From Thermasporomyces composti (lineage in GTDB: Bacteria > Actinomycetota > Actinomycetes > Propionibacteriales > Actinopolymorphaceae): DNA of 64,000 nt. The translations under genes were made by a program, and so were the position numbers. The stretch is from positions 3,720,001 through 3,784,000 of the forward strand of contig NZ_QTUC01000001.1 of NCBI RefSeq assembly GCF_003386795.1, given 5' to 3'. Under the pieces are notes generated by a model, which saw only the letters and a list, made by a program, of their open reading frames with translations, searched no databases and was not told the origin of the DNA. Shown piece after piece: positions 1-64,000 of the stretch. Every line of letters begins with the position of its first letter. Position 1 is the stretch's first letter.

Positions 1-1
1 G

Positions 2-247
2 GGGGAGTGGGAGGTCGCCGAAGCCAGCGAGGAGAGGCACCGTCGGGAGGCGACCGGGATGGTGTCGGCGTACCTGCAGTGGCACCTGGAGCGGTCGCTG
101 CGCTCGCTTCCCCACGTCGAGCGCGGCTTCACCCCGCCCAACCGCCCGGTTGGATCCTCCACGGAGGGCATGCCGAACCTCGAGCGCGCCATGCCGAGTC
201 TCCAGCGGCCCGTCCACGCTGCTGCACGAGGTGTGAGCGCCGGATGA
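2..247 (+). CDS. recO: DNA repair protein RecO, C-terminal end (partial)
   Basis: The reading frame is open from the window edge and ends in TGA at 245-247. It encodes the last ~81 residues of a RecO-like protein. The segment [18 protein letters not shown] matches the conserved C-terminal region of actinobacterial RecO, which helps RecF/RecR load RecA in recombinational repair. The stop overlaps the uppS start (ATGA), and recO-uppS is a usual actinobacterial gene order, which strengthens the call. The N-terminal OB fold and zinc region lie outside the window. Confidence 0.75.
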
Positions 248-1044
248 GCACCCGAAAGGACGGCGACCGGTCGACGCGGCCTCGGCGCGAGTACGTCCCG
301 CCCGACCCGCACCCCTCGGGCGCTCGACCTCCGGACATCCCGAAGGAGCTGGTCCCGCGGCACGTGGCGCTCGTCATGGACGGCAACGGCCGCTGGGCGA
401 AGGCCCGCGGGCTGCCTCGAACCAAGGGACACGAGCGTGGCGAGAGCGCCCTACTGGACACCATCAAGGGCGCGATCGAGATCGGGGTGCAGACCCTGTC
501 GGCGTACGCGTTCTCCACGGAGAACTGGCGGCGTTCCCCTGAGGAGGTCCGCTTCCTCATGGGGTTCAACCGGGATGTGATCCACCGCCGCCGGGACGAG
601 CTGGATGCCATGGGCGTGCGGGTCCGCTGGGCGGGCCGTCGTCCCCGGCTGTGGAAGAGCGTGATCGCGGAGCTGGAGGAGGCGGAGCGGCGTACCCGCC
701 ACAATGACGTGATCACGTTGCAGTTCTGCGTCAACTACGGCGGGCGTGCGGAGATCGCTGACGCGGCTCGCGCGATCGCTCGGGACGTCGCCGCGGGACG
801 GCTCAACCCCGACCGGATCGACGAGCGGACCGTGCAGCGTTACCTCTACAACCCGGACCTGCCGGATGTGGACCTGTTCATCCGCTCGTCGGGGGAGCAG
901 CGGACGTCCAACTTCCTGCTGTGGCAGTCGGCGTACGCGGAGATGGTCTTCCTCGACACCCTGTTTCCCGACTTCGACCGGCGCGACCTGTGGCGGGCGA
1001 TCGAGATCTACGCCACGCGGGAGCGCCGTTTCGGCGCCGCCTGA
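244..1044 (+). CDS. uppS: Isoprenyl (undecaprenyl/decaprenyl) diphosphate synthase
   Basis: A 266-aa cis-prenyltransferase that condenses isopentenyl diphosphate to make the polyprenyl carrier for cell-wall precursors. The signature MDGNGRW (residues ~45-51, catalytic Asp46) lies near the N-terminus. FSTENW follows near residue 88, and the C-terminal [14 protein letters not shown] binds the diphosphate. The ATG at 244 was chosen because it overlaps the recO stop and because the frame upstream has no family similarity, although it is open back to position 7. Length fits the actinobacterial family. Whether the product is C50 or C55 cannot be told from sequence. Confidence 0.93.
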
Positions 1045-1149
1045 CCACCGAGCTCCGGCGAACCGACCATCGGGAGCTGACGTCAGCGGGTTGACGTCGC
1101 TCCGATCACGGTGAGACGGTGACGCTCCACCAGACGGGAGGGAGCGGCC

Positions 1150-1725
1150 ATGGCGCTGGGGGAGAGTCCGGCCGAACGGCACCGGCACATCGCTGGGACC
1201 TTCACCGACCGTGTCCTGGGTGTGCGGTCCTGGGACGCGCCGTCGCCGGTGGCCGGCTGGGTCGCCCGGGACGTTGTGCGGCACCTGATCGACTGGACGA
1301 CCGACTTCGTCGCCTCCGGCTCTGGGATCGAGCTGCCTCGCGGACCTTCGGTCGATGACGATCCAGTGACCGCCTGGCGCGTCCATTCCGACGGGGTGCA
1401 GGCGCTCCTGGACGACCCCGCCGCGACGCAGCGCGAGCTCAGTCACCCGAGAATCGGTCGGCTAGCCCTGGAGTCGGCGATCGACCGGTTCTACACCACC
1501 GACGTGTTCATGCACACGTGGGATCTCGCCAGGGCGACCGGTCAGGACGACCGACTGGATCCTGACTTCTGTGCCGAGCTCCTCGCTGAGCTTGAAGGGC
1601 TGGACGAGCGGATCCTGCGGAACCCCGAGGTGTTCGGCCCCCGGGTCGGGGTTCCCGTCAACGCGGACGTCCAGACCAGGCTGATCGGTTTCATCGGCCG
1701 GGACCCGTCCTGGCGACCGTCCTGA
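1150..1725 (+). CDS. TIGR03086-type mycothiol-dependent isomerase/metalloenzyme family protein
   Basis: A 191-aa protein of the DinB-like, mycothiol-dependent maleylpyruvate isomerase superfamily. His45 in the HLIDW motif and His121 in HTWDLA are the expected metal-ligand positions. The C-terminus PSWRPS is typical of the TIGR03086 subfamily. Start ATG follows a purine-rich GGGAGGGAG site. The exact substrate is unknown; members use mycothiol as cofactor or bind metal, and many are uncharacterised. A paralogue of similar length lies at 47415-47999. It faces zur with a 98-bp gap. Confidence 0.7.
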   Translation: MALGESPAERHRHIAGTFTDRVLGVRSWDAPSPVAGWVARDVVRHLIDWTTDFVASGSGIELPRGPSVDDDPVTAWRVHSDGVQALLDDPAATQRELSHPRIGRLALESAIDRFYTTDVFMHTWDLARATGQDDRLDPDFCAELLAELEGLDERILRNPEVFGPRVGVPVNADVQTRLIGFIGRDPSWRPS

Positions 1726-1823
1726 TGCCGATGCACGCGGAGTCGTGAGCCCGGTGCACGTGCGGCTCCACGCCGTGAGGGCGTCGAGCCGGCGCACGTG
1801 TCGGGTGGTCTAGGCGGGAGCGC

Positions 1824-2255
1824 TCACCGGGTCTCACCGGCCGCCTTGCCGCGAGCGCCTCGCGCGCAGTCGGGGCACGTCCCGAACACCTCGACGGTAT
1901 GGGTGACGTCGACGAACCCAGCCTCCCCGGCCACACGCTCCGCCCAGCGCTCGACGGCCGGGCCTTGCACCTCCACCGTGTGGCCGCAGTACCGACAGAC
2001 CACGTGGTGGTGATGGCGGGAGGTAGCGCAGCGTCGGTAGACGGTCTCGCCGTCGTCCGTGCGGATCGCGTCGACCTCGCCGGCCTCGGCGAGGGTCGCG
2101 AGCGTGCGATAGACGGTGGTGAGGCCGACGCTGTCACCCCGGGACCGGAGCAGGGCATGGATCTCCTGGGCGCTGCGGAAGTCGTTGATGCCCTCCAGGG
2201 CCTCCGCCACCGCCGCGCGTTGGCGAGTCGAGCGCAGCTTCGGCGCGGTGCTCAC
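1824..2255 (-). CDS. zur: Zinc uptake regulator Zur (Fur family)
   Basis: A 143-aa Fur-family repressor. The N-terminal winged helix contains SVGLTTVYRTL. The metal-binding region has four histidines (81-84) followed by Cys87-x2-Cys90, and a second Cys127-x2-Cys130 pair forms the structural zinc site. The motif VEVQGPAVERWAE and the C-terminal HTVEVFGTC are typical of actinobacterial Zur. GTG at 2255 was chosen because AGGAGG sits just upstream; the open frame extends further but without family similarity. Lying 98 bp downstream of znuB on the same strand supports zinc regulation rather than iron. Confidence 0.9.
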   Translation of the reverse strand: MSTAPKLRSTRQRAAVAEALEGINDFRSAQEIHALLRSRGDSVGLTTVYRTLATLAEAGEVDAIRTDDGETVYRRCATSRHHHHVVCRYCGHTVEVQGPAVERWAERVAGEAGFVDVTHTVEVFGTCPDCARGARGKAAGETR

Positions 2256-2353
2256 GCCACACACCTCCTCGGTGGAATCCCCCGTCCATTCTGGTTCACA
2301 TTCGGGTCTCGTCCATGGTCCCCTCGGTGCTCGGGCCTCCTCGCGACCAGCGA

Positions 2354-3316
2354 TCAATGCTCGTCGTAGTGGTCGCCATGCGGAGCGTGGCGATGCCCGT
2401 GGTGCACGTAGTCGACGTGGTCGCCGTGGACGACCGTGGGGTGACCGCAGCTGGGGCCGTGGTCGTGCAGGTGCTCTTCGGCCTCTCGATGAGGTTGACG
2501 CAGGGCCGCCGCCAGCCCTGACCCTACGACGGCGAGGAGAAAGACCGCGATCGCGGCGAGGACGATCGTCCCTCCGGACGGGAGATCGGCGTGGTACGAC
2601 ACGACCACCCCGCCGACGCTCACGGCGACTCCGATCGCCATCGCTGTGGTGGTCGTCCCAGTGAAGCCACGGCGCAGCCGCTGCGCGGCCGCGACCGGCA
2701 CGATCATGAGGGCGCTGACAAGGAGTAGGCCGACCACCCGCATCGAGACCACGACGGTGGCGGCGACCATGACCGCGAGCGTGATGTTGAGGCCGAGGAC
2801 GGGCAGGCCGCTGGCCCGGGCGTACTCCTCGTCGGCGCCGACGGTGAAGAAGACCCGGGACAGACCGAAGGTGACGAGGAGGACGACGGCCGCGAGGACC
2901 CCGAACGCGAGGAGGTCCGCCGTCGTGGTCGAGGTGATCGAACCGAACAGGTAGGCATCAAGGTTCGTGGGCGTGCTGCCGCTCGCCTGCGACACCAAGA
3001 CGATGCCGCCCGCGATGCCGCCGTAGAAGAGCACCGCCAGCGCGACGTCGCTGCTCGTCCGCCCTCGCGTGCGCAGCAGCTCGATGAGGATCGCGCCGAC
3101 GACCGCGCAGCCGAGCGCCGTCCAGATCGGGCTGGTCCTGGTGACCAGACCAACGCCAACACCCGTGAGAGCGACGTGCCCCATCCCGTCGCCGATGAGG
3201 GCGAGGCGGCGCTGGACGAGGTACACGCCCACCGCCGGGGCGGTGAGCCCGATGAGCAGGGCCGCGAGGAGGGCCCGCTGCATGAAGCCGTACTGCAGGA
3301 GTTCCATAGCGCTCAC
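2354..3316 (-). CDS. znuB: Zinc ABC transporter permease ZnuB with His-rich tail
   Basis: A 320-aa ABC-3 family permease with about eight hydrophobic segments, including LLAALLIGLTAPAVGVYLV near the N-terminus and the family motif LALIGDGMGHVALTGV. The last ~45 residues are histidine and aspartate rich (LHDHGP, VVHGDHVDYVHHGHRH, HGDHYDEH), most likely a cytosolic metal-binding tail. It overlaps znuC by four bases (ATGA), so it is translationally coupled. The substrate could be Zn or Mn from the family alone; the neighbouring Zur and the Zur box favour zinc. Confidence 0.9.
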   Translation of the reverse strand: MSAMELLQYGFMQRALLAALLIGLTAPAVGVYLVQRRLALIGDGMGHVALTGVGVGLVTRTSPIWTALGCAVVGAILIELLRTRGRTSSDVALAVLFYGGIAGGIVLVSQASGSTPTNLDAYLFGSITSTTTADLLAFGVLAAVVLLVTFGLSRVFFTVGADEEYARASGLPVLGLNITLAVMVAATVVVSMRVVGLLLVSALMIVPVAAAQRLRRGFTGTTTTAMAIGVAVSVGGVVVSYHADLPSGGTIVLAAIAVFLLAVVGSGLAAALRQPHREAEEHLHDHGPSCGHPTVVHGDHVDYVHHGHRHAPHGDHYDEH

Positions 3317-4110
3317 CGGCTTAGTCCGAACCCCTCAGGGCCGGGTTCGTGGGGAGGTGAATGGGGATGGGCGTCGGCGGCCCCGAACCGGTCGAGGACC
3401 TCCCTGGTGGGAGGGCCGTCGTAGACAAGGCCGCCGTGGTGGAGAACCACGGTCCGACGCACGAGAGAGGTCACCGGGCCGAGCTCATGGGTGACGAGGA
3501 GCAGCGTCATCCCCTCGGCGTTCAGCTTGCCGAGCGTGGCCGCCAGGATCTCCTGGTTGGCGTGGTCGACGCCGGCGAAGGGCTCGTCCATGACGAGGAG
3601 CTCAGGTTGGCTGGCGAGCGCCCGGGCGATGAGGACGCGCCGCTGCTGACCGCCCGAGAGCGTCGAGACCGGCTGGTGCGCCTTCTCCGACAAGCCCACC
3701 GTCGCGATGGCCTCGGCGATCACGGCGCGGTCGGTGGCACTCAGCCAAGGACGCCACAGCCGACGTCGTGGCAGCCGCCCGGAGCCCACGACTTCCTCGA
3801 CTGTCGCGGTCACTCCGCCGCCGACGGTGTGACGTTGCGGCACGAAGCCGATCCGGGCCCTGTCCCGGAACTGCGCGCTGGGGGTCCCGAACAGCTCCAA
3901 CGACCCCGTCTCGAGCGGGACCAGGCCCACGATGGCTCGGACCAGGGTCGACTTGCCTGACCCGTTGGCGCCGAGCACCGCCACGACCTCGCCAGGTCGG
4001 ACGACGAGGTCGATGTCGATGAGCGCGGGGTGACCGTCGTAACTGACCCTGCCGCTCCGGAGGGCCACGACTGGCTGTTCGGTGCTGGTGGACGCGGGGA
4101 CGGCCGTCAT
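3313..4110 (-). CDS. znuC: Zinc ABC transporter ATP-binding protein ZnuC
   Basis: A 265-aa ABC ATPase. Walker A GANGSGKST lies near residues 47-55, signature LSGGQQRR near 145, Walker B LLVMDEPFAGVD near 165, and the H-loop Thr-His-Glu near 200. The ATG at 4110 overlaps the znuA stop by four bases. The frame is open upstream to 4452, but that extra sequence runs antisense inside znuA and has no family similarity. A C-terminal stretch rich in His, Pro and Gly (AHPHSPPHEP) may also touch metal. It powers import through ZnuB. Confidence 0.93.
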   Translation of the reverse strand: MTAVPASTSTEQPVVALRSGRVSYDGHPALIDIDLVVRPGEVVAVLGANGSGKSTLVRAIVGLVPLETGSLELFGTPSAQFRDRARIGFVPQRHTVGGGVTATVEEVVGSGRLPRRRLWRPWLSATDRAVIAEAIATVGLSEKAHQPVSTLSGGQQRRVLIARALASQPELLVMDEPFAGVDHANQEILAATLGKLNAEGMTLLLVTHELGPVTSLVRRTVVLHHGGLVYDGPPTREVLDRFGAADAHPHSPPHEPGPEGFGLSR

Positions 4111-5054
4111 CGGCAGGACTGTCCCTTCCGCAAGGTCCGGAGATTGGCGCGCATCACGGTGAGGTAGTCGCCTCCTGGCGAATCCGGGGTGAGTCCTTCC
4201 AGCGGGTCGAGGACCGCGACGCGGGCGCCTGTCTCGGCGGCGACAGTCTCCGCGATCCGTGGGCTCACCAACGTCTCGTGGTAGATGGTGGACACGCCGT
4301 GCTCTCGCACGAACCGCGCGACCTCGCTGATCTGGGCGGGTGAGGGCTCCTGGTCGGGCACCAGCCCTTCGACCCCGATCTGCTCGAGGTCGTAGCGGCG
4401 CGCCAGATAGCCGAACGACTCGTGGCTGGTCACGAGCACCCGGCTGGCGCACGACGCCAGACCGGCCGCGTAGTCGTCGTCGAGGGCCTCGAGGTCGTCG
4501 CGCAGCTCTTTCGCGTGGCGCCGGTACGCCGCGGCGTGCTCGGGATCGAGTCTGGCCAGCCGCTCAGCGAGCTCGTCACCGACCGTTGCCAGGCGCAGTG
4601 GGTCGAGCCAAAAGTGCGGGTCGGTGCCGGCCGTGTCGTGCGTGTGGTCCGCGTGCTCGTCGTCGGTGCCGCCGCGGTCGAGGACGCCCGGGATGGCGCC
4701 GACGTCGAGGACGTCGCTCTCGGCCACCTGGGCGATGGAGTCGTCGAGGGCTGGTTGGAAGCCACGCAGGTAGACGACCAGGTCGGCGTCGTTGAGGCGA
4801 GCGACGTCCTTGGGCCTGAGTTCGACGTCGTGAGGCTCGGCGCCAGGTTGGGTGAGGCTGGTGATGTCGGCGTGGCCGCCGGAGACCCGCTCGGCGGCGT
4901 ACTGCAGTGGATAGAACGCCGTGATGACGCGGAGCCGACCATCGGCGTCGGGCGCGCCATCGGAGGAGCAAGCGGCCAGGGAGGCCACGCTGAGCGCCGC
5001 GGCCCCGACCCACAGCAGCGCCACTCGAGTCGCTCGCCGCAGCCGAAAGAACAT
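4107..5054 (-). CDS. znuA: Zinc-binding lipoprotein ZnuA
   Basis: A 315-aa cluster A-I (ZinT/ZnuA type) solute-binding lipoprotein. A signal peptide ends in the lipobox SLAAC with Cys29. A short charged, His-rich loop (DDEHADHTHD) near residues 128-140 is typical of zinc rather than manganese binding proteins and precedes DPHFWLDP. TSHESFGYL and YHETLVS carry further ligands. ATG at 5054 is preferred over ATG at 5069, since the latter overlaps the probable -10/Zur box and would add only five residues. No Shine-Dalgarno is visible, which suggests a leaderless mRNA. First gene of znuA-znuC-znuB. Confidence 0.92.
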   Translation of the reverse strand: MFFRLRRATRVALLWVGAAALSVASLAACSSDGAPDADGRLRVITAFYPLQYAAERVSGGHADITSLTQPGAEPHDVELRPKDVARLNDADLVVYLRGFQPALDDSIAQVAESDVLDVGAIPGVLDRGGTDDEHADHTHDTAGTDPHFWLDPLRLATVGDELAERLARLDPEHAAAYRRHAKELRDDLEALDDDYAAGLASCASRVLVTSHESFGYLARRYDLEQIGVEGLVPDQEPSPAQISEVARFVREHGVSTIYHETLVSPRIAETVAAETGARVAVLDPLEGLTPDSPGGDYLTVMRANLRTLRKGQSCR

Positions 5055-5091
5055 GAGAACGATTTTCATTTAACTTCGGTGGAGCTGTCAA
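5054..5091 (-). promoter_or_regulatory. znuA promoter with overlapping Zur box
   Basis: Reading the minus strand, TTGACA (5086-5091) is followed after 18 bases by GAAAAT (5062-5067) and seven bases later by the znuA ATG. The imperfect palindrome TGAAAATCGTTCTCA (5068-5054) resembles Zur operators of actinobacteria and covers the -10 and the start point. This arrangement implies repression by Zn-Zur blocking polymerase. Transcription would begin at or near the A of the ATG. The elements are seen in sequence; the regulation is inferred. Confidence 0.7.
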
Positions 5092-5138
5092 CCGCCCGCA
5101 GACGGCCGAGCGAGGGAGAAGCCGACGGACTCACCGGG

Positions 5139-5561
5139 CTATTCCAGGACGCGGAGGACGATGGCACCCGCGCCGAGGCCGAGCGCGACGAGGCGCAGCA
5201 TGCGACGCGTCCGGTCACCCTCCGGCCACGCGAGGTAGCTGAGCCACGCCATGAGGATGACCACGACCGCCAGGCAGAGAGGACCCCACGGTTTGGGGGC
5301 CATCAGACCGGCGACGAGGAGGACGATGAAGCCGCCCGTCACCACCCACCTCGGCAGCTGGTGGAGTCGGACCAGGAGCGGATAGCTCAGCCGCTCCACC
5401 CGGTGGCGAAACCCGCTCGAAGGAGGCGCGCTCGTTCGCCCTGACCCGCCGGCGCGGACGGACGTGGGACGCGGCTGGACCGTACGGCCGGGGTCGGCAC
5501 CCTTCCGGCGGCCGCGGCCGTTGGACCCAGCTCTCGACTTGGACCGCTTGGCTCGGTTCAC
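5139..5561 (-). CDS. Small basic membrane protein, DUF6703-like
   Basis: A 140-aa protein with an N-terminal ~60-residue Arg/Lys/Ser-rich tail and two or three hydrophobic segments (WVVTGGFIVLLVAGLM, LCLAVVVILMAWLSYLAW, LVALGLGAGAIVLRVL). This layout matches a family of uncharacterised actinobacterial membrane proteins. GTG at 5561 was chosen because GGGAGG lies eight bases before it; an ATG six codons upstream has no ribosome site. It lies upstream of znuA on the same strand but with its own spacing. No function can be assigned. Confidence 0.6.
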   Translation of the reverse strand: MNRAKRSKSRAGSNGRGRRKGADPGRTVQPRPTSVRAGGSGRTSAPPSSGFRHRVERLSYPLLVRLHQLPRWVVTGGFIVLLVAGLMAPKPWGPLCLAVVVILMAWLSYLAWPEGDRTRRMLRLVALGLGAGAIVLRVLE

Positions 5562-5792
5562 TCTTCGATCCTCCCTCATCGGAGACCTGCGCGATCAGGC
5601 CGCCCGTTACGGAGCGTCGTCGTCTCACGCCCGCGAGACGTCACCTCGGCGGTGAGCCCTGAATCGGGGAAACCTGTGGATGACCGGGGCTCGGCGATGC
5701 GGGTGCGATCGGACGCCGGTACCGTCATCCGGGCGAGATCGGCACACCGTACTGTGTGACCGTCGACTTCGAGATGGGTGGAGGATCGCCGC

Positions 5793-5882
5793 GTGAGGAA
5801 ACGTGAGCGCGACACGGAGGCGCCGGCCGGCACCTCGGCCTGGTGGAACGAGCGCCTCGCCGGACGAGTGGTTGGCTGCTGA
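5793..5882 (+). CDS. Possible 29-residue small protein
   Basis: A GTG-initiated frame of 29 codons encodes [11 protein letters not shown] followed by [18 protein letters not shown]. The start is preceded by GGAGG with eight bases of spacing, one of the best ribosome sites nearby. The peptide is very basic at its N-terminus, with a Trp-Trp pair. It sits in the 346-bp gap between the divergent DUF6703-like gene and the lipoprotein gene, ending 25 bases before the latter. No function is recognised. It could instead be a leader peptide. Confidence 0.4.
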
Positions 5883-5907
5883 CCATGCCGGGAGCCCAGT
5901 CGTTGCC

Positions 5908-6672
5908 ATGAGCGAACGTGCATCGCAGATCCTCAAAGTGGCGGTATCGGCCGCGACCACGCTGATCGTCGGCGTGGCGGCGGCGTGCGGCGGCAGCAAG
6001 CTCTCCGCCGACATCGCGGCCCCCATCGAGCTGCCGAGGGCGACACCACTGCCGAAGGAGCCGCCACCGCCTCCGCTGTCACCGGTCCGTACGGTCACAC
6101 CCGAGCCCAGCGCGAGCGCGACCACCACGACCCCACGCCCCGCGGCGAGCCTGTCACCTCTCCCGCAGCCGAGCGAGACCTACCCCACGCCGAAGATGCC
6201 GAAGGGGCCGGACAAGGCCGACCCCGAGTTGTCACACATCAAGTACAAGCTCAGGACGATCGTGTGGAACTCCGCCGGCGTCGTCGATCCCAAGACCACG
6301 AAGGTGACGTGCGACGTCGACGAGGACGACATCATCAAGATCGGCACGTACGACTTCAGCTGCCGGGTGACGCTCTGGGGCTCGACGACCAAGTTCAAGG
6401 TGAAGGCCAAGGTCGACGAGTCCGAGGTGACGTGGAGCTGGACCGCCACGGCTTTGCCGGTGTCGGAGCAGAAGGCGGTCTACGAGGCGACACGGCAAGG
6501 GTGGAAGCCGGCGCGGGTCACGTGCGACATCGTCGGGATGAAGCTCGTCACGGTCGGTGTGCGGGACGGCTTCACCTGCTGGGTCACCAACGTCCTCAAC
6601 GAGAGCATCCCGTACCGCGGTGAGCTGCTGCCCAACGGCGCGCTGGCGTTCCGCTCAGACTCCGGCTCCTGA
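5908..6672 (+). CDS. Lipoprotein with two DUF4333-like cysteine-pair domains
   Basis: A 254-aa predicted lipoprotein. The signal peptide (MSERASQILKV..., hydrophobic core LIVGVAAAC) ends in a lipobox Cys. A Pro/Ser/Thr-rich linker of ~60 residues follows (PLPKEPPPPPLSP and similar), then two repeats of about 60 residues. Each repeat has a Cys pair: VTCDVDEDD...FSCRV and VTCDIVGMK...FTCWV. This resembles duplicated DUF4333 domains of exported actinobacterial proteins, probably with disulphides. ATG at 5908 was chosen because it directly precedes the signal peptide; the ribosome site is weak. Function unknown. Confidence 0.65.
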   Translation: MSERASQILKVAVSAATTLIVGVAAACGGSKLSADIAAPIELPRATPLPKEPPPPPLSPVRTVTPEPSASATTTTPRPAASLSPLPQPSETYPTPKMPKGPDKADPELSHIKYKLRTIVWNSAGVVDPKTTKVTCDVDEDDIIKIGTYDFSCRVTLWGSTTKFKVKAKVDESEVTWSWTATALPVSEQKAVYEATRQGWKPARVTCDIVGMKLVTVGVRDGFTCWVTNVLNESIPYRGELLPNGALAFRSDSGS

Positions 6673-6689
6673 CCCGGGTCTGGTATGAC

Positions 6690-7895
6690 GTGGGCGTGAG
6701 GCAGTTCTCCGACCAGCGCCAGGGCGACCTTCGCATTGGCGACATCCGGGTCGACCCGCCGGTGGTGCTCGCGCCGATGGCCGGTGTCACGAACGCGGCG
6801 TTTCGCACGCTGTGCCGAGAGCAAGCGCTCGCCGGGCGGCCGGACACCGTCGGCGCCGACCCGGCGGAGCGCACCGCGACAGGGCTCTACGTGTGCGAGA
6901 TGATCACCTCGCGTGGGCTGGTCGAGGGGGATGAGACCACGCGGCGGATGCTGGTCTTCGACCCGGCTGAGCCCGTTCGCTCCGTCCAGCTGTACGGCGT
7001 CGACCCGGTCTACGTAGGTGAGGCCACCAAGATCCTCTGCGCCGAGTACGGCGTCTCCCACGTCGACCTCAACTTCGGCTGTCCGGTGCCCAAGGTGACC
7101 CGACGGGGTGGTGGCGCGGCACTGCCGTGGAAGCGGAAGCTGCTCGCTGCCATCCTCCACGCGGCCGTGGCGGCCGCCGAGCCGTACGGCGTGCCGGTCA
7201 CGATGAAGACCAGGATGGGGATCGACGCCGACCACCTGACCTTCCTCGACGCGGGCCGGATCGCGCAGGATGTGGGCTGCGCAGCGATCGCTCTCCATGG
7301 TCGGACGGCGGCGCAGCACTACAGCGGCGCCGCCGACTGGGACGCCATCGCGGAGCTGGTCAGCCACGTCGACATTCCCGTCCTCGGCAACGGCGATATC
7401 TGGGAGGCTTCCGACGCGGTCGCGATGGTCCGGCGGACCGGATGCGCGGGCGTCGTGATCGGACGGGGATGCCTGGGCCGACCGTGGCTGTTCCGCGACC
7501 TGGCCACGACGTTCGGCGGCGAGCCGGAGCCGACGCTCCCGACGCTGGGCGAGGTCGTCGCCATGATGCGCCGCCACCTGCACCTGCTGGTGCACTACAT
7601 GGGGGAGTATCGCGGGAGCCGGGAGTTCCGCAAGCACGTGGCGTGGTACCTGAAGGGCTTCTCGGTTCCGCAGCCGATCCGCCACAACCTCGGGCTGGTG
7701 TCCAGCATGGAGGACTTCGATGCCCTCGTGGCGGGACTCGATCCAGCACAGCCGTTCCCAAGGCACACGTTGGGCCTGCCGCGTGGTCGGCAAGGCAGCC
7801 CACGGCCTGTGACCTTGCCGCACGGGTGGCTCGACGACCAGGACGGTCTCACCGCCGACCTGGCCTCAGCTGAGCTCGACGTCTCGGGCGGCTAG
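6690..7895 (+). CDS. dusB: tRNA-dihydrouridine synthase (DusB-like)
   Basis: A 401-aa FMN-dependent enzyme that reduces uridines in the tRNA D-loop. The N-terminal PPVVLAPMAGVTNAAFR is the flavin-binding signature. The catalytic Cys is in NFGCPVPKVTRRGGGAAL, followed by VTMKTRMG and the HGRTAAQHYSG segment. The C-terminal helical domain ends in HGW near residue 380. GTG at 6690 lies 17 bases after the lipoprotein stop; a second GTG two codons later is possible. It is slightly longer than E. coli DusB, as usual in actinobacteria. Confidence 0.9.
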   Translation: MGVRQFSDQRQGDLRIGDIRVDPPVVLAPMAGVTNAAFRTLCREQALAGRPDTVGADPAERTATGLYVCEMITSRGLVEGDETTRRMLVFDPAEPVRSVQLYGVDPVYVGEATKILCAEYGVSHVDLNFGCPVPKVTRRGGGAALPWKRKLLAAILHAAVAAAEPYGVPVTMKTRMGIDADHLTFLDAGRIAQDVGCAAIALHGRTAAQHYSGAADWDAIAELVSHVDIPVLGNGDIWEASDAVAMVRRTGCAGVVIGRGCLGRPWLFRDLATTFGGEPEPTLPTLGEVVAMMRRHLHLLVHYMGEYRGSREFRKHVAWYLKGFSVPQPIRHNLGLVSSMEDFDALVAGLDPAQPFPRHTLGLPRGRQGSPRPVTLPHGWLDDQDGLTADLASAELDVSGG

Positions 7896-7940
7896 GACCC
7901 GCGGCGACGCCCGGCCTGGCTCGGCTTGGCCTTCGCCTGG

Positions 7941-7993
7941 CCTGAACAGGTCCTGAACAGGTCACACGTGGGCCTGAACAGGTCACACGTGGG
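7941..7993 (+). promoter_or_regulatory. Three direct repeats upstream of phoD, PHO-box-like
   Basis: An 11-base unit CCTGAACAGGT occurs at 7941-7951, 7952-7962 and 7973-7983. The second and third lie in a perfect 21-base tandem duplication (7952-7972 and 7973-7993). Read on the minus strand each unit contains GTTCAGG, close to the GTTCACC core of actinobacterial PhoP boxes, which are also 11-base direct repeats. The array lies 93-145 bases upstream of a secreted phosphatase gene. Phosphate control is inferred, not shown. Confidence 0.45.
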
Positions 7994-8085
7994 CCGAGCG
8001 TCGAGACGATTCTCCGCTCACCCTGAAGGGGCACGAGGCGTTCGGCGGCGAACGCCTCCGCTTCAGGTTCCTTCGGAGGTGGAGA

Positions 8086-9735
8086 GTGAGCCACGGACTC
8101 AAGCGGCGGGTGGTGCTCGTCGGTGGCCTGGCGACAGGCTCCCTGCTCGGGATGAGGGGAACGGCGAGCGCCAGCGTTCCCAGCTACATCCGGAAGAATC
8201 CCTTCACCCTCGGAGTCGCGTCGGGCGACCCCAGCCACGATGGCTTCGTCCTGTGGACGCGCCTCGCGCCTGAGCCGCTGAACGACGACGGCTTGGGTGG
8301 CATGCCGAACACCGTCGTGCCGGTGAGCTGGCAGGTCGCGACCGACGAGCGCTTCCGTCGCATCGTGGCGTCGGGCACCGTTCCGGCTCGTCCCGAGAGC
8401 GCGCACAGCGTCCACGTCGAGCTCACCGGTCTCGAACCAGGCCGCGATTACTGGTACCGGTTCCGCGTGGGTCCCCACCTGTCCCGGGTCGGTCGCACGC
8501 GCACGGCGCCGGCGCCGCACGTTCTCGTCTCCAGGCTGCACATGGCGTTCACCTCCTGCCAGCACTACGAGGAGGGCTACTACAGCGCCTACCGAGGTCT
8601 CGCCAACGACATGCCCGACCTGGTGCTGCACCTCGGCGACTACCAGTACGAGTACGCCGGTGTGGAGGGCAGGCCGAGGTTCCACCTCGGCCCGGAGACC
8701 ACGACGTTGGCGAACTACCGTCAGCGGTACGCCCAGTACAAGACCGACGAGGACCTGCAGGCCGCACACGCGGCGGCGCCGTGGCTGGTCGTCTTCGACG
8801 ACCACGAGGTCGACAACAACTGGGCGGACGAGACGCCGCAAGACCCGGACCTGCAACCTCCCGAGGTGTTCCTGCCGCGACGCGCGGCGGCCTTTCAGGC
8901 GTACTACGAGAACATGCCGCTGCGGCGACGATCGATCCCGCGCGGCATCGACATGCAGGTCTATCGGCGGGTGGCGTGGGGTCGTTTGGCGACCTTCCAC
9001 ATGCTCGATACCCGGCAGTTCCGAGACGACCAAGGCTGTGGCGACGGCTACAAGGACTGCCCGGCGGCGCTCGATCCCAACCGCTCCATCCTGGGGAAGG
9101 ACCAGGAGGAGTGGTTGATCGACGGGTTCCACCGGTCCCGCGCCCAATGGGACATCCTGGGCCAACAGGTGTTCTTCGCTCAGCGCGACAACAACGCCGG
9201 GCCGGTCAAGGTCACCAGCCAAGACGCCTGGGATGGCTACGTCGCCTCACGTCAGCGCATCACGCAAGGATGGGTTGACGCCAAGGTGCGCAACCTCGTG
9301 GTGCTCACCGGAGACGTGCACGCGCACTGGGCCAGCGAGCTGAAGCTGGACTACGACGACCCGACCACGCCCACCGTGGGGACGGAGTTCGTCACCTCCT
9401 CGATCTCCTCCGGCGGGGACGGTTTCGACTCCGACCCCGCGGACCACCCGTTCCTCCAGATCAACCCGCACCTGAAGTTCTACAACAACCTGCGCGGCTA
9501 CGTCCGTGCGACGATCAGCCCGGAGCAGATGCACGTCGACTTCCGCGTCGTGCCGTACGTCTCCAGTCCCGGCGCCGAGACGTACACGCGCGCGTCGTTC
9601 GTCACGGTCGACCGCGAACCCGGCCTGCACCAGGTGTACGACAACCCGTCCATCCAAGCGGCACGACGGGCACCGCGCACCCCGCAAGAGTGGATCGACC
9701 ACACCGTCTACGAGGAGACCGAGCGGTACCGCTGA
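8086..9735 (+). CDS. phoD: Secreted PhoD-type alkaline phosphatase/phosphodiesterase (Tat substrate)
   Basis: A 549-aa exported metallophosphatase. The N-terminus has a twin-arginine motif (KRRVVLVGG) and a hydrophobic segment ending in ASAS. NPFTLGVASGDPSHDGFVLWTRL is the PhoD N-domain. Metal-binding motifs include LHLGDYQYEY, FDDHEVDNNW and LTGDVHAHWASEL. GTG at 8086 follows CGGAGGTGGA. Members hydrolyse phosphomonoesters or diesters outside the cell using Fe/Ca. The upstream PHO-box-like repeats fit phosphate control. A second, divergent copy lies at 44203-45810. Confidence 0.9.
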   Translation: MSHGLKRRVVLVGGLATGSLLGMRGTASASVPSYIRKNPFTLGVASGDPSHDGFVLWTRLAPEPLNDDGLGGMPNTVVPVSWQVATDERFRRIVASGTVPARPESAHSVHVELTGLEPGRDYWYRFRVGPHLSRVGRTRTAPAPHVLVSRLHMAFTSCQHYEEGYYSAYRGLANDMPDLVLHLGDYQYEYAGVEGRPRFHLGPETTTLANYRQRYAQYKTDEDLQAAHAAAPWLVVFDDHEVDNNWADETPQDPDLQPPEVFLPRRAAAFQAYYENMPLRRRSIPRGIDMQVYRRVAWGRLATFHMLDTRQFRDDQGCGDGYKDCPAALDPNRSILGKDQEEWLIDGFHRSRAQWDILGQQVFFAQRDNNAGPVKVTSQDAWDGYVASRQRITQGWVDAKVRNLVVLTGDVHAHWASELKLDYDDPTTPTVGTEFVTSSISSGGDGFDSDPADHPFLQINPHLKFYNNLRGYVRATISPEQMHVDFRVVPYVSSPGAETYTRASFVTVDREPGLHQVYDNPSIQAARRAPRTPQEWIDHTVYEETERYR

Positions 9736-9795
9736 CGGCTCGTCGGATCGCCCGAGGCATGGAACGAGCCGCCGCCGGAGAGTAGCGTCCGGGAT

Positions 9796-10677
9796 GTGGC
9801 GGACCCGGCGACCCGACGAGGCTCGACCACGGCGCGGCGGCGTGCGGCGAGCCGGTCCGGCCGTGCCGCCCGTGACCGGAGGCGGTCGACGCGGCCCGAC
9901 ACCGGGCTGTTCGGCCCGGAGTCGGTCACCTGGCGGGTGCACCGTGAACACCTCATGTGGGTGGCTGGTGTTCGCGCGCTGTACCTGCAGGCGCTGCACC
10001 CACGCGTGATGCGGGGAACGTTCCAGAACTCCGCGCTGTTCGACCGGGACCGAGCGTGGGGCCGGTTCGTGCGGACCACCGAGTTCGTGGCGACCCGTAC
10101 CTACGGCACGACGGCCGAGGTCCGGCGCACGTCCGCGCGTGTTCGGGCGATCCACGCCTCGCTCACCGGCTACAACCCCGACACGGGCGAGACGTTCCGG
10201 CTCGACGAACCCGAAGGATTGCTGTGGGTGCACTGCGGCGAGATCGACTCCTACGTCGATGTCGCTCGGCGCGCCGGCATCCTGCGCAGCGACGAGGAAG
10301 CCGACCAGTACGTGGCGGAGAGCCGACGCGCAGCGGAGGTGGTGGGCATCCGACGGTCGGACGCGCCCGCCTCGCGCGCCGAGCTCACCGAGTACTTCGA
10401 GCGGATGCGCCCAAAGCTGTACGTGACACCAGAAGCCAGGCGAGGGGTGCTCAACACGTTCAACCCGCCGTTTCCGCTCTTGCTCGCGCCACTTCGGCTC
10501 GCCGTCCCGTCCCTCAACGTCTTGGCGTTCGCGACGCTGCCGGCCTGGGCGCGACAGCTGTACGGCATACCCTCACCTCCGGCCACCGACCTGGCGGTGA
10601 CGCTGACGCTGCGTGCGCTGCGTCCGCTCACCGCGCTCCTGCCGCGTCCGTCCGTGCCACCGTCAACCCAGCCCTGA
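9796..10677 (+). CDS. MpaB/rubber-oxygenase-like protein (DUF2236)
   Basis: A 293-aa protein of the oxygenase MpaB/latex-clearing (DUF2236) family, with conserved WRVHREHLMWVAGVRAL, LYLQALHPRVMRG and a central WVHCGEIDSY where the family has histidine ligands. Many members bind b-type haem; substrates in most actinobacteria are unknown. The first ~30 residues are Arg-rich and probably disordered. The GTG start at 9796 has only a weak ribosome site (GGAG ~15 bases upstream), so an internal start is possible. It stands alone between phoD and ppdK. Confidence 0.75.
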   Translation: MADPATRRGSTTARRRAASRSGRAARDRRRSTRPDTGLFGPESVTWRVHREHLMWVAGVRALYLQALHPRVMRGTFQNSALFDRDRAWGRFVRTTEFVATRTYGTTAEVRRTSARVRAIHASLTGYNPDTGETFRLDEPEGLLWVHCGEIDSYVDVARRAGILRSDEEADQYVAESRRAAEVVGIRRSDAPASRAELTEYFERMRPKLYVTPEARRGVLNTFNPPFPLLLAPLRLAVPSLNVLAFATLPAWARQLYGIPSPPATDLAVTLTLRALRPLTALLPRPSVPPSTQP

Positions 10678-10803
10678 CACGAACCGGTGTGGCCCGAGCG
10701 CCACGCTGGTCCGCGGAGATACGGGGACGCGAGAGTCACCACGGATCCGGCCGACTCCGCCTAGCCTCATAGGTAACGCAGGGCAGCGGAGGAGGTCGCC
10801 CTG

Positions 10804-13497
10804 ATGTTCGTCTACGACTTCTCCCAGGGCAACAAAGACATGCGGGACCTCCTCGGCGGAAAGGGTGCCAACCTCGCCGAGATGACCAACCTGGGTCTGC
10901 CCGTCCCGCCCGGCTTCACCATCACCACCAAGGCGTGCCAGGTCTACCTGGCCACCGGCGAGGAGCCGCCCGGCCTGCGCGAGGAGGTCACCGAGCACCT
11001 ACGCCGCGTCGAGCAGGCGAGAGGACGCCGACTGGGTGACCCCGACGATCCGCTGCTGGTATCCGTGCGCTCCGGCGCGAAGTTCTCCATGCCGGGCATG
11101 ATGGACACCGTCCTCAACATCGGCCTCACCGACGCGTCCGTGCATGGCCTGGCGCGGCAGGCCGGCGACGAGCGTTTCGCCTGGGACTCCTACCGGCGGC
11201 TGATCCAGATGTACGGCAAGACCGTCATGGGAGTCGACGGCGCCCGCTTCGACGAGGCGTTGGAGGACGCCAAACGGCGTCACGGCGCCGAGCACGACGT
11301 CGACCTCGACGCGGCCGCCCTGCGCGACCTGGTCGCCTCCTACAAGCGGATCCTGCGGGAGGAGACCGGTCAGGAGTTCCCGCAGGACCCGCGTACCCAG
11401 CTGGACGCCGCGATCCGCGCGGTCTTCGAGAGCTGGAACGCCCCACGCGCGGTGATCTACCGACGGCAGGAGGGCATCAGCGACGACCTCGGGACCGCGG
11501 TGAACGTGGTGGCCATGGTGTTCGGCAACCTCGGCCCCGACTCTGGCACGGGTGTGGCCTTCACGCGCGACCCCGCGACCGGCGCCCGAGGCGTCTACGG
11601 GGACTACCTGCCCAACGCGCAGGGCGAGGACGTGGTCGCCGGGATCCGCAACACCGTCCCGTTGTCGGAGCTCGCGCGGCTGGACAAGCGCAGCTACGAC
11701 GAGCTGCTCGACATCATGGCGAGGTTGGAAGCCCACTACGCCGACCTGTGCGACATCGAGTTCACGATCGAGCGGGGCAAGCTGTGGTTGCTCCAGACAC
11801 GGGTCGGCAAGCGCACCGCGGCCGCCGCGTTCCGGATCGCCGTCCAGCTCGTCGACGAGGGCCTGATCGACGAGGAGGAGGCGCTGCGCCGAGTCGATGG
11901 ATGGCAGCTCGCCCAGCTGATGTTTCCGCGCTTCGACGAGAACGCGCGTCGGCAGGCCATCGCGAAGGGGATGAACGCCTCCCCGGGCGCCGCGGTCGGT
12001 CGAGCGGTCTTCGACAGCGCCACCGCGGTGGAGTGGGCACGGCGCGGCGAGAACGTCATCCTCGTCCGACGCGAGACCACGCCCGACGACCTAGACGGCA
12101 TGATCGCGGCGCGCGGCATCCTCACCTGTCGCGGCGGCAAGACCTCCCACGCCGCGGTGGTCGCCCGCGGCATGGGCAAGACATGCGTGTGCGGCGCGGA
12201 GGCACTCGACATCGACGTCTCCGCTCGCACCCTCACCGGGCCCGGCGGGGTCGTGGTCCGCGAGGGCGACGTGCTGTCCATCGACGGCTCCACCGGTGAG
12301 GTCTTCCTCGGCCAGATCCCAGTCGTCGACTCGCCGGTGGTCCAGTACTTCGAGGGCACACTCGATCCGGCCTCCGGTGACGACCTGGTGCGGGCCGTCG
12401 ACCGGCTCATGAAGGTCGCCGACGCCAGACGCCGACTCGGCGTCCGAGCCAACGCCGACACTCCAGCCGACGCCGAGCGCGCCCGCGCGATGGGAGCGAC
12501 GGGCATCGGACTGTGCCGGACCGAGCACATGTTCCTGGGGGAACGCCGGCGCCACGTCGAGCGGCTCATCCTGGCCGAGAGTGACACGGAGCGCGAGGCC
12601 GCGCTGGAGGCGTTGCTACCCGCCCAGCGGCGGGACTTCATCGAGATCCTGGCGGCGATGGACGGCCTGCCAGTGACGGTGCGGCTGCTCGACCCTCCGC
12701 TGCACGAGTTCCTGCCCGACCTGACCGACCTGGCGGTGCGCGTCGCCGAGGCGAGGGCACGTGGCGAGGAAGCCGCCGAGGACGCCCGCCTGTTGAGCGC
12801 GGTCCGGCGTCTCCACGAGCAGAACCCCATGCTGGGTCTCCGCGGCGTGCGGCTCGGGCTCGTCGTACCCGGGCTGTACGCGATGCAGGTGCGGGCGATC
12901 GCCGAGGCGGCGGCCCAGCGGATCGCCGAGGGCGGGGAGCCCAAGGTCGAGATCATGATTCCGCTCGTCGGCTCCGTCGAGGAGCTGGAGCGGGCGCGCG
13001 AGGAGGCGACGGCGGTCGTCGCGGAAGTCGCCGCGCGTGCCGGCGTCGACCTCGCGATCCCGATCGGAACGATGATCGAGCTGCCGCGCGCGGCCTTGAC
13101 TGCGGCCAGGATTGCTCGGTCGGCGGACTTCTTCTCCTTCGGCACCAACGACTTGACCCAGACCGTCTGGGGATTCTCGCGGGACGACGTGGAGGCCGCG
13201 TTCTTCCCCGCCTACCTCGACATGGGGATCTTCGCGGTCTCGCCCTTCGAGACCCTCGACGTCGAGGGCGTGGGGCGTCTGATCAGGCTGGCCTGTGAGG
13301 AGGGCCGCGCGGTCCGACCCGACCTCAAACTCGGCGTGTGCGGCGAGCACGGCGGTGACCCGGAGTCGGTGCGCTTCTTCCACCAGGTGGGCTTGGACTA
13401 CGTGTCGTGCTCGCCGTTCCGGGTCCCCATCGCCAGGCTGGAGGCCGGCCGCGCGGCCGTCCTGCACGGAGACGACCCCGGCTCCGACAGCCGCTGA
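10804..13497 (+). CDS. ppdK: Pyruvate, phosphate dikinase
   Basis: An 897-aa enzyme interconverting pyruvate + ATP + Pi and phosphoenolpyruvate + AMP + PPi. Domains in order: N-terminal ATP-grasp (GGKGANLAEMTNLGLPVPPGF; SVRSGAKFSMPGMMDT), central phosphohistidine domain with His449 in GGKTSHAAVVARGMG, and C-terminal TIM barrel ending in the catalytic Cys motif LGVCGEHGGDP near residue 846. Start ATG follows GGAGG. The length is full for bacterial PPDK. No regulatory kinase gene is adjacent. It probably serves gluconeogenesis or the PEP-pyruvate node. Confidence 0.95.
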   Translation: MFVYDFSQGNKDMRDLLGGKGANLAEMTNLGLPVPPGFTITTKACQVYLATGEEPPGLREEVTEHLRRVEQARGRRLGDPDDPLLVSVRSGAKFSMPGMMDTVLNIGLTDASVHGLARQAGDERFAWDSYRRLIQMYGKTVMGVDGARFDEALEDAKRRHGAEHDVDLDAAALRDLVASYKRILREETGQEFPQDPRTQLDAAIRAVFESWNAPRAVIYRRQEGISDDLGTAVNVVAMVFGNLGPDSGTGVAFTRDPATGARGVYGDYLPNAQGEDVVAGIRNTVPLSELARLDKRSYDELLDIMARLEAHYADLCDIEFTIERGKLWLLQTRVGKRTAAAAFRIAVQLVDEGLIDEEEALRRVDGWQLAQLMFPRFDENARRQAIAKGMNASPGAAVGRAVFDSATAVEWARRGENVILVRRETTPDDLDGMIAARGILTCRGGKTSHAAVVARGMGKTCVCGAEALDIDVSARTLTGPGGVVVREGDVLSIDGSTGEVFLGQIPVVDSPVVQYFEGTLDPASGDDLVRAVDRLMKVADARRRLGVRANADTPADAERARAMGATGIGLCRTEHMFLGERRRHVERLILAESDTEREAALEALLPAQRRDFIEILAAMDGLPVTVRLLDPPLHEFLPDLTDLAVRVAEARARGEEAAEDARLLSAVRRLHEQNPMLGLRGVRLGLVVPGLYAMQVRAIAEAAAQRIAEGGEPKVEIMIPLVGSVEELERAREEATAVVAEVAARAGVDLAIPIGTMIELPRAALTAARIARSADFFSFGTNDLTQTVWGFSRDDVEAAFFPAYLDMGIFAVSPFETLDVEGVGRLIRLACEEGRAVRPDLKLGVCGEHGGDPESVRFFHQVGLDYVSCSPFRVPIARLEAGRAAVLHGDDPGSDSR

Positions 13498-13546
13498 GCG
13501 ATCCGCACCTCAGGTCCGCGGACGGCGTCGCGGCAGTGCGAGTCGG

Positions 13547-13700
13547 GTCGCGAGCGCCGCCGCGACGGTGCTCAATCGTGTCGCGGGCGCCGCCGCGACG
13601 GTGTTCAATCGTGTCGCGGGCGCCGCCGCGACGGTGTTCAATCGTGTCGCGGGCGCCGCCGCGACGGTGTTCAATCGTGTCGCGGGCGCCGCCGCGACGG
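13547..13700. repeat. 33-bp tandem repeat array (~4.7 copies) of short hairpins
   Basis: Units begin at 13547, 13580, 13613, 13646 and 13679 (the last truncated at 22 bases). Copies are nearly identical: the first differs at two positions. Each unit contains GTCGCGG-GCGCCG-CCGCGAC, able to form a 7-bp stem (6 bp in the first copy). The array fills the space between the convergent ppdK and PhyH genes. All frames stay open because 33 is divisible by three, giving spurious 11-residue peptide repeats. It may act as a multi-hairpin bidirectional terminator or be a minisatellite. Confidence 0.85.
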
Positions 13701-13707
13701 GACCCAC

Positions 13708-14598
13708 TCAGATCGCAGGTGGCCACAGGCGCGGACACACCACCGGGTCCGCGTAGTCAGGAACACCATCCGAGGTACGCCGGACCAAGCGGTCGTTCGG
13801 ATGCCAGGCGAGGGTGCCGTCCGGATGCCGGTACTCCACGTAGTGGTTGTCGCCCGGCTGGAAGTGGATCGCCATGGACCGTCGCGGAGCGTCGGATCGG
13901 TTCGGCCCGCTGCCGTGCAGCAGTCGACAGTGGTGGAAACTCACCGCGCCCCGTGGAATCTCCGCGACGACCACCTGGACGTCGTGGTCGGCTCGAACCG
14001 CGTCGAGGGTCGACAAGTCGGGGTTGAAGAAGTCGAGGACCACGTCCTCGGTCCACAGGTGGCTGCCGTCGACGAACGACACCGCGCCCTCACGCTCGCC
14101 GACGTCGTGGAAAGGCACCCAGGCGGTGAGCATGTCGGTGCTGGAGCAGGTCCGCCAGTACTGCCGGTCGGTGTGCCAGCCGACGTTCGCCTTCCCCCTC
14201 CCGGCATCCGGCACCGTGTCCTCAGCGGGCTTGTAGAGCAGCTGGTCGTGCCAGAGCCGGATCGTGTCCGTACCGCTCAGCCGCGCCGCGCAGGCGGCGA
14301 GGAGTGGGTAGCGGACCAACGCGGCGAGCTCATCGACGACGAGGGAGGAGTAGTCGTTCTTCCGCAACACCTCGCCGTGCTCGGGCACCCACCCGACACG
14401 CGCTGACCCATCGGGCAGCAACCGGTCCGTGTCCCCGGCGTAGAAGCGGGCCATCCCTCGCTCGGCGGCGTCCAAGACGTCCGACGGCAGGATCGGTGGA
14501 GAGATCCAGTAGCCGTGCGTTCGATAGAACGCCACGTCGGCCTCGGTGGGAAGCAGGTGCGCGTACTCCACGAGGAGGGCATCGGGGGTCGTCGCCAT
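13708..14598 (-). CDS. Phytanoyl-CoA dioxygenase family protein (Fe(II)/2-oxoglutarate)
   Basis: A 296-aa PhyH-family oxygenase. The iron ligands are visible: His142 and Asp144 in GWHTDRQYW, and His228 in [10 protein letters not shown]. Arg239/240 before SMAIHF is the likely 2-oxoglutarate anchor. Substrate is not predictable: the family hydroxylates acyl-CoAs, ectoine, natural products and others. The gene lies alone, convergent with ppdK across the hairpin repeat array. It starts at ATG 14598, with no strong Shine-Dalgarno. A second PhyH-like gene in the window (42563-43240) is broken. Confidence 0.8.
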
Positions 14599-14739
14599 GC
14601 TTCGACGCTACGGCTGAGAAGCTCGAGCGTCGTCTCACCGCGTGGCGAGATGCGGACAGCCTCGCCACACGTGACCGGGCCGCGTGGCGGCGTGGCCGCA
14701 CCGGCTCACGGGCTCGCCCACTGGCTATGGTCAGCGTCG

Positions 14740-16029
14740 ATGAGCGGTTCGCGGACGTTTGACGACGGTGGCTACGGTCCGGCCGATGTGGAGCGCTGGG
14801 TGGCCGAGCCGCCGAAGAGCGCAGGTCGGACACCGTTCGCACGGGACCGAGCGCGGGTTCTCCACTCCGCCGCGCTCCGCAGGCTCGCGGCGAAGACCCA
14901 GGTGGTGGGACCCGGTGCGGATGACTTCGCGCGGACGCGCCTCACCCACACGCTCGAGGTCGCGCAGGTGGGGCGCGAGCTAGGGCAAGCCCTGGGCTGC
15001 GACCCGGACGTCGTCGACACCGCCTGCCTGGCCCACGACCTCGGGCATCCGCCGTTCGGGCACAACGGCGAGGCCGCGTTGGACGAGGTGGCCCGCCACA
15101 TCGGCGGCTTCGAAGGAAACGCCCAGACCCTTCGTGTGCTCACCCGCCTGGAAGCCAAGACCTTCGCCCCCGACGACACGGGGAAGCCGGGTGCCGGGCG
15201 CAGCGTGGGTCTCAACCTCACCCGAGCGAGCCTCGATGCCGCCACCAAGTACCCCTGGCGACGAGGCGAGGGTCCGCCGGACGTCCCGGGCAAGTTCGGC
15301 GTCTACGACGACGACCTCGAGGTCTTCACCTGGCTTCGCCGAGGTGTCACCGGGAGCCGTCGGTGCGTCGAGGCGCAGGTGATGGACTTCGCCGACGACG
15401 TGGCCTACTCCGTCCACGACGTCGAGGACGGTGTGGTCTCCGGGCGGATTCGCCTTGCTCGCCTCGCCGACCATGCCGAACGCCGCGGTGTGTGGGAGGT
15501 GGTTCGCGAGTGGTATGTCGCCGACGCGACGGACGACGAGCTCGACGCGGCGTATGACCGCCTGCGCTCCTTCGGATACTGGCCGGAGCGTGACTACGAC
15601 GGGCACCGTCGCACGCTCGCGGCGCTGAAGGACATGACCAGCCAGCTGATCGGGCGTTTCTGTCAGGCCGCGCAGGAGGCGACCCACGCCGCCTACGGCG
15701 GTGGGCGACTCACCCGCTACCGCGCCGACCTGGTCGTCCCGCGCGAGACACGGCTGGAGATCGCCGTGCTCAAGGGGATCGCGGCACGCTACGTCATGCG
15801 CTCCGAGGAGCGGTTGAGCGTGCTGGCACGCCAGCGGGAGGTCATCCACGCACTGGTCGCCGTCCTCCAGGAGCGGGCCCCCGAGGGTCTTGACCCGGCG
15901 TTTCGAGCCGACTTCGAGGCGGCGCCGGATGACGCCGCCCGGCTTCGCGTCATCGTCGACCAGGTGGCGTCCCTCACCGACGCCTCGGCACTCGCGCTGC
16001 ATCGCACCCTGGTCGAGACGCCGACCTGA
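14740..16029 (+). CDS. dgt: Deoxyguanosinetriphosphate triphosphohydrolase-like protein
   Basis: A 429-aa HD-domain dNTP triphosphohydrolase. The N-terminal segment [16 protein letters not shown] is typical, and the metal-binding HD residues are His70 in [12 protein letters not shown] and His99-Asp100 in [33 protein letters not shown] carries the fourth ligand. ATG at 14740 gives the normal family N-terminus; the open frame extends 75 codons upstream without similarity. In many actinobacteria dgt lies next to dnaG; here three unrelated genes separate them. Confidence 0.9.
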
Positions 16030-16059
16030 CCGTCGCACCCGACGAGCTTGCGGCGTGAC

Positions 16060-16096
16060 GGTGCCGCCGGTCCTGGTGGCGGGGACCGGCGGCACC
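16060..16096. terminator. Bidirectional hairpin terminator between dgt and the CofE-like gene
   Basis: A perfect 14-bp stem (GGTGCCGCCGGTCC at 16060-16073, its complement at 16083-16096) with a nine-base loop lies between two convergent genes. There is no T-tract, as is usual in this GC range. Confidence 0.7.
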
Positions 16097-16107
16097 CGTG
16101 GAGGGTC

Positions 16108-16962
16108 CTAGGCCGGACTGGCTCCGAGTTCCCCGGACCGTGAGACGGGTGCGGCGCCGCGTGGGACGGTCCGAGCGACGGCGGGCGGGCCGGCATCCCA
16201 GGAGGCCGACACGTGCGCCGGCTGCGGGCGAATGAGGAGGAACGGCGTCATCTCGTCGGACTGCCCGGCGGGGTTGTCGTGCAGGACGGCCTTGATGGCC
16301 TTGATGAAGGCCTCATCTTGGTCTCGCAGGGCCCTCGACGTGCCGAACACCTCGACGTTGAAGTCGTTGGCGTCGACGATCACCAGCGGCATGCCCAGCC
16401 GCGCGTAGACCTCCTCGGTGACACCGTCCGGGTCGATCGGGTTCAAGATGGCGTTGTCCTTGTAGAAGTCGAAGGAAGAGCGCTGGTAGAAGCCGTCGAT
16501 TCCGGCGATCCCATGACCGGCGACGCGGTAGAACACCCCGGAGCGCCCGAAGAGCTTCGTCACGCCGCTCAGGAACGCCGCCAGCAGGATGCGAGGCCGT
16601 CCGGCCAGGTTGATGGCGAGCTGTAGCTTCAACGGCTCGTCCATCGCCACGCCGTGGTCGCCCGAGCTGGCGAACTTCGACAGGGTCCTCGCCAGGAATC
16701 CGACGCGAATCTCGCGTCGGTTGACAATGTTGTTCTGGCACATCGATACGACTTTTTCTCCCGAGACGACGATGTCGCCGTCTTGGAAGAGAGGTTTGAC
16801 GTACCTCGCCAGCAGGTCGACGTAGCTTTCCCCCGGCGTCACGAAGTGGGTTTGCACGGCGAGACGCTGGTAGGCTCGGCCGTCCACCGAAACCGTGCCT
16901 CGGTCGTAGTAGACGATGTCGCCGTACCGCCGCTTGTCGGACTCACGGTTTCTGAACGCCAT
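16108..16962 (-). CDS. Coenzyme F420-0:L-glutamate ligase (CofE)-like protein
   Basis: A 284-aa protein related to the CofE family, which adds glutamate by an amide bond in GTP-dependent reactions. Visible family segments: YVKPLFQDGDIVVSGEKVVS, GRPRILLAAFLSGV, FYRVAGHGIAGIDGF, KDNAILNPIDPDGV and MPLVIVDANDFNVEVFG. The N-terminal ~35 residues and Pro/Arg-rich C-terminus are extra. True F420 biosynthesis genes (cofC, cofD, fbiC) are not in the window. Its neighbours are a MurJ flippase and an AsnB amidotransferase, so it may ligate an amino acid to a different acceptor. Base composition near its start is less GC-rich than the neighbourhood. Confidence 0.6.
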   Translation of the reverse strand: MAFRNRESDKRRYGDIVYYDRGTVSVDGRAYQRLAVQTHFVTPGESYVDLLARYVKPLFQDGDIVVSGEKVVSMCQNNIVNRREIRVGFLARTLSKFASSGDHGVAMDEPLKLQLAINLAGRPRILLAAFLSGVTKLFGRSGVFYRVAGHGIAGIDGFYQRSSFDFYKDNAILNPIDPDGVTEEVYARLGMPLVIVDANDFNVEVFGTSRALRDQDEAFIKAIKAVLHDNPAGQSDEMTPFLLIRPQPAHVSASWDAGPPAVARTVPRGAAPVSRSGELGASPA

Positions 16963-17239
16963 GATCGCCCTCTTCCCGACCTGGCTGTGTGGCTCTTTTC
17001 GGTGGCGGTCACCAGGTCAGTTCGACAATAGACACGTCGTAGCGATCCGAACCTTGAATGGCAAAAATCTGGATCGACGCGGAAGGCGGGAGAGGCGCGT
17101 AAAGATTGAGCGATTGACACCCTGATACATTCGTGGACTTTCGTCCGACACTATCGACTGCGGAGCAGCCGTGGGCTGGTGTGGAAAGACTGGCCACATC
17201 GGTGACGGAACTTGACGAGCTAGGGGACGGGGGCGGGCC

Positions 17240-18925
17240 GTGAGCGAGCGGGTCGCGGACAAGGCGCCGGACGTCGAGCTCTTGCGAGCCAGCGCGGGCA
17301 TGGCGATCGGCACCGTGGTCTCGCGGGTGACCGGATTCGTGCGCACGCTCGTCCTCGTCTGGGCGCTGGGCACCGCGCTGTTCGGGGATGCCTTCAACCT
17401 CGCCAACTCGGTGCCGAACGCGCTCTACATCCTGGTGGCGGGTGGGGCGTTGAACGCGGTCTTCGTCCCCCAGCTGGTTCGGGCGATGACCCGCGACCCA
17501 GACGGCGGCGAGGCGTTCGGACAGCGACTGCTGACCGTCGCGACCCTCATCCTGCTCGCGGTCACCGTCCTCGCCGTCGTGGGCGCACCGTGGCTCGTGT
17601 CGCTGTACGCCAGCTCGTCTCTGGCGGCTCCGGAGAATCGCCCCTACTTCGATCTCACGGTGACGTTCGCGCGGTACTGCCTGCCGCAGGTCCTCTTCTA
17701 CGGGCTGTTCGTGCTGCTCGGCCAGGTGCTCAACGCGCGGGGTCGATTCGGCCCCATGATGTGGGCACCCGTCCTGAACAACCTCGTCTCGATTGCCGTC
17801 TTCACCTCATACATCGGCATCTCCGGCGCCCACACCCCGGGGGAGATCAGCGCCGGCGAGAAGGCCCTCCTGGGGATCGGCTCCACGGCGGGCATCGCGG
17901 CCCAGATGCTGGTCTTGGTCCCGATCGTGGCGCGCACCGGCTTCCGGCTGCGTCCCCGCTTCGACTTCCGGGGCGCCGGCCTCGGCAAGTCGGGGCGACT
18001 GGCCTTGTGGACCATCGGCTTCGTCGTCGTCAACCAGGTGTGGTTCTTCGTCTCGGCCCGGCTCACCACGGGCGCGGGCATCGCGGCCGAGCAGGCCTAT
18101 GGCGACGGAGTGGGCTACGGGCTCACGCCTTTCCTCCACGCGTACACGATCGTGCAGCTGCCGCACGGCGTCATCGCCGTGTCGATCGTCTCGGCCCTGC
18201 TGCCCAAGATGAGCCGGTCGGCCAGCATCGGAGACATCGCCGCGGTCCGGGAGGACCTTTCCCAAGGCCTGCGCACGACCGCCGCGGCCGTCATGCCGGC
18301 CGCGTTCGCGTTCCTCGCGCTCGGCCCGTGGATGTGTGTCGCGATGTTCGACCACTTCGGCGCCATGAACACCGAGAGTGCGCGCGTGATCGGCTACGTC
18401 CTCATGGGGTACGCGGTCGGCTTGGTCGGGTTCTGCGGCCAGTACGTCAGCCTCCGCGGCTTCTACGCGTTCGAGGACACCCGAACCCCGTTGTTCACTC
18501 AGACCGTTCTGGTGGCGACGAGCATCGCCCTGGCCGTCGTGGCCGACGCGACGTTGCCGATCCGCTGGCGCACCGTCGGTGTCGCGACCGCGTACTCCAT
18601 CGCCTGTTGGGTCGGCCTCGCCGTCAACCTGGCCGTGCTGCGGCGACGCTGGGGCCACGTTGATGGGCGTCGATTGCTGCGCACCCATCTGCGGGTGGGG
18701 GCGGCGTCACTCGTCGCCGCCGTCGTGGCCTTCGGCGTGGCCGTGCTGTGCGCCCTCGCGCTGGGCGACGGTGCGCTCGGCGCCTTGGTCGCGGTCGTCG
18801 TGGGCGGTGTCGTCCTGCTCGCCGCCTACCTGGCGCTGGCTTGGTGGACGGGCATCGAGGAGGTCACCGACGTCCTCGCGATGGTCCGGGACGTCGTCGC
18901 CCGGGCACGCCGACGTCGGGCCTGA
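17240..18925 (+). CDS. MurJ/MviN-family lipid flippase
   Basis: A 561-aa MOP-superfamily integral membrane protein with ~14 hydrophobic segments. MurJ features: GTVVSRVTGFVRTLVLVWALG at the N-terminus, DAFNLANSVPNALYILVAGGALNAVFVPQL, and the AEQAYGDGVGYGLTPFLHAY region. MurJ flips lipid II across the membrane. The usual actinobacterial murJ lies elsewhere, near trxB/rpmH; this copy sits among a CofE-like ligase and AsnB, so it may be a second, specialised flippase. GTG at 17240 follows GGGGACGGGGG. The 277-bp upstream gap is relatively AT-rich. Confidence 0.8.
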   Translation: MSERVADKAPDVELLRASAGMAIGTVVSRVTGFVRTLVLVWALGTALFGDAFNLANSVPNALYILVAGGALNAVFVPQLVRAMTRDPDGGEAFGQRLLTVATLILLAVTVLAVVGAPWLVSLYASSSLAAPENRPYFDLTVTFARYCLPQVLFYGLFVLLGQVLNARGRFGPMMWAPVLNNLVSIAVFTSYIGISGAHTPGEISAGEKALLGIGSTAGIAAQMLVLVPIVARTGFRLRPRFDFRGAGLGKSGRLALWTIGFVVVNQVWFFVSARLTTGAGIAAEQAYGDGVGYGLTPFLHAYTIVQLPHGVIAVSIVSALLPKMSRSASIGDIAAVREDLSQGLRTTAAAVMPAAFAFLALGPWMCVAMFDHFGAMNTESARVIGYVLMGYAVGLVGFCGQYVSLRGFYAFEDTRTPLFTQTVLVATSIALAVVADATLPIRWRTVGVATAYSIACWVGLAVNLAVLRRRWGHVDGRRLLRTHLRVGAASLVAAVVAFGVAVLCALALGDGALGALVAVVVGGVVLLAAYLALAWWTGIEEVTDVLAMVRDVVARARRRRA

Positions 18926-18926
18926 C

Positions 18927-18969
18927 CCCTCTGGGCGTGCCCGCGCTGGGTGCGGGCGGGCCCAGAGGG
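18927..18969. terminator. Nested hairpin terminator between murJ-like and asnB
   Basis: CCCTCTGGGC (18927-18936) pairs with GCCCAGAGGG (18960-18969), enclosing an inner GCCCGC/GCGGGC stem. It lies between two convergent genes and can serve both. Confidence 0.7.
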
Positions 18970-18980
18970 CTGTCCCTCGC

Positions 18981-20882
18981 TCAGACCTGGACGTCGACCC
19001 GCTCGCCGACGATCGTGCTCGTCGGGTCGTTGTCGATGAAGGTGCGGAGCCACAGCTCCACGTTGAGCAGCCGCCAGAACAGCATGGTCTCGGACGCCGC
19101 GCGGCGCTCGACCAGCTTGTCGAACGCCTCGACGACGGTGGGCTGGTGCCAGTACGGGCGAGTCCCGAACGACGGGGAGCTCAGGATGGCGCGGAACTCC
19201 CGGGCCAGCACCGGGAACCACGTGCGCTCCGGGATGGTGAAGCCGATCTTGTTGCGGCGGTGTCGGACGTCCGGCGGCAACAGGTCGGCGGTCACGTCGC
19301 GGAGCACCCGCTTGTTCCAGCCGCCCGACACGATCGCCTTCGGATCGATCGCCCACAGCGTGCGCATCAAGTCCACGTCACAGAACGGCACCCGACCCTC
19401 GATCGAGAAGCGCATCGTGTTGTGGTCCTCGTAGCGCAGCAGGCACGGCAGGCTGTGGCGGAACACGTCGTCCTCGAGCCGGCGCTTGATGTCGTCGGGG
19501 ACCACGTCGAACCGTTCGTCCGCGTACTCCATCAGAAACGCGGGCGCGAGCATGTCGGTGACGGTGAGCGAGTCACGTCCGTGGAGTCGGTCGAACAGCC
19601 GGAAGCGACCCATCCGCCACAGCACGTCCAGCGACCGGGCGAGGCCGCCGGCGGCCCGGACCGAGCCACCGGTCCGACGCAGGTGGCGGAGATAGACCAG
19701 GTGGTACGCCGCGTAACCGGCGAGGAGCTCGTCGGCCCCTTGGCCGTCGATCATGACGGTCACGTGTTTGCTTGCCTCGCGCATCACGCAGTACTGCGCG
19801 TAGGGGGCGGTCGAGACGACCGGTTCCTGTTGGGTGCGGAGGAAGTCGCTCAGGTCGGCGATGAAGCGCTGCGGGCTGGGCGCCACCTTGTGCACGACCA
19901 GGGAGTCGGAGCAGGTCGCGGCGACGGCGTCGATGTAGCGCTCCTCGTCGTTGAGCTCACCCGGGAAGATCGCCGAGAAGGTCTGCTGGCGCGGGCCGAG
20001 CGACTCGGTGTCGCGGCTATGCCGGGCGAGTGCCCGGTTCAGCGTGGCCACGATCGTCGACGAGTCCAGTCCGCCGGAGAGGGCGGTGCCCACCGGGACG
20101 TCGCTGACGAGCCGCTGCTCGATCGCGGTGGTCAGTGCCTCCGCGAACCGGCGCCGCGCGTCCTCGTCGTACGGCTCATTACGCTCGGCGAGGTCCCGCA
20201 GCTCCTCGTACAGGCGGGTGTAGGTGCGCACGTGCACCCTGCCGTCCGGGGTGATCGTCGCGGCCTGGCCCGGCAGCAGGCGGGTGATCCCGTCGAAGAA
20301 GGTGCGTTCGGTGTCGTCGTGGACCCGGTAGCGCAGGTAGCGGTAGATCGTGCGGTCGTCCGGACGGCGCGCCACTCGCCCGGTGGCCAGCAACGCGCCG
20401 ATCTCGCTGGCGAACAGCGCCTCGCCGGCGACGCCGGTCGCGAGGTACAGCGGCTTGATCCCGAAGTGGTCGCGGGCCAACACGACCGTTCCGGTGGTGG
20501 TGTCGGCGATGGCGAGCGCGAACATGCCGTTGAAGCGATCGAAGGCCGCCTGACCCCACACCTCGTACGCGACCAGGACGACCTCGGTGTCCGAGGCGGT
20601 GCGGAACTCCCGGCCCAGGTGCGCCAGCTCCTCCCGCAGCTCGCGGAAGTTGTAGACCTCGCCGTTGTAGATGAGCACGTAGCGACCGTCCCGGGACACC
20701 ATGGGCTGCTGGCCGCCGGCCCGGTCGATGATCGCCAGCCGCTGGTGGGCGAAGCCGAACCGCTCGCCGACGTAGGTCGTCTGGCCGTCCGGGCCGCGGT
20801 GTCGCTGCGCCTGGTTCATCACGTCCAGCAGCGGCGCGCCTTCGAGCTCGCCCAGCCCCACATAACCCGCGATACCGCACAC
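18981..20882 (-). CDS. asnB: Asparagine synthase-type glutamine amidotransferase
   Basis: A 633-aa class II glutamine amidotransferase. Cys2 (MCGIAGYVG) is the glutaminase nucleophile, with RHRGPD, RLAIID and YNGEVYNFREL in that domain. The synthetase domain has the PP-loop SGGLDSST near residue 250, DGQGADELLAGY and RNKIGFTIPERTWF. GTG at 20882 follows GGGGGGA. It may make asparagine, but homologues of this type also amidate peptidoglycan, lipopeptides or other carboxylates; beside MurJ and a CofE-like ligase that is plausible here. It converges on murJ with only 55 bp between stops. Confidence 0.85.
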   Translation of the reverse strand: MCGIAGYVGLGELEGAPLLDVMNQAQRHRGPDGQTTYVGERFGFAHQRLAIIDRAGGQQPMVSRDGRYVLIYNGEVYNFRELREELAHLGREFRTASDTEVVLVAYEVWGQAAFDRFNGMFALAIADTTTGTVVLARDHFGIKPLYLATGVAGEALFASEIGALLATGRVARRPDDRTIYRYLRYRVHDDTERTFFDGITRLLPGQAATITPDGRVHVRTYTRLYEELRDLAERNEPYDEDARRRFAEALTTAIEQRLVSDVPVGTALSGGLDSSTIVATLNRALARHSRDTESLGPRQQTFSAIFPGELNDEERYIDAVAATCSDSLVVHKVAPSPQRFIADLSDFLRTQQEPVVSTAPYAQYCVMREASKHVTVMIDGQGADELLAGYAAYHLVYLRHLRRTGGSVRAAGGLARSLDVLWRMGRFRLFDRLHGRDSLTVTDMLAPAFLMEYADERFDVVPDDIKRRLEDDVFRHSLPCLLRYEDHNTMRFSIEGRVPFCDVDLMRTLWAIDPKAIVSGGWNKRVLRDVTADLLPPDVRHRRNKIGFTIPERTWFPVLAREFRAILSSPSFGTRPYWHQPTVVEAFDKLVERRAASETMLFWRLLNVELWLRTFIDNDPTSTIVGERVDVQV

Positions 20883-21408
20883 GAGAATCCCCCCACGTCT
20901 CGGTCGTGACTTCGTCCCACGGCGGTCGTCTCCCGCGGGACCGCGCGTTCACCAGCGACCGTCCAGAATGCCGGCGAAGAATTGAGAAAGTCGCTCGACG
21001 AGACCTCGGTTCGATTCGTATCCAGTGAGACCGGTCGCGTCGAGAACCAAATGTGTATTGAACGTCTAGAGTGCGACCACCGTCTTTGTCGCTCCCTTCT
21101 CCACGGCCACCACAACCGTACCCGGGGAGGTCGGTGTCGGTGACTAAATGGCCGCAAGCCGAGAATGGTCGCGGAAGGACCGACGGCGAATGTCGGGCAC
21201 AAATTTCGCGGTACGCGAATTCGTGGTGACGCGGCGGTGGTCTCCGGAGCTCGACGGGCGGGATGTCAAGGAACGCTGGCGTCCGGTCGCCACGCCCGGT
21301 CCTCCGCGTCGTCGTGGCGGCGCGCGGTGGCGGAGGGTCAGCTGCCCGCTACGGCACGCCGTGTGGCCGGCCGCCGGCGGGCGGTCGGTGGAGTCGTAGA
21401 CTCCGACC
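20883..21408. other. 526-bp divergent intergenic region asnB/dnaG
   Basis: No convincing gene is seen. The part 20960-21200 is visibly less GC-rich than its surroundings, like the gap at 16963-17239 on the other side of the three-gene block. It contains GACCGGTC within GAGACCGGTCGCG near 21030, the same 8-bp palindrome found in the 29.3-kb repeat array. It presumably holds the asnB and dnaG promoters; no confident -35/-10 pair was found. Confidence 0.4.
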
Positions 21409-23319
21409 ATGGCTGGCCGGATCCGCGACGAGGACATCGCGCTGGTCCGCGAGCGTACCCGCATCGACGAGGTCGTCTCGCAGTACGTCACACTGCGTCC
21501 CGCCGGCGGAGGATCGCTGAAGGGGCTGTGCCCGTTCCACGAGGAGAAGACCCCGTCGTTCAACGTTCGTCCGCACGTCGGCGCGTTCCACTGCTTCGGC
21601 TGCGCCGAGGGCGGCGACGTCATCTCCTTCCTACGCAAGATCGAGGGCCTCAGCTTCGTCGAGGCGGTCGAGCGCTTGGCGGCCCGGGCCGGTATCACCC
21701 TGCGCTACGTCGACGGGGGCCGCTCGGAGCGCCGTGAGCACGGGAGTCGCGCGCGCCTGCTCGAGGCGCACAAGGCGGCGGCGGAGTTCTACGCCGAGCA
21801 GTTGCACACCTCACCCGAGGCGGCTCCGGGACGCGCGTTCCTCGCCGACCGCGGCTTCGACCGCGCGGCCGCGGAGATGTTCGGCGTCGGCTACGCGCCG
21901 CGCGAGTCGACGGCGCTGCTCCGGCACCTGCGTGGTCGCGGTTTCAGCGACGAGGAGCTCATTACCGGCGGTCTGGTGTCGTCCGGTGTTCGCGGACGCT
22001 ACGACCGCTTCCGTGGCCGGCTGGTGTGGCCGATCCGGGACCTGTCCGGTGCCGTCGTCGGTTTCGGGGCGCGCCGGCTCTTCGACGACGACCGGATCGA
22101 AGCCAAGTACCTCAACACTCCCGAGACGCCGATCTACCGCAAGAGCCAGGTGCTGTACGGGGTCGACCTGGCTCGTCGGGAGATCGCCCGACGCTCCCAG
22201 GCTGTCGTCGTCGAGGGCTACACCGACGTGATGGCCTGTCACCTCGCCGGTGTCACCACCGCGGTGGCGACGTGCGGCACCGCGTTCGGTGAGGACCACG
22301 CGCAGGTCCTGCGCAGGCTCATGCTCGACCACGACGAGTTCCTGGGCGAGGTGATCTTCACCTTCGACGGTGACGAGGCCGGCCAGCGGGCCGCGATGCG
22401 GGCGTTCGAAGGCAGCGACGAGCGCTTCGTGTCCCAGACCTACGTCGCGGTCGAGCCGTCCGGCCTGGACCCCTGCGACCTGCGGCTCAAGCACGGCGAC
22501 GCGGCGGTCCGCGACCTCATCGCGCGCCGGGTCCCGCTCTACCGGTTCGTGCTGGAGACCCGACTCCAGCGCTACGACCTCGATCGCGCCGACGGTCGGG
22601 TGGACGCGCTGCGCGCCACCGCCCCCTTGGTCGCCCACGTCAGGGACAAGGCGAAGGTCATCGCCTACGCCCGCGAGCTGGCCGGCATGCTCGGCATGGA
22701 CGTCGAGGAGGTTCGGGCCGAGGTCGACAAGGTGTTGGCGGCGCAGGGACGGAACACCCGGGGGGCGCGACGCAACGGTGCTCCGGTGCGGGCGGCTCGG
22801 GGTGGTCGCTCGGGCGCGCCGGCCACGCCGCTTCCCGATCCGAACGACCGGAACCTGTTCCCCGAGCGTGAGTTGCTCAAGCTGGTCGTCCAGTCACCCA
22901 CCTTGGTCGGTCCGGCGTTCGACACGCTCGAGGACGAGGACTTCAGCCATCCCGCCTACGTCGCGGTCCGTCGCGCGGTGCACGCCGCCGGTGGCGCCGG
23001 CACGTCACCCGGCGGCGAGAGGTGGCTGGCCGCACTGACCGAGCACGCCGCCGACGAGGGGGTGCGGAACCTCATCACCGCGCTGGCTGTCGAGTCGTTC
23101 CACGCCAGCCGCACACCGGACGTCGGTTACGCCGAGGCGCTCCTCGCGCGGGTGCAGGAGCTCGCCACCTCCCGACGGATCGCTGAGGTGAAGCGCCGGC
23201 TCCAGCGGATGAACCCGATCGAGCGCACGGACGAGTACAACCGGCTGTTCGGGGAGCTCGTGGCCTTGGAGCAGCACCGGCGAGCGCTGCGGGAACGGGC
23301 TGCCGGCAGCCCGAGCTGA
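21409..23319 (+). CDS. dnaG: DNA primase DnaG
   Basis: A 636-aa replication primase. The zinc ribbon at the N-terminus has Cys41-x2-His44 (CPFHEEKTPSFNV) and Cys62-x2-Cys65 (HCFGCAEGGD). The RNA polymerase core carries a Toprim motif EGYTDVMACH near residue 265 and the TFDGDEAG acidic motif near 325. A linker follows, then the helicase-binding C-terminal domain (ERELLKLVVQ onward). Length is normal for actinobacteria. ATG at 21409 gives the standard MAGRIRDEDI start, with only a modest ribosome site. Confidence 0.95.
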   Translation: MAGRIRDEDIALVRERTRIDEVVSQYVTLRPAGGGSLKGLCPFHEEKTPSFNVRPHVGAFHCFGCAEGGDVISFLRKIEGLSFVEAVERLAARAGITLRYVDGGRSERREHGSRARLLEAHKAAAEFYAEQLHTSPEAAPGRAFLADRGFDRAAAEMFGVGYAPRESTALLRHLRGRGFSDEELITGGLVSSGVRGRYDRFRGRLVWPIRDLSGAVVGFGARRLFDDDRIEAKYLNTPETPIYRKSQVLYGVDLARREIARRSQAVVVEGYTDVMACHLAGVTTAVATCGTAFGEDHAQVLRRLMLDHDEFLGEVIFTFDGDEAGQRAAMRAFEGSDERFVSQTYVAVEPSGLDPCDLRLKHGDAAVRDLIARRVPLYRFVLETRLQRYDLDRADGRVDALRATAPLVAHVRDKAKVIAYARELAGMLGMDVEEVRAEVDKVLAAQGRNTRGARRNGAPVRAARGGRSGAPATPLPDPNDRNLFPERELLKLVVQSPTLVGPAFDTLEDEDFSHPAYVAVRRAVHAAGGAGTSPGGERWLAALTEHAADEGVRNLITALAVESFHASRTPDVGYAEALLARVQELATSRRIAEVKRRLQRMNPIERTDEYNRLFGELVALEQHRRALRERAAGSPS

Positions 23320-23414
23320 GTGTCGTCCGCCGCGACCGGCTGATGGTGGCCTCTTCCTGTCACGACGGCGTGTCGTGCGTCCGCGCATCACCGGCGGCTC
23401 CCGAGGATGTCGCG

Positions 23415-25346
23415 GTGAATCCGATCATCGGCAAACTGCTTACCGGCGCGGTCCTCTCCGCCGTGTTGGCGGCCACGGCGCCAGCGCCCGTGGCCAGCGC
23501 GGCGGCGAGCGGCCCCCGCCGCGACACCGTCACCTACACCCTCACCGGCTCGGCCGAGGCCCGGACGTGGCAGACCGAGCTGCGCTGCGACGATCGGTCG
23601 CATGCCCGGGCTCGGCTGGTGCCGAAGCGACCGGGGCAGACGCGGGTCCACCACGTGGCCGGACGCACCTGCACCGTCGCCACGTCGACGAGTCGGCGTG
23701 CCGGGTGGGTGGACGAGGTCACGATCACGGTTCGGCAGGCCGACGAGGTGCTCGCCCGTCGGGTGCTGTACTCCCACGACGGGCTCGCTCGGTCGACGGA
23801 CTTCGTCGTCCCGAAGGGCGAGCTCCACGTCGACATCGCCGTCACGCAGCTGCCCCAGGACCGTGTCGGCACGCCGCTGCGGCTCATGCAGTTCAACATC
23901 TGGCGCAGCGGGCTCCTCGACGGCCTCGCCGGTCCCGAGGGCGGGCAGGAGAACCTCCGCCAGCTCGTCGAGTACGTCCGCAGTGAGGATCCGGACGTGC
24001 TGTTCCTCGTCGAGACCTACGGCTCCGGCGAGGCGATCGTGGAGGGCCTCAACGAGGGCCTGCCACCGGAGCGGCGGTACCAGGGAGTGCAGGTGACCCG
24101 CGAGCCCGGTCAGGCACCGGACGAGGACAACCTGTGGCTGGTGACCCGGCTGCCGGTGGAGACGATCTACCCGCGGGAAAGCGGTGGCGACCTGACGTCG
24201 TTCAACTTCGGCGGTGCCCGGCTTCGGCTGCCGGACGGACAGCACATCCACGCCTTCGCCACGTGGCTGCACCACACGGACAGCGCGTGGAACCCGACGA
24301 ACCAGTCGGCGTTGGAGAACGTCCTCGGCCTGTCGCGCACCTACACCGACGAGCAGATCCTCGCCGCCGACGCCCGTCGACGCATCGGGATGGCGACCAC
24401 GCTCCTTCGCGAGCGGCTCCCGGGCTACATCGGCGACGACGAGGCGCCGGTCTTCCTCGGCGGCGACTTCAACACCTTGTCGCACCTGGACTGGAGCGAG
24501 CGGTTCGCCGACGCACCCGGCCACGGCGGGCTGGTCCTTGACTGGCCGGTCATGCGGATGTTCGACGAGGCCGGCTTCCTCGACACCTACCGCTTCGCCA
24601 ACCCGGACGCCGCCCGCTACCCAGGCCGCACCTGGAGTCCCTACGCCGGCTTCGGCTTCGCGCCGGGTCGGATCGACTACATCCTCGCCAAGGGCGATGC
24701 GGTCCGCGTGCTCGGTTCCCGCACTCGCACGGTCCGGCTCGAGGAGCACCTCGACAGCCCACTGGTCGACCTGTTCCCGTTCTACTCCGACCACGGCGCG
24801 CTCATCACCGATGTCGTGGTGCGCGGTGTGGGGCCGGGCCCGCGGCCGGGAGAGGAGCCCGCGAGGGACGAGCCGGAAGACATCGGTGAGATCACCTGGC
24901 CCGCTCCACCGGAGGGCCAGCCGGTGCCGCCCGCCGAGCTGAGTGCCACCGCGAGCACCGAGAACGCCAACGGCGAGGCGCACCGCGCGGTCGACGGTGA
25001 CCTGCGCACGCACTGGCACTCGCAGTACTCGCCGGAGGTCACCCCGCTGCCGCACGAGCTGACCATCGACATGCAGCGGGTCCGAACCCTGCGGGCGGTG
25101 CGTTACCAGCCGCGGATCGTGGGCAACCTCAACGGCACGATCCTGCGCGCTCGGGTGGAGGTCAGCGAGGACGGCCAGACGTACCAGGAGGTTGCCCAGG
25201 TGAACTGGGCCCGTAACTCCCTCCCGAAGGACATCGACCTCCAGGGAGTGCGCGCCCGCTACCTCCGCTTCCACGTCGAGCTCGGGACCGGCGGGTTCTC
25301 CTCGGCCGCCGAGATCACGCCGTACGTGGAGCCTGACGAGTCTTGA
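23415..25346 (+). CDS. Secreted endonuclease/exonuclease/phosphatase-family protein with discoidin (F5/8C) domain
   Basis: A 643-aa exported protein. A signal peptide (VNPIIGKLLTGAVLSAVLAATA...) precedes a ~130-residue beta-rich domain. Then comes an EEP-fold hydrolase from about residue 155: LMQFNIWRSG, PDVLFLVET, FLGGDFNTLSHLDW and YSDHGALITDV hold the metal and catalytic residues. The last ~140 residues form an F5/8 type C (CBM32-like) module (AVDGDLRTHWHSQYS; RYLRFHVEL), which usually binds carbohydrate. It may cleave nucleic acid, sphingolipid or inositol phosphates outside the cell. GTG at 23415 follows GAGG with eight-base spacing. Confidence 0.8.
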   Translation: MNPIIGKLLTGAVLSAVLAATAPAPVASAAASGPRRDTVTYTLTGSAEARTWQTELRCDDRSHARARLVPKRPGQTRVHHVAGRTCTVATSTSRRAGWVDEVTITVRQADEVLARRVLYSHDGLARSTDFVVPKGELHVDIAVTQLPQDRVGTPLRLMQFNIWRSGLLDGLAGPEGGQENLRQLVEYVRSEDPDVLFLVETYGSGEAIVEGLNEGLPPERRYQGVQVTREPGQAPDEDNLWLVTRLPVETIYPRESGGDLTSFNFGGARLRLPDGQHIHAFATWLHHTDSAWNPTNQSALENVLGLSRTYTDEQILAADARRRIGMATTLLRERLPGYIGDDEAPVFLGGDFNTLSHLDWSERFADAPGHGGLVLDWPVMRMFDEAGFLDTYRFANPDAARYPGRTWSPYAGFGFAPGRIDYILAKGDAVRVLGSRTRTVRLEEHLDSPLVDLFPFYSDHGALITDVVVRGVGPGPRPGEEPARDEPEDIGEITWPAPPEGQPVPPAELSATASTENANGEAHRAVDGDLRTHWHSQYSPEVTPLPHELTIDMQRVRTLRAVRYQPRIVGNLNGTILRARVEVSEDGQTYQEVAQVNWARNSLPKDIDLQGVRARYLRFHVELGTGGFSSAAEITPYVEPDES

Positions 25347-25350
25347 GCGT

Positions 25351-25391
25351 GGTGCGCTGGCGGTGGACGAGCAGTCCACCGCCAGCGCACC
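25351..25391. terminator. Strong hairpin terminator, convergent genes
   Basis: A perfect 18-bp stem (25351-25368 with 25374-25391) and a five-base loop, five bases after the exonuclease stop and between it and the convergent dehydrogenase gene. The stem begins GGTGCGCTGGCGG. Confidence 0.85.
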
Positions 25392-25454
25392 CGCGCACAT
25401 GTCCATGAGCGTGGGTTTGAGGGCATCGCTCATGCGCCGTCGGCGCGGCGAACC

Positions 25455-26600
25455 TCAGATCGCGGGCTTGAGGACGACCTTCGTCCACCCGTGCTCGCGG
25501 GAGGCGAAGTGCATGTAGGCCTCCGGGGCGCGTTCGAGCGGAAGCTCGTGCGAGACGAGGAACGCCGGGTGGGCTTGGTTGTTGCGCAGCAGCTCGCACA
25601 GCGAGCGGTTGTAGCGCTTGACCGGGCAGGGACCGGCCATGATGCGTTGTGCCTTGCGCCAGAACTGCCCGAAGTTCATGGCCACCTGGCCCTCGCGGCT
25701 GAGCTCATCCCGCGCGCCCAGGTCGTGGAGGGGGTAGTACCCGACGACTCCGATCGCGCCTCCGTGCCGCACCGAGGCCACCAGGTTGTTGAGCGTCATG
25801 CTGTTCTGCTCGTTGCCCGCGACATCGCGCGCGCGAAAGCCCACGCATTCACAGCCACAGTCCGCGCCGACCCCGTCGGTCAGCTTCAGGACCTCCTCGA
25901 CGGGGGAGGTCTTGCAGTCGTCGATGGCGATCGCGCCGATCTTCTCCGCCAGCGCGAGTCGGTCCGGATGGTGGTCGACAACCATGACCCGGGACGCGCT
26001 CTTCAGCACGGCGGAGTACGCCGCGAGCAGGCCGACCGGCCCGGCGCCGTAGACGACGACGGTGTCGCCGGGTTTGACGCCGGCCATCTCGGTGGCGTGG
26101 TAGCCGACCGGCCAGGTGTCGGCCAGCATGACGTAGTCGTTCTCGCGGTTCCTGGCGTCCTGGGGAAGTCGCAGGCAGTTGAAATCCGCCCACGGCACCA
26201 GGAGGTACTCCGCCTGCCCACCGGGCCAGGGCCCCATGTCGGCGTACCCGTACACCGCTCCCACGGCGTCGGGATTCGGGTCGGCTCGCAGACAGAGGTG
26301 CGTCATGCCCTGGTTGCAGTTGTCGCACTCGCCGCAGGCGACGTTCATGGGGACGCAGACCATGTCGCCGACCTTGACTCGTTGGACGGCGGAGCCGACC
26401 TCGACCACTTCGCCGAGGTTTTCGTGACCGAACCATCGACCAGGTTCGAAGGTGGTCCGTCCCGTGTAGATGTGCACGTCCGATCCGCAGATGCCACTCG
26501 TGGTCACTTTGACCACAGCGTCCGTGGGTCGCTCGAGCCGCGGGTCGGGAACGTCGTGGACGCTGACGTCGCGGGGTCCGTTGTAGACGACAGCCCTCAT
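25455..26600 (-). CDS. Zinc-dependent dehydrogenase, glutathione-independent formaldehyde dehydrogenase-like
   Basis: A 381-aa medium-chain zinc dehydrogenase. The catalytic zinc site is in GICGSDVHIYTG and GHENLGEV; the structural zinc loop CGECDNCNQGMTHLC is complete. The NAD fold shows VVYGAGPVGLLAAYSA and VVDHHPDRL. The extra segment ADCGCECVGFRA and length match glutathione-independent formaldehyde dehydrogenases, though other alcohol substrates are possible. ATG at 26600 was chosen because AGGG lies ten bases before it; the ATG at 26609 overlaps that site. Divergent from xylB across a 313-bp gap. Confidence 0.8.
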   Translation of the reverse strand: MRAVVYNGPRDVSVHDVPDPRLERPTDAVVKVTTSGICGSDVHIYTGRTTFEPGRWFGHENLGEVVEVGSAVQRVKVGDMVCVPMNVACGECDNCNQGMTHLCLRADPNPDAVGAVYGYADMGPWPGGQAEYLLVPWADFNCLRLPQDARNRENDYVMLADTWPVGYHATEMAGVKPGDTVVVYGAGPVGLLAAYSAVLKSASRVMVVDHHPDRLALAEKIGAIAIDDCKTSPVEEVLKLTDGVGADCGCECVGFRARDVAGNEQNSMTLNNLVASVRHGGAIGVVGYYPLHDLGARDELSREGQVAMNFGQFWRKAQRIMAGPCPVKRYNRSLCELLRNNQAHPAFLVSHELPLERAPEAYMHFASREHGWTKVVLKPAI

Positions 26601-26913
26601 GCTGACCATTCCCTCTCACCCGCGCGCCAGGGGCTTCGAGCCGATGGGCTCTGCCAGACGGCCTAGGGTCCCGAGTGCCATGGGACCCCGAGCGGGTACG
26701 GGCGAATGGGACACGTTTGACCACACCTGGCCAGCTCCGGTGGGCCACCGAAGCCGCGCGACGGACCCGTGGTGCTGACGGACCCGTGGTGCTGGGGGGG
26801 AGAGCAGGAGTGCGGGGCTGGCCCGTGGGTGCTGGGGTGGCCAGTTTGGTCACCCGCTCGCTCACGCGCACGCGCGCGGCCCAGCGGTCGGACAAACCGG
26901 TTAGCTTTCAGCC
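26601..26913. other. Divergent intergenic region with 17-bp duplication
   Basis: No gene is seen. A 17-base sequence ACGGACCCGTGGTGCTG is directly duplicated at 26761-26777 and 26778-26794, with a weaker third copy (GCCCGTGGGTGCTGGGG) about 25 bases downstream. TTAGCT at 26901-26906 lies seven bases before the xylB ATG and could be a -10 for a leaderless message; no Shine-Dalgarno is present there. Confidence 0.5.
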
Positions 26914-28317
26914 ATGCCGAAGGTTGCGGGTATCGACTCCTCCACCCAGTCGTGCAAGGTCGTGGTGTGTGATGCCGACTCCGGTGAGGTGCTCGCGCAG
27001 GCCAGCGCACCTCACCCGGATGGCACGGAATGTCCCCCCAGCGCCTGGTGGGCGGCGTTGCAGGAGGCGGCGTCGGGCCTTCTCGACGACGTCGCGGCGA
27101 TCGGCGTGGCCGGGCAGCAGCACGGCATGGTCACGCTGGACAGCCGTGGCGAGGAGGTCAGGCCGGCGCTCCTGTGGAACGACACCCGCTCGGCTGCGGC
27201 GGCGACGAAGCTTGTCGAGCGGCTCGGTGGCGCCCGAGCCTGGGCGGAGGCGGTGGGGTCGGTGCCGCTGGCGAGCATGACCGTGACGAAGCTGGCCTGG
27301 CTGGCGGAGCACGAGCCCGAGAACGCCGACCGGGTCGCGCAGGTCATGCTCCCCCACGACTACCTCACGTGGAGGTTGTGTGGTCAGCCGGAGCAGGCGG
27401 TCACCGACCGCGGTGACGCCTCCGGCACCGCCTACTGGTCGCCGATCACCGGCGAGTACCGCACCGACCTGCTGGAGCTGGCGTTCGGGCGGGTGCCCAA
27501 CGTGCCGCGCGTGCTCGCCCCGAACGAGCCGGCGGGTGAGACACCCGACGGTGTGCTGGTCTCCGCCGGCACGGGGGACAACATGGGTGCCGCCCTGGGC
27601 CTCGGTATCGAGGAGGGCGACGTGGTGGTGTCGCTCGGCACGAGCGGCACGGTGTTCGGCGTGTACGACAAGCCGACCACCGACCCGTCGGGCATCGTGG
27701 CTGGCTTCGCCGACGCCACCGGGCGCTTCCTTCCCTTGGTCTGCACCCTCAACGCGGCGCGGGTGCTCACGTCCACCGCCGCCATGCTCGGCGTGGACCT
27801 GGCGCGGTTCGACGAGCTGGCGTTGGCCGCGGCCCCTGGATCCGGCGGGCTGGTGCTGCTGCCGTACCTGGATGGCGAGCGTACGCCGAACCTGCCGGAC
27901 GCGGCGGGCTCGTTGCACAACCTGCGCCGGGAGGCGATGACGCCGGAGAACCTCGCCCGGGCCGCGGTCGAGGGGATGCTGTGTGGGCTGGCCGATGGCC
28001 TTGACGCCTTGCGTGGTCAGGGCCTGGTCGTGCGGCGCGTCCTGCTCATCGGCGGCGCCGCGCGGTCGGCCGCGGTGCGAGCGGTCGCCCCGACGATCTT
28101 CGGCGTTCCGGTCACTGTCCCACCGCCCGCGGAGTACGTCGCGATCGGCGCCGCCCGGCAGGCGGCGTGGGCGTTGCGTGGTGACGCGCACCCTCCGACG
28201 TGGTCGCTCGGTGAGGGCACCGTCGAGATCTCCGGTGACGAGGTGGCCGACGGCGCGGCGGTCGGGGAGGAGATCCGACGCAGGTACGCCGCAGCCCGCG
28301 TCGCGCTGTACGGCTGA
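26914..28317 (+). CDS. xylB: Xylulokinase
   Basis: A 467-aa FGGY-family carbohydrate kinase that phosphorylates D-xylulose for the pentose phosphate pathway. The N-terminal phosphate loop is [26 protein letters not shown] and LWNDTRS are typical of xylulokinases. The C-terminal ATPase half contains GTSGTVFGV and [12 protein letters not shown], with catalytic Asp in [12 protein letters not shown]. It is a little short compared with ~485 residues but complete. No ribosome site precedes the ATG. xylA lies 2.6 kb downstream on the same strand, beyond two regulators. Confidence 0.9.
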
Positions 28318-28348
28318 GGGTGTGCGACGACTGAGGGTTCGGCACGAC

Positions 28349-28369
28349 CCGGTGGCACCACGCCACCGG
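28349..28369 (+). terminator. Hairpin after xylB
   Basis: CCGGTGGC and GCCACCGG form an 8-bp stem with loop ACCAC, about 30 bases downstream of the xylB stop. No T-tract. Confidence 0.5.
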
Positions 28370-28476
28370 TGACTCACCCGCAGGTGGTGAACCAGTGGGC
28401 GTGTCCTGTCGTGCCCGGCGCGTCGCCGATTGGACGGCAGGTGGCCGGGGGATGGTGCTGGTCGGGGGAACGCACC

Positions 28477-29262
28477 ATGACCTTGGCACATGGCAGGACC
28501 GGCGAACGCCGGCGGATGGTGACGCAACGACTACGCGAGCGTCGACGGCAGCTTGGCCTCACCCAAAAGCAGGTGGTGAGTCGGCTCGCGAAGTTGGGCG
28601 TCCTGACGACGAACAAGGCGCTGAGCAGCCTGGAGCACGGCGCGGGTCTCGACGTCGCCAAGCTTCCTGAGTTGGCGATGGCTCTCGAATGCACCGTGAC
28701 CTACCTGCTCGGCTTGACCGCGGATCCGTGCCGTTGGGAGCCCGACGAACCGGGCGCCGAGCACGACGTCTCCACGACCCCAAGCGAGCGCGGGGTTCCC
28801 GCCGATCGGAGGTTGGCGGTCCCGCGCGGCCCGGTGGGTCCGATGGCCCGGCCACCGGAGCGTGGCATGGCGCCCACGCGTGGGCTACCGCCAGAGCGCA
28901 GCGTGGTTCCCGGCCGTGGCGTTCGGCCCGGACCCGGAGTCCCCGTGGAGCGTCAGGTGCCGGTGGGGCGCGGGCTGCCGGTCGAGCGTGGGGTCCCAGT
29001 GGCGCGTGGGATCCCGGTCACTCGTGGGATGCCTGCAGACCGTGGGGTGCCGTCCAGCCGCGGCGTGTCGCCCGCGCACGGAGGTGTGGCGACTCCACAC
29101 GGGGGTCCCCGCGGGGGTCCGCACGGAGGGTTGACCGAACGCGAGGGCCGGGCAGACCCTCGGACGTCAGCGGAGCGTGGCACACCGACCGACGGTGGCC
29201 CCGCGCGGCCGCCTGGTGACACCGGAGTCGGTCGACACCCCACGATCCCGCCGCAGCGCTGA
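28477..29262 (+). CDS. XRE-family DNA-binding protein with hexapeptide-repeat tail
   Basis: A 261-aa protein. Residues ~14-78 form a Cro/C1-type helix-turn-helix (RLRERRRQLGLTQKQVVSRL; MALECTVTYLLGLT). The rest is low-complexity and Arg/Gly/Pro-rich. Residues 155-202 contain eight exact six-residue repeats of the form [V/L/I/M]-P-V-x-R-G (VPVERQ, VPVGRG, LPVERG, VPVARG, IPVTRG), with degenerate copies before them. The tail is probably disordered and may bind nucleic acid or a partner. ATG at 28477 was chosen for TCGGGGGA upstream; the frame is open further 5'. Function unknown; it sits between xylB and the ROK regulator. Confidence 0.65.
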   Translation: MTLAHGRTGERRRMVTQRLRERRRQLGLTQKQVVSRLAKLGVLTTNKALSSLEHGAGLDVAKLPELAMALECTVTYLLGLTADPCRWEPDEPGAEHDVSTTPSERGVPADRRLAVPRGPVGPMARPPERGMAPTRGLPPERSVVPGRGVRPGPGVPVERQVPVGRGLPVERGVPVARGIPVTRGMPADRGVPSSRGVSPAHGGVATPHGGPRGGPHGGLTEREGRADPRTSAERGTPTDGGPARPPGDTGVGRHPTIPPQR

Positions 29263-29306
29263 CACCCGTCGCGACCTGACACCCGCCGTAGCACTGTGTC
29301 TCAGCG

Positions 29307-29376
29307 CTGACCGGTCTCAGGGCTGACCGGTCTCAGGGCTGACCGGTCTCGGGGCTGACCGGTCTCAGGGCTGACC
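29307..29376. repeat. 16-bp tandem repeat with palindromic core (4.4 copies)
   Basis: Units CTGACCGGTCTCAGGG start at 29307, 29323, 29339 and 29355, with a six-base remnant at 29371. The third unit has one A-to-G change. Every full unit contains the perfect 8-bp palindrome GACCGGTC. The array lies 45 bases after the XRE gene and about 135 bases before the ROK promoter. An operator array for a dimeric protein is one possibility; simple expansion is another. Confidence 0.8.
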
Positions 29377-29511
29377 GCACGACGCTTCTGGCACGCCGAG
29401 CGCCTCACTGGCGCCACCCTCGCCAGACCCGGTAGGCGCGACCGTGCGGGCGTGACGGCGATCGGTCACGATCACTCACCTGGCGCCGGAGCCTTCACCC
29501 GGTGGTCACTC

Positions 29512-29558
29512 TTGACGGTGGCGATGACCGGCCCTAGTTTGTTCGGGATCTGAACGAA
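29512..29558 (+). promoter_or_regulatory. Promoter and operator of the ROK-xylA operon
   Basis: TTGACG (29512-29517), a 17-base spacer and TAGTTT (29535-29540) form a good sigma-70-type promoter. The inverted repeat TTTGTTC-gggatct-GAACGAA (29538-29558, one mismatch) overlaps the -10 and start region. It is the type of site used by XylR/ROK repressors. The gene starts 48 bases later. Autoregulation by the ROK protein is inferred. Confidence 0.7.
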
Positions 29559-29606
29559 TGTCGGGCACCACCACCATGCGGGCCACCGGACCTCGAGGGA
29601 GGTTCC

Positions 29607-30914
29607 GTGACGGGTGCGACGTGGCACCTCTCCGGCCGGGCGGATCACGGCGACGTGCGCCGTGCGAACCTGGCGCTCGTGGTCCGCGTCCTGCGCTCGG
29701 GGCCACGCACTCGTGCCGGTCTCGCTCACGACACCACCCTCACCAAGGCGACCGTCTCCAGCCTCGTCGGTGAGCTCGTCGACCGTGGGCTCGTCCGGGA
29801 GAGCGGACCCGCCACGGCGGGCGCTGTCGGGCGTCCGGGCCAACAGGTCGCCCTGGTGGGTGAGCGCGTCGTCGGGGTCGGCCTGGAGATCAACGTCGAC
29901 TACCTGGCGGCGATCGCTCTCGACGTGCGGGGTGACACTCGGGTCGCGCTCCGGCAAACCCACGACCCGTCCGCTCAGGTCGAGCAGACCGTCGACCAGG
30001 CGGCCCGCCTCGTGGCCGACGTGGTCGAGCGAGCGCTCGTCCGTGGCGCCAGCCTCCTGGCCGGTGTCGGCGTCGCCGCGCCGGGACTCGTGGACGTGGC
30101 CTCTGGCGTGGTCCGGGTGGCCCCCAACCTCGGTTGGCGTGACGTTCCCCTTCGCGACCTGCTGCTTCGGCGACTGGATCCGCACCCCTGGGACGCGGTG
30201 GCGATCCCGCACGCGCGGGCGTCGAGGCCGCTCCAGCTGCTCGTGGACAACGAGGCCAACCTCGCGACCCTGGCCGAGTACGCGACGTCCGACACCGCCG
30301 ACCGCGACCTGGTCTACGTGACCGGTGGGGTCGGGGTGGGCGGCGGCATCGTCGTCAACGGACACGTCGTCCGCGGACACGCCGGCTTCGCCGGTGAAGT
30401 CGGCCACCTGCCCGTGGACCCGGCGGGGGAGCGGTGCGGATGCGGTCGCCGCGGCTGCTGGGAGACGACGTGCGGCCTCGAGGCGCTGCTGCGCCTGGCC
30501 GCCGACCCGGACGACATCGTCCGCGACCACGACCGGGACCTCGACGAGCGGCTCGACCTCCTCCTCGACCGCGCCCGGTCCGGTGACACGCGGACCCTCC
30601 AGGCGTTCGACCGGGTCGGCCGGGCCCTCGGTCATGGCGCCTCGATGCTGGTCAACCTCGTCAACCCCCGGGTTCTCGTGCTCGGCGGCTACTTCGCCCG
30701 TCTCGGCGAGTTCCTGCTGCCGCTGGTCGAGGACGAGCTCGCCAGCCGGGTGGTCGCGCCCGACCTCGGCGGATGCCGGGTGACGCTGTCGCGGCTCGGC
30801 CTGGCCGCGGCGGCCACCGGCGCGGCGTACGCCGCCCTCCAGCCGGTCCTCGACGACCCCACTGTGGTTCCGATCGTGCGCGCAAGTCCAGTGCCAGAGA
30901 AGGAGACCCAATGA
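29607..30914 (+). CDS. ROK-family transcriptional repressor (XylR-like)
   Basis: A 435-aa ROK regulator. The N-terminal winged helix (residues ~17-80) includes [20 protein letters not shown] and GRPGQQVAL. The ROK sugar-kinase-like domain follows: [24 protein letters not shown], the [16 protein letters not shown] signature and the zinc motif [13 protein letters not shown] at 29607 follows GGGAGG. Its stop overlaps the xylA ATG (ATGA at 30911-30914), so regulator and xylose isomerase are co-translated. Xylose or a related pentose is the probable inducer. Confidence 0.85.
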
Positions 30915-32077
30915 GCGACTACACACCGACCCGCGAGGACAAGTTCTCGTTCGGGCTGTGGACGGTCGGTTGGCAGGGTGTCGACGTGTTCGGGACAGCG
31001 GTTCGCGAGCCGCTCGACCCGGTCGTCGCGGTGCACAAGCTGGCCGAGCTCGGTGCGTACGGCGTGACGTTCCACGACAACGACCTGTTCCCGTTCGGGG
31101 CCAGCGCCGCCGAGCGTGACCAGGTGATCGCGCGCTTCCGCAAGGCGCTCGACGAGACCGGCCTGGTCGTCCCCATGGCGACGACCAACTTGTTCGCTCA
31201 CCCGATCTTCAAGGACGGGGCGTTCACGGCCAACGACCGGGCCGTTCGCCGGTTCGCGATCCGCAAGGTGATGGAGAACCTCGACCTCGCGGCGGAGCTC
31301 GGTGCCAAGACCTACGTCTGCTGGGGCGGACGTGAGGGCGCGGAGTCCGGCGCCGCGAAGGACGTGCGGGCCGCCCTGGACCGCATGAAGGAGGCGTTCG
31401 ACATCCTCTGCTCCTACGTCCTGGACCAGGGCTACGACATCCGCTTCGCCATCGAGCCCAAGCCGAACGAGCCGCGCGGCGACATCCTGCTGCCGACCAT
31501 CGGGCACGCGCTGGCGTTCATCGACCAGCTGGAGCACCCCGAGCTCGTCGGGCTCAACCCGGAGGTCGGGCACGAGGAGATGGCCGGCATGAACTTCGCG
31601 CACGGCATCGCCCAGGCGCTCTGGCACGGCAAGCTCTTCCACGTCGACCTCAACGGGCAGAACGGGCCGCGCTTCGACCAGGACCTCCGCTTCGGCGCCG
31701 GCAACCTGCGCGGCGCGTTCTGGACCGTCGACGTCCTCGAGAACGGCGGCTACGACGGTCCGCGGCACTTCGACTACAAGCCGCCCCGCACCGAGGACAT
31801 GGAGGGCGTGTGGGAGTCCGCCCGTGGGTGCATGCGCAACTACCTGATCCTGCGTGAGAAGGTACGGGCGTTCCGCTCCGACCCGGAGGTGCAGGAGGCG
31901 CTGCGCGCGGCGAAGCTCGATGAGTTGGCGCGACCGACTCTGGCCGCGGGGGAGACCTACCAGACCCTTCGCGACGAGGATTGGCCCGACGCCACCATCG
32001 AGGCGCTGGCCGCTCGCGGGATGGCGTTCGAGCGGCTCGACCAACTGGCCATGGACTACCTCCTGGGCGTTCGATAG
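30911..32077 (+). CDS. xylA: Xylose isomerase
   Basis: A 388-aa TIM-barrel enzyme converting D-xylose to D-xylulose (also glucose to fructose). The catalytic His is in [12 protein letters not shown] near residue 54, the bridging metal ligands in [13 protein letters not shown] near 180, [13 protein letters not shown] and [16 protein letters not shown]. Size and sequence are of the short class I type found in Streptomyces. AAGGAG inside the end of the regulator gene is its ribosome site. The gene after it starts 19 bases later. Confidence 0.95.
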
Positions 32078-32095
32078 GGAAGACGAGGAGAACGC

Positions 32096-33280
32096 ATGAC
32101 AAGCAAGCAGACGCTCGGCGTCGGCATGGTGGGGTACGCCTTCATGGGCCAGGCGCACTCGCAGGCCTGGCGTACCCTCAACGCCGCCTTCGACGTCCCG
32201 TACGCGATCGACATGGCGGCCATCTGCGGTCGCACCGAGGAGAAGGTGCGCGCGGCGGCGGAGAAGTACGGGTGGCGGTCGTATGAGACCAACTGGCAGG
32301 CGTTGATCGAGCGAGACGACATCGGCTTGATCGACATCTGTAGTCCCGGTGGCAACCACGCCGAGGTCGCCATCGCCGCCCTCAACGCCGGCAAGCACGT
32401 GCTGTGCGAGAAGCCGCTCGCCAACACCGTCGAGGAGGCCCGGGAGATGGTCAAGGCGGCCGAGGCCGCCGCGGCCAACGGTGTCCGCGCGATGGTCGGC
32501 TTCAACTACCGCCGGGTTCCCGCGGCCGCGTTCGCCCGGAAGCTCGTGCAGGAGGGGAAGCTCGGCGCGATCCGTCACATCCGTGCCGTCTACCTGCAGG
32601 ACTGGATCGTCGACCCGGAGTTCCCGCTGGTGTGGCGGCTGCGGAAGGAGGAAGCCGGCTCCGGCGCGCTCGGTGACATCGGCTCGCACATCGTCGACCT
32701 CACCCAGTGGATCACCGGCCAGAAGATCGTCGGGGTGAGCGGCCTGACGGAGACGTTCATCAAGGAGCGTCCGTTGGTCGCCGACACCCAAGGGTTGCGT
32801 GGGACCGGCTCCAGCGAGCGCGGCGAGGTGACGGTTGACGACGCGGCGCTGTTCGTGGCGCGCCTGTCCGGCGGCGCGGTGGCCACGTACGAGGCGACGA
32901 GGTTCGCCACCGGCCGCAAGAACGGCCTGCGGATCGAGTTGAACGGCGAGAAGGGCTCCTTGGTGTTCGACCTCGAGCGACTCAACGAGCTCGAGCTGTA
33001 CCTCACCGAGGACGACAACACCACGCAGGGCTTCCGCCGGATCCTCATCACCGAGGCCGAGCACCCGTACATGGCCGCGTGGTGGCCCGCCGGGCACATC
33101 ATCGGCTGGGAGCACACGTTCACCCACGAGGCCTACGACCTGGTGACCGCGATCGCCGAGGGCACCGACCCGTCCCCGACGTTCGCTGAGGGCCTCCAGG
33201 TGCAGATGGTCCTCGACGCCGTGCTCAAGAGCGCGGAGTCCGGCTCGAGCTGGGTTCCGGTCGAGTCGCCGACCGGGTGA
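32096..33280 (+). CDS. Gfo/Idh/MocA-family oxidoreductase
   Basis: A 394-aa NAD(P)-dependent sugar dehydrogenase family member. The N-terminal Rossmann fold has GMVGYAFMGQAHSQAW, then the ICSPGGNHAE and CEKPLAN motifs, with Lys of EKP probably catalytic. GDIGSHIVDLTQWITG in the C-terminal domain holds the usual Asp/His pair. It follows xylA by 19 bases after GACGAGGAG and belongs to the same transcript. The substrate is unknown; with the next gene it may process an inositol, glycoside or oxidised sugar that co-occurs with xylose. Confidence 0.85.
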   Translation: MTSKQTLGVGMVGYAFMGQAHSQAWRTLNAAFDVPYAIDMAAICGRTEEKVRAAAEKYGWRSYETNWQALIERDDIGLIDICSPGGNHAEVAIAALNAGKHVLCEKPLANTVEEAREMVKAAEAAAANGVRAMVGFNYRRVPAAAFARKLVQEGKLGAIRHIRAVYLQDWIVDPEFPLVWRLRKEEAGSGALGDIGSHIVDLTQWITGQKIVGVSGLTETFIKERPLVADTQGLRGTGSSERGEVTVDDAALFVARLSGGAVATYEATRFATGRKNGLRIELNGEKGSLVFDLERLNELELYLTEDDNTTQGFRRILITEAEHPYMAAWWPAGHIIGWEHTFTHEAYDLVTAIAEGTDPSPTFAEGLQVQMVLDAVLKSAESGSSWVPVESPTG

Positions 33281-33372
33281 CACCTCGCCGCCACCCTCGA
33301 GGTTCCGGCGAGACACCAGACGCCTAGTAAGTACCCGACTGACCCGCCAGGGTCGGAGGAGGAGAAGAGCAG

Positions 33373-34383
33373 ATGCCGCGTCCTGTCACGTTGTTCACCG
33401 GCCAGTGGGCCGACCTGCCGTTCGAGGAAGTCTGCCGGCTGGCGTCGGAGTGGGGGTACGACGGCCTGGAGATCGCCTGCTGGGGCGACCACCTCGACGT
33501 CTGGAAGGCGGCTGAGGACGACAAGTACGTCAAGAACAAGCTGGACACCCTGGAGAAGTACAACCTCAAGGTCTGGGCCATCTCCAACCACCTCAAGGGC
33601 CAGGCGGTCTGCGACGACCCGATCGACGAGCGGCACAAGGCGATCCTTCCCGCTCGGATCTGGGGCGACGGTGACCCCGAGGGCGTGCGTCAGCGGGCCG
33701 CCGAGGAGATGAAGATGACCGCGCGTGCGGCGGCGCGGCTCGGCGTCAAGACCGTGGTGGGCTTCACCGGGTCGTCCATCTGGAAGTACGTCGCGATGTT
33801 CCCGCCGGTGTCGGAGGAGCTCATCGAGGCCGGGTACCGGGACTTCGCCGACCGCTGGAACCCCATCCTCGACGTGTTCGACGAGGTGGGCGTGCGCTTC
33901 GCGCACGAGGTGCATCCGAGCGAGATCGCGTACGACTACTGGACGACGGTGCGGACCCTGGAGGCGATCAACCACCGGCCGGCGTTCGGTCTGAACTGGG
34001 ACCCGAGCCACTTCGTGTGGCAGGACCTCGACCCGGTCGGGTTCATCCTCGACTTCAAGGACCGCATCTACCACGTGGACTGCAAGGACGCGAAGCGTCG
34101 GGTCGGCAACGGCCGCAACGGCCGCCTGTCGTCCCACCTGCCGTGGGGTGACCTGCGTCGGGGTTGGGACTTCGTCTCCACCGGTCGCGGCGACGTGCCG
34201 TGGGAGCAGTGCTTCCGCGCGCTCAACGCCATCGGCTACGACGGCCCCATCTCCGTCGAGTGGGAGGACGCGGGCATGGACCGGCTCATCGGCGCCCCGG
34301 AGGCGTTGCAGGTCGTTCGGAAGCTTTGCGAGATCGAGCCGCCAGCGGCCGCGTTCGACGCCGCGTTCGCCACGAGCGACTGA
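33373..34383 (+). CDS. Sugar phosphate isomerase/epimerase (xylose isomerase-like TIM barrel)
   Basis: A 336-aa AP-endonuclease-2/IolE-type TIM barrel. Metal-binding positions are visible in [33 protein letters not shown] and [11 protein letters not shown]. Members epimerise or dehydrate sugars and inositols, often paired with Gfo/Idh oxidoreductases, exactly as here. GGAGGAGGAG precedes the ATG. It ends the operon: a strong hairpin lies 18 bases after the stop. Confidence 0.85.
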
Positions 34384-34401
34384 CCGTCGGTTCGTCCCAC
34401 T

Positions 34402-34434
34402 GGAGCCGTCGACCCGCCAAGGGTCGGCGGCTCC
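34402..34434 (+). terminator. Terminator of the xylA operon
   Basis: A 14-bp stem (GGAGCCGTCGACCC at 34402-34415 with 34421-34434, one G-T pair) and loop GCCAA lie 18 bases after the last gene. No T-tract. Confidence 0.75.
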
Positions 34435-34556
34435 ATCGCGTTCACACCTTTCCGAGGTTGGCCATTGACTGTCTGGATATTGCCAAATGCCCTACGTGAC
34501 GACGTTGAGCCGGGCACACTGGATCACGCCAATCTTCCCGTGGGAGGAGTTGCGCC

Positions 34557-35645
34557 GTGGCGGTATACGCACTCAGGTCAAGGGCTCACGAAGCCGACGC
34601 GCTACCGAGGCCCCGAAAAGGGGGCGAACGACGGGATCTGCGTTCCGAGGAACTCGACGCGACAGCGACCTCCACACCCGAGCCAGATGCCCGCCTGGAG
34701 GTCGAGGACCTTCCACCGCTGGACGACGTCTCCGAGCGAGCGCCGGACCTCGTTCGGCAGTACCTTCGCGAGATCGGCCGGGTGCCGCTGCTCACGGCGG
34801 AGCAGGAGGTCGAGCTGGCGCGCGCCGTGGAAGCAGGTCTCTTCGCCGAGCGCTGCCTCGTCGAGAAGGCGTACAACGTCGACGCGACGGAGGAAGAGCT
34901 CAAGGCGTTGGTCCGCATCGGCGCCGCCGCGAAACGGCAGCTCATCGAGGCGAACCTGCGCCTGGTGGTGTCGGTCGCCAAGCGGTGCACCGGTCGTGGT
35001 CTGCCGCTGCTCGACCTCATCCAGGAAGGGAACGTCGGGCTGATCCGGGCGGTCGAAAAGTTCGACTACACCCGCGGCTACAAGTTCTCCACCTACGCCA
35101 CGTGGTGGATCCGCCAGGCGATCTCGCGGGCCATCGCCGACCAATCGCGCGCGATCCGCGTGCCCGTCCACGTCGTGGACGCGATCAACCGGGTGCTGCG
35201 AACCCAGCGGCAACTCTTCCAGCAGCTTGGTCGGGACCCGCAGATCGAGGAGGTCGCCGAGGCGGTAGGCCTGGACCCGGAGCGGACTCGCGAGCTTCTC
35301 CGGTTGGCGCGTGAGCCCGTCTCCCTCCACACGCCGATAGGTGAGATGGAGGCGTCCGAGCTTGGTGACCTCATCGAAGACCTTGATGCCGTCGCCCCGT
35401 TGGAGGCGGCGGCGTCGTCGCTTATGAGGGAGCACATCGACTCGGCGCTGGCGCAGCTGGGAGAACGCGAGCGGTACGTCCTCCAGATGCGCTACGGGCT
35501 GACCGACGGCCAGGTGCACACGCTGGAGGAGGTCGGCCGACGCTTCGGAGTCACGCGCGAGCGCGTGCGCCAGATCGAGGCGAAGACGCTCGCCAAGCTA
35601 CGCGGCGGCGCGTGGGGGCCGGGCTTGCGCGAGTACCTCGCCTGA
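34557..35645 (+). CDS. RNA polymerase sigma factor, HrdB-like (group 1/2)
   Basis: A 362-aa sigma-70 protein. Region 1.2 is [19 protein letters not shown]; region 2 shows [39 protein letters not shown] and the -10-reading [17 protein letters not shown]. Region 3 is [17 protein letters not shown]; region 4.2 is [20 protein letters not shown]. It lacks the long N-terminal region of the principal factor HrdB, so it is probably a group 2 factor (HrdA/C/D or SigB type) used in stationary phase or stress. GTG start follows GTGGGAGGAG. It stands alone. Confidence 0.88.
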
Positions 35646-35787
35646 CCGCTTAGGGCGTCGGGCTCCGGCGGGCGTCGTCGCGGCGCGCCGGCTCGACCCG
35701 GCTGTACCCGCGGCGGACCTGGGCGGGTGATCGACAGCGGCGGACCTCCTGAGGTCGCCCGGTGCCGACGGCAAGTACGGTGACCTG

Positions 35788-36399
35788 GTGCGCCGTCGTC
35801 CCAAGGTTCCACGTGAGGTCCACGCCGCGCTCCCTCTCGCCCGGCGGGAGCGCGTGCTCGCCGGAGCCCTGGACGCCTCGGGGCGGTGGATCGTCGCCAC
35901 GGATCAGGCGCTCCACCTGCCGCTGCGCGCCGGCTCTGACGCCGTGCCGTCTGAGCAGCCCCAAGCGGGAGCCCTGCCCACGCCGTCGGCTGCACGCGGG
36001 GGAGAACGCAGGGGAGATAGTGAGACGCCCGCGTACCGCCGGATCGCGTGGGAGCAGATCGAGCGCGCCGAATGGGACCGCGACACCGACCTGCTGCGGA
36101 TCGTCGAGACCGCGCCGCTCGGGCAGCGTATGCCGGTCTGGTCGCTGCGCTTCCAGCGCGCCGACGATCGCTTCCTGCGTCTGATCCGTGAGCGCATCAC
36201 CGCCAGCGTGGTCGTCGACCGGCGGGTCCCGATTCGCGGTCGCCACGGCGTCCGGGTGATCGCTCGACGCGCCGCCCAGGTCGACGCGGAGCTCGTCTGG
36301 GCGGTGGCGTTCGACGAGGAGCTCGATCCGAGTGACCCCGAGATCCTCGCGGCGGCCGAGGAGGCGCTCGCGGCGGTTCGTGCGGAGGTGGAGCCGTGA
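35788..36399 (+). CDS. Conserved hypothetical protein upstream of M1 peptidase
   Basis: A 203-aa cytosolic protein, GTG start, with no signal peptide or membrane segment. It begins RRRPKVPREVHAALPLARRE and has a small beta-rich region resembling a PH-like fold (VLAGALDASGRWIVAT, YRRIAWEQIERAEWD, VWSLRFQRAD). The C-terminal ~60 residues (RRVPIRGRHGVRVIAR; EELDPSDPEI) are mixed charged. Its stop overlaps the start of the M1-peptidase gene (GTGA), and the pair precedes tRNA-Asn, a layout common in actinobacteria. Function unknown. Confidence 0.7.
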   Translation: MRRRPKVPREVHAALPLARRERVLAGALDASGRWIVATDQALHLPLRAGSDAVPSEQPQAGALPTPSAARGGERRGDSETPAYRRIAWEQIERAEWDRDTDLLRIVETAPLGQRMPVWSLRFQRADDRFLRLIRERITASVVVDRRVPIRGRHGVRVIARRAAQVDAELVWAVAFDEELDPSDPEILAAAEEALAAVRAEVEP

Positions 36400-37937
36400 G
36401 GCGACGGCTCGCGGCGCTCGCGCTGGGCGCGGTCGCGATCACCGGTTGCACACCGACCGCGACGGACGCGCTGCCTGACACCACCCCCACCCCGACGGCC
36501 AGCCAGGAGCAGGTGACCCCACCGCGTCGCTCGGACCCGGCGGCCTGCCCGACCGGCGCCGGGGGCGGGGGAGGAGCGAGCAGAAAGGTCTCCTACGAGC
36601 CCGTGTCCGCGCGCCTCGCGCCGCGAGCCGCGCCGGACAAGGACCGCCCGGTGGTGCGGCTCTGCTTCGACGTCTCCGCCGACCGCCGGCTCATCCGAGG
36701 CATGGAGACCGTCACGTTCACCCCCGACCTGCGCACCTGCGAGGTCGTCTTCCGCGCCTGGCCGAACAAGCCCGAGACGGCCCGCTACGGCAACCGCCTC
36801 GAGGTCACCGCCGTCGCGCTCGACGGCTCGATGGTGACGCCGAAGGTGGAGTCGGCGGGGGCCCCGCCCGGCGTGCCGGGCACCCTCATTCGGGTCCCCG
36901 TCGAGGACTGCCTCGAACCTGGTGAGCAGGTGACCGTCGCCCTGGCGTTCACCGTCACCCTCGGCGCCCTGACACCCGAGCGGGTCGGGTACTCCCCCGA
37001 CGACCTCGTCGCCTGGGCGGGCACGGCGTATCCGCTGCTGGCGTGGGAGCGCGGCCGGGGCTGGGCGACCGAGCCCGCCGTCGACCTCTTCGGCGAGACC
37101 GTGACGAGCGAGGTCTTCCGGTTGGAGCTCCTCGAGATCGTGGCGCCACAGGGGGATGCCGTCCTCGGCACCGGTGAGGCGCTGGGGACCGAGCCCGCCT
37201 CCCGGCCGGGGAGCGTCGTCCACCGGTTCCGCGCGGACGCCGTCCGCGACGTCGCCTTCTCCGTCGGGCGCATGCAGGTGACCGAGCGGGAGGTCGACGG
37301 GGTCCGCGTCCACGTCGGTGCGCCGGCCGGCTCGGTGGCGACCCCGGGGGAGTGGGCGGACGCCACCATGACCGCGGTGAAGGAGCTGTCCGCCTCCTTC
37401 GGCCCGTTCCCGTACGAGGACCTGTGGGTGACGATCGTGCCGGGGTTCACCAGCGGCATCGAGTTCCCCGGCGCCATCCAGTTCGGCGACATTCATCCGG
37501 CTCGCTATCCCAGCCTCGCCCCGCACGAAGTCGCCCACATGTGGTTCTACGGCCTGGTCGGCAACAACCAGGCACGAGACCCGTGGCTGGACGAAGCGTT
37601 CGCCGAGTACGCCGAGGTGCTCGTGAACGACACCGTCGACGAGCTGCTCCAGTTCCCGACCCCGTCGGCGGTGCGGAACCGCGTCGGCGAGTCCATGGAG
37701 TGGTACGCCGCGTTGCGCCAGCCCGACCTCTACGCCTCGGGGGTCTACCGGCAGGGCGGCCAGATGCTGCACCGTGCCCGGCGGGAGGTGGGCGCCGCGA
37801 GGTTCGACCAGCTCCTGCGCGACTACATCGACGCCAACGCGCACCGCGTCGTCACCGACGAGGACGTGGTCCGGGCGTTCGAGGACGAGCCGCGTGTGGT
37901 GGAGCTGCTGCGGGAGTACGGTGCGATACGCCCCTGA
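36396..37937 (+). CDS. M1-family metallopeptidase lipoprotein
   Basis: A 513-aa predicted lipoprotein: MRRRLAALALGAVAITGC ends in the lipobox Cys18. A short Thr/Pro linker leads into an M1 (gluzincin) peptidase. Zinc ligands are His377 and His381 in HEVAHMWFYG, with the third Glu in WLDEAFAEYAE about 20 residues on. The exopeptidase motif is GIEFPGAIQF rather than GAMEN, so substrate selection may differ from classical aminopeptidase N. It acts on the outer face of the membrane. It shares four bases with the preceding gene. Confidence 0.85.
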   Translation: MRRRLAALALGAVAITGCTPTATDALPDTTPTPTASQEQVTPPRRSDPAACPTGAGGGGGASRKVSYEPVSARLAPRAAPDKDRPVVRLCFDVSADRRLIRGMETVTFTPDLRTCEVVFRAWPNKPETARYGNRLEVTAVALDGSMVTPKVESAGAPPGVPGTLIRVPVEDCLEPGEQVTVALAFTVTLGALTPERVGYSPDDLVAWAGTAYPLLAWERGRGWATEPAVDLFGETVTSEVFRLELLEIVAPQGDAVLGTGEALGTEPASRPGSVVHRFRADAVRDVAFSVGRMQVTEREVDGVRVHVGAPAGSVATPGEWADATMTAVKELSASFGPFPYEDLWVTIVPGFTSGIEFPGAIQFGDIHPARYPSLAPHEVAHMWFYGLVGNNQARDPWLDEAFAEYAEVLVNDTVDELLQFPTPSAVRNRVGESMEWYAALRQPDLYASGVYRQGGQMLHRARREVGAARFDQLLRDYIDANAHRVVTDEDVVRAFEDEPRVVELLREYGAIRP

Positions 37938-38070
37938 CCAGGCCCGCGCCCGGCCGCATGACCCCGCCTGGAGACGAGCGGGGACGCGGACCGACCGGGT
38001 GGGCGCGTGCCCGTCCCGGAGGCTGCTAACCTATGCGGGGCCGGCGCCCGAGGCGGCGCCGATGACACGA

Positions 38071-38143
38071 TCCCGCGTAGCTCAATTGGCAGAGCGTCCG
38101 GCTGTTAACCGGCAGGTTGCTGGTTCGAGTCCAGCCGCGGGAG
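38071..38143 (+). tRNA. tRNA-Asn (GTT)
   Basis: A full cloverleaf of 73 bases: acceptor TCCCGCG pairs with CGCGGGA (38136-38142), discriminator G, D-arm GCTCAATTGGCAGAGC, anticodon loop CTGTTAA with anticodon GTT, and T-arm GCTGG-TTCGAGT-CCAGC. The top of the anticodon stem has one T-C mismatch. No CCA is encoded. A terminator follows at 38152. Confidence 0.95.
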
Positions 38144-38151
38144 CGGCCACT

Positions 38152-38186
38152 GATCCCCGTCCGGAGCCTCCGGGCGGGGATCTTTT
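38152..38186 (+). terminator. Intrinsic terminator of tRNA-Asn
   Basis: GATCCCCG (38152-38159) pairs with CGGGGATC (38175-38182), with an inner CCGGAG/CTCCGG hairpin, followed by TTTT (38183-38186). One of the few classical T-tract terminators in the window. Confidence 0.9.
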
Positions 38187-38350
38187 CGTGCCACCGGCGG
38201 TCGGTAGCCGGATGCGGCGGATTCACGACGTACGTCCGGATCGCCGGGTCTTAGGGAGCTTGGGCGTGTAGTCTCACAAGAGGCCCGGCTGTCGCCATCC
38301 CGGCACGCCGGCGCCGAGAGGGTCAGCGCATGTGAGGTCGAGGAGGCGCT

Positions 38351-39340
38351 ATGGGTGTTCCAGACCTCCCCGCCTCGGCCGCCGCTCCCTGTGCCCAGCG
38401 CAGGTACGCCATCCTCATCGACGTCGGCTACCTCTATGCCGCCGCCGGCGAGGTGCTGTTCGGGGCGCGGGAGCGCCGCGAGTACCGCGTCCAGGCCGAC
38501 GAGCTCATCCGGGTGCTCCAGGAGTACGGGGCGAGCCGTCTGCCCGGGGAGCTGCTGCGGGTCTACTGGTACGACGCGGCCGCTGACCGGGTGCCCACCG
38601 TCGACCAGCGGGTGATCGCCGCGCTGCCGATGGTCAAGGTGCGTCTCGGCAACCTCAACAAGCTGGGTCAGCAGAAGGGCGTGGACGCGCAGATCCGCAG
38701 CGATCTCGACGCGCTGGCCCGACACGGGGCGGTCACGGACGCGGTGCTGCTCGCCGGTGACGAGGACCTGGTGTCGGCGGTCGACGCGGCCCAGGCGTAC
38801 GGCGTCCGGATCCACCTCTGGGGAGTCGAGCCCGCCTACGGCAGCAACCAGGCGGAGCGGCTGGTCTGGGAGGCTGACACGGTCGAGGTGCTGTCCGCAG
38901 ACCTGCTCAGGCCGTACTTCCGGCTGGCGCATCCCCTGCCGACCCAGGCCGCCTCCACGACACCCACCCCGGCCCAGGTGTTCGCCGGTCTGACGCCGGC
39001 TGCCCGGACGGTCGCTCGGCCGAACTCCTCGGCCTCCGCGTCCGGGTCGACGTCGGCCACGGTCTCCAACTCCAAGCTCGGCCCTAACCGCAGCACGGTC
39101 GAGGAGATCGGCGAGCACGTCGCCCAGAAGTGGATCCTGACCCGAGGCCGGGACAACATCCGAGACCTGCTGCCGGGACCGCTGCTGCCGACGGTAATCG
39201 ACACGGAGCTGCTAATCGAGGCCGAGAAGGAACTCGGCCACTCCCTCCGCCCCTACCCGGAGGCCCGGGTCTGGCTGCGGGAGGGCTTCTGGGCCCGGGT
39301 CTACCGGGAGTTCGACATAGACCGCAAGAGCGGCAAGTAG
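38351..39340 (+). CDS. NYN-domain (PIN-like) protein, putative RNase
   Basis: A 329-aa protein. Residues ~18-185 form a NYN/LabA-type PIN-like nuclease domain: AILIDVGYLYAAAGEVLF supplies the first Asp, KGVDAQIRSDLDAL and LLAGDEDLVSAVDAA the further acidic residues. A Ser/Thr/Pro linker (~200-240) connects to a ~90-residue helical C-terminal domain (VEEIGEHVAQKWIL; RVWLREGFWARVYREF) that may bind RNA, LOTUS-like. GAGGAGG precedes the ATG. It lies between two tRNA genes. The RNase activity is a family inference. Confidence 0.75.
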   Translation: MGVPDLPASAAAPCAQRRYAILIDVGYLYAAAGEVLFGARERREYRVQADELIRVLQEYGASRLPGELLRVYWYDAAADRVPTVDQRVIAALPMVKVRLGNLNKLGQQKGVDAQIRSDLDALARHGAVTDAVLLAGDEDLVSAVDAAQAYGVRIHLWGVEPAYGSNQAERLVWEADTVEVLSADLLRPYFRLAHPLPTQAASTTPTPAQVFAGLTPAARTVARPNSSASASGSTSATVSNSKLGPNRSTVEEIGEHVAQKWILTRGRDNIRDLLPGPLLPTVIDTELLIEAEKELGHSLRPYPEARVWLREGFWARVYREFDIDRKSGK

Positions 39341-39421
39341 CCCGGCCGACGTCGCGGGACCTCTCCGGTCGGCTGCCGGTGGTGCCGACTAGGCTCAGGC
39401 AACCGAGGGAGGTGTGACAGG

Positions 39422-39495
39422 GGGGCGGTAGCTCAGCCGGTTAGAGCAGGGGACTCATAATCCCTGGGTCGCGGGTTCGAGTCCCGCCCGCCCTA
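39422..39495 (+). tRNA. tRNA with CAT anticodon (probably tRNA-Ile2, possibly elongator Met)
   Basis: A 74-base cloverleaf: acceptor GGGGCGG pairs with CCGCCCT (G1-T72 wobble), discriminator A, D-arm GCTCAGCCGGTTAGAGC, anticodon loop CTCATAA, T-arm GCGGG-TTCGAGT-CCCGC. The body AGAGCAGGGGACTCATAATCCC is close to bacterial tRNA-Ile2, whose C34 is changed to lysidine by TilS to read AUA. Elongator tRNA-Met has the same anticodon, so identity is not certain. No CCA encoded. Confidence 0.85.
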
Positions 39496-40267
39496 CCCTC
39501 CTACGAGCTCGGCCGTTCTGGTGGTACGAACCGGCGTCGGTGTCGCCTCGGCGCGAGCGCTCATGTTGATCCCGCACGTCCCACACCTCGAGTTCGACGA
39601 AGTACTCGTGCCGCGTGCGCGTCGCGGACGAGGACGTGCCCTCCGCGATGGCCGGGGCTGCGGTGAATGTTTCCCACCTTTCGATGTTTGCTGTCGCCTC
39701 ATTCACGGTGGGGCGAGTGCTCTTGTCGCTGAGACCTGGGCAACAGTGCCAGCAGCCGTGCATCTGTCGGCCCGGTCGGAGGTGAGAACGACCGGTTCAT
39801 CGGTGTGAGGTCTTTCACGAGACGCCGTTCCGTGGAGACTGGACACCGGTCATTTAACTACACTAAGAGCCGTGAAAAATCATCCGGCGACAGCTTTCGC
39901 CAGGAGCGGGCTACGGGCCACTGGCAGCTCGACCAATGTCAGCTCTGTCGCCGGCTCGTGCCACGGTCCTCACGGCACTCCGTCGTCGGCGGTCGCTGCG
40001 CGTCCGGGTAGGGGCGCGGGTCAGGTGTTTGTCGTCGGCGCGGGTTCCGACCTCGCTCCGTCGTTCCACGTGGTAGGCGGGCCGTTCGACATGGTCGACG
40101 CGTACGCGGCGCGAACGGGGTGTTCGAGGCGGTGCCGTGAAGCCCGTAACTCACGAAGCCGTCACACGCGGTCGGATCGTTCATCGCTGGTGATCGGTGA
40201 CGCCATAGCCATCGACCGGTTGCGCTCCGAATCCGACCGTTGGCGCCGACTGTAGGAGGGCCGCGTC
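39496..40267. other. 772-bp region without a recognisable gene, partly AT-rich
   Basis: No convincing coding sequence is found on either strand. Open frames exist at 39805-40011 and 39872-40255, but their composition looks random and no ribosome sites precede them. The segment 39830-39900 (TCATTTAACTACACTAAG, GTGAAAAATCAT) is clearly less GC-rich than average and may be a promoter or foreign remnant. No integrase and no second copy of the tRNA 3' end was seen. Confidence 0.5.
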
Positions 40268-40726
40268 ATGTGCGAGTACTGCGGGTGCCGACAGGTCGAA
40301 CCAATCGCCCAGCTGATGGACGAGCACTTCGCGCTGCTAGACCTCGGCGGCGCCATCAGGCGGGCCCTCCGTGACAAGGGTGGCGGTGCTGCGACCGAGC
40401 TGCTTCAGGAGTTTCGCGAGCTACTCCATCGGCATGTCCGCCTGGAGGAGCGTGGCGTCTTCGCCGCGATGAAGGCTGAGGGCGAGTTCGTCGACCAGGT
40501 GCTCGAGCTGGAACAGGAGCATGACGACCTCGAGCAGGCTCTGGCGGAGCTGGACCTCACGGACGGCAATGTGGTTGAGGTGGTCGACCGGCTGCTTGCG
40601 GAACTCTCCGAACACATCGACCGGGAGAACCTCGGGATTTTCCCTGTCGCTGTGGTGTCGTTGGGGGCGACGGGTTGGGAGATCGTGACCCGGGCACACG
40701 AAGAACAGCAGGCCGCTGCCTCCTAG
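40268..40726 (+). CDS. Hemerythrin HHE domain protein
   Basis: A 152-aa four-helix protein. It opens with the cysteine cluster MCEYCGC, typical of a subgroup of actinobacterial hemerythrin-like proteins. Iron-binding positions are spread over LMDEHFALLD, ELLHRHVRLEERGVF, LEQEHDDLEQAL and LSEHIDRENLGIFP. Such proteins bind di-iron and sense or store oxygen, NO or iron. GTAGGAGGG precedes the ATG. It has no operon partner. The same frame stays open past the stop (see next entry). Confidence 0.85.
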   Translation: MCEYCGCRQVEPIAQLMDEHFALLDLGGAIRRALRDKGGGAATELLQEFRELLHRHVRLEERGVFAAMKAEGEFVDQVLELEQEHDDLEQALAELDLTDGNVVEVVDRLLAELSEHIDRENLGIFPVAVVSLGATGWEIVTRAHEEQQAAAS

Positions 40727-40918
40727 CGCCTGGAGGTCGCGGCGGTCGAGCTCCTGCCAGGATCACACCGACAGGAGGACTGGCAACGCCTCGCGAGCTT
40801 CGTCAGCAGGCGCGCCGATTGCGGCCGGCTGGCCGTGCTGTGGAAGCAGCGCGCGACGCGAGCGGCGGAGTTCCATCGTCAGCTGATGCGGGTCGAACGG
40901 CTGCTCACCGCAACGTGA
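40727..40918 (+). pseudogene. Orphan in-frame coding-like remnant after hemerythrin
   Basis: Directly after the TAG at 40724-40726 the same frame runs 63 more codons to TGA (40916-40918). The peptide (LEVAAVELLPGSHRQ, DWQRLASFVSRR, LAVLWKQRATRAAEFHR) looks like a real helical protein but has no plausible start codon near its beginning. It could be the tail of a lost gene or, less likely, an extension by read-through. No family is recognised. Confidence 0.35.
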
Positions 40919-41009
40919 TCGTGTCCCCGGACTGTGCAGCACCGCGCGGCTGCGTCGGCTTCGCCGGCAAGGCGAGCGTGCTTGTCGCGTCCGGTCCTTG
41001 GTGAGGAGG

Positions 41010-41747
41010 TCAAGCGGCGCCGCCGTTGACGAAGACGGTCTGGCCGTTCACCCAGCGGCCGGGGCCGGCCAGGAACGCCACGGCCTCCGCGATGTCCTCA
41101 GGCGTGCCGAGACGCCCGAACGGGTTGCTGTTCGCGATCTGCTCGATCAGCTCAGGACTCTTGCCGTGGAGGAACAGCGGGGTGGCGGTGGGTCCGGGCG
41201 CGATGGCGTTGACGGTGATGTTGCGGCCGCTCAGCTCCCGGGCCAGGACCAACGTGATCGCCTCGACCGCGCCTTTGGACGCGGCGTAGGCGCCGTAGGT
41301 GGGTGGCTGCAGGCGGGTGACGGAGCTGGAGAAGTTGATGATCGCGCCGCCGGCGCGGAGCCGTTGGGCGGCGAGCTTGTCGACGACAAGGGTCCCACGC
41401 ACGTTGACGCGTTGAACGCGGTCGAAGACGTCCAAATCGAGCTCCGCGATCGGCGCGAGCGGCATGATCCCGGCGGTGTGCACGAGGACGTCCACCCCGC
41501 CGAAGTCTCGCTCGGCCGCGTCGAACAGCGCAGTGGCCTGGGTTTCGTCGGCGATGTCGCCTCCGACGGCTATCGCGCGTCCTCCGCCTTCCGTGATGGT
41601 CCGCACGGTCTCGTCGGCGCGGGTCCTGTTGCTGTTGTAGTGGACGACGACCGCGATCCCGTCGGTGGCAAGGCGTAGGGCGCTGGCCCGCCCGATGCCC
41701 CCGGATCCGCCGGTCACGATCGCGACGCGGTTGGTGGCGCTGGTCAT
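41010..41747 (-). CDS. Short-chain dehydrogenase/reductase
   Basis: A 245-aa classical SDR. The cofactor loop is TGGSGGIGRAS near residues 12-22, with NSNRTRAD after beta-2 suggesting NADP use. The catalytic Ser is in INFSSSV, and YGAYAASKG holds Tyr and Lys. PGPTATPLF and GQTVFVNGG complete the family pattern. It resembles 3-oxoacyl-ACP reductase-like SDRs of broad specificity; the substrate is unknown. It lies alone in a decayed neighbourhood. Its ATG at 41747 has GAGGTGCTCC just upstream. Confidence 0.85.
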   Translation of the reverse strand: MTSATNRVAIVTGGSGGIGRASALRLATDGIAVVVHYNSNRTRADETVRTITEGGGRAIAVGGDIADETQATALFDAAERDFGGVDVLVHTAGIMPLAPIAELDLDVFDRVQRVNVRGTLVVDKLAAQRLRAGGAIINFSSSVTRLQPPTYGAYAASKGAVEAITLVLARELSGRNITVNAIAPGPTATPLFLHGKSPELIEQIANSNPFGRLGTPEDIAEAVAFLAGPGRWVNGQTVFVNGGAA

Positions 41748-42038
41748 GGAGCACCTCGTTGACTCGGGAGGATGCCGCCAAACCCTGGTGGCCGAGCTTG
41801 TGGGTGCGGCTCACATGGACGAGGAGGCGGTCCGCACCCTTCGCTCACCTCGTCGACCGATGCCCTTCGCGGCACTGGAGCCTCTTGATGGAGGCGTTTC
41901 GCGACGGTCTGGACCGGTCTGCACGGGACGTTGCGGCCGTCCTTGTACCGGTCAGCGGCGCCCCAACACGCATGCGGTCCGGGAGCGACGTCGACGACGA
42001 GGCCAAAATGACAGCGCCTGTCGCGCCTGGGTGTCGTC

Positions 42039-42338
42039 TCAGTCAATTCCGCGGTGGGCCGCCCAGAGCTGCGCCGCCCGGTCGGCCGCCCTCCTGATCA
42101 GGTCGGCGAGCTCGGGGCGGTCGGGCACGCGGAAGGACGTGTACGCGCCTCGGCCGCCGTCGACGGGACGGCCGTAGGCCTTGGCGGCCAGCCGGCCGTC
42201 CGGCAACAGCCGCACGTTGAGGCTGGTGAGGACGAACTCCACGCCCCGTCGGGAGTCCGTCCACCGCAACGGCTCTGGGATCTCGACGTTGATCGCCAGC
42301 GCGCTCACGTTCACTTCAGGCAAGCTCTCTGTGGTCAC
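42039..42338 (-). CDS. Small hypothetical protein
   Basis: About 99 aa from GTG 42338 (an in-frame start at 42377 would give 112). The N-terminus SLPEVNVSALAINVEIPEP is beta-like, and the middle (GVEFVLTSLNVRLLPDGRLAAKAYGRP) reads as a compact beta sheet followed by a helix (RPELADLIRRAADRAAQLW). No family is recognised and no good ribosome site is visible. Clean codon-like composition argues that it is real. It sits between an SDR and pseudogenes. Confidence 0.45.
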   Translation of the reverse strand: MTTESLPEVNVSALAINVEIPEPLRWTDSRRGVEFVLTSLNVRLLPDGRLAAKAYGRPVDGGRGAYTSFRVPDRPELADLIRRAADRAAQLWAAHRGID

Positions 42339-42440
42339 GCCCGTATCGTCCCAGCCCCGCCACGCGGTGTCGCCCAAGGATCGACACTGGGGACTGTCAA
42401 GCGGCCCATGACGAGGGTGTCCGCTGTGGCCAGGTGCTCG

Positions 42441-42562
42441 TCAGCGGTAGCCCTTGGCCTGGAGCTGATACAGCTCGGCGTAGTGGCCGCGGGCCGCCAT
42501 CAGCTCGGCGTGGCTGCCCACCTCGACGACGCGACCGCGGTCGAGGACGACGACCACGGCCC
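42441..42562 (-). pseudogene. C-terminal remnant of an ABC exporter ATPase
   Basis: The last ~40 codons encode VVVLDRGRVVEVGSHAEL and ARGHYAELYQLQAKGYR before a TGA. This is the standard end of ABC multidrug/lipid exporters after the H-loop. No Walker A, signature or membrane part exists upstream; instead the frame runs directly into the PhyH remnant. It is a deletion fusion, not a functional transporter. Confidence 0.75.
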
Positions 42563-43240
42563 CGGTCGGTGAGGGAGAACGGCTCCAGCAGGGCCGCGCC
42601 GGGCTGGGCGATGATGCGCAATGGCACAGGTAGACGTCCCCAGCCGTACCCGTGGCGAGGGTGACGGGCCGGTGGGCGCTCGCCTGCTCGACGAGTGGCG
42701 CGGATGCGGCGTTGTCGAGTCCGTCGTCGCCGAACGGTGCGAGGGCCCGGGCGGCGTCCACGTGGGAGCCGATGCGAATCCGGGTCGGCGCGTCGTCCGG
42801 GTCGACGTCGGTGAAGAGGAGCAGCGCCAGCAGGCCCCGGTCTCGGCTGCGGACACTGGCCCGCCACGTGTCGCCGGCGAGAAAGCTCATCTCGATGTGC
42901 CAGCCCGCGTCCCCTGGATCAGCGTGATGGGGAAGCGGACGGGGATGGTGCCCCCCGACGCCGTGCCGTCGGCCACCACCGGCCCGGACCCATCAGCTGG
43001 TCGTACGCCTCCCACAGGGCGGGGGAGGTGCCTGTCGACGCGAAAGGGCCGTCGGAGTCCGCGTGCCCGGGGCAGTCGATCCTCACCACGGCAAGGCTTA
43101 CGTGGTCGGGTCATCACGCCGGACACCTTGGGCGGCCAGCTTCTCCCGAACCACGTCGACACAGGCGTCCACCACGGGGCAGGGAACGGCGCTACGGACA
43201 GCGACGAAGCTGTCCCGCTGAAAGCCGGCGATCTGCGCGC
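42563..43240 (-). pseudogene. Frameshifted phytanoyl-CoA dioxygenase (PhyH) remnant
   Basis: On the minus strand consecutive pieces of one PhyH-like protein appear in different frames: IAGFQRDSFVAVRSAVPCPV ending in LAAQGVRRDDPTT and a TAA (43099-43101); then RIDCPGHADSDGPFASTG and ALWEAYDQLMGPGRWWP; then GGTIPVRFP; then HADPGDAGWHIEMSFLAGDT with LLALLLFTDV, RIRIGSHVDAARALAP and TGTAGDVYLCH; then RIIAQPGAALLEPFSL. At least four frame changes are needed. The order is correct for the family, so this is one decayed gene whose 3' end meets an ABC-transporter tail. Confidence 0.8.
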
Positions 43241-43281
43241 GCTCAGCGCACCGGGCCTAGTGGGCATCTCGTGAGCCGTCG

Positions 43282-44109
43282 TCAACGAGCGGACGCGAGA
43301 CCAGTGCTGCGGTACCGCTCGATCCACTCCTGGTTGAGCTCGTCGGCCTGACGCCGAAGCCGGGCCCTGATGGTGCGGCCCTCCGGAAGACGCAACCCGA
43401 GGAAGTCGAGGACGCGACGCGTGGTGCCGACCTGGTCCGCGTCGAGCTCCTCGTAGCGGAGGACGAGCGGTTGGATCCCCCAGGCGGTGAACCACGCCTC
43501 CCAGGCGGCGTTGTGCTCCTCGATCGTCTCGACGAAGTGCCTGATGCCGTCCGCGTCGTACCTGGGGGCCTGCCCGGTGACGGTGCTGTCGTCGGTCTGT
43601 CCGTTGTCATCGATGAACCAGACACCGGTCTGCTCCGCCCGCAGCCACGAGACCGCTTGGGCCAGCACGTCGTCACGTCGGAGGTAGATGAAGCGGGTAC
43701 GGCCAAAGGCCCTGGTCAGCAGCGCGACATCGTTGCCGCGCAGCTCGGGGTAGACAGTGCCGAGCTTGTCGACCACCTCGTCGAGGGTCCCCCACATGAG
43801 CTTGGCGCCGAAGACACCGTTGTCGGTGCGGCCGGCGGCCAGCGCCGCGCGTACGTAGTCCGCGTAGTCGAACCCACCGTCGGCGGTGCGCGGGATCCGC
43901 CAACGCTCGGCCCACGTCGGCTCATCGGGCGCGCGGAAGTACGCCTCGGGACGACCGGCGACACCCGTCGATTCCAGCAAGCTCAGCAGGAGCGAGCTGC
44001 CCGTACGGGGCGTGGCGCAGACGAAGTAGGAGTCGAGCTGGTCGGCGTGTGTGGACGGCACGGCCGCACCTAATCGCGACACGTCCACGTCTCGCAAGCG
44101 AGTTTTCAC
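43282..44109 (-). CDS. Stf0-like sulfotransferase
   Basis: A 275-aa PAPS-dependent sulfotransferase resembling Stf0 (trehalose 2-sulfotransferase). The 5'-phosphosulfate loop is TPRTGSSLLLSLLEST (residues ~33-48) with GRPEAYF after it. FGAKLMWG, RTRFIYLRRDDVLAQAVSW (3'-phosphate binding) and YEELDADQVG follow in family order. The sugar acceptor is unknown; in mycobacteria Stf0 starts sulfolipid synthesis, but no lipid genes are beside it here. The start is GTG at 44109 with a weak ribosome site. Divergent from the second phoD. Confidence 0.75.
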   Translation of the reverse strand: MKTRLRDVDVSRLGAAVPSTHADQLDSYFVCATPRTGSSLLLSLLESTGVAGRPEAYFRAPDEPTWAERWRIPRTADGGFDYADYVRAALAAGRTDNGVFGAKLMWGTLDEVVDKLGTVYPELRGNDVALLTRAFGRTRFIYLRRDDVLAQAVSWLRAEQTGVWFIDDNGQTDDSTVTGQAPRYDADGIRHFVETIEEHNAAWEAWFTAWGIQPLVLRYEELDADQVGTTRRVLDFLGLRLPEGRTIRARLRRQADELNQEWIERYRSTGLASAR

Positions 44110-44202
44110 CTGCGCGAAGGCGAGCGTTTGCGGTCACAGTGCTGGTCGACGGCCACGATGCGCTGTCAGGATGAGACGTTCTCGATCACGAGGGGGTGTG
44201 TG

Positions 44203-45810
44203 ATGGCACGTCGAGGAACACTCGCGCTGGGCAGGCATCTCGCTCGCCGTCGGCTGTTGCAGCTGGGGGTCCTGACCGCGGCCGCGGCGTCTCTCACCAC
44301 GGAGGCGTGGTCCAGTACCTCGACGACCGCCGCCCCACGGTTCAGCGAGTACCCCTTCAGCCTGGGTGTCGCTTCCGGTGACCCGGCACCCGACGGCATG
44401 GTGCTGTGGACGAGGCTGGCGCCCGAGCCGCTCGCCGAGGACGGTCTCGGTGGGATGCCGAACCGCCCCGTGCCTGTGCAGTTCGAAGTCGCCGAGGACG
44501 ACAACTTCCGCCGCGTGGTGCGACGAGGCACGGTCGTGGCGCGGCCGGAGCTGGCGCACTCGGTGCACGTGGAACTCCACGGCCTTCGCCCAGGGCGGGA
44601 GTATTTCTACCGCTTCCGAGTCGGGCGTGTGGAGAGTCCCGTCGGCCGCACGAGGACCCTTCCCCCCACGGGAGCGCCGGTCGGGATGCTCACCCTCGCG
44701 TTCGCGTCGTGCCAACGCTGGTCGGAGGGCTTCTACACCGCGTACCGGCACATGGCCGAGGAGGACGTCGACCTGGTGTTCCACCTCGGCGACTACATCT
44801 ACGAGGACCCCATCAACCCCACGAGCAATGCTCGCCAGCAGACGGTGCCGGACTACTTCCAGGTCGAGGCGATCACGCTCCCGCGCTATCGCACCCAGTA
44901 CGCGCTCTACAAGATGGACCCCGACCTGCAGGCGGCGCACGCCGCGCACCCGTGGGTTGTCACGATCGACGACCACGACGTCGACGACAGCTGGGCGGCC
45001 GACGTGCCGAAGGAGAACTCGCCGACGCCCACGCGGGAGGAGTGGCTAGCCCGCCGCGCCGCGGCGTTCCAGGCGTTCTACGAGCACCAGCCGGTCCGGT
45101 TGGTGTCGAAGCCGAGCGGGCCGGACATGCAGCTCTACCGGCGGTTCGCCTATGGGGACCTCGCCGAGTTCAGCGTGCTCGACACCCGGCAGTTCCGCTC
45201 CGACCAGGCGTGCGGCGACGGCCGCGTGATCGGCTGTGAGGACCGGCTCGACCCGACGCGCACCATGCTCGGGGAGGAGCAGGAGCGGTGGCTGCTGGAC
45301 GGTCTGGCCCGCTCGCGGGCCCAGTGGAATGTGCTCGCTCAGCAGGTCTTCTTCTGCCAGCGGGACTTCGAGGAGGGTCCCGAGCAGCGCTTCGGCATGG
45401 ACGAGTGGAGCGGATACGAGCCGGCCCGGGCGAGGGTGATCGAGGGCTTCCGACGCACCTCGAACCCCGTGGTCCTTACCGGCGACGTCCACGTTCACGC
45501 CGCGGCCGAGGTCAAGAGCGACTTCAACGACCCGACCTCCGAGACGTTGGCCGTGGAGTTCGCCACCACGTCGATCTCGTCCGGCGGCGACGGCGCGGAC
45601 GTCACACCGGCGACGCTCATCCGGCTGAAGGAGAACCCGCACCTGAAGTTCGAGAACCAGCAACGCGGCTACGCCGTGTGCACGGTGACGCGCCGGTCCT
45701 GGCGGACCGACTTCAAGATCCTCCCGTACGTCGTCACGCCAGGAGCTCCCATCTCGGTGCGCGCCAGCTACGTCACCGAGGCGGGCCGTCCTGGGCTGCA
45801 GGAGGCGTGA
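44203..45810 (+). CDS. Second PhoD-type secreted phosphatase
   Basis: A 535-aa Tat-exported PhoD homologue. The N-terminus has HLARRRLLQLGVLTAAAASL. The body has FSLGVASGDPAPDGMVLWTR, VFHLGDYIYEDP, TIDDHDVDDSWAAD and LTGDVHVHAAAE with the expected metal ligands. It resembles the copy at 8086-9735 throughout (for example LHGLRPGREYFYRFRVG against LTGLEPGRDYWYRFRVG). ATG at 44203 follows AGGGGG. No PHO-like direct repeats were seen upstream, so the two copies may be controlled differently. Confidence 0.9.
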   Translation: MARRGTLALGRHLARRRLLQLGVLTAAAASLTTEAWSSTSTTAAPRFSEYPFSLGVASGDPAPDGMVLWTRLAPEPLAEDGLGGMPNRPVPVQFEVAEDDNFRRVVRRGTVVARPELAHSVHVELHGLRPGREYFYRFRVGRVESPVGRTRTLPPTGAPVGMLTLAFASCQRWSEGFYTAYRHMAEEDVDLVFHLGDYIYEDPINPTSNARQQTVPDYFQVEAITLPRYRTQYALYKMDPDLQAAHAAHPWVVTIDDHDVDDSWAADVPKENSPTPTREEWLARRAAAFQAFYEHQPVRLVSKPSGPDMQLYRRFAYGDLAEFSVLDTRQFRSDQACGDGRVIGCEDRLDPTRTMLGEEQERWLLDGLARSRAQWNVLAQQVFFCQRDFEEGPEQRFGMDEWSGYEPARARVIEGFRRTSNPVVLTGDVHVHAAAEVKSDFNDPTSETLAVEFATTSISSGGDGADVTPATLIRLKENPHLKFENQQRGYAVCTVTRRSWRTDFKILPYVVTPGAPISVRASYVTEAGRPGLQEA

Positions 45811-45882
45811 CCGGGCGTCGAGTGCGAGGCCGGCGGGCTGGTCTGGTTGGCCGGAACGGTCGCGTGGTGCGCGACGCGGCCG

Positions 45883-47190
45883 CTACGGGCGGCGGCCGCC
45901 GAGCGCCTGCCGGCTCGCGAACGTCGCGCGGTCGCCCAGCTCGGCCGCGATCCGCAGCAGTCGGTTCCACTTCGCCGTGCGCTCGGACCGGGTCAGCGAG
46001 CCCACCTTGATCTGGCCGGCTCGCCAGCCGATCGCGAGGTCGGCCAGGTAGGAGTCCTCGGTGTCACCGGATCGGGCGCTCACCACGCAGGCGTACCCCG
46101 ACTCCAACGCGCGCTGGACCACCCGCTGAGCACGGCTGACGGTGCCGGTCTGGTTGGGCTTGACGAGGATCGCGTTCCCCGCGCCTCGCCCGATGCCCTC
46201 GTCGAGGCGGGACAGGTGGGTCGCGAACAGGTCGTCCCCCAGCAGCTGCACGTGAGGAAGCCGCCTGGTCAGCTCCACCCACCCGGCCCAGTCGTCCTCG
46301 CTGAGGACGTCCTCCAGCGACACCACGGGAAACTCGTGGCACCAGCGGGTGACCTCGTCGAGCCACTCGTCGCGGCTCACCTCCCGGTCTTCGATCGCGA
46401 GCCGGTACCGCCCGTTCGGAAGGGCGAACTGGCTGGCTGCCAGGTCGACAGCGAGGGCCACGTCGGTTCCAGGCCGGAGACCCGCTCGCTCGATCGCCCG
46501 CGTCACCAGGTCCAACGCGGCCGCGTTCGTGGGCAGGTGAGCGGCGAGTCCGCCTTCGTCCGCGACGAGGCTGGCCTGTTCGCCCTGCTGCTCGAGCAGC
46601 TCGCCGGTCGCCGTGCGCACCCGCCAGACCCACTCGATCGCCTGGGCCGTCTCGGTCGCCCCGACGGGGACCGCGAGCACGTCTTGGATGTCCAGCAGCC
46701 GGCCGGCGTGCGCACCGCCCGAGACGATGTTGACCATCGGTAGCGGGAGCAGCGGCGGGAGACCCGAGTCGTCGAGGTAGCGGTAGAGGGGGAGGCCGGC
46801 GTCGTCCGCGGCCGCGAGCAAGGTCGCGAGCGACACCGCCAGGACGGCGTTGCCGCCGAGCCGGGACAGGTTCGCCGTCCCGTCGGCGTCGACGAGCGCG
46901 GCGTCGACCGTCTCCTGCTCGTGCGCGTCCAGGCCATGGACCGCGGGCGCGAGTACGTCGACCACGGCGCGGACGGCCTGCCGCACCCCGAACCCGCCAT
47001 ACGGCTCGCCGCCGTCCCGCCGCTCGTGCACCTCGTACGTGCCGGTCGACGCTCCCGAGGGCACGACCACCTCGCCACGGGCGCCGCTCCGCAGCGTCAC
47101 CTCGCATCCCACGGTGGGGCGGCCCCGCGAGTCCAAAGCCTCCCACGCGAACACCCCGCTGATCTGGGAGGTCGAGGTCGCTGACGCCAT
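45883..47190 (-). CDS. Divergent enolase homologue lacking an active-site His
   Basis: A 435-aa enolase-fold protein. Metal and substrate residues are mostly kept: VPSGASTG loop, GGAHAG, DEGGLAAHLP, AVDLAASQF, SLEDVLSEDDW, GDDLFATH, LVKPNQTGTVS and GQIKVGS. Two changes stand out: the usual IQEF becomes IQDV (yeast Glu168 to Asp) and the usual SHRSGETED becomes SARSGDTED (His373 to Ala). The canonical enolase gene is expected elsewhere. It could be a weak enolase or act on a related phospho-acid. ATG at 47190 matches the family N-terminus. Confidence 0.75.
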   Translation of the reverse strand: MASATSTSQISGVFAWEALDSRGRPTVGCEVTLRSGARGEVVVPSGASTGTYEVHERRDGGEPYGGFGVRQAVRAVVDVLAPAVHGLDAHEQETVDAALVDADGTANLSRLGGNAVLAVSLATLLAAADDAGLPLYRYLDDSGLPPLLPLPMVNIVSGGAHAGRLLDIQDVLAVPVGATETAQAIEWVWRVRTATGELLEQQGEQASLVADEGGLAAHLPTNAAALDLVTRAIERAGLRPGTDVALAVDLAASQFALPNGRYRLAIEDREVSRDEWLDEVTRWCHEFPVVSLEDVLSEDDWAGWVELTRRLPHVQLLGDDLFATHLSRLDEGIGRGAGNAILVKPNQTGTVSRAQRVVQRALESGYACVVSARSGDTEDSYLADLAIGWRAGQIKVGSLTRSERTAKWNRLLRIAAELGDRATFASRQALGGRRP

Positions 47191-47414
47191 GGTTTCCGCT
47201 CCTCTGCTCGTCCGGCGGCCACGAGTCGATCGGCGCCGCAGTGTCGCCGGCGTGATCGTACGGGCCTTGGGATCCACGGGGTCCGGCTGTCACGACGCGC
47301 GCCAGCCCGCGCCCCGTCGCGACCAGTGGCGGTGTCGCGACGGGGCTGGAGGGAAAGGGCGTGGCCGGTGGGAAAGGCCGATGGGGAAGGAAAGCCGATG
47401 GGAAGGAAAGAGGC

Positions 47415-47999
47415 ATGCTGGATCTGCGACCCGCGACCGACGTCCTCGCCCGCCTCGTCCAAGGCGTCCGTGACGCTCAGCTGGGGGAGCCCACCCCCTG
47501 TGTGGACATGACAGTAGGCGACCTTCTCGACCACATCGATGGGCTCAGCCTGGCGTTCACCGCGGCGGCGACGAAGGTGCCCCCGGCGGACTGCCCACGA
47601 GGGCCGTCCGCGGACGCGTCCCGGCTAGGTGATGACTGGCGTACCCGGATCCCGGTCAGGTTGACTGCCCTGGCGAACGCCTGGCGGGACCAGTCCGCCT
47701 GGGAGGGCATGACCGAGGCCGGGGGACTGGAGCTTCCTGGCGAGGTCGCGGGGATCGTCGCCCTCGACGAGGTCGTGGTGCATGGTTGGGATCTCGCGGT
47801 CGCGAGCGGCCAGGAGTTCACGTGCGATCGTGAGCTCCTCAACGCGGTCCACCAGTTCGCGCGTCAGACAGTCGCGGAGAACCCGCACGGAACCCCCGGC
47901 TTGTTCGGCCCTCCGGTCGCTGTTCCGGACGATGCCCCACTCCTGGACCGTGTGCTGGGGCTCACCGGCCGCGACTCGGCGTGGCGACCTGCTCGCTGA
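47415..47999 (+). CDS. TIGR03086-type mycothiol-dependent family protein (paralogue)
   Basis: A 194-aa DinB-like protein related to the one at 1150-1725. DLLDHIDGLSLAF corresponds to the first ligand His and VVHGWDLAVASGQ to the second; the end DSAWRPAR matches the other copy's DPSWRPS. Substrate unknown. AAGGAAAGAGG precedes the ATG at 47415. The 224-bp gap before it contains two copies of GCCGATGGGAAGGAAA-like sequence. It diverges from the enolase homologue. Confidence 0.7.
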   Translation: MLDLRPATDVLARLVQGVRDAQLGEPTPCVDMTVGDLLDHIDGLSLAFTAAATKVPPADCPRGPSADASRLGDDWRTRIPVRLTALANAWRDQSAWEGMTEAGGLELPGEVAGIVALDEVVVHGWDLAVASGQEFTCDRELLNAVHQFARQTVAENPHGTPGLFGPPVAVPDDAPLLDRVLGLTGRDSAWRPAR

Positions 48000-48160
48000 G
48001 CGGCTGATGACACGTCTCCGACACGGCCCGTCCGTCGCGCTTCGCATGCCGCAGAAGGACGTCGTGTCTCGCAGGCCTCGAAAAGGGACACAGTATTCTG
48101 ACCCCGCCTCCGGCCGTCCGAGGCCGGACCAAGCGTGCCGAGAGCTAGGGGATCGCGAGC

Positions 48161-49534
48161 GTGTCGAAACTGCCGAGCGCCGGCGTCTGCGCTGGTGCAT
48201 GGTCCAGGCGGGCGGTGCTGACGAGCGGGCTTCTGGCCGCGGGCGGCTTGTTCGTCGCCGGTTGCGAGCGGGAGCGTCCGGTCATCGAGAGTGAGGACTA
48301 CGTCGACTCCGCAAGCTCGATGCGCAACCGGTTGCGCGACATCCTCGATCGGCAGGCTCAAGCGGTCCTCGACCGTGATGAGGAGGCCTACCTCGCCGAC
48401 CTGGACCAGTCGAACCAGCAGCTCATCGAGCAGGAGAAGCGCGTCTTCGCCAACCTGCGCCAGTTCGACTTCGCCGACTTCCGCCACATCCTCGACCAGA
48501 CGAGCGAGGAGAAGCAGGACGACGGGACCACGGTCTTCCGGCCGGTCATCCGCGTCATCAAGCTGACCGCGGACGAGGGCCCGGGCGACGTCGCTCCCGC
48601 CGAGATGTTCCTGTATCGGGTCCGCGAGCAGGACGACAAGCTCGTCGTGACCGAGATCGTCGGCGCGACCGAGGACAACCACGAGAGCCTCAACCTCACC
48701 GAACCTTTCGCCGAAGCGCCGTGGTACACCGACCGGCTCCGGGTGGTGAACGTCAACGGCAAGGTGTGGTTGGTGGGCGACGAGACCGTCGACGACCTGG
48801 ACGACTACGCCGCTGTGGCGGAGCGGGAGCTGGCGGTCGTCGAGGACCTGTGGGGTGACCGGACGAAGTTCCCGGGCCATGTGCTCTTCTTCACCCGCGA
48901 CCGTTCGAACTTCCACGACTGGTTCGGCGTGGGACGGACCGAGACGTTCGACCCCGACGTGCTCGGCCTGCAGATCCCTCTTCTCGGCGTCCGCAAGGAC
49001 GGCATCCTGTACCGGGACCAGTTCGTCGCCTCCCGAATCGTGGTGAACCTCGCCTCGATCGAGGCGAAGAACACCGAGCCGCGGATCACCATCCGCCACG
49101 AGCTGACCCACGCGGTCACCGCGCGGGCGGAGTTGACGGTGGGGTTCACCCGCCCACCGATATGGGCGATCGAGGGCTTCGCCCGCTACAGCGAGACCGT
49201 CGGGAACCCGGAACGCGCCAACTGGATCCTCGCGATCGTGGCCGACGGTGTGCGGGCCGGCAAGTTCACCGGGGAGCCTCCCGCCTCGAAGGGCTTCTAC
49301 GAGGACTCCGGCTTCAACTACTGCCTGGGTGCGTCGGTCTTCATCCTGGCGGAGCGGCTCAAGGGGCGCGACGCGGCGGTCGAGCTGTACGCGTCCATCA
49401 TCAAGCGTCCCGACCCCTTGGACGTCTCGTTCTTCGACCTGCCGATCTTCGACGGCATCGCCCGACGAGTCCTCGGCATGTCCGGTGACGCCTTCCAGAG
49501 CCGGTGGGCCAGCTTCGTCCGATCGGGAGCATGA
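48161..49534 (+). CDS. Lipoprotein with gluzincin-like HELTH metallopeptidase motif
   Basis: A 457-aa exported lipoprotein. SRRAVLTSGLLAAGGLFVAGC (Tat-like, lipobox Cys35) is followed by an NTF2-like region (RLRDILDRQAQAVLDRDEEA...). The C-terminal half has His313-Glu-Leu-Thr-His317 and, ~20 residues on, WAIEGFARYSE, giving a gluzincin zinc site. This layout suggests an extracytoplasmic peptidase of the MA clan. GTG at 48161 was chosen for the signal peptide. Two membrane-protein genes follow at 1-base and overlapping spacing, forming an operon of unknown role. Confidence 0.7.
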   Translation: MSKLPSAGVCAGAWSRRAVLTSGLLAAGGLFVAGCERERPVIESEDYVDSASSMRNRLRDILDRQAQAVLDRDEEAYLADLDQSNQQLIEQEKRVFANLRQFDFADFRHILDQTSEEKQDDGTTVFRPVIRVIKLTADEGPGDVAPAEMFLYRVREQDDKLVVTEIVGATEDNHESLNLTEPFAEAPWYTDRLRVVNVNGKVWLVGDETVDDLDDYAAVAERELAVVEDLWGDRTKFPGHVLFFTRDRSNFHDWFGVGRTETFDPDVLGLQIPLLGVRKDGILYRDQFVASRIVVNLASIEAKNTEPRITIRHELTHAVTARAELTVGFTRPPIWAIEGFARYSETVGNPERANWILAIVADGVRAGKFTGEPPASKGFYEDSGFNYCLGASVFILAERLKGRDAAVELYASIIKRPDPLDVSFFDLPIFDGIARRVLGMSGDAFQSRWASFVRSGA

Positions 49535-49535
49535 G

Positions 49536-50162
49536 ATGACCATGACGCCACCCGGGCCGCCCGGAGCCCAACCGCCAGCCTCTCCAGGCTCGTTCGCGCT
49601 GACGTCGTCGGGGTCGCCGGACGACGGACGGTCCGGTGGCGTGAGCCGGGCGGTGCTCATCGGGCTCGGCGTCGTCCTCTTCCTCGTCGCCGGTGTCGGC
49701 GCGTTCGTCGCGGCGCGCAGCTACCGCCTCGTCCAGCTGTCACAACCGTGCGGCAGCTACCGCTGCATCCCCCAACTCGAGATCGACGCGGTGACGGAGG
49801 CCTTGCGCGAGCAAGGGCACACGTGCAAGCAGGAGCACATCCACATCGACTGCGACCTGCGCATCGGCATGGTCCACTTCGAGACCACGCTGAGCGTCGC
49901 CGACAACCGCATCCACACGATCTCGAGCTCGATCTTCCGCGCAGACAGCGACCCGATCACGAAGACCGGTCTGGCGTACCTGGGGTGGTTCGCGACGTTG
50001 CCCTACCGCGACGACCCGGCGACGTCCGCGGAGATCCAGAAGTGGCTCGCCGAGAGCGTCGAGGCCAACAAGGACACCAAGGCCACCATCGGCGACTACG
50101 AGTACGTGCTGACGCATCCAGAGACGTACGAGATCGTGCTGCGCATCGAGGGGAAGTCCTGA
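49536..50162 (+). CDS. Single-pass membrane protein of unknown function
   Basis: A 208-aa protein with a Pro/Ser-rich cytosolic N-terminus, one membrane segment (AVLIGLGVVLFLVAGVGAFVA, residues ~40-60) and an exported domain with two Cys pairs (QPCGSYRCIPQ; HTCKQEHIHIDCDL). It starts one base after the lipoprotein stop and overlaps the next gene by one base. No family recognised. Probably forms a set with its neighbours at the cell surface. Confidence 0.7.
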   Translation: MTMTPPGPPGAQPPASPGSFALTSSGSPDDGRSGGVSRAVLIGLGVVLFLVAGVGAFVAARSYRLVQLSQPCGSYRCIPQLEIDAVTEALREQGHTCKQEHIHIDCDLRIGMVHFETTLSVADNRIHTISSSIFRADSDPITKTGLAYLGWFATLPYRDDPATSAEIQKWLAESVEANKDTKATIGDYEYVLTHPETYEIVLRIEGKS

Positions 50163-50971
50163 TGGCCGGTTCGCCGCCACCCCCGCTCTACTCTCCGGAC
50201 GGGAAGTTCTACTGGGACGGCACCGCGTGGCGGCCCGTGCCGCAGCAGCCTGGCGCGCCGCAGCATCATGGGCCACCGCAGCCCGGTGACCATGCCCAGG
50301 CACCGTCTCCTCCAGCCTTCGGACCTCCGCCCGGACAGCCCGGCGGTGGGCCGTGGGCGTTCCCTCCACCACCGGCCGGTGCGCCGTCGACGCGCTCGTC
50401 GAGCTCGCCGCGCAAGCGCCTGGTCGGAACACTGGTCGCGGCCATCCTGGCGGGCGCGGCGGTCGGCGGTCAGGTGGGACTGACGGTGACCGAGCCCGAG
50501 GGCAGCAAGACCCCACACCCTGTTCCCGCGGCGTTTCCTCGCGGCGACCAGCAGTACCTGCGCGGCGTCACGGTGACGCTCGTCTCCGACTCCTGGCTGG
50601 TCAAGGCCAACTCGTGGACGTGCGCTGACGATCCCGACGTGGACGGCCTCTACAGCGGCGCCAAGCGGAAGATGGTGTGCTGGCCTCGCGGCGACGCCGA
50701 GGACGACATGGACGTCGCCATCGAGTACGACGAGGAGAACAAGGTCAAGGTGGTCCGGGCCAGGTGCCGCCTGGGCACGGACAATCCCGTGTGCACGAGC
50801 CTGTTCGCCAGCATGGCCCACACCCTGCTGAGCTCGCAGAAAGACGTCGCCAGCGAGGGGGAGACGTGGGCCAAGGAGAACGCGGGGAGCGAGGAGATCA
50901 CGACCATCGGCGGGATTCGCTTCGCGTTCAATCTCGAGCCGAACGGCCTCGAGGCGACGCCCGGGGTCTAG
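50162..50971 (+). CDS. DUF2510-type single-pass membrane protein
   Basis: A 269-aa protein. The N-terminus YSPDGKFYWDGTAWRPVP is a DUF2510-like WDG motif, usually cytosolic. A long Pro/Gln/Gly linker leads to one membrane segment (LVGTLVAAILAGAAVGGQ, near 88-106). The exported part has four Cys (NSWTCADDP, KMVCWPRG, RARCRLGTDNPVC). It resembles its upstream neighbour in overall architecture but not sequence. Function unknown; last gene of the three-gene operon. Confidence 0.7.
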   Translation: MAGSPPPPLYSPDGKFYWDGTAWRPVPQQPGAPQHHGPPQPGDHAQAPSPPAFGPPPGQPGGGPWAFPPPPAGAPSTRSSSSPRKRLVGTLVAAILAGAAVGGQVGLTVTEPEGSKTPHPVPAAFPRGDQQYLRGVTVTLVSDSWLVKANSWTCADDPDVDGLYSGAKRKMVCWPRGDAEDDMDVAIEYDEENKVKVVRARCRLGTDNPVCTSLFASMAHTLLSSQKDVASEGETWAKENAGSEEITTIGGIRFAFNLEPNGLEATPGV

Positions 50972-51033
50972 GGGAGCGGGTCTAGCGCAGGGGCACGTCA
51001 CGCCCGTGCACTGATGTCCATGTCAGGTCGCGT

Positions 51034-51069
51034 TTGGTCACTACCAATCTCTTTACAAGACGGCTCTCG
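51034..51069 (+). promoter_or_regulatory. Possible promoter and operator of the GHL10 gene
   Basis: The inverted repeat TTGGT-CACT-ACCAA (51034-51047) lies just before TTTACA (51052-51057), which could be a -35 with TACCAAT 17 bases on. The region is less GC-rich than its surroundings. Binding by a sugar-responsive repressor is speculative. Confidence 0.35.
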
Positions 51070-51119
51070 TTGCATACCAATGGCAGTGCCACCTACGGGA
51101 CCGACAGCCGGGAGGGTCC

Positions 51120-52850
51120 ATGGGCGAGCGGCCTGCCACGCCACGCGACCAGCTCTCACGATGGACGAGAGCACTCGTCGCCTTCAGCGCCGCCTGCGCG
51201 ACAGTCGCCGTCTCGATGCCAGCCGCGGCGACGGAACGCACCCCCACGGGGTCAGGCGCAGGCCACGAGCAGATCCTCGAGAACCTCTACGGCCACCCGC
51301 ATTGGCAGGGGCGGCTGCTGTGGCTCGACCTGGCCGCGAACCGCACCGCGCTGGACACCCGGGAGGAAGTCCGTGACGTCATGCGACGCACGGCGGAGGT
51401 CGGCTTCGACTCCGTCGTCGTCGACGTCAAGAACCCCAGCGGGTACGTCGCCTACCAGTCGCGGATCGCGCCGCACCTGTCGACGACGAAGATCCCGGAC
51501 TACCAGCCCTACCCGGCCGACTACGACCTGCTCCAAACCGTCGTTGAGGAAGGGCATCGCTACGGCCTCGACGTGATCGCCGCCGTCAACGTCTTCAGCG
51601 AGGGCTCGACCACCTACCGCGACGGTCCGGCGTACGACAACCCGCACTGGCAGACCACCTACCTCACCGTGACACGGGCGGCCGTCACCGGGGACGGTGC
51701 CCGTCGTCGTGTCGACGGCATCGATGTGACGCGCGGCGCCGACATGCTCGTCATCTACACCCCAGAGCACTACAACGTGTCGCCGGCGAACCAGTGGGGT
51801 GTGGAGGCCAGCGTCGTCGACGGCAAGGTTGTCGAGGTCGTCGACCGCGTCGACGGGGCGCCACCACTGGCCGTGCCCGACGACGGGTTCGTGCTCTCCG
51901 GTCACGGGGAGGCCGCGACCTGGATGCGGGAGAACCTCGTTGAGGGCACCGAGCTGACCGTGGAAGCGGACGTCGACTTCATCCGTGCCCAGGATCATCC
52001 ATCACCCGCGACGTTCGTCAACCCGAACCTGCCCGAGGTCCAGGACTACGAGCTGGCAATCCTCGAGGAGATCGCCCGGAACTACGACGTCGACGGCATC
52101 GCCCTCGATCGCGCCCGGTACTCCAACCTCGACGCGGACTTCTCCCCAAAGAGCCGCGCCGCGTTCGAGGCCTACCTGGGGCGGCCCGTGGAGAACTGGC
52201 CCGACGACGTCATGACCTACGAGCTGGAGGGGTTCGCCGCACGCCGGGTCGAGGGCCCGCTGTTCACCCGGTGGATCGAGTGGCGCGCGCACGTCATCCA
52301 GGAGTTCTTCCAACGAGCCCGCGACCGCGTCCTGGGCATCGACCCGTCGCTGTACTTCACCGACTACGTAGGTGCCTGGTACCCCCTCTACTACGAGGAG
52401 GGCGTGAACTGGGGCAGCCGGAAGCGCCAGCCGGACTACGAGTGGGCGAGCGAGCGGTACGGCGAGACCGGCTACGCCGAGGACCTCGACTTCCTCATGG
52501 TGGGGACGTACTTCGAGGACGTCACACGCCAGGACGCCATCGACTCCGGCAGGCCAGCGGACTGGTACTCCGTCGAAGGCTCAGCCGAGATCGCCGTCCA
52601 GGAGGTCAACGAGGCGACGTTCGTCTACGCCAGCCTCTACCTGCTGCAGTACCACGACGACCCGGAGCGCTTCCGAGCGGCCATGGAGATGGCGCTCCAG
52701 CGCACCCACGGGATCATGCTGTTCGACCTGATCTACCTCGAGCAGTACGACTGGTGGGGAATCGTGCGAGAGGTGTTCGACCAGTTCCCGAGGACGCGGG
52801 CGCCACACACCAATCCGGGCTGGCATCGCATGCTGCGCGCGGACGGGTGA
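51120..52850 (+). CDS. Secreted GHL10-type glycoside hydrolase-like protein
   Basis: A 576-aa exported TIM-barrel protein. A signal peptide (residues ~17-37, ALVAFSAACATVAVSMPAAA) precedes the barrel: GRLLWLDLAANRTALDT, VVVDVKNPSGYVAY, HRYGLDVIAAVNVF and DVDGIALDRARYSN are the typical GHL10 (glycosyl hydrolase-like 10) segments. YFTDYVGAWYPLYYEEG and HGIMLFDLIYLE follow. The substrate is not known; homologues are annotated as alpha-amylase-like or cell-wall hydrolases. GGGAGGGTCC precedes the ATG. Confidence 0.75.
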   Translation: MGERPATPRDQLSRWTRALVAFSAACATVAVSMPAAATERTPTGSGAGHEQILENLYGHPHWQGRLLWLDLAANRTALDTREEVRDVMRRTAEVGFDSVVVDVKNPSGYVAYQSRIAPHLSTTKIPDYQPYPADYDLLQTVVEEGHRYGLDVIAAVNVFSEGSTTYRDGPAYDNPHWQTTYLTVTRAAVTGDGARRRVDGIDVTRGADMLVIYTPEHYNVSPANQWGVEASVVDGKVVEVVDRVDGAPPLAVPDDGFVLSGHGEAATWMRENLVEGTELTVEADVDFIRAQDHPSPATFVNPNLPEVQDYELAILEEIARNYDVDGIALDRARYSNLDADFSPKSRAAFEAYLGRPVENWPDDVMTYELEGFAARRVEGPLFTRWIEWRAHVIQEFFQRARDRVLGIDPSLYFTDYVGAWYPLYYEEGVNWGSRKRQPDYEWASERYGETGYAEDLDFLMVGTYFEDVTRQDAIDSGRPADWYSVEGSAEIAVQEVNEATFVYASLYLLQYHDDPERFRAAMEMALQRTHGIMLFDLIYLEQYDWWGIVREVFDQFPRTRAPHTNPGWHRMLRADG

Positions 52851-52875
52851 GCTGCTCTCGTCCACGCGGCGGCCG

Positions 52876-53658
52876 TCACGCGGGTGGCTCGAAGCGGCCG
52901 TCGATGGCCGTCCAGCCGCCGTCGACGGTGAGGACGCTGCCGGTGACGAAGCTGGCGGCGTCGGACGCGAGGTAGACGACGGCCCCGGCGATCTCGTCCG
53001 GACGAGCCCAGCGTCCGAGCGCGCTCTTGGTGGCGTAGGCGGCGTACCACTCCGGATCGGCCTTGATCTGCTGGGTGAGCGGTGTGTCGACCACACCGGG
53101 TGCGACGACGTTCACCCGCACCCCGGACGGTCCCAGCTCGGCCGCGGCGGTCCGCACGAGCTGGACCAGGGCAGCCTTGGTCGCCGCGTACACACCTTGG
53201 CCGGGCTCGACGGTGAAGGCGCGAATGGAGGAGAAGCCGATGATCGAGCCGGACCCCTTCCGTGCCATCGTGGCCCCGAACGCGCGCACCAGGTGGAAGG
53301 CAGCACGCAAGTTCAAGCTGACGACTCGGTCGAACTCCTCCGTGGAGTAGTCGAGCAGCCGCTTGCGGACGTTCACCGCGGGAGTGAAGACCAGCACGTC
53401 GGCGGTGTCGTGCTCCCGCGCGACGCGCTCGACGGCGGCCGGGTCCAGTACATCCAGCTGGTACGCCGTGCCCGCGCTCCCCAGCGCGCTCGCCGTCTCC
53501 TCCGCCGCGTCGCGGCGCACGTCAGCCGCGACCACCTGGGCGCCGTGGGCGGCCAGCGCGAACGCCGCCTCCCGTCCGATCCCGCTCCCCGCGCCCACGA
53601 CGACAGCGGTACGTCCGTCCAGACGGAACAGGGTGGCGTACTTCTCCTGCTGCTCCAT
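52876..53658 (-). CDS. Short-chain dehydrogenase/reductase at end of peptide-transport operon
   Basis: A 260-aa SDR: VVVGAGSGIGREAA cofactor loop near residue 20, ADVRRDAA after beta-2 (NAD preference), GFSSIRAF with the catalytic Ser, VYAATKAAL with Tyr and Lys. GSVLTVDGGWT at the end is typical. ATG at 53658 was chosen over an upstream open frame for its normal N-terminus. It lies 119 bp downstream of the M20 peptidase on the same strand, so it may be co-transcribed and act on a product of that pathway. Confidence 0.8.
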   Translation of the reverse strand: MEQQEKYATLFRLDGRTAVVVGAGSGIGREAAFALAAHGAQVVAADVRRDAAEETASALGSAGTAYQLDVLDPAAVERVAREHDTADVLVFTPAVNVRKRLLDYSTEEFDRVVSLNLRAAFHLVRAFGATMARKGSGSIIGFSSIRAFTVEPGQGVYAATKAALVQLVRTAAAELGPSGVRVNVVAPGVVDTPLTQQIKADPEWYAAYATKSALGRWARPDEIAGAVVYLASDAASFVTGSVLTVDGGWTAIDGRFEPPA

Positions 53659-53777
53659 GGTCGACCCCCATCGCTCGGATCCGCTGGCCACGACACCGCC
53701 GACCCGTCGCGTTGCTCGATCGCCCGCGGCGCCGTGGCCAGCGAAGAGGTGACATGGCCGGCGAGTTGGTGAAGACG

Positions 53778-55001
53778 TCATTGCGCGTTTCCGCGCAGGA
53801 AGCGGTCGGCGGCTTCGGCGTAGACCTTGGCGCACTGGACGAGGTCGGCGACCTCGACGTACTCGTCAGCCTGGTGGGCGATCCACTTGCCGCCGGGCCC
53901 GTAGACCACGGTGGGAATCCCCGCGTCGCGGGTGAGGATCGTGCCGTCGGTCGCGCCCGGCACACCGCCATACCGGGCGGGCGACCCCACGACCGCCTCG
54001 TGTGCCTCCGCGAGCGCGACGACGACCGGCTCGGTCGGCTCGACCTCGACGGGTGGGCGGTCATCGAGGACGGTGACGTGACCCGCGACACCCTCGGGAG
54101 CGCCGGCGGCCTGAGCCAGCAACGTGACGGTCCGCACGAGGTCCTGGTGGTCGACACCTGGGATCGTCCGGACGTCGACGTAGACGCTCGCGTCGGAGGG
54201 GATCACGTTCACCTGGTTCGCGGAGCCCGCCTCGAGGACCGTCGGGGTGAGGTAGGGGAGGCCGAGCGTCCTGTGCCGGCCGTACTGGTCCTGCAGGTGC
54301 TGTTGGTACTCGCTGAGCGAGTCGAGCAGCCGGCCGACGGCGACGATCGGGTTGCGCCCGTGCTGGGGCATGGCACCGTGGGCCATGGCGCCGAGCAAGT
54401 CGATCCGCAACCGGATCGCTCCCTTGGCGGCGACGCAGATCTCACCCTGCTCCGGCTCGCAGACGATCGCGGCGTCGATGTCGCGCGCCGCCTCGGAAGC
54501 CGCGAAGTGCTTCGCGCCGAGCATCAGGCCTTCCTCGTCGACGAACGCGCAGACCTTGACCCGACCGGGGAACGGACCCGCCAGCTGAAGTGCCCGGACC
54601 GCGTGGAGCATCGCCGCTAGTCCGCCCTTCATGTCCGCGGAGCCTCGCCCATAGATGCGTCCGTCCCGCAGCTCGGCGCCGAACGGGTCGACGGTCCAGC
54701 GCGTCGGATCGCCCTCGGTCACCACGTCGGTGTGGCCGACGAAGGCGAGCGTCGGCCCGTCTCCGCCGCCGCCCTCCACGACGGCCACGACGTTCGGGCG
54801 GCCCGGCGCGACCTCGGTGATCACCGGTTCCCATCCGAAGTCGCGCATGGTGTCCGCGACGAGCGCGGCCGCCTTCGCCTCCGTGTGGCCATGGGCCGGT
54901 TCATGGACACTGCGGACGCGTACCAGCGCCCGAGTGAGCTCGATCAGCTTCTCCTCGTCGATGGGGAAGGTGCGTGGCGCCTTGGGGTGAACCTGCGTCA
55001 C
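53778..55001 (-). CDS. M20-family peptidase/deacylase (ArgE/DapE type)
   Basis: A 407-aa co-catalytic zinc hydrolase. [10 protein letters not shown] carries the first His and Asp, [15 protein letters not shown] the bridging Asp, [13 protein letters not shown] the general base Glu-Glu pair, and the C-terminal [14 protein letters not shown] a further His. The dimerisation lid lies between. GTG start overlaps the oppF stop by four bases, so it is part of the transporter operon; the imported peptide or N-acyl amino acid is probably its substrate. Confidence 0.88.
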
Positions 55002-56011
55002 TGCGTCTGGTCCTCCTCGCTGGCTGGGGAATCCATGACCCCTTCGGTCGGTGCGGAGCTTGGTTCGAAGCGAGCGTTGGCGCCGCCGACCGCACCGCGC
55101 GCCAGGTCACCGGCGGTCACTCCGGCGAGCGCACGGCGCAGGGTTGGAATGGCGGCGATGAGCCGTCGAGTGTAGGGGTGACGCGGCTGGTCGTGTATCT
55201 GCGCGGCGGTTCCGACCTCCACGAGCTCACCGTGGCGGAGGACCGCCACGGTGTCGCAGACGTGGCGAACCACCGACAGTTCGTGGGAGACGAAGACCAG
55301 CGTCAGCGCGTACTCCTCGACGAGGTCGGTGAGCAGATTCAGGATCTGCGCCCGGACGGACACATCCAGCGCGCTGACCGGCTCGTCCGCGACGAGGACC
55401 TCGGGTCGAGGCGCCAATGCCCGGGCGATGGCGATGCGCTGCCGTTGACCGCCGGAGAACTGGTGCGGGTATCGGTCGGCCGCGTCGGCCGGAAGCCCGA
55501 CGTCGCTGAGCACCTCGCGCACGCGCGAGGCGGGGTCGGGGTGTCGTTGCGCCACCAGCGGCTCGGCGACGATGTCGCGGACACGCATCCGGGGATCGAG
55601 CGAGCTCATCGGGTCCTGGAAGACCACCTGGAGCCGCCGGCGCAGGAAGCGAAGACGACGCTCCGGCTGGCCGGAGATCCGCCGGCCCTCGAACTCGATG
55701 GTTCCTGAGGTCGGGTGGTCGAGCGCGCACAGCAGCCGAAGCAACGTCGACTTGCCTGATCCCGACTCTCCTACGATGCCGAAGCGTTGGCCCGGCAGGA
55801 CGTCGAACGAGACGCCGCGCAGCGCGTGCACCTCACTCGGAGGTCGGAACAGGGAGACGCGCGGCTGCCGGTAGACGCGGTGGACGTCGCGGACGCACAG
55901 GATCGGCTCGGCTGGGGGTGGGGAGGGCGAGTCAGACCCCGCGGACCCTCGAGCAGCCGTCGGTGCCGAGCCCGTGAATGTCGCAGTGCGAGAGCGGGTG
56001 GCCTCACGCAT
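54998..56011 (-). CDS. Peptide ABC transporter ATP-binding protein (OppF/DppF type)
   Basis: A 337-aa ABC ATPase. An extra ~35-residue Ser/Pro-rich N-terminus precedes the domain. Walker [10 protein letters not shown] near 80, [15 protein letters not shown] signature near 190, Walker [13 protein letters not shown], and the C-terminal oligopeptide motif [12 protein letters not shown] are all present. It overlaps oppD by eight bases. The pair energises the permeases DppB/DppC. Confidence 0.9.
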
Positions 56012-57004
56012 CCTCGGCTCCTTCCGGATGCCAGCACGCGTAGCCGCCGTCGGCGACGGGTCGCCATGGCGGGAGCTGGGCGCACAGGCCGTCGGCTCTC
56101 GGGCAGCGATCCCGGAAGACGCAGCCGTCGGGGAAGCGCCCGGCCGCGGGCACCGTTCCCGGGATGGTCCGCAGCCGTCCGTCGTCCGCCAAGGACTCCA
56201 GGTCCGAGGCCTGCAGCAGCCCTCGCGTGTACGGGTGGCGAGGACGGGTGAACACCGTCTCGACCGGGCCGGACTCCACGATCCGCCCGCCGTACATCAC
56301 CATGACCCGCTCACACACCGTGGCCACCACCGCCAGGTCGTGCGTGATGAACAGCAGCGCGGCGTCGCGTTCGGCGACACCCCGGACGATGAGGTCGAGG
56401 ATCTGGGCCTGCACGGTGACGTCCAGAGCGGTGGTGGGCTCGTCGCAGATGAGGACGTCCGGGTCGTTGGCCAAGGCGATGGCCAGGAGGACCCGCTGGC
56501 GTTGCCCACCGGAGAGCTGGTGGGGGTAGGCCCTGGCCGCGCGGGCCGGGTCGGGCAAGCGAACCTTGGCGAGTAGGTCGACGGCAGCGGCCCGCGCGGC
56601 CCGTCGGTTCGGTTGGCTGCCGTGGAGCAGCATCGTCTCGGCGATCTGGTCGCCGACCCGCATGAGCGGGCTCAACGCCGTCATGGGTTCCTGGAAGACC
56701 ATCGCCATCCGGTTGCCCCGGATGCGCGCCAACCTCCGGTCGCTCGCGCCGATGAGGTTGTGGTCGACTCCGGCCAGCTGGACCAGACCTCGTGCCCACA
56801 CGCCGTCGGGCAGTAGACCCATGAGTGCCAGGGCGGTGAGCGACTTCCCCGAGCCGGACTCACCGATCAAACCGACACGCTCCCCCGGCTGGAGCGAGAA
56901 CGACACGTCGTGGACGAGCTCGAGCCGACGTGTGCCGACGTGGAGTCTCCGCACCGTGAGCGCGTTGGTCCGCGAGACGGCGGGCTCGGGTGTCAGGGGC
57001 GCGG

Positions 57005-57008
<4 letters not shown>
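56004..57008 (-). CDS. Peptide ABC transporter ATP-binding protein (OppD/DppD type)
   Basis: A 334-aa ABC ATPase with Walker [17 protein letters not shown] near 55, signature LSGGQRQRVLLAIAL, Walker B VLICDEPTTALDVT. The C-terminus has the iron-sulfur-like cysteine run of OppD proteins (DGCVFRDRCPRADGLC, GYACWHPEG). GTG at 57008 overlaps the dppC stop by four bases; an open frame further upstream is antisense-like and has no similarity. Confidence 0.9.
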
Positions 57009-57876
<868 letters not shown>

Positions 57877-57880
<4 letters not shown>

Positions 57881-58833
57881 GCCACCGCCCTCCCGATACG
57901 TGGGTCGAGCACGGTGTAGAGGACGTCGACGACGAAGTTGACCAGCAGGACGGCGAGGACGAGCACCATGACGACCCCTTGTACGAGGAGCAGGTCACGG
58001 TTGGCCACCCCGTCCAACAGCAAGCTCCCGAGCCCTGGGATGACGAAGACTCGTTCGATGACGACGGCACCGATGAGCAGGGTGGTCAGTTGCAACGCCA
58101 GGACCGTGACGACCGGGATGGCGGCGTTGCGCAACCCATGCCTGCGCAGCGCGCCCGACAGGGTGAGACCCTTGGCACGCGCCGTGCGCAGGTAGTCCTC
58201 CCGCAGCACGTCGAGGATCGCCGAACGGACGTAGCGGGTGAGCACCGCTCCCTGGACCAGGCCGAGTGCCAGCGCGGGCAGGATGAGCCGCTGGAGGAAC
58301 CCCAGGGGGTCCACGGCCGGCGGAACCCAGCCGCCGGACGGGAGAAGTCTCCAGCGCACGGCGAAGAGCGCCACGAGCAGGATGCCGGCGAGGAAGTTCG
58401 GGATGGCGACGCCCACCTGGCTCAGTCCGGACAGCAGTATTCCGCTCAGGCGGCGGTGACGAACGGCGGCCAGGATGCCGAGCGGCACGGCCACCACAAC
58501 CGCGACGACCATGGCCGATCCGACCAGCCACAAGGTGACCAGCAGCCGGTCCGCGATCTGCGGACCGATCGGTGCGCGGGTGACGTAGGAGACGCCGAAG
58601 TCCCCCGTCACCAGGCCGCCCACCCAGTCGAGGTACTGGACGAGCAGGGGACGGTCCGTGCCGAACTCCGCCCGCAGGGCCGCGATCGCCTCGGGCGTCG
58701 CGTTGACGCCGAGCGCCACCCGAGCTGGATCCCCCGGGAGGACAGCCATGAAGAGGAAGACCGCGATCGACGCGAGCAGGAGGGTGAGCACGAGCGCCAG
58801 TGTCCGGTGCACGATGTGGAGGAACACAGGCAC
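57877..58833 (-). CDS. Peptide ABC transporter permease (DppB type)
   Basis: A 318-aa permease with six hydrophobic segments, starting LVLTLLLASIAVFLFMAVLPGDP as DppB proteins do. The EAA loop is DYLRTARAKGLTLSGALRRHGLRNA. VIERVFVIPGLGSLLLDGV is the typical late motif. GTG at 58833 follows GAGGTGAT. It lies 77 bp after the binding-protein gene. Confidence 0.9.
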
Positions 58834-58910
58834 ATCACCTCGCGCTGCTCACGCCGTCGGACGCGTCGCCTGTGTGCGCCCGCGCTCGGGCGACCAGGCT
58901 GAGATCGACT

Positions 58911-60434
58911 CTAGGAGCGGCCAAGGGTCGTCAGGTCGAAGGCCTCACCGATCCGGTTCTTCGGCAGCCCGGTGACGTCCTTCTTGGCGACGATGAGGTT
59001 CGGTAGCAGGAAGAGCCAGTCGGCCGCCGCGTCCTCGGCGATCGTGCGGGCAACCCGCTTCATCGCCGTCACCTGTTCCTCGTCGGTCCCGGCGTCGGCC
59101 TGGGCGAGCAGGTCGCGCACCTCCTTGTTGTCGTAGCGCCAGTAGTACTCCGGGTTGCCGAAGGTACTGATGTCCCGCGGTTCGACGTGGGCGACGATCG
59201 ACATGTCGTAGTCGGCCTTGGTGAAGACCTCGTCGAGCCACCGAGCCGGGAACTCCAGCGGTTCGATCTCGGCCGTGATGCCGACCTCCGCCAGCTGCGC
59301 GGCCACCACCTGAGCCGCCGCCACCGCGTACGGCAGGTTGGCGATGCGGAAGCGCAGCCTGAGCTTCTCGTGCCCCGCCTCCGCGAGCAGGTCCTTCGCC
59401 CGCTTCGGGTCGTATGGGTACAAACCCGTCAGGTCCTCGTACCACGGGTCCGTGGGCGGGACGTGACTGCCGATGAGGAAGCCACGGCCGGCCCAGGCGG
59501 TGTCGAGGAGCGCCTGGTGGTCGATGGCGTGCTTGATCGCCTTGCGCACCCGGATGTCACTGGTGGGGCCGGACTCGTTGTTGAAGGCAAGCGTGACCTC
59601 GCCGTTCGTCGTGCCCTCGATGACCTGGAAGCGGTCGTCGTCGGTGAACTGGTCGAGAGCCTCGGGCGCCTGGAGGGTGCCGACGACGTCGATCGCGCCA
59701 CTCAACAACGCGTTGGTCATCGCCGTCGGGTCCTTGAAGTACCGGAGCGTGACGGTCTTGATCGCGGGTGGCTCCCCCCAGTAGTTCTCGTTTCTTTCCA
59801 AGACGATGGAGTCGCCTCGCCGCCAGGACTTCAGCACGTACGGCCCGGTGCCCACCGGCTTGTTGGCCAGGTCGTCCACGCCGGTGCGGGAGAACATGGC
59901 GCCGATGCGGGTCGTCATCGCGAACAGCCAGCTGTTGCTCGGCTTCGACAGCACGACGCGCACCTTGGTGGGGGAGAGCACCTCGACCGACTCGACGACG
60001 TCCATCCCCTTCTTGAGCGAGATCGTCCACGCGTCGGACTTGACTCGCTCGATGCTGAACTTCACATCCTCGGCGGTGAACTCAGCACCGTTGCTGAACC
60101 TGACGCCCTCGCGCAGCGTGAACTCGTAGGTCCGGCGATCCTCACTGACCGTCCACGACTCCGCGAGGAGGGGGACGATCTCGCCGGTGGACTGGTCGAG
60201 CTTGACCAGACCCTCGTAGACGTTGACCAGCAGCGCTTCCGGGATGGCTGCGCCGTCGGTGCGGGTGAAGTCGAGGTTGGCTGGCTCCGCGCTGAAGCCG
60301 ATGACGAGCGACGAGTCCTCTCCCGCGGTGCTCGTGGACGTCGGCTGCGGGGCACTGCCCGCGCCGGCGGAACAAGCGGTGAGGAGCCCGCTGACGAGGA
60401 TCGCGACGACAAGGCGGCGGAGCCTGCGTTTCAT
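58911..60434 (-). CDS. Peptide/dipeptide ABC transporter substrate-binding lipoprotein
   Basis: A 507-aa SBP_bac_5 family lipoprotein. The signal peptide MKRRLRRLVVAILVSGLLTAC ends in lipobox Cys21. Typical motifs are LAESWTVSEDRRTYEFTLR, FTAEDVKFSIER, GTGPYVLKSWRRGDSIVLER and VRKAIKHAIDHQALLD. ATG at 60434 was chosen for the signal peptide and the GAGAGG upstream. It heads the operon SBP-dppB-dppC-oppD-oppF-M20 peptidase. The ligand is a peptide or opine-like compound. Confidence 0.9.
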   Translation of the reverse strand: MKRRLRRLVVAILVSGLLTACSAGAGSAPQPTSTSTAGEDSSLVIGFSAEPANLDFTRTDGAAIPEALLVNVYEGLVKLDQSTGEIVPLLAESWTVSEDRRTYEFTLREGVRFSNGAEFTAEDVKFSIERVKSDAWTISLKKGMDVVESVEVLSPTKVRVVLSKPSNSWLFAMTTRIGAMFSRTGVDDLANKPVGTGPYVLKSWRRGDSIVLERNENYWGEPPAIKTVTLRYFKDPTAMTNALLSGAIDVVGTLQAPEALDQFTDDDRFQVIEGTTNGEVTLAFNNESGPTSDIRVRKAIKHAIDHQALLDTAWAGRGFLIGSHVPPTDPWYEDLTGLYPYDPKRAKDLLAEAGHEKLRLRFRIANLPYAVAAAQVVAAQLAEVGITAEIEPLEFPARWLDEVFTKADYDMSIVAHVEPRDISTFGNPEYYWRYDNKEVRDLLAQADAGTDEEQVTAMKRVARTIAEDAAADWLFLLPNLIVAKKDVTGLPKNRIGEAFDLTTLGRS

Positions 60435-60467
60435 GAGGACCTCTCGCGCGGCGTGGGGGTGACGGGG

Positions 60468-60509
60468 TTGGCACGTCGCTGAAGCGATGCCAACTGCTGG
60501 TCTGACCAG
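60468..60509. promoter_or_regulatory. FadR-type operator in the divergent promoter region
   Basis: A perfect 13-bp palindrome CTGGTCTGACCAG (60497-60509) fits the TGGTnnnACCA pattern of FadR-subfamily GntR sites. Beside it TTGGCA (60468-60473) and TGCCAA (60488-60493), enclosing TCGCT/AGCGA, form a hairpin-capable inverted repeat in the leader of the binding-protein gene. Both lie between the transporter operon and the regulator gene. Confidence 0.65.
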
Positions 60510-60577
60510 TATCCTTAGCGGGCCGTATCGTGGCATGTGTCACAGTGGCGGGTCAAGGGAGCGAAACGGAGCACGGC

Positions 60578-61345
60578 ATGGCCGACGACCTCCAGCTCAA
60601 GCCGGTCCAGCCCGTTCGCGCCTACGAACGCGTCGTCGAGCAGATCGAGGACCTGGTCATGCGCGGTCAGCTCAAGCCCGGCCAGCGCTTGCCCAGCGAA
60701 CGAGAGCTCACCGCGCGGCTGGGTGTGAGCCGTTCCACCGTCCGCGAGGCTCTGCGCGTGCTGGAGAGCGACGGCGTCCTGCGTTCCCGTGCGGGTGACC
60801 CGCGAGGTCCGGAGATTCTCCCGTTCTCACCGGCCACGCTGCGCAAGGCGATGACCAGACTCGCGCGCGTGGCCGAGTTGGGTCTCGGTGAGCTCGTGCA
60901 GTTCCGCATGCTGCTCGACAGCGCGGCGTCCATGCTCGCCGCACGGCTGGCGACCCAGGAGCAGATTGGGGCGATGGAAGCGGCGATCGAGGAGATGGAG
61001 GACGCCGTCGACCGTGGCTACGCGGCCTTCAGCGAGGCGGATGTGGCCTTCCACGACGCGGTCGCACGAGCCAGCGGGAGCACGCTGATCCAGGTGCTCA
61101 CCGACGTGGTGCGTGGTGTCGTCCTCGGCCTGATCGCGCACAAGATCGCGGACAGCCCCGACAGCCGGACGCTGATGGCGACCTCCCTGCAGCACCACCG
61201 CGAGGTCCTCGACGCCGTGCGGCAACGTGACGGTCAGCGAGCCGCGCGTCTCGCGAGGGAGAGTCTCTACGCCTACTACGCGGAGTACGTACCGGAGGCG
61301 GAGCGACCTCTGCTGCGGGCGTTGTTGGACGACCCCGACGCGTGA
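60578..61345 (+). CDS. GntR/FadR-family transcriptional regulator
   Basis: A 255-aa regulator. N-terminal winged helix: YERVVEQIEDLVMRGQLKPG, LPSERELTARLGVSRSTVREALRVLE. The C-terminal all-helical FCD domain has the metal-type residues in EADVAFHDAVARAS and LQHHREVLDAVRQRD. ATG at 60578 has GGAG upstream. It diverges from the peptide-transport operon, with a palindromic operator between, so it probably represses that operon and itself in response to a small acid. Confidence 0.85.
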   Translation: MADDLQLKPVQPVRAYERVVEQIEDLVMRGQLKPGQRLPSERELTARLGVSRSTVREALRVLESDGVLRSRAGDPRGPEILPFSPATLRKAMTRLARVAELGLGELVQFRMLLDSAASMLAARLATQEQIGAMEAAIEEMEDAVDRGYAAFSEADVAFHDAVARASGSTLIQVLTDVVRGVVLGLIAHKIADSPDSRTLMATSLQHHREVLDAVRQRDGQRAARLARESLYAYYAEYVPEAERPLLRALLDDPDA

Positions 61346-61377
61346 AGTCCGGTTCTTCAGACGTCACACGACGACGG

Positions 61378-62091
61378 TCAGGACAGGGCCGCCTCGACCG
61401 CGCCAGTCCTGGTGGGTGTTCCCCAGCGGAGGTCGAAGCCGCCATCGCGGAGTGAGCCACGGAACCAGGTCACGGACATGCAGAGGCCGATCAGCACCGG
61501 CGGCACCGACGCGGCGTTCGCGACGGGTACCGACCAGGTGATGGGCGCGGTGAGGAGCAGGGAGAGCGTCAGGCTGGCATTGACGAACAGGACGGCGGCC
61601 CACAGCAAGGAGACGCGCTGAAAGAACCGGCGTAGCGCCGCCGAACGGACGACCTCGGGCGGGAGGGGGCAGAAGTCGTGGGCGAGCCGTTGGATGAGGG
61701 GACGGTCCAACGGCACCGTGACCAGGAGTGCCGCGGCGAACAGGTACGTCGCCACGGTCGGCTGGAGGAAGTAGACGGTTGCCGAGTCCGCGGCGAGTGT
61801 CAAACCGGCCTGGACAGTGGCCATGCCCGCGGTCGCCAACAACAGCATGGAAGGGCCTCCGCCGCGGACCAGCTTGACGCCCACGGTCAGGTACGCCCAC
61901 GCCACAGCGCCGATGAGCGCCCAGATCATCCCGACCGTGACGAGCAGCGAGTAGAAGAGGACGAGCGGCAGGACGACAGCCTCGAGAAGGCGCCACGCGA
62001 CCGTCGCTGCCAGGCGCGTCGGTGCGGGCATGGCGATGGGGACGAGGGCGGCGTGGGACGGCTGTGTGTCGGGAGAGGTCACCGGGCGCAT
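61378..62091 (-). CDS. VC0807-like integral membrane protein
   Basis: A 237-aa protein with about six hydrophobic segments (VVLPLVLFYSLLVTVGMIWALI first). The segment RLAHDFCPLPPEVV followed by RRFFQRVSLLWAAVLFVNASL is typical of the VC0807/DUF3159-like family of uncharacterised membrane proteins. It converges on the GntR gene and stands alone. No catalytic residues recognised. Confidence 0.65.
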   Translation of the reverse strand: MRPVTSPDTQPSHAALVPIAMPAPTRLAATVAWRLLEAVVLPLVLFYSLLVTVGMIWALIGAVAWAYLTVGVKLVRGGGPSMLLLATAGMATVQAGLTLAADSATVYFLQPTVATYLFAAALLVTVPLDRPLIQRLAHDFCPLPPEVVRSAALRRFFQRVSLLWAAVLFVNASLTLSLLLTAPITWSVPVANAASVPPVLIGLCMSVTWFRGSLRDGGFDLRWGTPTRTGAVEAALS

Positions 62092-62188
62092 GTCGCGTTA
62101 CAGAATACCTGCCGGCGCTGGACCTAAGTCCTGCGTACGTCACTGCCGGAAGGAGAGTGAACGCGGCATATCGCTCGTCGCCTGTCCT

Positions 62189-62545
62189 TCAGCTCAGCGG
62201 GATCTCGACGGCGGCGTCCAGTTTGGAGTAGTACGAGCGCACTTGGTCGTCGCCGTACTTGTCACGGAAGCGTTGGACGACAGCCTGGATCCGTCCTTGA
62301 TCGGTCAGGGGAGTGGCGCGTGTGGTGAGTGTTGCGTCGTCCGCGCGCAGACGCACGGTCGGTGTCTTCCGCACGTTCTTGTACCAGTGGCTCTCCGTTC
62401 CCTTCACGGGTACGAGGTAGAGCTTGTCGTCTTCTTGATCGAACCACACGGGAAGAGTGATCTGCCTACCTGTGCGTCGACCTGTCACGGTGAGGTCGAT
62501 CTCGTCCGTGGTTCGGAGGGCCTCCTTGAAGCTTCTGACGGTCAC
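62189..62545 (-). CDS. F420/deazaflavin-type nitroreductase family protein
   Basis: A 118-aa split-beta-barrel protein. EIDLTVTGRRTGRQITLPVW and KGTESHWYKNVRKTPTVRL match short members of the Ddn-like (deazaflavin-dependent nitroreductase / quinone reductase) group; a pyridoxamine-oxidase-like fold is the alternative label. GTG at 62545 follows GAGGACACC. If F420-dependent, it reduces quinones or nitro compounds; this is inferred. Confidence 0.55.
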   Translation of the reverse strand: MTVRSFKEALRTTDEIDLTVTGRRTGRQITLPVWFDQEDDKLYLVPVKGTESHWYKNVRKTPTVRLRADDATLTTRATPLTDQGRIQAVVQRFRDKYGDDQVRSYYSKLDAAVEIPLS

Positions 62546-62961
62546 GGTGTCCTCCCGTCGTTCTCCTCGACTGGTCGTCGCACGCCCAGCACTGTCCGTG
62601 GTCGCACGTCTGCCGCGACGCCAGGGCGCCTCCGAGCGTCCGTCGCGAGCGCAGGACTGAGCCCCGCACGCGCCCTACCCGAGGAGAACGAGGGAAAACG
62701 CGCGTTCGGTGGTCGAGCTCGACCACGGCAGACGGCCAGCTGGCCAGATGGGTGACTTGCGCGAGTCGGGACGGGCCCACGCCACACGTGAGTTTCGGCC
62801 TTGCGTAGCGCCTGATGCCGCGGCCTACGGTGGCGTTGAGGGGCGAACGGAGCAACCTCGCACATCAAGCATGGACCACGAGGCAGCGCGCTATCCATGG
62901 CGAGGCGAGGCCGACGACGGCTCACCACGCGGGGGTGATTTGCTGTGGAGGTAGGAGTGTC
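62546..62961. other. 416-bp region upstream of gas vesicle genes
   Basis: No convincing gene is seen. Open frames on both strands here have random-looking translations. It probably holds the promoter of the gvp operon that starts at 62962; no confident -35/-10 pair was found. Confidence 0.4.
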
Positions 62962-63210
62962 ATGAGTCTGTTGACAGAGCTCTTCTCCTTGTCCTTGGCG
63001 CCAATTCGTGGAGTGAGCTGGATCGCTGGGCGGATGTTCGCCAATGGCGGTTCGGACGGGGACGACCTGCTCCGTATCCAAGCGGATCTGCGCGAGCTGT
63101 ACTGCTCGTACGCGAAGGGTCGCATGGCGCCGGAGGAGTTCTTGTCCGCCGAGGAGCAGCTGCTTCGTCGGCTGGAAGAGGCAGAGCGGCTCGGCGGAGG
63201 CGGAGGGTAA
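62962..63210 (+). CDS. gvpG: Gas vesicle protein GvpG
   Basis: An 82-aa protein. MSLLTELFSLSLAPIRGVSW is the GvpG N-terminal signature, and ADLRELYCSYAKGRMAPEEF then EEQLLRRLEEAERLG form the charged helical hairpin of the family. GvpG is an accessory protein that interacts with GvpF/L during gas vesicle assembly. TAGGAG precedes the ATG. The structural gene gvpA is not upstream here; it must be further downstream or elsewhere. Confidence 0.75.
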   Translation: MSLLTELFSLSLAPIRGVSWIAGRMFANGGSDGDDLLRIQADLRELYCSYAKGRMAPEEFLSAEEQLLRRLEEAERLGGGGG

Positions 63211-63279
63211 GCGCTGGGCTCACTGGTCGTGGTCCGTGCTGGTGCACCGAGGGCTGGCACGTTGGGGGGAAGGAGAGCG

Positions 63280-63975
63280 ATGAAGACAACCACGAAGGTT
63301 GCCCTCGCGGTCGCAGGGGGGTACGTGCTCGGCCGGCGGAAGAAGGCCAGGGCAGCTCTTGTCATGGGCTCGTGGCTGGTCGGGAAGAAGCTCGACCCGA
63401 AGACACTGCTTCGTGAGGCGGTCACGAAGGTCGCGGAGTCGCCGGAGGTCGCGAAACTGCGTGAGGACGTGCGCAACGAGCTCGTGGCATCCGGCCGGGC
63501 CGCCGCCAATGCCGCGATCAGTAGCACGTTGGAGAAGGTGTCGGACAGCCTGCACCAACGGACCGAAGCGTTGACGCAGGCCGTCGAGAAGACCAAGCCG
63601 GAGAAGCCGGAGCCGGAGAAAGCGGAGTCCGAGAAGGCCGAGCCGGACAAGCCGGAGAAGGAAGAGCCAGAGAAGGCGGCGTCCGACAAGGCGGAGGCGG
63701 AGGAGGAGCCCGCCGAGAAGGGTGAGCCCGAAGCGCGCGAGACGGAAGGCGAGCCCGAGCGCGAAGAGCCGAACGAAGGCAAGGACGAAGGGCAGCCGAA
63801 GGCGGAGGTTCCTGAGCAGCGGACCGAGGAGGAGCCTTTTCGCGGCGAGAAGGCCGAGCAGGAAGGGGCCTCGTCCGATGAGAGCGGGGAGCCGTCGAGC
63901 CAGCGAGGTCAGGGAACGCCTGGCGAGCAGGCGGGAGCGCCTGAGGGAGAGGCGCAGCAGGCGGCGAAGCGGTAG
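63280..63975 (+). CDS. Gas vesicle cluster-associated protein with acidic/Lys-Pro tail
   Basis: A 231-aa protein. The first ~110 residues (MKTTTKVALAVAGGYVLGRRKKARAALVMGSW; then VAESPEVAKLREDVRNELVAS) resemble short proteins found after gvpG in actinobacterial gas vesicle clusters. The N-terminus has a Gly-rich hydrophobic helix. The remaining ~120 residues are a Glu/Lys/Pro repeat tract (EKPEPEKAESEKAEPDKPEK), surely disordered. AAGGAGAG precedes the ATG. Function is unknown. Confidence 0.6.
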   Translation: MKTTTKVALAVAGGYVLGRRKKARAALVMGSWLVGKKLDPKTLLREAVTKVAESPEVAKLREDVRNELVASGRAAANAAISSTLEKVSDSLHQRTEALTQAVEKTKPEKPEPEKAESEKAEPDKPEKEEPEKAASDKAEAEEEPAEKGEPEARETEGEPEREEPNEGKDEGQPKAEVPEQRTEEEPFRGEKAEQEGASSDESGEPSSQRGQGTPGEQAGAPEGEAQQAAKR

Positions 63976-64000
63976 CGACCGGCGGAGGCGGTTCAGCCCT

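Follow-up and report, generated by a model that had tools for sequence, protein, structure and literature searches.

Genes between dgt and dnaG

The window analysed here is a 64,000-nucleotide stretch of the Thermasporomyces composti genome. Between dgt and dnaG it carries genes for a CofE-like amide ligase, a MurJ flippase and an AsnB-type glutamine amidotransferase. All three genes are real and complete, and lie where the original prediction placed them. The features are as follows.

14740..16029, + strand: dgt, left boundary (NF002829, 620 bits)
16108..16962, − strand: CofE-like amide ligase, clade B of the family (284 aa; PF01996, 29.3 bits; D156 and D197 kept)
16963..17239: intergenic gap between the divergent starts of the CofE-like and MurJ genes (G+C 0.588)
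17240..18925, + strand: MurJ, extra copy of canonical type (561 aa; TIGR01695, 347.7 bits)
18981..20882, − strand: AsnB-type class II glutamine amidotransferase (633 aa; TIGR01536, 400 bits)
20883..21408: intergenic gap between the divergent starts of AsnB and dnaG (G+C 0.662, ordinary)
21409..23319, + strand: dnaG, right boundary

The strand order (−, +, −) makes these three separate transcription units, a point absent from the original prediction. A single-operon reading is therefore ruled out. An Rfam search of positions 16900-21450, with E values up to 0.5, matched no RNA element. No σ70-type consensus promoter was found in the gap at 16963-17239.

It had been proposed that dgt and dnaG are often close neighbours in actinobacteria. 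Here, dgt was found less than 1.5 kb from dnaG in 3 of 18 relatives. In G002, G003 and G006 a single 413-aa gene separates the two. The G002 gene is an oxidoreductase by Pfam, and those of G003 and G006 were matched in length alone. Several genes occupy the interval in G001, G004 and G005; dgt was found weakly in G008 and not found in G007. Upstream of dnaG, 11 relatives gave no match to the CofE-like, MurJ or AsnB proteins of the window. The dgt-dnaG site is variable.

Low G+C in both gaps had been taken as a sign of acquisition. The gap at 16963-17239 indeed has the lowest G+C of the 30 window gaps longer than 100 bp (mean 0.694, sd 0.037), but that at 20883-21408 is less than 1 sd from the mean. 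Among 52 called genes (mean 0.694, sd 0.025) the CofE-like gene is low, at 0.650. The MurJ (0.700) and AsnB (0.693) genes are ordinary, and so is the codon use of AsnB. With the CofE-like gene and first gap alone deviating, base composition does not indicate acquisition of the whole block. A recent arrival is favoured for the block at this position and, from composition and nearest kin, for the CofE-like gene. It is less well favoured for AsnB, which has counterparts that are 69-70% identical in 4 of 7 genomes of the same family. These lie at other sites, apart from CofE-like and MurJ genes.

The CofE-like protein

The AF2 model of the CofE-like protein has a pLDDT of 88. It matches the fold of CofE (PDB 2PHN), with a Z score of 14.3 and an rmsd of 3.0 over 186 residues at 22% identity. 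Residues D156 and D197, invariant in the 50 sequences of our alignment, correspond in alignment to D109 and D150 in the CofE of A. fulgidus, albeit with weak domain scores. We take the aspartates of CofE to be its metal-binding site. Hence, by model and alignment, the window protein shares a fold and two aspartates with CofE and the FbiB N-domain (F420:gamma-glutamyl ligase; PDB 2PHN, 7ULD). Compared with the genome's own FbiB, it is shorter by approximately 20 residues after the second aspartate and longer by approximately 37 before the first. The FbiB segment TFGRPWRLGQTDLA, which follows the second aspartate, falls in a 14-residue gap of 8 aligned CofE-like rows. PMC10861534 describes F420 contacts in CofE/FbiB by G153-C155 and a domain-swapped hairpin. 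The piece absent from the CofE-like rows may correspond to this hairpin.

The window protein scores 20.4 bits with the F420-ligase model TIGR01916 (cut-off 180.65), and fails it. The family member at locus L111, which with the window protein makes up the members scanned, also fails. The genome encodes its own FbiB, FolC (G000 828736-829986, 335 bits) and separate MurT elsewhere, so that F420, folate and ordinary lipid II amidation already have candidates. This weakens F420 and folate roles for the CofE-like enzyme, which probably does not work on F420.

Pfam files the family as F420_ligase, and it occurs in Clostridia, Patescibacteria and other groups. The nearest relative of the window gene, at L152, is 47-48% identical. 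A scan of named genomes with the window protein as sole query found no relative. Spread by plasmids gained no support from PLSDB, in which the L145 fusion protein had no match to its CofE-like domain.

Links to AsnB and to MurJ-family genes

The CofE-like family is linked pairwise to AsnB and to MurJ-family genes. Searches by class and phylum gave 37 loci; AsnB and the CofE-like domain share a single open frame in 6 of them and are neighbours in 1 more. In the named-genome scan, the best 80 loci include 28 fusions of the two and 2 adjacent pairs, a proportion biased by a query alignment in which 5 of 12 rows were fused and 1 AsnB-adjacent. The AsnB-linked records come from Chloroflexi, Dormiibacterota, Bacillota, Actinomycetota and Microgenomates. 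Two loci, L181 and L208, seem to repeat the contigs of L147 and L111 and are possible duplicates. Pfam confirms both parts in L111, L145, L222 (from Symbiobacterium) and L243. In the L112 fusion neither the start Cys nor the SGG loop is present in the AsnB half, whose Asn_synthase score is 50 bits; this fusion may therefore be degenerate. L150 has the gene run SepF-ProC-AsnB-CofE-DivIVA, and at L255 AsnB and the CofE-like gene lie before DivIVA. At two loci, one in Clostridia and one in the window's own family, the CofE-like gene is paired with an ATP-grasp gene.

The window AsnB keeps the N-terminal Cys (MCGIAG start) and the SGGLDSS ATP loop. It passes the asparagine synthase model and is the sole full AsnB of the genome. 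With the AsnB parts of L111, L145, L146, L149 and L150 it scores 457-478 bits, whereas no other AsnB-type protein of the relatives, its own counterparts excluded, gives more than 216 bits. Apart from those counterparts, it is thus closest in score to CofE-linked AsnBs. In a quick tree, with few generic rows and several long branches, the window group joins the fused L243 at an SH-aLRT of only 80; hence, we did not use this tree alone.

The window MurJ exceeds the TIGR01695 equivalog cut-off (235.55 bits) and holds 139 of 150 columns that are invariant in nine canonical MurJ proteins. It scores 115 bits with 7WAW and, by sequence, appears similar to the MurJ lipid II flippase (PDB 7WAW, 6CC4). 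It is nonetheless an extra copy. The syntenic MurJ lies at G000 2137662, and the window protein branches outside the other canonical MurJ of the family.

Of the 23 CofE-like loci from the window's own family, 11 have a MurJ-family gene less than 3 kb from the CofE-like gene, and 7 of these are a hopanoid-type locus with two regulator genes in between. The same was seen at 11 of 37 other loci, with 9 pairs adjoining and 2 at 1-2 kb. Among the best 80 named-genome loci there were 2, both from Patescibacteria, with MurJ assigned by Pfam. At L238 the two genes share a strand and are 7 bases apart; at L235 a gene that looks GNAT-like by eye separates them. Eight family genomes contain 25 CofE-like places, and 12 of these have a MurJ-family gene no more than 3 kb away, versus 0.1 expected, where orthologous places are not independent and amount to about four separate contexts. 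The CofE-like frames of L153 and L154, and the MurJ frame of L153, are in two pieces and were counted from these. No MurJ was near 9 of 28 clade-A rows, and none was found near any of the 28 AsnB-CofE fusions among the best 80 loci.

The MurJ of the conserved clade-A pairs belongs to a different clade, and is 26-31% identical to the window MurJ. In 7 loci the clade-A MurJ adjoins genes judged hopanoid-like by eye. Given the different clade and these neighbours, its cargo may not be lipid II.

MurT-GatD is a lipid II amidating enzyme. At L152 a MurT-GatD fusion precedes the CofE-like gene, with both on one strand. This is 1 of the 4 nearest relatives, the arrangement being absent at L171, at L172 (cut by a contig end) and at G542 in L163 (where a gene fragment alone matched), and a general MurT-GatD linkage is not supported. 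Many CofE-like loci have non-envelope neighbours, including LexA, topoisomerase, Pup ligase and histidine genes.

The original prediction proposed, as its test, co-occurrence of the three families in other genomes. This was borne out pairwise, but not for the three-gene unit; CofE-like, AsnB and MurJ genes were together at none of 142 other CofE-like loci, as judged on available flanks, some of which are cut by contig ends, with at least 2 loci being duplicates. Among the genomes examined, this one alone joins the three pairwise-linked families in one block.

A candidate envelope modification and its alternatives

We tentatively favour, at a probability of roughly 0.37, an amino-acid ligase and an amidotransferase that act on a lipid-linked envelope precursor flipped by MurJ. 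The CofE-like enzyme would most likely use a nucleoside triphosphate and metal to activate a carboxylate. The amino acid that it would then join to this carboxylate is probably glutamate or some other small one. The AsnB partner may amidate a free carboxylate on the same molecule. The most likely substrate would be a lipid-linked precursor of the envelope, for example lipid II or a carrier like it. The extra MurJ could flip the modified form. The pairwise links are shown; the substrate, the chemistry of amino-acid addition and amidation that the original prediction put on a lipid precursor, and the joint action of the three window genes, we still infer.

Known enzymes offer partial parallels. 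The block would resemble the MurT/GatD lipid II isoglutaminyl synthase in forming an amide on an envelope precursor, although its CofE-like and AsnB proteins are of a different enzyme family. LtsA is another AsnB-type peptidoglycan amidotransferase. By sequence, the window AsnB is predicted to fall in the same class as Listeria AsnB; according to PMC8554201, a Listeria AsnB relative amidates stem-peptide DAP.

The three genes could instead be chance neighbours, a somewhat unlikely reading, in which a relocated AsnB, an acquired CofE-like gene and an extra MurJ ended up in a variable dgt-dnaG site. Their functions would be independent: AsnB would be an asparagine synthase, and MurJ a spare flippase for lipid II. 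The alternating strands, the different genes in this interval in several relatives and the absence of the trio from the 142 other loci are all consistent with this. So too are the ordinary composition and codon use of AsnB, and its standing as the genome's sole full AsnB that passes the asparagine synthase model. However, two sets of links that recur across lineages, CofE-AsnB and CofE-MurJ, would both have to be coincidence here, and generic paralogs give the window AsnB half the score that CofE-fused AsnBs do.

The other alternatives make one or more partners incidental. It is improbable that CofE-like and AsnB proteins make a soluble peptide amide, with ligation followed by amidation as in the N-acetylglutaminylglutamine amide pathway and MurJ unrelated. 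The N-acetylglutaminylglutamine amidotransferase model gives the window AsnB 318 bits, below its cut-off of 570. The fusions with no MurJ found nearby and the two ATP-grasp pairings fit such a pathway; the MurJ, MurT-GatD and DivIVA-SepF neighbourhoods are not accounted for. Polyglutamylation of folate or another soluble cofactor, as by FolC2, is about equally improbable. By description, the window protein shares a superfamily with FolC2 (CT611, COG1478). Chlamydia CT611 complements an E. coli folC mutant (PMC1971073), and CofE adds glutamates successively (PMC10861534). A FolC2 would be expected to replace a missing FolC, whereas this genome has a full FolC, as well as FbiB. The Pfam scans, which covered a part of all neighbours, showed no folate gene, and the AsnB fusion and MurJ adjacency are left unexplained.

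For the envelope reading we can also consider a specific, and distinctly speculative, form. Some actinobacteria have peptidoglycan with substituted D-Glu. In several phyla, the CofE-like/AsnB pair might add an amino acid to a stem-peptide carboxylate of lipid II, for example the alpha-carboxyl of D-Glu, and amidate the result. The pair would then be the missing ligase for such peptidoglycans, served by a dedicated MurJ copy.

A large family filed as F420_ligase is linked to an amidotransferase through fusions and to a lipid II-type flippase through neighbouring genes. Among open-licence papers, none was found that describes AsnB fused to CofE or CofE linked to MurJ. With the fused AsnB-CofE proteins, a single purified polypeptide would suffice to test the question. 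The recurrent fusions and adjacencies suggest that an envelope building block is modified in a way not yet described. Should the pair modify envelope precursors, it would carry out a new step of cell-wall chemistry, and the naming of these genes would change.

The block between dgt and dnaG

The 4.37 Mb chromosome, of which the window covers 3,720,001-3,784,000, carries three genes between dgt and dnaG.

Genes of the block
16108-16962, minus strand, CofE-like gene, 284 aa
17240-18925, plus strand, MurJ gene, 561 aa
18981-20882, minus strand, AsnB gene, 633 aa

The divergent CofE-like and MurJ starts are separated by 277 bp, the MurJ and AsnB genes converge, and 526 bp separate the divergent AsnB and dnaG starts. 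Hence, the block comprises three transcription units. Both intergenic gaps were originally noted as less rich in G+C. This is true of the CofE-like/MurJ gap, the lowest of 30, whereas the AsnB/dnaG gap is ordinary. In G+C, the CofE-like gene falls 1.8 sd below the mean; MurJ and AsnB are ordinary. Nearby, a tandem repeat (13543-13700; 33-bp unit, 4.8 copies, 97% match) lies between an 897-aa gene (end 13497) and a convergent gene (end 13708).

We compared ~10-12 kb upstream of dnaG in 11 relatives, and no gene there matched any of the three. In relatives G002, G003 and G006, dgt and dnaG flank one 413-aa gene, which Pfam identifies as an oxidoreductase in G002; G004, G005 and G001 have several genes there. 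No dgt was found upstream of dnaG in G007, and only a weak match in G008. The expectation that dgt and dnaG are often close in actinobacteria held for 3 of 18 relatives (within 1.5 kb). Among the genomes examined, the block is specific to the window genome.

Three MurJ-family genes in this genome exceed the Pfam cut-off. The canonical copy in conserved synteny is at 2,137,662, where all 15 called genes match G002 in the same order. The window MurJ is 64-66% identical to this copy and retains 139 of the 150 columns invariant across nine canonical MurJ. In a quick tree it branches outside the family's other canonical MurJ (SH-aLRT 98 for the group that includes the window MurJ, 96 for the group that leaves it out). 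The seven other family genomes have one canonical-type copy each. The window MurJ either arose by an old duplication or was transferred from a close relative.

A CofE-like family probably distinct from F420 ligases

For the CofE-like window protein, PF01996 gives 29.3 bits and the F420 equivalog model 20.4 bits, under that model's 180.65 cut-off. The protein's predicted structure (mean pLDDT 88) resembles A. fulgidus CofE (Z 14.3; best unrelated row only 4.2). In profile alignment, with weak domain scores and a whole-sequence E of 0.0003, the family's two aspartates align with CofE D109 and D150. D156 and D197 are invariant across 50 sequences, and the window protein retains 20 of 22 near-invariant columns. 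Compared with the window genome's own FbiB, the family is ~37 residues longer before the first Asp and ~20 residues shorter after the second, and a 14-residue gap spans TFGRPWRLGQTDLA of FbiB. One report describes F420 contacts by G153-C155 and a domain-swapped hairpin (PMC10861534). We infer that the absent piece belongs to these F420-contacting parts.

With a profile of 19 family sequences, 12 of 296 class genomes gave more than 200 bits (15 genomes at E ≤ 0.001), and 24 of 396 phylum genomes gave 130 bits or more (37 genomes at E ≤ 0.001). Among the remaining matches, that in genome G542 is a 50-bit fragment; the others, at ~20 bits, probably represent genuine F420 ligases. When 12 clade-B rows (see below) were used to scan named genomes, at least 556 relatives were found, and the best 80 entered the analysis; record titles name Clostridia, Chloroflexi, Dormiibacterota, Patescibacteria, Thermotogota, WOR-3, Armatimonadota and Actinomycetota.

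In a midpoint-rooted tree of 58 domains, clade A holds 28 (support 100/99), with MurJ nearby in 19 and not in the other 9. Its MurJ-linked rows span several families and include a hopanoid-type locus of the window's family. Among the other 30 are rows fused to AsnB or linked to LexA or ATP-grasp, as well as the window protein, a member of clade B. The window protein pairs with locus L152 (100/99) on long branches.

Links to AsnB, MurJ and other genes

AsnB and CofE-like domains share one open frame at 6 of 37 class/phylum loci (L111, L112, L145, L146, L149 and L147, the last cut by a contig end) and are neighbouring genes at one (L150). Among the best 80 of at least 556 scan loci, 28 are fused and 2 adjacent at an AsnB threshold of at least 100 bits, with 3 weaker matches left out; this share is biased by a query containing five fused and one adjacent row, and L181 and L208 look like contigs of L147 and L111, respectively. 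Pfam places GATase_7, Asn_synthase and F420_ligase together in L111, L145, L222 and L243. The fused AsnB half of L112 (8862-11465) lacks the N-terminal Cys and SGG loop; judged by sequence it looks degenerate, perhaps a structural remnant.

Against the AsnB parts of L111, L145, L146, L149 and L150, the window AsnB reaches 457-478 bits; it scores 161 bits with that of L112 and at most 216 bits with other AsnB-type proteins in 18 relatives, four 69-70% counterparts set aside. None of these four adjoins a CofE-like or MurJ gene. In a quick tree, nine generic AsnB paralogs form a single group (support 100) and the window AsnB group joins fused L243 (support 80).

MurJ is nearby at 11 of 23 family loci, 11 of 37 class/phylum loci and 2 of the best 80 of at least 556 scan loci. 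Across the family's 8 genomes, MurJ lies within 3 kb of 12 of 25 CofE-like places (0.1 expected). We count the family contexts as about four independent ones because orthologous loci repeat; families f23, f71/f79/f87 and f82 and Patescibacteria add others. The clade-A MurJ partners sampled form one clade, separate from canonical MurJ. This clade splits into three main groups that match those of the CofE-like tree, suggesting that the two genes have stayed paired. In Patescibacteria locus L238, the MurJ start (Pfam MurJ, 263 bits) follows the CofE-like stop after 7 bases on the same strand; this MurJ falls on the clade-A-partner side and that of L158 with canonical MurJ, each on a long branch.

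At seven family loci, two regulator genes, a kinase and a response regulator by Pfam in L036, separate CofE-like and MurJ. This conserved locus (L036 7419-11597, L038, L039, L042, L044, L049, L057) holds a divergent MurJ-like flippase, sensor kinase, response regulator and clade-A CofE-like gene. By eye, it adjoins genes resembling hopanoid synthesis, and is possibly a hopanoid-linked flippase system.

A MurT-GatD fusion lies upstream of the CofE-like gene on the same strand in L152; none was found beside it in L171, L172 or G542 locus L163. DivIVA adjoins the AsnB-CofE pair in L150 and L255, and L150 also has SepF and ProC. In the actinobacterial family f39 (L106-L110), a sugar-transfer-type ATP-grasp gene adjoins CofE-like at 5 of 5 loci by cluster (2 Pfam-confirmed), as does a sugar-transfer-associated one in Clostridia L225 (3891-5607). 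A TPR fusion occurs in L161 (Pfam) and, by likeness to it, L158. In L159 (9195-11323) an Orn/Lys/Arg decarboxylase-like gene directly follows CofE-like, and L148 and L151 (family f80) have a GGGtGRT-family gene (PF14057) near it.

Possible joint action on an envelope precursor

The original prediction joined all three activities in one system. Elsewhere the trio breaks up: AsnB and MurJ were both present in the examined flanks of 0 of 142 other CofE-like loci (23 + 37 + 80, the best of at least 556, + L171 and L172). Chance assembly of the three genes here is, in our estimate, somewhat unlikely and only a little less probable than the reading preferred below. The AsnB-CofE fusions suggest that these two proteins act in turn on one molecule. 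Its product could be a soluble peptide amide, which we regard as improbable. MurJ, MurT-GatD and DivIVA/SepF neighbours point instead to a lipid-linked envelope precursor as the putative substrate, but many CofE-like neighbourhoods are housekeeping without envelope links, which counts against this.

Addition of folate or cofactor tails by the CofE-like protein is similarly improbable. CT611, as FolC2, is the sole non-F420 member that we found described in open-licence literature (PMC1971073). Elsewhere the window genome carries FbiB, FolC and MurT. Open-licence literature yielded no paper on AsnB-CofE fusion or CofE-MurJ pairing.

AsnB enzymes convert a carboxylate to an amide using glutamine-derived ammonia. 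CofE uses GTP and two metals to activate a carboxylate, and glutamate then attacks the acyl intermediate (PMC10861534). By analogy, the CofE-like ligase would activate a carboxylate and attach an amino acid, and AsnB would amidate a carboxylate of the same molecule. Taken as a whole, our tentative reading, with a probability of roughly 0.37, is that the CofE-like protein and AsnB, with the extra MurJ as flippase, act on a lipid-linked envelope precursor.
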